Origin: a bacterium
GTDB lineage: Bacteria > SM23-31 > JAUVVT01
Length of the DNA stretch: 14,954 bases
Assembly: GCA_030616165.1 (NCBI GenBank)
Contig: JAUWXV010000070.1
Coordinates: 1-14,954, forward strand
Reading direction: 5' to 3'
Shown here piece after piece: positions 1 through 14,954 of the stretch. The stretch's first letter is position 1, and each line of letters starts with the position of its first letter. The notes below the pieces were generated by a model. That model ran no database searches. It was not told the DNA's origin and was given only the letters and a program-made list of their open reading frames with translations. Made by a program: the position numbers and the translations under genes.

Positions 1-8
1 TTTTCAAT

Positions 9-20
9 CCCCTCCTTTCT
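9..20 (-). promoter_or_regulatory. Strong ribosome binding site of a gene that starts at or beyond the left edge
   Basis: Read on the minus strand this is AGAAAGGAGGGG, a near-perfect Shine-Dalgarno sequence. Only eight bases remain before the window edge, so the start codon is either a TTG at 5-7 or, more likely, just outside the window. The same AATAGAAAGGAG-type leader precedes the next two minus-strand genes at about 716 and 2697. This is the only visible trace of the neighbouring gene, and its product cannot be named. Confidence 0.55.
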
Positions 21-215
21 AATAGACAGGCAACTAATTATTGATAATAGAGTTGGCTAGCCCGAAGGGAAAGGGAGGGAATCGATCGCAGAGTTTGTCG
101 TCCCCTCTCTCTATCAGATCTCTATTGCCACGAGTACATCGGAAGAGCCGTCCAATTTGTAACCATCTGCTGCTTGAGTTCCATGAGTGACTTCACGCTA
201 GTGTCGTTGCTGCCC
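21..215. other. Spacer between the left-edge gene and the ATC-hydrolase-like gene
   Basis: This is about 195 bases with no supported gene. It is visibly richer in G and C than spacers further right. An imperfect inverted repeat is present (GAGGGA at 75-80 against TCCCCTC at 101-107), followed on the minus strand by C/T-rich sequence without a clean T-run, so it is not called a terminator. An open frame of 36 codons on the minus strand (122-232) overlaps the end of the next gene but has no ribosome binding site. Confidence 0.4.
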
Positions 216-716
216 TTACTTCTGAAGCTCATAAACCCACTCGCAGTATGGGTCGCCACGGGGCATAGCTTTAGTTAAGGTTACGGTCAATTTGGGATTG
301 AGGACCTTAGCAAGGCCATTATTCCAGGCATGATCTCCAACAGAACAAATGTCGTCCGAAATCCCAAGTTCCTTCGTCCTGTTCCACCAAGGACACTCGG
401 TGCATCTTACCATTGCTTTTCCCTCTGTCGCCTCCACTGTCTCAAATTTTAACTCGGGACCCATTATCACAGTGGCAACTAACGGGGCTGTCGCAGCTAT
501 TGATTCAGCATCGTCACCAGATAGGCCAAGGGAATCTGCAATCTGTTTAGAAGCCTTCCCCGCCTCGTTCCAGATTTGTCTAAGTACCTCATTGTACCTC
601 TCCCGGCCAACTCCATCTAGCAGTGCCTTCGATAAAGCCATTGCCGCGCCTGTCAGTGCATGAGTGGCGATGGTCCACTTAGTTTCCGCCAGAACTTTTT
701 CCACACCTTCAGCCAT
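216..716 (-). CDS. ATC hydrolase-like (L-2-amino-thiazoline-4-carboxylate hydrolase family) four-cysteine protein
   Basis: This is a cytosolic protein of 166 residues with no signal peptide or membrane segment. The first 90 residues are mostly helical (ATHALTGAAMALSKALLDG). The second half has the cysteine pattern C105-x2-C108, C124, C158 and ends in RGDPYCEWVYEL. A late D/GD-x-C motif of this kind is, from memory of the families, typical of the L-2-amino-thiazoline-4-carboxylate hydrolase family, many members of which have no proven activity; V4R-type sensor domains are a second candidate. The start is set at the ATG at 716 because AGAAAGGAGGTGAC lies 8 bases before it. The longer frame starts at a GTG at 752 and would encode the ribosome binding site. 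Four cysteines suggest metal or redox binding (inference). Its GC content is higher than that of the right half of the window. Confidence 0.6.
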   Translation of the reverse strand: MAEGVEKVLAETKWTIATHALTGAAMALSKALLDGVGRERYNEVLRQIWNEAGKASKQIADSLGLSGDDAESIAATAPLVATVIMGPELKFETVEATEGKAMVRCTECPWWNRTKELGISDDICSVGDHAWNNGLAKVLNPKLTVTLTKAMPRGDPYCEWVYELQK

Positions 717-720
717 TTTT

Positions 721-734
721 GTCACCTCCTTTCT
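721..734 (-). promoter_or_regulatory. Ribosome binding site that fixes the start at 716
   Basis: On the minus strand the sequence is AGAAAGGAGGTGAC, with GGAGG 8 bases from the ATG at 716. This is an almost complete complement of the 16S anti-Shine-Dalgarno. It rules out the upstream GTG at 752, which has AGGAG directly abutting it with no spacing. Confidence 0.75.
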
Positions 735-741
735 ATTTTTT

Positions 742-795
742 AAAAAGGGCACCTCCTACTAAAAGGAAAAGATTTATGCATTTGACGCCCTTTTT
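742..795 (-). terminator. Possible weak, bidirectional intrinsic terminator of the nucleotidase gene
   Basis: AAAAAGGGC at 742-750 and GCCCTTTTT at 787-795 form a perfect 9-bp inverted repeat in A-tract/T-tract arrangement on both strands. It lies directly after the stop of the nucleotidase gene. The GC core is only four pairs and the loop is about 36 bases, so termination would be weak. It may simply be chance pairing. Confidence 0.3.
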
Positions 796-798
796 TAG

Positions 799-2697
799 TT
801 ATTTTATCAACACCATCTTTTTGGTTAAGGTTTTCTTTTCAGTTGTTAACCTATAGAAATAAATAGCTGAAGCCATATTAGATGCATCCCAAATAATTGA
901 ATATTCACCTGGCTGCTGATTTTCATTGATTAACGTTGTTACACGCTGTCCTAAGATGTTAAATATATCCAACCTCACATCTGATGCTGCCGGGATGGAA
1001 TACTTAATTGTTGTTACCGGATTAAATGGATTGGGATAGTTTTGAGAAAGACTATAGGTCATAGGCAAAGCCCGTTCAGCATCTTCGGCATAGATACCGG
1101 TAGCATAGGTATCAATCACCCTTCCTTCAACCCTGGCAACCGTCGTGTCTATCGGAGAATGTTCTATAATATAATCCCTGACCACATTATATTCTAAAAG
1201 TGTTGTTTCCTGGATGTCAGAGACTTCAACATGAGCCACATTTTCAAGAAATTCCGGGCGGAAAGGTCCTGCCGTAACAGAGTAAGTGCCCATTAAATTA
1301 ATGGGTAGTTCTCCTATCAATACACTTTGTATCCTACTCCCTATCTCCTGACTGGGGTCATAAGTGTAGGTCATACCTGAGACCTGTAGAAGATAAGAAT
1401 ATTCCACCTCTATATTAGAAAGAGTAAATTCGAGCCCCTTCAAAAGTTCTAAACCAGTAATATTAAATGTGACCAATTTGAAACCGAGACCTGTTACCAA
1501 ATCATATCCCAAAGGAACAACCCGGAAAATTTCAGCAGGGGTTATATGCCCTTCCCAAATTTTTTGGGCTACGAAACCGTTTGCTGTAAGCGCGATATCC
1601 GTATTAGTCGCAGCCCGATAAGCATCAGTGACCAGATTCCCAAGTTGTGTGTCTTTTTTATAACCTGCTCCGCTTTCATTGTCCAGGTCAATTGCCACCT
1701 CGGCAACTACAGTCTCATAAACATCACCATACCTAATGTCAGTATTGATACTGTCCACAAATTGTTGTATCAAAGCCCCGATAATTGGATCGGGCACCAC
1801 AGTTTCATTTACAGGGATTAATCCAAAGTCTATAACGTTGATGCCGACGGCTTCGGACCACTCGAATGTCAGTTTCCCAACATGTGCCCCGTGAGCTCCC
1901 GCCTGAACGATGTAGGTTTTCTTCCCTGATATTAGATTTTGTACTTCAACGGGCAATGGTGTCAGGTCAGGGGAATGACCGCCAACAATGATATCAATTC
2001 CCGGAACTGCGGCTGCCAAAGCCATGTCATAAATTAGACCGAGATGTGAAAGAAGGATAATTACCTGGCACCCATCCAGCTTGAGGGTAGTGACCATTTC
2101 TACGGCTTTAGTGACCGCAGTGTCCACTACAACCGGGGATGGAAGGGAAAGGATATTGGTTTCTTCGGTTGTCAGTCCGAATATTCCGACCTTGGTCGAG
2201 CCAAATGTCCTGGTTGTATAGGCATTCACGAAAGGTTCCAAAATATCTGCCCCTGGAGCTGAAAAGTCGAGATTAGCAGATAAAATAGGGAATCCTTGTA
2301 GAGGAAATCCAGCCCCTGCAAGAGTGTTAATTAGGGCCAATGGGGATAAATCAAACTCGTGATTACCCAGAGTCATAGCATCGAAACCAAGGGTCTTCAT
2401 AAGCATTAAATCGGCTACTCCAAAAAATTTGTTGAACATGAAATCACCAATAAAAATATCTCCAGCGTGGAGCAATAGAACATTAGATTCTGATGCCTTG
2501 ATTTGATTGATGACAGTGCTTATCCGTGCGAAACCGCCAATAGTCCCAAACCCAGACTCGTCTTTTGGACCAAATGGTAAGAGATAAGCATGGGTATCGT
2601 TCAGGTGAGCGACAGTTATTGTATCCGCATTAGCCCAAAGAGCTTTAGAGCCTATGAGAAGAAATCCGACGACGAAAATTATTATAAACCTTTTCAT
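799..2697 (-). CDS. Secreted 5'-nucleotidase/2',3'-cyclic phosphodiesterase family protein with type IX sorting domain
   Basis: This 632-residue protein would hydrolyse nucleotides or related phosphate esters outside the inner membrane, probably to scavenge phosphate and nucleosides. A signal peptide covers about residues 1-24 (MKRFIIIFVVGFLLIG...). The metallophosphatase domain follows, with NDTH (D34, H36), AGD (D80), GNHEFD (111-116), SHLG (H218) and GGHS (H241), the full two-metal ligand set. The 5'-nucleotidase C-terminal domain lies at about 330-530 (NLVTDAYRAATNTDIALTANG). Residues 548-632 are a FlgD/type IX sorting module (NYPNPFNPVTTIKYSIP, LGQRV, IYFYRL, KKMVLIK), so the protein is predicted to be exported and surface-anchored or released. 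The ATG follows AGAAAGGAGTG at 2705-2715. No type IX secretion genes are in the window. The precise substrate is unknown. Confidence 0.9.
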   Translation of the reverse strand: MKRFIIIFVVGFLLIGSKALWANADTITVAHLNDTHAYLLPFGPKDESGFGTIGGFARISTVINQIKASESNVLLLHAGDIFIGDFMFNKFFGVADLMLMKTLGFDAMTLGNHEFDLSPLALINTLAGAGFPLQGFPILSANLDFSAPGADILEPFVNAYTTRTFGSTKVGIFGLTTEETNILSLPSPVVVDTAVTKAVEMVTTLKLDGCQVIILLSHLGLIYDMALAAAVPGIDIIVGGHSPDLTPLPVEVQNLISGKKTYIVQAGAHGAHVGKLTFEWSEAVGINVIDFGLIPVNETVVPDPIIGALIQQFVDSINTDIRYGDVYETVVAEVAIDLDNESGAGYKKDTQLGNLVTDAYRAATNTDIALTANGFVAQKIWEGHITPAEIFRVVPLGYDLVTGLGFKLVTFNITGLELLKGLEFTLSNIEVEYSYLLQVSGMTYTYDPSQEIGSRIQSVLIGELPINLMGTYSVTAGPFRPEFLENVAHVEVSDIQETTLLEYNVVRDYIIEHSPIDTTVARVEGRVIDTYATGIYAEDAERALPMTYSLSQNYPNPFNPVTTIKYSIPAASDVRLDIFNILGQRVTTLINENQQPGEYSIIWDASNMASAIYFYRLTTEKKTLTKKMVLIK

Positions 2698-2704
2698 TTC
2701 TTTA

Positions 2705-2715
2705 CACTCCTTTCT
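2705..2715 (-). promoter_or_regulatory. Ribosome binding site of the nucleotidase gene
   Basis: AGAAAGGAGTG on the minus strand, with GGAG about 9 bases before the ATG at 2697. It belongs to the same AATAGAAAGGAG leader type seen at 9-23 and 721-737. Confidence 0.65.
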
Positions 2716-2837
2716 ATTTTCAATAATGAAAAAAATTTAAGAAAAGGGAAAAATCATTCCCTTGTAATTATAAAAATGATATTAAAAATTATATACTTAA
2801 AAGCCACCCTGCAGAGGTTTAGTTCGACGTGTTATTT

Positions 2838-2854
2838 ACGAAACAAATGTTCGT
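2838..2854. promoter_or_regulatory. Palindrome ACGAA-N7-TTCGT upstream of the nucleotidase gene
   Basis: ACGAA at 2838-2842 and TTCGT at 2850-2854 form an inverted repeat about 140 bases before the nucleotidase start. It resembles an operator; the inner sequence GAAAC-N4-GTTCG is close to the CGAAC-N4-GTTCG box of Gram-positive-type LexA, but two of the ten fixed positions differ. A TATAAT-like -10 element lies nearby on the minus strand, without a clear -35. Confidence 0.25.
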
Positions 2855-2940
2855 TTACCCATATTAAAAAATTTTAAGGGTTTTACTAAATTTTATCTCG
2901 AAAATAGCGTCCTATCATACGGCATAAATTTTAATCATTA

Positions 2941-3064
2941 GGGTGAACCCGAAGGGCAGGCAAGTTCACCCCTACGCAGTTTGCGTAGGGGCGGATTTAC
3001 CCGCCCTCATTATAAGGGCGAAACCAAAGGACAAGCCCAAAGGACAGGCAAGTTCGCCCCTACG
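2941..3064. repeat. Two degenerate copies of a GGGYGAA...CAAGTTCRCCCCTACG intergenic repeat
   Basis: Copy one (2941-2976) and copy two (about 3016-3064) both run from GGGYGAAMCC through AGGRCAGGCAAGTTC to CRCCCCTACG. In each copy the ends GGGYGAA and TTCRCCC are inverted repeats of one another, so each can fold as a hairpin. Between them lies a 10-bp perfect hairpin (2969-2991) and an overlapping GGGCGG/CCGCCC pair (2989-2994 and 3001-3006). No gene is supported here. Confidence 0.7.
2969..2991. repeat. Perfect 10-bp hairpin with 3-base loop
   Basis: CCCCTACGCA (2969-2978) pairs exactly with TGCGTAGGGG (2982-2991) around the loop GTT. It joins the first copy of the surrounding repeat to a GGCGGATTTACCCGCC segment and is part of the same repeat cluster. 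There is no T-run on either side, so it is not called a terminator. Confidence 0.7.
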
Positions 3065-3100
3065 TGGGAATTTATCAGATACTATAAATATAACTACCTT

Positions 3101-3184
3101 TTGTCATTCCCGTGAAAACGGGAATCCAGAGCTAGAACTTATTTAAAACACAATACTGGATTCCCACTTTCGTGGGAATGACAA
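3101..3184. repeat. Nested palindromic repeat of the TTGTCATTCCCG...CGGGAATCCAG type
   Basis: The left arm (3101-3129) and right arm (3156-3184) are 29-base inverted repeats that agree at about 25 positions, separated by 26 AT-rich bases. Each arm is itself a small hairpin, ATTCCC...GGGAAT. This sequence type is known as a dispersed intergenic element in many bacteria. It resembles the MITE-like or dRS3-like class and carries no gene. Confidence 0.85.
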
Positions 3185-3466
3185 CTCTTGCTAATGATTT
3201 TTTTGATTATTTCTAAAAAAGTATTTTTATGAAACTCTTGTTTAGTATATAGCAAATTTAACAAAAAATCAAGTTATTTTATAAATTTTTTAAAAAAATC
3301 CTTACAAAAAAAATTTTCAATATAAGTTATATTTGAAAAAACTGTCGAAAAAGTCATAAAATGGACGATTTCAAAAAAATCTTTCTTCTATATAAAAAAA
3401 TACATAATTAAGTTAGTTATGATGAGAATATCACCCAAGGGAGCGATAAAAAGTAAAGTTTAAAAT
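3185..3466. other. AT-rich spacer downstream of the two-domain methyltransferase gene
   Basis: About 280 bases with runs of A and T and no coding frame worth naming. The only recognisable structure is a 33-base stretch at 3241-3273 that recurs at 6509-6541. Confidence 0.5.
3241..3273. repeat. AT-rich dispersed repeat, copy 1
   Basis: This 33-base stretch contains TATATAGCAAATTTAAC followed by AAAAATCAA. It matches 6509-6541 at 28 of 33 positions without gaps. Both copies lie 100-200 bases beyond the 3' end of a minus-strand gene. Low complexity raises the chance of coincidental similarity. Confidence 0.45.
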
Positions 3467-4483
3467 TTATTTTTTTATTTTTCTACCTATAATCAGGGTT
3501 GTACCGAAGTCAGTATCTTTTCTTATGATGTTGTGTAAGTTAGCCGTTTCCATCCACAGGCGGACTTCGGATTCGGTATATGTATCTCCGGATTTTGTTC
3601 CCACCAGCATATTCAATGAAAAGAGAGCACCGAAAGGAGGGCTTGTCCTATCTTCATCCATAATAAAATCCTGCACCACAACTTGTCCCTCCGGATTCAG
3701 AGCTTTTGAACATTTCCGTATCAAATTTCGGTTTTCTTTGATAGAATTACTATGTATTATTGCTGAGAGGAATACCAGGTCGAATCCGCTACCCAGATTG
3801 TCAACATTATAATCTCCGACCACAGTTTCCACTTTTTCTGAAAGTTTTTCCTGCTCGACATAATTTTTTGTGAGAGGAATCACATTCTGAAGGTCAAATA
3901 CTACCGCTTTTATGCCTTCTCCGGCTCGGACAAAAGCCATAGAGTAAATTCCGGAGCCTCCCCCAACATCCAGTACGCGTGAAACGCCAGAGAGGTCGAG
4001 CATGTCAACTAATTCCGCAGCCTGATTGTACGCGCGTGCGTGCATAGCAGCGATAAATGCACTCAGCCACTTTTCACCTGTCTCATTCACATGTTGGTCT
4101 AACACGGATTTGCCATGACGAACCGCTTGCGTTAGAGTGCTCCAAGTATCCCAGAGGTTCACCAGATGCATCATGCCTGCCATAAAATCAGGTTTCCCCT
4201 TTATAAAAAACCGTGAGGCTAAGGGAGTGTTTGAGAATTTGCCTTCCTTTTTCTCCAGGATGCCCATTGCGCATAGTGCATTCATCAATCGCTCGGTGGC
4301 ACGTCTGTCAGTTCCTAACATATCAGCAACTTCAATTGCAGATTTACTTTCCTCACCCAAGGCTGTGAACAGTTCCAGTTCGTAAGCTGTCAGCAGAACC
4401 CGGCTTCTCTGAAACGCCCGTGCTATCTCACTAATGCTATCCGGAGAGAGAGCATCCTCCGCTTGCAAATCGTTTATGCTCAT
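3467..4483 (-). CDS. SAM-dependent O-methyltransferase with N-terminal dimerisation/winged-helix domain (acetylserotonin O-methyltransferase-like)
   Basis: About 338 residues, the usual length of plant-type/acetylserotonin O-methyltransferase homologues, which methylate small phenolic or other acceptors. Counting from the longer start at 4492, residues 20-100 form the dimerisation/winged-helix domain (LLTAYELELFTALGE, RRATERLMNALCAMGIL). The SAM fold begins at DVGGGSG (175-181), with the acidic ribose-binding residue in FDL (D200) and a later GDY (226-228). The usual catalytic region LHDW appears as IIHSNS, so His247 is kept but the following Asp is not. The start is taken at the ATG at 4483 because AAAAAGGATG directly abuts the ATG at 4492; either is possible. 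GC content is above that of the right half of the window. The acceptor is unknown, and members of this fold can also perform other reactions. Confidence 0.8.
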   Translation of the reverse strand: MSINDLQAEDALSPDSISEIARAFQRSRVLLTAYELELFTALGEESKSAIEVADMLGTDRRATERLMNALCAMGILEKKEGKFSNTPLASRFFIKGKPDFMAGMMHLVNLWDTWSTLTQAVRHGKSVLDQHVNETGEKWLSAFIAAMHARAYNQAAELVDMLDLSGVSRVLDVGGGSGIYSMAFVRAGEGIKAVVFDLQNVIPLTKNYVEQEKLSEKVETVVGDYNVDNLGSGFDLVFLSAIIHSNSIKENRNLIRKCSKALNPEGQVVVQDFIMDEDRTSPPFGALFSLNMLVGTKSGDTYTESEVRLWMETANLHNIIRKDTDFGTTLIIGRKIKK

Positions 4484-4589
4484 TGAATTCATCCTTTTTC
4501 TTTTCTTAAAAACAACTTTGAAGATTTATTCAGATTTTTGAGTTTTAGCAATATTGTGTTTAATTTATTAAAAGTTTTCAAAGTATCAA

Positions 4590-4662
4590 AACTTCGGGAA
4601 TTGAGTGACCTCAATATATCGTGAGAACAGCAAACTCACCATTAGGCGAAGTAGTTCAAATC
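4590..4662 (-). repeat. 3' element of the NicO-like gene with two internal hairpins
   Basis: The plus strand has AACTTCG (4590-4596), then hairpins TTGAG/CTCAA (4601-4614) and GTGAG/CTCAC (4621-4639), then TTAGGCGAAG-N4-TCAAATC (4642-4662), which touches the stop codon of the NicO-like gene. The flanks AACTTCG and GGCGAAG-N4-TCAAATC recur, without the hairpin insert, at 5511-5542 after the small methyltransferase gene. It may act as a 3' end or boundary element. There is no T-run typical of an intrinsic terminator. Confidence 0.5.
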
Positions 4663-5373
4663 TCACAGTCCCAAAAACTTGATTGCACCTCCACAAAGTA
4701 AAATTGTCAAGCCAGCCAATGCATGAGAATATTTTTCAAATTTCCGAAGTGATAAGTTTGATAACCCGTAAAACGAAGCAAAAACTATAAACAACATCGT
4801 TACAATAGTCGTCAATCCAAAAATAGACACAACTATTACTACATTTATTATACTACCCTTGGCTGCCGGATACATCACAAGAGGAATTAATGGTTCACAA
4901 GGACCAAATATAAATATTATAAAAAGAATCCAAGGTGTTAAACCGCCAGACTTCGGGTCGTGTACGTGAGAATGGCCTCCAGTATGCTTATGAGAGTGTA
5001 AATGGTCATCTCCATTTTCATGCAGATGTAGATGTTTATGGGGGCGACTGCGAATCGCTCTGTGCATTCCCCAGATGAAATATGTAACACCAAATGCAAT
5101 AAGAAGCCAAGCGGCTAATTCACCCCGAAATGACTCGACTGCTTCCAATTTGAAAACAGCAATACCCAGAAAGATGCCTATAAATCCTAAAACAACAGAA
5201 CTTAATACATGACCAATTCCACACAGAAACGTAATCACAGCAGTCTTCATACTGCTCCATTGTCTTGCTTTGGATAAGACAATGAAGGGTAAATAATGGT
5301 CTGGTCCCAGGATAGTATGAACAAATCCTATAGTCACAGCTGTTCCCGCTAAAATAACAAATTCGTTTGACAC
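4663..5373 (-). CDS. NicO/UreH-like (TauE/SafE-related) metal transporter with His-rich loop
   Basis: 236 residues with about six hydrophobic segments, an inner-membrane protein. The first helix carries HTILGPDH (19-26), a variant of the HX4DH motif of nickel/cobalt permeases with one extra residue. The second helix has GIGH (H55), and FGPCEPLIP lies at about 156-164. A cytosolic or periplasmic loop at 112-139 has 11 histidines in 28 residues (HKHLHLH, HLHSHKH, HSHVHD), as in RcnA/NicO-type nickel or cobalt transporters, so divalent metal transport is the best inference; direction and metal are not shown. The start codon is GTG with AAGGA six bases before it. A TTCACC-N18-TATAAT promoter-like pair lies 57 bases upstream inside a dispersed repeat. 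Confidence 0.75.
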   Translation of the reverse strand: MSNEFVILAGTAVTIGFVHTILGPDHYLPFIVLSKARQWSSMKTAVITFLCGIGHVLSSVVLGFIGIFLGIAVFKLEAVESFRGELAAWLLIAFGVTYFIWGMHRAIRSRPHKHLHLHENGDDHLHSHKHTGGHSHVHDPKSGGLTPWILFIIFIFGPCEPLIPLVMYPAAKGSIINVVIVVSIFGLTTIVTMLFIVFASFYGLSNLSLRKFEKYSHALAGLTILLCGGAIKFLGL

Positions 5374-5393
5374 AGTTATTCCTTATTTAATTA

Positions 5394-5402
5394 TTCGCCT
5401 AA
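5394..5402. repeat. Right half of a 9-bp inverted repeat that brackets the NicO-like gene
   Basis: TTCGCCTAA here is the exact reverse complement of TTAGGCGAA at 4642-4650. The two sit 20 bases before the GTG start and 12 bases after the stop of the NicO-like gene. The continuing sequence CGCCTAACG fits the RYYYAAC half-site of integron attC sites, but a matching full attC was not found. Confidence 0.5.
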
Positions 5403-5420
5403 CGTGTTGCGGCTAAATAT

Positions 5421-5479
5421 AAAGACAATATTATAGGCTATTTTACTGGTAGAGGTGAAGAACACCTCCGCCAGCAGAA
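5421..5479 (-). repeat. Dispersed repeat with embedded TATAAT, copy 1 (59 bases)
   Basis: It aligns with 9643-9690: the first 25 bases match at 23 positions and the last 19 at 17 positions. The middle is 15 bases here against 4 there. The extra piece creates a perfect hairpin GAGGTG-AAGAA-CACCTC. On the minus strand both copies contain TATAAT in the context AAAATAGC-N-TATAAT, and here it is positioned to transcribe the NicO-like gene. Confidence 0.6.
5430..5459 (-). promoter_or_regulatory. Candidate promoter of the NicO-like gene
   Basis: TTCACC (5454-5459) and TATAAT (5430-5435) on the minus strand are 18 bases apart. The -10 box is perfect and the -35 box matches TTGACA at four of six positions. 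The element lies within the dispersed repeat, so the repeat may supply the promoter. Confidence 0.4.
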
Positions 5480-5510
5480 AATAACTTTCAGTAAGTTTAA
5501 AAAGTTCCGA

Positions 5511-5542
5511 AACTTCGAGATTTTGGCGAAGCACATCAAATC
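5511..5542 (-). repeat. 3' element of the small methyltransferase gene
   Basis: AACTTCG (5511-5517) is followed after a short loop by GGCGAAG-N4-TCAAATC (5525-5542). CTTCG and CGAAG form a hairpin. Both flanks are identical to those at 4590-4596 and 4645-4662 behind the NicO-like gene. It lies 33 bases beyond the stop of the small methyltransferase gene. Confidence 0.5.
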
Positions 5543-5575
5543 TTTTTATCCCTGTCAGCCGATGTCAGGTGAAAT

Positions 5576-6106
5576 CTATCCTACTTTCGAGAAACTATAT
5601 GTCCATTTGCCTTTTTTTAATAGTTTAAATAAGCCCGTATTTGTTACTTCGGGCAGTATTTCATCTTCTTTCATATGGTGGTCACTAAAAGATAAAATAG
5701 AACTTGGCTTCAGTATTCGATGTAACTCTGCTAATATTTCATTCGGCTCTTCAAATATATGAAAGACATCGTATAATAAGACAACATCAATAGTGGAGTT
5801 TTTCAATCCGGTTGCACAATCGGAACAAATAGTCTCTATATTTGTTATCCTCTTCTTCAAAGCACGTTTTTGAACAGTCTCAACAGCAAGGGGATGGATA
5901 TCCAAAGCATAAACCTTTCCAGACTCACCCACTAATTCACCGGCAGGGATTGAATAACTTCCGGAGCCGCAGCCGAAATCAAGTATATGAAATCCCGGTT
6001 GTATATCTACTTCCTTTAGTATCTTTTGCGGGGGAAAAAACAGGTCGCGAAATTTAAATAAAAGATACATGCCTTTTACGAAAATATTGCTCATTGGATT
6101 CTTCAA
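5576..6106 (-). CDS. Class I SAM-dependent methyltransferase (small, Methyltransf_11/25 type)
   Basis: 176 residues, cytosolic, with the core Rossmann fold only. The nucleotide-binding motif is LDFGCGSGSYS (DFGCGSG 43-49), followed by YALDIHP (D69, binds the SAM ribose), a segment ending ICSDCAT (about 93-99) and VVLLYDVFHIF (about 108-118). The N-terminal stretch KFRDLFFPPQKILKEVDIQPG is typical of a group of small bacterial methyltransferases of unknown acceptor. The frame opens with TTG at 6106, which has AAGGTAGGA a few bases before it. An in-frame ATG at 6094 (MSNIF) lacks a good ribosome binding site but is a natural-looking start. It is shorter at the C terminus than many relatives. 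Confidence 0.8.
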   Translation of the reverse strand: MKNPMSNIFVKGMYLLFKFRDLFFPPQKILKEVDIQPGFHILDFGCGSGSYSIPAGELVGESGKVYALDIHPLAVETVQKRALKKRITNIETICSDCATGLKNSTIDVVLLYDVFHIFEEPNEILAELHRILKPSSILSFSDHHMKEDEILPEVTNTGLFKLLKKGKWTYSFSKVG

Positions 6107-6191
6107 AGTCCTACCTTATAATGAACCTGACAGGTGATTTCTGTTTATATCTTAAGTACTTCGGATATACCTCATCGTAAATAAATTAAAG

Positions 6192-6447
6192 AACTTTGGT
6201 AAATTTTGGAAACTAATTATTTTTTGTAAATATATTAGGTTTATTAATTCACAAGAGCATTGAATATTCAAATGGCAGTCATTCTGAACCCTGTGCTGAA
6301 CTTGATTCAGTATTGTTTCAGAATCTATTGTTTATTAATTATTTAGATGCTGAAATAAATAGATCCTGAAATAAACTCAGGATGACAATTAAACTTTACT
6401 TGTTTTAAAATGTTTTGAATTATACGTAATAGAAATTTACCAAAGTT
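6192..6447. mobile_element. Putative MITE-like element with perfect 15-bp terminal inverted repeats
   Basis: AACTTTGGTAAATTT at 6192-6206 is the exact reverse complement of AAATTTACCAAAGTT at 6433-6447. The 226-base interior contains a palindromic repeat (6278-6386) and no coding frame. No transposase and no clear target-site duplication are visible, so mobility is only inferred. A 13-of-15 match to the terminal sequence occurs at 13081-13095. Confidence 0.4.
6278..6386. repeat. Imperfect palindromic repeat of the GTCATTCTGAA...TCAGGATGAC type
   Basis: The left side has GTCATTCTGAACCCTG and TTTCAGAATCTA. The right side has TAGATGCTGAAATAA, AGATCCTGAAATAA and CTCAGGATGAC. The sides are inverted versions of one another with several mismatches and an internal duplication. 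This GTCATTCTGA...TCAGNATGAC pattern is a familiar intergenic repeat type in diverse bacteria. Confidence 0.65.
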
Positions 6448-6508
6448 ATGTAAATCACTTCTAAATTTTTTAATATTTTACAGTTTCTTTAATGTATAAA
6501 AAATACAG

Positions 6509-6541
6509 TTAAATATATAGTAAATTTAACCAAAAATCAAA
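6509..6541. repeat. AT-rich dispersed repeat, copy 2
   Basis: Matches 3241-3273 at 28 of 33 ungapped positions, with the shared core TATATAG-Y-AAATTTAAC. It lies about 70 bases beyond the 3' end of the nuclease gene. Confidence 0.45.
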
Positions 6542-6610
6542 TGCTTTTAAAACATATCTTAAAAATCTTTGTCTTTTCTGCATCCATTTTTAGAATAAAT
6601 GAAACTAAGA

Positions 6611-8185
6611 CTAAAGTGGCAAGGTCTCAGCAAAACTGGGAATAAATATTTGGAACCCTTTTTGTTTTAGATGTTTGGCGAATGTTTCTATTGAATCTTT
6701 TTCTCCGTGTACCAGGGCGATTTTCTCAATCTTTAGATTCGATTCTGTAAGGAAGCGTGTCAATTCCGATTGGTCGGCATGTGCACTAAATCCATCTAAC
6801 TGTATTACCTCTGCCTTTAGAGGATATTCCTTATTCATGAATTTCACCCAGGGATAATCCCTGCCATTTCCTTTAGAAACCTCAGCAAGTTGGAGAATTC
6901 GGCGTCCCAGGGTATGTTCTGCTTGAAACCCCACGAAAAGAATTGTGTTCCGTGAATCGTGAATTTTATGACGGAGGTGGTGAAGAATCCTGCCCGCCTC
7001 ACACATTCCTGAAGCAGAAATGACAATATGAGGAGATTTATCACGATTTAAAGCCATTGATTCTTCAACCGTCTTAACATATTTAAGTTGTTTGAAACTA
7101 AAAGGATTCTCACCATTTTCCAAAAAAGTTTTATGTGTTTCGTAATCATAACATTCAGGATGTTCGCCAAAAACAGTTGTCAGATTCAGCGTGAGAGGGC
7201 TGTCCACATATACAGGCATCGATGGCAGTTTCCCTTCATTGTATAATTCATGAAGCATATAAATGAGGGTTTGTGACCGCTCCATTGCAAAAGAAGGTAT
7301 TATTACACTCCCCCCCCGTGCATAGGTTCGGTTAATTACTTCTTCCAGGTGGTTTTTCAAATTGCTAACAGGTTCATGCAGACGATTCCCATAAGTACTT
7401 TCCATAATCAGCAAGTCAAGGTGTTGGTGTTCAGGAGGAAACCACAGTGTGGGGTCACGCAGTATGGGAACCTGAAACCGCCCCAAATCGCCGGTGAAAC
7501 CTATTACGAATTTTTTCTGACCTTCCTTTATATCAATGATTATAATGGCAGAACCGAGGATATGTCCGGCATCATAAAAAGTGCAAGAAATATCCTTTCC
7601 CACTTCAACAGGTGTTTTGTAAGGATATCCTTCAAATTGTTCCAGGCATTCCTCTGCGTCCTTGATTGTGTACAGGGGAGTAATTTTCTGTAAGCCGTGT
7701 TTATCAATAACTTCCATAATTTTTTCTTTGTCAATGTACAACTTATTCTTTTTCAATATTTTCTTTACTTTCCGGATTTCCGCATTACTAAGGTGCCTGT
7801 GTTTTTTCCCGGATGTCATTTGTTCATAAAGAAATGCCCTCGCTGTTTTATAATTCAAATAATCAGCGTCTGATTCCTGTATGTGGGCACTATCCCGAAG
7901 CATGTATTCACATTCATCTTGGGTTGGACGCGTAGTTATGACCCGCCCCATAAATCCTTTCGATGAAAGCATCGGGATACGACCTGAATGGTCAACATGT
8001 GCATGAGAAAGTAAAACATTGGTGATGCTCTCGTTATTAAAAGAAAATTTTTCATTTTTTTTCTGACTTTCTTTACGTTTACCTTGAAAAAGACCGCAGT
8101 CCATCAGAATACGGTTATGTTTGGTAGTCAACAGATGTGAAGAACCTGTTACCTCGCTGCATGCCCCGAAAAAAGTTACATCCAT
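6611..8185 (-). CDS. MBL-fold metallo-hydrolase with beta-CASP and Zn-dependent RNA-specificity domains (CPSF/Ysh1-like nuclease)
   Basis: 524 residues, cytosolic, predicted zinc-dependent RNase of the CPSF73/COG1236 type, acting in RNA processing or decay. The metal site is nearly complete: HAHVDH (61-66), GHILGSA (H208), FTGDLGR (D233). The beta-CASP region includes ESTYGNRLHE, SFAMERSQTLIYML and SASGMCEAGRILHHL. The C-terminal RMMBL part has GFQAEHTLGRRIL, FSAHADQSEL and ALVHGE. It is longer than the usual 450-470 residues because of a Lys-rich insert at about 110-190. The ATG at 8185 follows GGAG by 8 bases. It is divergent from the CDF transporter gene. The target RNA is unknown. Confidence 0.88.
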   Translation of the reverse strand: MDVTFFGACSEVTGSSHLLTTKHNRILMDCGLFQGKRKESQKKNEKFSFNNESITNVLLSHAHVDHSGRIPMLSSKGFMGRVITTRPTQDECEYMLRDSAHIQESDADYLNYKTARAFLYEQMTSGKKHRHLSNAEIRKVKKILKKNKLYIDKEKIMEVIDKHGLQKITPLYTIKDAEECLEQFEGYPYKTPVEVGKDISCTFYDAGHILGSAIIIIDIKEGQKKFVIGFTGDLGRFQVPILRDPTLWFPPEHQHLDLLIMESTYGNRLHEPVSNLKNHLEEVINRTYARGGSVIIPSFAMERSQTLIYMLHELYNEGKLPSMPVYVDSPLTLNLTTVFGEHPECYDYETHKTFLENGENPFSFKQLKYVKTVEESMALNRDKSPHIVISASGMCEAGRILHHLRHKIHDSRNTILFVGFQAEHTLGRRILQLAEVSKGNGRDYPWVKFMNKEYPLKAEVIQLDGFSAHADQSELTRFLTESNLKIEKIALVHGEKDSIETFAKHLKQKGFQIFIPSFAETLPL

Positions 8186-8351
8186 CTTCAGTCTCCAAGA
8201 TTTTTAATAGTATATAAAATCACTTATTTTTTTCACTGAAATATATTCTTTTATGGAAAAAATGCAAGGATAAAAGAATGGTAATATAAGATTTAGATTA
8301 ATTCTATCATTTTTTATTCCCTTATTTTTTGGAACTTTATAAAATAAAAAT

Positions 8352-8380
8352 TTGTTTATTATAAAAATTTTATTTATTAT
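8352..8380 (+). promoter_or_regulatory. Candidate promoter of the CDF transporter gene
   Basis: TTGTTT (8352-8357) and TATTAT (8375-8380) are separated by 17 bases in the very AT-rich divergent spacer. This would give a leader of about 35 bases. The composition makes such matches common, so support is modest. Confidence 0.35.
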
Positions 8381-8388
8381 ATAATAAG

Positions 8389-8410
8389 TCTATTTCAATT
8401 TTCAAATAGA
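8389..8410 (+). promoter_or_regulatory. Inverted repeat in the CDF leader, possible operator
   Basis: TCTATTT (8389-8395) and AAATAGA (8404-8410) form a perfect 7-bp inverted repeat around 8 bases, ending 12 bases before the start codon and overlapping the expected transcription start. A metal-responsive repressor site is a reasonable guess only. There is no Shine-Dalgarno sequence between it and the ATG. Confidence 0.35.
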
Positions 8411-8422
8411 TTAAAACTTATT

Positions 8423-9550
8423 ATGAAAAAATCAGATTATAAATATGGGAAAAAGGTTACACTAATAGGTATATTTGGAAATATTGCTATTTCAGTTTTC
8501 AAGTTTATATGCGGTATAATCGGACACAGCGGTGCATTGATAGCAGACGCCGTTCATTCTGTTTCGGATATAGCGGCAACCCTTGCAGTATTATTCGGAC
8601 TGAAGTTCAGCAGTAAGCCGGAGGATAAAAACCACCCATACGGACATGGCAAAATTGAATCTTTAACATCGCTTTTCGTAGGTATCCTACTTCTTATTAC
8701 CGCTCTATATATTTTGTATGAAAATTCAATAAAACTTGTGAGGGGTGAATTCTTAGTTCCATCCTGGATAGCAGTAATTGGAGTGATAATTTCGATATTA
8801 TCAAAAGAATGGATGTTCCTCTATACAATAAAAGCAGGCAAAAAACTAAACAGTCCGGCAATAATAGCAAATGCCTGGGACCATCGTTCTGACGCATATT
8901 CATCGATTGGTGTATTAGTTGGAATAAGTTTTGCAAAACTTAATATGCCCTATTTTGATGCGATTGCCGCAATTGTTGTATCATTTTTCATTTTAAGAAT
9001 TGGTTATAAAATCACGAGAGGTTCAATTAATGACCTGATTGACTATCAAATTCCAACATCGCTAATCAATGGTTTAAAAAAGGCACTTTCAGAATGGAAA
9101 ATAAAATATGATGTGGAAAGCATAAGGGGAAGACGGATGGGTTCCTCATATATTATTGACCTCAAACTCAAACTTTCTCCATATATAAATGTTAAAGAAG
9201 GAATAAAAAATATAAACGCACTCAGGGATTTTCTACTGTCGAGGATAAAGACCCTGCAGGATGTAATAATTGAAATTGCTATCGACGCAAAAGAATCAGA
9301 TTTATTTGAAGCACAAATAAAAAACAGAGTATATAATATTTTAAAAAAGTATTCAGATAAATATGTAGAGATTCATAAAATAGATTATCACTTTTTTTCT
9401 GACCACCAGGAAATACATTTTCATATGGTAGTTCCCGACAATACCACCGTAAAAGATTCTCATAACATTGCAGAAATAATACAGAACGAGATACAGAAAG
9501 AATTCCCCGATTCTGAAGTAATAATTCATATCGAACCCGAAAAAAATTAA
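8423..9550 (+). CDS. Cation diffusion facilitator (CDF) family metal exporter with two C-terminal dimerisation domains
   Basis: 375 residues, an inner-membrane metal/proton antiporter with about six hydrophobic segments. The helix 2 metal site is H45-x3-D49 (ADAVHSVSD) and NHPYGHGKIE (70-79) is the family loop. The helix 5 site reads NAWDHRSD, so the position that is usually His is Asp153, paired with Asp157. This mixed HxxxD/DxxxD arrangement makes the metal (Zn, Fe or Mn) uncertain. Two ferredoxin-like cytosolic domains follow, about 208-292 and 298-375; the second ends VIIHIEP and is His-rich. Most single-domain members have about 300 residues. The gene is AT-rich and lacks a visible ribosome binding site before its ATG. 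It stands alone, divergent from the nuclease gene and convergent with the NTPase gene. Confidence 0.9.
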   Translation: MKKSDYKYGKKVTLIGIFGNIAISVFKFICGIIGHSGALIADAVHSVSDIAATLAVLFGLKFSSKPEDKNHPYGHGKIESLTSLFVGILLLITALYILYENSIKLVRGEFLVPSWIAVIGVIISILSKEWMFLYTIKAGKKLNSPAIIANAWDHRSDAYSSIGVLVGISFAKLNMPYFDAIAAIVVSFFILRIGYKITRGSINDLIDYQIPTSLINGLKKALSEWKIKYDVESIRGRRMGSSYIIDLKLKLSPYINVKEGIKNINALRDFLLSRIKTLQDVIIEIAIDAKESDLFEAQIKNRVYNILKKYSDKYVEIHKIDYHFFSDHQEIHFHMVVPDNTTVKDSHNIAEIIQNEIQKEFPDSEVIIHIEPEKN

Positions 9551-9609
9551 GTTAAAAAATAATAATAAACCGCAGACCCAAAGGGCAAGGGCGCAGAGAA
9601 AAAGAAGAG

Positions 9610-9628
9610 GGCAACCCGCCGGGTCGCC
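9610..9628. repeat. Hairpin GGCAACCC/GGGTCGCC
   Basis: Eight-base arms with one A-C mismatch around the loop GCC, located between the convergent CDF and NTPase genes. The segment around it (CGCAGACCCAAAGGGC, GGGCAACCCGCCGGGT) resembles the repeat cluster at 2941-3064. No T-run follows within a few bases on either strand. Confidence 0.45.
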
Positions 9629-9642
9629 ACTACATTTGGATA

Positions 9643-9690
9643 AAAGACATTATTATATGCTATTTTATGGAAACACCTTCGCCGGCAGAA
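9643..9690 (-). repeat. Dispersed repeat with embedded TATAAT, copy 2 (48 bases)
   Basis: Aligns with 5421-5479 (23 of 25 and 17 of 19 positions in the two halves) but lacks 11 middle bases. Its TATAAT (complement of 9652-9657) points on the minus strand toward the 3' end of the CDF gene, where it could only make an antisense or short RNA. No matching -35 is evident in this copy. Confidence 0.55.
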
Positions 9691-9774
9691 TGCACATAAA
9701 TCGGCATTAGAAGGAGGAATAAAACTTAAAATTCCAGATTTAAATAAAATATAGGAGATTTTGTTTATAGATTT

Positions 9775-10320
9775 TTAAAGATTATACCTTATGATTTTAA
9801 TTATATCCTCTGCTATTTCATCTCTATTCTGATATGTAATACATATTATCTTAACGTCTTTTCTTTCCCTTATCCGGTTAAGAAACTCGATATTTTTATC
9901 CTGAATCACTCCCACTACGATTTTACTGCTGTTTAATGCAGATGAAACGGTGTTCTTAAAATTTTCCGAAAATAGTTCCATTTTTGCAATTTCATCAATA
10001 ACGATTATATCTATTTCATCATTATGTAATGCACGATTAATAGAATCTACACCGATTTTGTCAATATCGTTGGTATTGACTGCATATTTGCCCACCTTAA
10101 ATCTCGATTTTACGTCAATATGTGAGAGTAAACCTTCTTCTCCATCGGTGTTTTTAATTCTAAAGCCGACTCTATTCCCTTTTTCCCTTATCTCTTCTGT
10201 GTAGAACCCGCTGATATTTTTTTTATATTTTTCAATAATCTTTTTTATAACGGTGGTTTTTCCGATGCCGGGTTTTCCAGTCAAAAGTATATTAATCTTC
10301 TTCGACCTTATAGACATCAT
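9775..10320 (-). CDS. THEP1-type nucleoside-triphosphatase (NTPase family)
   Basis: About 181 residues from the ATG at 10320, the usual size of the THEP1 P-loop NTPases, which hydrolyse ATP/GTP slowly in vitro and whose cellular role is unclear. Walker A is GKPGIGKTT at residues 15-23. FYTEEIREKGNRVGF is the conserved post-P-loop segment, and IIVIDEIAKMELFS holds Walker B. The frame opens earlier with a TTG at 10344, but the paired ATGs at 10320 and 10317 are more natural starts. They lie inside the 3' end of the EF-like gene, giving an overlap of about 29 bases in a different frame. No good ribosome binding site precedes them, so translation is probably coupled to the upstream gene. Confidence 0.85.
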   Translation of the reverse strand: MMSIRSKKINILLTGKPGIGKTTVIKKIIEKYKKNISGFYTEEIREKGNRVGFRIKNTDGEEGLLSHIDVKSRFKVGKYAVNTNDIDKIGVDSINRALHNDEIDIIVIDEIAKMELFSENFKNTVSSALNSSKIVVGVIQDKNIEFLNRIRERKDVKIICITYQNRDEIAEDIIKIIRYNL

Positions 10321-10552
10321 CGTTCTCACGGACTTTTTCGTCAACTTTTACCCCAAAAGAATCGCCTGGTTTAACTTCTGGAACTCTTTCTCCTTCGATT
10401 TCAATGGAATCTATTTTCTGGATAAAATCTGATGTATAACCAGATATATGAACTGAATCTCCAACTTTTAAAGTCCCTTTTTCAAGTTCTATCACTGCGA
10501 CTCCGACTTTAGAAAAATAATGTTTTACTCTCCCAATCCTTTCCTCAGCCAT
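10292..10552 (-). CDS. Small translation elongation factor-like protein (EF-Tu domain 2-like)
   Basis: 86 residues forming a single beta-barrel of the EF-Tu/IF2 domain 2 type: RIGRVKHYFSKVGVAVIEL, LKVGDSVHISG, IDSIEIEGERVPEVKPGDSFGVKV. No GTPase domain is attached. Such stand-alone proteins are usually annotated as elongation factor-like, and a related module is found at the C terminus of some U32 peptidases. It could bind RNA or a ribosomal partner, but its function is unproven. The ATG at 10552 has AGGAGG eight bases upstream. The C terminus overlaps the THEP1-type gene by about 29 bases, so the two are cotranscribed. A TATAAT box lies at 10577-10582, and a cluster of hairpins separates it from the malic enzyme gene. 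Confidence 0.8.
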   Translation of the reverse strand: MAEERIGRVKHYFSKVGVAVIELEKGTLKVGDSVHISGYTSDFIQKIDSIEIEGERVPEVKPGDSFGVKVDEKVRENDDVYKVEED

Positions 10553-10560
10553 ATTATTTC

Positions 10561-10582
10561 CCTCCTATAATTTTTTATTATA
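10561..10582 (-). promoter_or_regulatory. Ribosome binding site and possible -10 box of the EF-like/NTPase pair
   Basis: AGGAGG (complement of 10561-10566) lies 8 bases before the ATG. TATAAT (complement of 10577-10582) could serve as a -10 box with a leader of about 20 bases. No good -35 sits 16-18 bases before it, so readthrough from the malic enzyme gene is an alternative. Confidence 0.45.
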
Positions 10583-10593
10583 ATAAAGTATTT

Positions 10594-10702
10594 CCCACCG
10601 TTTGCGAAGGTTTTCTTCACCTTCGCCCTGCATGAAATCAATCCAAAGAACCCACCCACGGTGGGTGAAACTTGCTGTTATTCCCCCGAGTATTCGGAGG
10701 AA
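10594..10702 (-). promoter_or_regulatory. Cluster of hairpins with competing long-range pairing between the malic enzyme and EF-like genes
   Basis: Three local inverted repeats are visible. TTCCCCCGA/TCGGAGGAA (10681-10702) has one mismatch and a 4-base loop, just after the malic enzyme stop. CACCC/GGGTG (10653-10667) can be extended as CACCCAC/GTGGGTG around one base. GCGAAGG/CCTTCGC (10604-10626) is perfect. In addition CCCACCG (10594-10600) pairs exactly with CGGTGGG (10659-10665), which would break the second hairpin while enclosing the third. No T-run follows. An attenuator-like or RNA-processing role is possible but unproven. CACCTTCGCC here resembles the core of the dispersed repeat. 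Confidence 0.4.
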
Positions 10703-10713
10703 TATAGATGAAG

Positions 10714-12960
10714 TTATTTTTCCTGAGCATCTACAACAGCAATTGCAGCCATATTAACAATATCCTTAACTTCGCTTCCTCTCTGGAGAACGTGGACAGA
10801 CTTTTTGATTCCCATAAGAATAGGACCTATTGCTTCAGCTCCGCCTAACCTTGCAAGAAGTTTATAAGCAATATTCCCAGATTGTAGGTCAGGGAATATC
10901 AGAATATTTGCTTCTTCTTTTAATGTAGAAAATAGAAATGTCTCCTCAATAATCTCATGAACAACAGCAGTGTCTGCCTGCATCTCTCCATCTATCATAA
11001 GGTCTGGCATTCTTTCTTTCACGATTTCAACAGCCCGTCTTACCTTTTCAACAAAAGGATGCTTTACACTGCCGAAGTTGCTGAATGAGAGCATTGCAAC
11101 TTTTGGCTCTATATCAAATTTTTTTACAGTCTCTGCTGCACAGATGGCAATCTCTGCAAGGTCTTCTTCGGTAGGATCAATATTCACAGTAGTATCAGCA
11201 AAAAATAATACCTTATTTTTCACTATCATCATATAAAGCCCCGATACTTTATGTATATTCTCCTCCATCTTTATAACCTGCAGAGCAGGTCTTATAGTAT
11301 TCGGATAATGTTTAGTTAGTCCTGATATGAGTCCATCAGCATCCCCCATATGTACCATCATAGCACCAAAGTAATTGGGGTCTCTCAAAAGTTCTCCTGC
11401 AACAGTTTTAGTGACACCCCGTCTGTTCCGCAAGTTGTAAAGTTCTTCAACATACTGTGGAAGTTGTTCATAAGTTTCTGGATTTATAATCTCGATTTCT
11501 TCCAGATTAATGTGATGTTCTTCTGCAGTCTCTTTTATATATTTTTTATCTCCGATTAGAATCGGTTCAGCAATCTTTTCGTCTATCAAGATTTGTGCAG
11601 CCTTAACGATTCTCTCCTGGTTTCCTTCTGGAAAAACAATTCTTTTCGGATTTCTTTTTGCTTTATTAATAATACCTCTCATAACCATCCTTGATTTGCC
11701 GAATCTTGCATCGAGTTCTTCTTTATATTTTTCTATATCAATATTAATAGTTGCGGCTCCAGATTCCATAGCTGCCTTTGCCACAGCAGATGTTTCCCAG
11801 ATAAGAATCCTTGGGTCAAAAGGTTTTGGAATTATATAATTTGGTCCAAATTCAAAATGATCGCCTTCATAAGCCTTGATAACTGATTCCGGGACATCTT
11901 CTTTCGCAAGGGCGGCTAAAGCATATACTGCTGCAATTTTCATTTCATCGTTAATCGCTCTGGCTCTTACGTCGAGTGCTCCCCTGAATATAAAGGGAAA
12001 ACCAAGCACATTATTTACCTGATTCGGATAATCAGAACGTCCAGTTGCCATTATGATATCATCTCTTGTACTTTTTGCATCTTCATAAGAAATCTCAGGG
12101 TCAGGATTAGCCAAGGCAAAAATTATTGGACGCTCATTCATCGATTTTACCATCTCTTTTGATACCACTCCCCCAACTGAAAGACCGACAAATACATCTC
12201 TCCCTTTCATAGCTTCTTTTAATGTTCTTAACTCTGTCTCAACAGCGAACTTCTTTTTATATGGATTTAATCCCTCCTTTCTCCCTTTATAGATTACTCC
12301 TTTGCTGTCGCACATAATTAAATTTTTCTTTTTAATTCCCAGTTTAGTAAAAAGGACGGCGCACGCATAACCTGCCGCTCCAGCACCATTGACAACTATC
12401 TTGATTTCATCAATCTTTTTACCAGCAATCTCGAGTGAATTTAAGAGTGCTGCACTGGTGATTATTGCTGTTCCATGCTGGTCATCATGAAATACAGGGA
12501 TATTTAACTGTTCTTTCAGAGATTCTTCAATGTAAAAGCAGTCGGGGGCTTTTATATCTTCAAGATTTATACCTCCAAATGTGGGTTCGATGAGTTTGCA
12601 AACATTAATAACATCATCCGGGTCTTTCGAATTTATCTCAATATCAAATACATCAATATCTGCAAACCTTTTGAACAAAACCCCCTTACCCTCCATAACT
12701 GGTTTCCCCGCCAGACTGCCAACATCTCCCAGCCCCAGAACAGCAGTCCCATTCGTAACAACTGCCACAAGATTCCCCTTTGTAGTATAAATATAGGCAT
12801 CTTCTGGATTTTTTTCAATCTCCTTGACCGGTTCGGCAACTCCGGGTGTGTAAGCAAGTGAGAGGTCACGTTGAGTTATGCAGGGCTTTGATGTAATTAC
12901 TTCTATCTTACCATGTCTTCCTGCGGAGTGATATTCCAAGGCATCTTTTTTTCTTATCAT
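10714..12960 (-). CDS. maeB: Malic enzyme fused to phosphotransacetylase-like domain (MaeB type)
   Basis: 748 residues, the normal length of the bacterial MaeB fusion, a cytosolic enzyme that oxidatively decarboxylates malate to pyruvate with NADP or NAD. The malic domain shows [10 protein letters not shown] (36-45), GLGDVG (76-81), [21 protein letters not shown] (88-108, with K92 and acidic metal ligands), [14 protein letters not shown] (129-142) and FHDDQHGTA (157-165). The cofactor fold starts at [11 protein letters not shown] (189-199). From about residue 425 a phosphotransacetylase domain follows ([48 protein letters not shown]). In characterised homologues this part mainly regulates by binding acetyl-CoA. 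The ATG is preceded only by a weak TAGGT about 10 bases upstream. The gene is flanked by the EF-like gene and the flagellin gene, with no obvious functional link. Confidence 0.93.
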
Positions 12961-13093
12961 TTCATTATTACCTATAAAAAATACAATTTTTAAAATAAGT
13001 ATATTTTTAGTTCACTAAAACAAAATATAAAAATATTATTTGAATTTCAATCAAAACTTTAGAAAAAATTATTTTAATAAAACTTTGCCAAAT
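12961..13093. other. AT-rich spacer between the flagellin and malic enzyme genes
   Basis: 133 bases, almost only A and T, with scattered TTGATT, TTGTTT and TATA-like boxes on the minus strand but no pair with good spacing. No hairpin terminator is seen behind the flagellin gene. AACTTTGCCAAATTT at 13081-13095 resembles the inverted ends of the element at 6192-6447. Confidence 0.4.
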
Positions 13094-13948
13094 TTATGAA
13101 TTACAATTGAAGAGCACAAGGACACTAATAGGTAAGATATTAGCCTGTACGAGCTGTGCAGTGGCGGTTCTTTGAAGAATAAGATATTTTACAGCATTAA
13201 GTTGCTCTTTTGCGAGGTCTGCATCAAGAATTCTGCTGGATGCGGCTTTATTATTTATAATTGCAATATTCAAAGTATTCTCTTTAATGTTTAATCTTGA
13301 AATATATGAACCAATATTCTGAAGAGAATCTGAAACAGTTTCAATTGCAGAATCTATGTTTGAGAGTGCTGTGCTTGAGCCAGATGCTGTGAATACATTG
13401 TTTGATACGTATTGGGATGAGACATTGAGTGCTTCAGAGGAATTATTCCTGGATAAATTTATAATCATTTTGTTTGTGGGTTTTTCGCCGGTCTGAATTG
13501 ATTTATTAATAAATGAGCCATCTAAAAGTTTAAAATTATTAAATGTAGTCTCTTCAACAATATCATCGATCTCACTGGTGAGTTGATCCAGTTCAGTCTT
13601 GATAGCGTTTCTCTCGGCAGAACTCAGAGTATCGCTCGCTGCCTGGGTTACCTTTTCTTTCATAGTAATGAGAATATCACTAATATTCTGCAGACCTCCT
13701 TCTGCTATAGAAAGCATATTTTTAGCAGTGCCTACATTATCAAGTGCAACACTTAATCCCCTTACCCTTGCGTTAATCCTTCTGGATATAACATAGCCAG
13801 CAGGATCATCTGCTACTGATGTTATCCTTTTTCCAGTAGCCAGCCGAAGCTGGGCTTTTTCAAGTTTTCGATTAATGTTTTTTAAGGCGTTTAGAGCATT
13901 AAGTGCTGCAATATTAGTTCTGATACGCGTAAAGTCACCTATTGCCAT
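13094..13948 (-). CDS. Flagellin (minimal, D0/D1 core)
   Basis: 284 residues, the filament subunit exported through the flagellar type III apparatus. The N-terminal D0/D1 part is canonical: RIRTNIAALNALNAL, LRLATGKRITSVADDPAGYVISRRI, ARVRGLSVALDNV. A short central section at about 145-205 replaces the variable D2/D3 domains. The C-terminal coiled-coil part reads SSRILDADLAKEQLNAVKYLILQ and TATAQLVQANILPISVLVLF. Flagellins usually stop at about that phenylalanine plus one residue; this one continues with NCNS, including Cys282, an unusual residue in a packed filament. The ATG is preceded by AGGGAAG seven bases away. A sigma-28-like promoter lies 50-76 bases upstream. No other flagellar gene is in the window, so it is a stand-alone unit. 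Confidence 0.92.
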   Translation of the reverse strand: MAIGDFTRIRTNIAALNALNALKNINRKLEKAQLRLATGKRITSVADDPAGYVISRRINARVRGLSVALDNVGTAKNMLSIAEGGLQNISDILITMKEKVTQAASDTLSSAERNAIKTELDQLTSEIDDIVEETTFNNFKLLDGSFINKSIQTGEKPTNKMIINLSRNNSSEALNVSSQYVSNNVFTASGSSTALSNIDSAIETVSDSLQNIGSYISRLNIKENTLNIAIINNKAASSRILDADLAKEQLNAVKYLILQRTATAQLVQANILPISVLVLFNCNS

Positions 13949-13997
13949 GGAAACTTCCCTGTTATTTTTTTAAATGGACATAATTATAGTATCTATT

Positions 13998-14024
13998 ATA
14001 TCGTCATAAATAGAAAATTCTTTA
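13998..14024 (-). promoter_or_regulatory. Sigma-28 (FliA)-like promoter of the flagellin gene
   Basis: On the minus strand the sequence is TAAA (14021-14024), exactly 15 bases, then GACGATAT (13998-14005). The classic sigma-28 consensus is TAAA-N15-GCCGATAA, so ten of the twelve fixed positions agree with exact spacing. A start near 13991 would give a leader of about 43 bases with the ribosome binding site in place. The position fits a class-3 flagellar gene. Confidence 0.75.
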
Positions 14025-14156
14025 ATAAAAAGTGAATTTTAAATAGTCAAGTTTTTCTAAACTGATTTATTCATAACCCCTTATTACTCCCTATTCATTA
14101 AAACAGATAAAATATAAATTATGTAACATGAATTATTCATAAATTTGTATCGTAAG

Positions 14157-14188
14157 GTCAGAACAGTGCCTGCACACTGTGTTCTGAC
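14157..14188. repeat. Strong hairpin GTCAGAACAGTG/CACTGTGTTCTGAC
   Basis: The 12-base left arm (14157-14168) pairs with the 14-base right arm (14175-14188), with one two-base bulge and a 6-base loop. It stands out in otherwise A/T-only sequence between two divergent genes. No T-run follows on either strand, so it is more likely a dispersed palindromic repeat or a binding site than a terminator. Confidence 0.6.
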
Positions 14189-14351
14189 TCTTCATTAAAT
14201 ACATTTTTGCAAGTAAATTAACAGACAATAATTATAATATTTTAGAAGGAATCTAAAATTTTAATATTAATGTTTAATATTTATCAAATACTAATTTATG
14301 GTTAACATTTAACAACAAAATTCTACAAATAAGCATTTCGCTAAAACTTTA

Positions 14352-14365
14352 AAACTTATAAGTTT
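14352..14365. promoter_or_regulatory. Perfect 14-base palindrome upstream of the right-edge promoter
   Basis: AAACTTATAAGTTT reads the same on both strands and lies about 76 bases before the -35 box of the right-edge gene. It could be a regulator site, but AT-rich palindromes of this size can arise by chance. Confidence 0.25.
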
Positions 14366-14440
14366 ATAGAAAAAATACCTTAAATGAAAATTTTTAGCAC
14401 GGATTTTGCAGTTATATCAAATGTATGTTAAAAAAATAAC

Positions 14441-14469
14441 TTGACTTTGTATAATTCATTTCATATAAT
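14441..14469 (+). promoter_or_regulatory. Sigma-70-type promoter of the right-edge gene
   Basis: TTGACT (14441-14446), a 17-base spacer, and TATAAT (14464-14469) match the housekeeping consensus at 11 of 12 positions with ideal spacing. Transcription would start near 14476, leaving a leader of about 59 bases. Confidence 0.7.
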
Positions 14470-14534
14470 GTAACTTATAATAGTATATATAAATATAAAA
14501 GGTTAAGAAAAGCTTTATTTTTATTAAGATTAAT

Positions 14535-14954
14535 ATGAATTTTGTTTTAAAAATAATATTAATTTTGGCTTCATCAATTTCTTTATTGAATTATAGTTAC
14601 GCATTTGATGATAAGAAAAGCCAGGATAATCAAAGTAAAGAGCAAGAAGAGGTCAATTTATCGAAAAATTCTTCTCCGCCTTTAACTGATAATAAAGATT
14701 CAAATGATAAAACTAATCCGGAAAATGATGAAGTTAATAAAACTGTTGAACCCCCAAAAAGAAGTTTTAAGATAGAAGAAACATTTATACTTACAGATAA
14801 AACCAAGGCTAATACTTTCAGGATAAGTTCAGAGAAGAAATGGTCAAACTTTAAAGATAAATTAATGATTTCTTATGATATATTTGGTCAGGAAGATAAT
14901 AATGGGAAGTTTCAGACAAAAAGGAACAGGATTGAATTTAATTACCAATTATAT
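14535..14954 (+). CDS. Partial gene for a secreted or outer-membrane protein (3' end outside the window)
   Basis: An ATG at 14535 opens a frame of 140 codons with no stop before the right edge. Residues 1-23 are a signal peptide (MNFVLKIILILASSISLL..., cleavage likely after SYA). Residues 24-76 are a low-complexity Asp/Asn/Lys/Glu/Ser/Pro linker. From about 77 there are alternating polar/hydrophobic strands (RSFKIEETFILTD, NTFRISSEKKW, DKLMISYDIFGQ, NRIEFNYQLY), suggesting the beginning of a beta-barrel outer-membrane protein; this is inference from pattern, not a family match. Composition is about 30% GC. No good ribosome binding site is seen, but a near-consensus promoter lies 66 bases upstream. 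The family cannot be named from this fragment. Confidence 0.7.
   Translation, partial: MNFVLKIILILASSISLLNYSYAFDDKKSQDNQSKEQEEVNLSKNSSPPLTDNKDSNDKTNPENDEVNKTVEPPKRSFKIEETFILTDKTKANTFRISSEKKWSNFKDKLMISYDIFGQEDNNGKFQTKRNRIEFNYQLY

Follow-up and report, generated by a model that had tools for sequence, protein, structure and literature searches.

The transporter gene and its flanking motifs

The stretch of DNA analyzed here (14,954 nucleotides of contig JAUWXV010000070.1; the window) carries on its minus strand a gene (positions 4663 to 5373) for a LysE/DsbD_2-like membrane protein of 236 aa, the putative cassette gene considered below. A previous inspection of the letters alone (the sequence-only reading) had called the product NicO-like, which is a loose label: the nickel/cobalt efflux model matches it weakly (18.8 bits, far under the cutoff of 195), and its Pfam match is DsbD_2 (34.5 bits; cutoff, 24.9). 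The gene is present in 6 of the 60 genomes searched, its own genome counted; a search through a single genome for each GTDB species recovered 17 relatives, plasmids yielded a single distant match, and the gene tree leaves transfer versus no transfer unsettled. Upstream on the same strand lies a gene for a small SAM-dependent methyltransferase (positions 5576 to 6106), which may also be a former cassette; no 5' core site was found for it. Three other features of the window were recorded. A 58-base direct repeat, 78% identical between its copies (3240 to 3297 and 6508 to 6565), occupies the AT-rich spacers flanking the methyltransferase-transporter-methyltransferase block. A hairpin-rich region (2948 to 3184) holds inverted repeats of the CCCGAAGGGCAGGCAAGTTCACCCCTACG and TTGTCATTCCCG types, and parts of the region match many places in genome G001. 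The product of the gene at 6611 to 8185 is a beta-CASP metallo-beta-lactamase protein; among the NCBIfam models it matches type VII CRISPR Cas14 best (408 bits; cutoff, 800), ahead of archaeal aCPSF1.

The sequence-only reading had drawn attention to repeats bracketing the transporter gene, and all of them are present: TTAGGCGAA at 4642 to 4650 and its reverse complement at 5394 to 5402, separated from the gene by 12 and 20 bases, and the element GGCGAAG-N4-TCAAATC at 4645 to 4662 and 5525 to 5542, with its AACTTCG partner at 4590 to 4596 and 5511 to 5517. Across 200 shuffles of the window, TTAGGCGAA had a mean of 0.12 matches, and two matches were reached in 2 of them; the 18-base element was absent from the window shuffles, its pattern having been picked after the fact. 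A genome-wide search for this element recovered two copies in the 3.74-Mb metagenome-assembled genome (MAG), both inside the window, and the element is therefore not a dispersed repeat family. A candidate third copy of its right arm, on contig C248, lies inside a ParA-like gene and was rejected. The two 3' sites are alike over a further 31-base stretch at 77% identity; since this likeness has an E value of 0.5 to 0.9 and is not significant alone, the pair of 3' sites by itself is not strong.

An integron gene cassette is a circle of one gene and one attC site, which the integron integrase opens between the G and the TT of the core site R'; the linear insert accordingly has TTRRRY at its start and attC at its end, attC itself starting with R'' (RYYYAAC). 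Set against this scheme, the most telling motif is the inverted pair around the transporter gene. Its 5' member, GTTAGGCGAA (5394 to 5403, minus strand), fits R' (GTTRRRY) as found at the 5' end of a cassette: the heptamer GTTAGGC (5397 to 5403, minus strand), 23 bases ahead of the start codon, conforms to the GTTRRRY core-site test. The 3' member, TTCGCCTAAT (4641 to 4650, minus strand), is a degenerate R'' at the gene's 3' end and can pair with the 5' site at 9 of its 10 bases (P = 0.002 against shuffled 3' spacers). Neither the genome of the window nor its relatives are enriched in GTTAGGCGAA, and a family of such sites in the relatives was rejected on that ground.

Candidate attC sites and the integrase search

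Two minus-strand spacer sequences were weighed as decayed attC-like sites. Site A, 3' of the transporter gene (4574 to 4647), has two inner hairpins and no R'. Site B, in the methyltransferase/transporter spacer (5397 to 5527), can be laid out as R'' GCCAAAA, L'' GTTTCGG, L' CCGCAAC, and R' GTTAGGC; these boxes score 23 with a relaxed R'', and a rival arrangement using the same R' scores 24, a value reached by 1.8% of the shuffled versions of this spacer (P of about 0.02). The minimum-free-energy fold of the spacer pairs the same site B boxes. A strict scan of the window found no RYYYAAC/GTTRRRY pair with complementarity of at least 5/7, which bears out the caveat of the sequence-only reading that no complete canonical attC is present; the best score of a relaxed scan over the whole window was at the level of shuffles, and the R''-like sequences in the window are the degenerate GCCTAAT and GCCAAAA only. 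Sites A and B are at most wrecks of attC. No Rfam match was obtained, and an RNA family was rejected as the identity of the window's motifs.

Inside site B lies a copy of a REP-like dispersed repeat (5417 to 5481, plus strand; about 40 genomic matches), which interrupts the apparent decayed recombination site. Its typical form is ATATAAAGACATTATTATAGGCTATTTT followed by the whole or half of the hairpin GGCGAAGGTGAAGAACACCTTCGCC; a second copy in the window lies at about 9643 to 9690, and its loci in the genome of the window (G000) are L021 to L050. As far as is visible, the repeat is unrelated to the 3' motif. It does not occur near the RAYT-type (Y1_Tnp) transposase genes, and such a transposase was rejected as its mobilizer. 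These features bear on the view that the common 3' motif only marks a structured end of a gene, either resembling a terminator or left by a decayed interspersed repeat, with no relation to mobility. The single-stranded DNA fold of site A is indeed stabler than those of shuffles (z of −2.6), one terminator-like match falls there, and a dispersed repeat does sit within the neighboring spacer. We nevertheless give this explanation very little credence: it does not account for the matching 5' site or for the boundary shared with a homologous copy of the gene elsewhere (see below).

A search of G000 (90% complete) for IntI found nothing above the cutoff, in agreement with the other caveat of the sequence-only reading. 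The best TIGR02249 proteins of this genome are XerC and XerD, and the candidates for an integron integrase of its own, being XerC/XerD and fragments, were rejected. With 7 sites versus 17 for the reversed control, G000 shows no enrichment of the terminus GTTAGGCGA. Elsewhere in this genome, contig C22 (896 to 1090 and 4185 to 4680 of locus L185) carries a pair of broken tyrosine-recombinase genes, and a ACGTTASCTGCAAGG-like sequence follows each of them; judged by eye, this contig resembles Bacteroidota, and it may be a contaminant from binning. On contig C237 (3118 to 3175 of locus L190), within a gene cluster resembling polysaccharide synthesis by eye, the intergenic inverted pair TTCGGTTAAC ... 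GTTAGGCGAA is a weak attC-like candidate; it was rejected as a site, its ends being complementary but its fold no better than shuffles.

A homologous transporter and the integron of its genome

The closest homolog of the transporter (81% amino acid identity; locus L069) lies among different genes on contig JAUXAN010000011 of another, seemingly unrelated MAG (G060; JAUXAN01, "bacterium CSMAG_2763"). At the DNA level, the two copies are 83% identical over a stretch whose 5' edge is sharp, at precisely GTTAGGC, and whose 3' edge fades shortly beyond the stop codon. The 100 bases beyond the 5' end agree at chance level (97% of shuffles were as good), and the 33-base leader inside that end is strongly conserved (bettered by none of 500 shuffles). 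Directly after the stop codon of the L069 copy stands ACTCAAC, which fits RYYYAAC; this copy is a lone gene without a full attC. In a protein search, none of the nine other window genes tested was found in the 16.7 kb around it, nor near any of the 17 transporter relatives. Comparison of 9.3 kb of the window with G060 matched only the transporter and the methyltransferase (68%); the G060 homolog of the latter was rejected as a cassette, no cassette ends being seen there. A comparison with an empty site after asnA was dropped, as neither G000 nor G001 has this gene. In another homologous copy (L070), the leader is partly similar and GTTAGGC is missing, so part of the leader shared with L069 may be inherited.

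G060 has 26 sites of the GTTAGGCGA pattern versus 14 for the reversed pattern, including four convergent pairs 576 to 728 bp apart (0.05 expected at less than 800 bp). On its contig 70, a C-terminal fragment of an integrase is followed by GTTAGGCGA, a gene that we named SnoaL-like by eye, and a canonical attC (GCCTAAC-AC-GGGGTTG ... CAACCCC-GGAAAC-GTTAGAT) whose L boxes are complementary over 7 bp; this attC occupies 2465 to 2544 of locus L167. The best NCBIfam match of the fragment is to positions 230 to 315 of TIGR02249 (105 bits, below the full-model cutoff of 265). Further attC-like sites on contig 13 have the outer sequence TTCG(C/T)CTAAC or TTCGCCCAAC. The integron lies at 1275 to 2550 of locus L167 (contig 70) and also at L168 and L165, with the integrase fragment codirectional with the cassettes, and comprises GTTAGGCGA termini, canonical attC sites, and scattered cassette-like units. 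G060 thus holds a real integron. The integrase fragment, the attC, and the attC-like sites carrying this outer sequence identify GTTAGGCGA as a cassette terminus in G060, and the transporter bears the same terminus in the genome of the window and in G060.

Some other single-gene mobile unit, such as an Xer/dif-flanked module (pdif) with inverted sites or a small transposon with inverted ends of about 20 bases, appears quite improbable. Like the pdif modules, the gene lies between inverted sites, and the likeness of its ends extends slightly inward of the 9-mer; the sites, however, do not follow the 28-bp dif pattern (compared by eye only), the genome has no family of such sites, and in G060 the corresponding terminus sits next to a canonical attC and a fragment of an integron integrase.

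A proposed origin as a stranded integron cassette

These comparisons lead us to favor as the simplest explanation, with a probability of about 0.5 (0.52), a reading of the transporter gene at 4663 to 5373 as a stranded, decayed integron cassette. The gene would have entered the lineage as an integron gene cassette, the insert beginning with GTTAGGCGAA and ending with TTCGCCTAAT, which is the reverse complement of the start bar one base. An integrase may have placed it in the lineage of the window or in an ancestor, and subsequent mutation together with the insertion of the REP-like repeat may then have wrecked the attC sites. The resemblance to known cassettes lies in GTTAGGC just 5' of the gene, the R''-like complement just 3' of the stop codon, and a unit of a single gene with an edge of similarity at the core site; the window differs in having no intact attC or array, and the genome has no integrase above the cutoff. 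The gene also resembles a CALIN (an attC cluster without an integrase) in lying away from any integrase, but both attC candidates of the window are degenerate, and no close pair of attC sites (at least two attC, the CALIN test) was found in it. The IntegronFinder 2 default for a CALIN is two attC sites, and cases with a single attC can be real (PMC9024848). Since the searches recovered neither complete attC sites nor an integrase, we do not class the locus as an intact integron or as a CALIN.

The main competitor, to which we assign an appreciable but less than even chance, is that this is an ordinary chromosomal gene, around which a 9- to 10-base inverted repeat and two common 3' motifs arose by chance in AT-rich spacers and whose L069-type leader was inherited with it. 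The missing site family in the genome, the shuffle-level attC scores over the whole window, and the L070 copy, which retains part of the leader without GTTAGGC, all agree with such an origin. It is less easily reconciled with an edge of similarity that, in two contexts unrelated to each other, coincides with a canonical core site, with the role of the same 9-mer as a cassette terminus in G060, or with the match of the 3' partner. Of the two forms in which the sequence-only reading had framed its cassette idea, the degenerate integron gained independent support from the cassette-like boundaries common with L069 in a different neighborhood and from the G060 integron with the same 5' terminus. 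The undescribed cassette type gained none: GGCGAAG-N4-TCAAATC forms no family in the genome, and GTTAGGCGAA shows no excess there or in the relatives; a separate single-gene system of this kind, with inverted ends of about 20 bases (GTTAGGCGAAG-N4-TCAAATC-like), common to uncultured bacteria and borrowing only an integron-like core, strikes us as very improbable.

The stranded-cassette reading points to no new mechanism. The spread of integron cassettes among very distant prokaryotes is already documented (PMC9668308), and the transporter would be one more instance of it. If the reading is true, stranded cassettes would be recognizable by their end motifs once attC has decayed, and integron recombination would have brought a metal- or ion-transport gene to uncultured bacteria now devoid of an integron.
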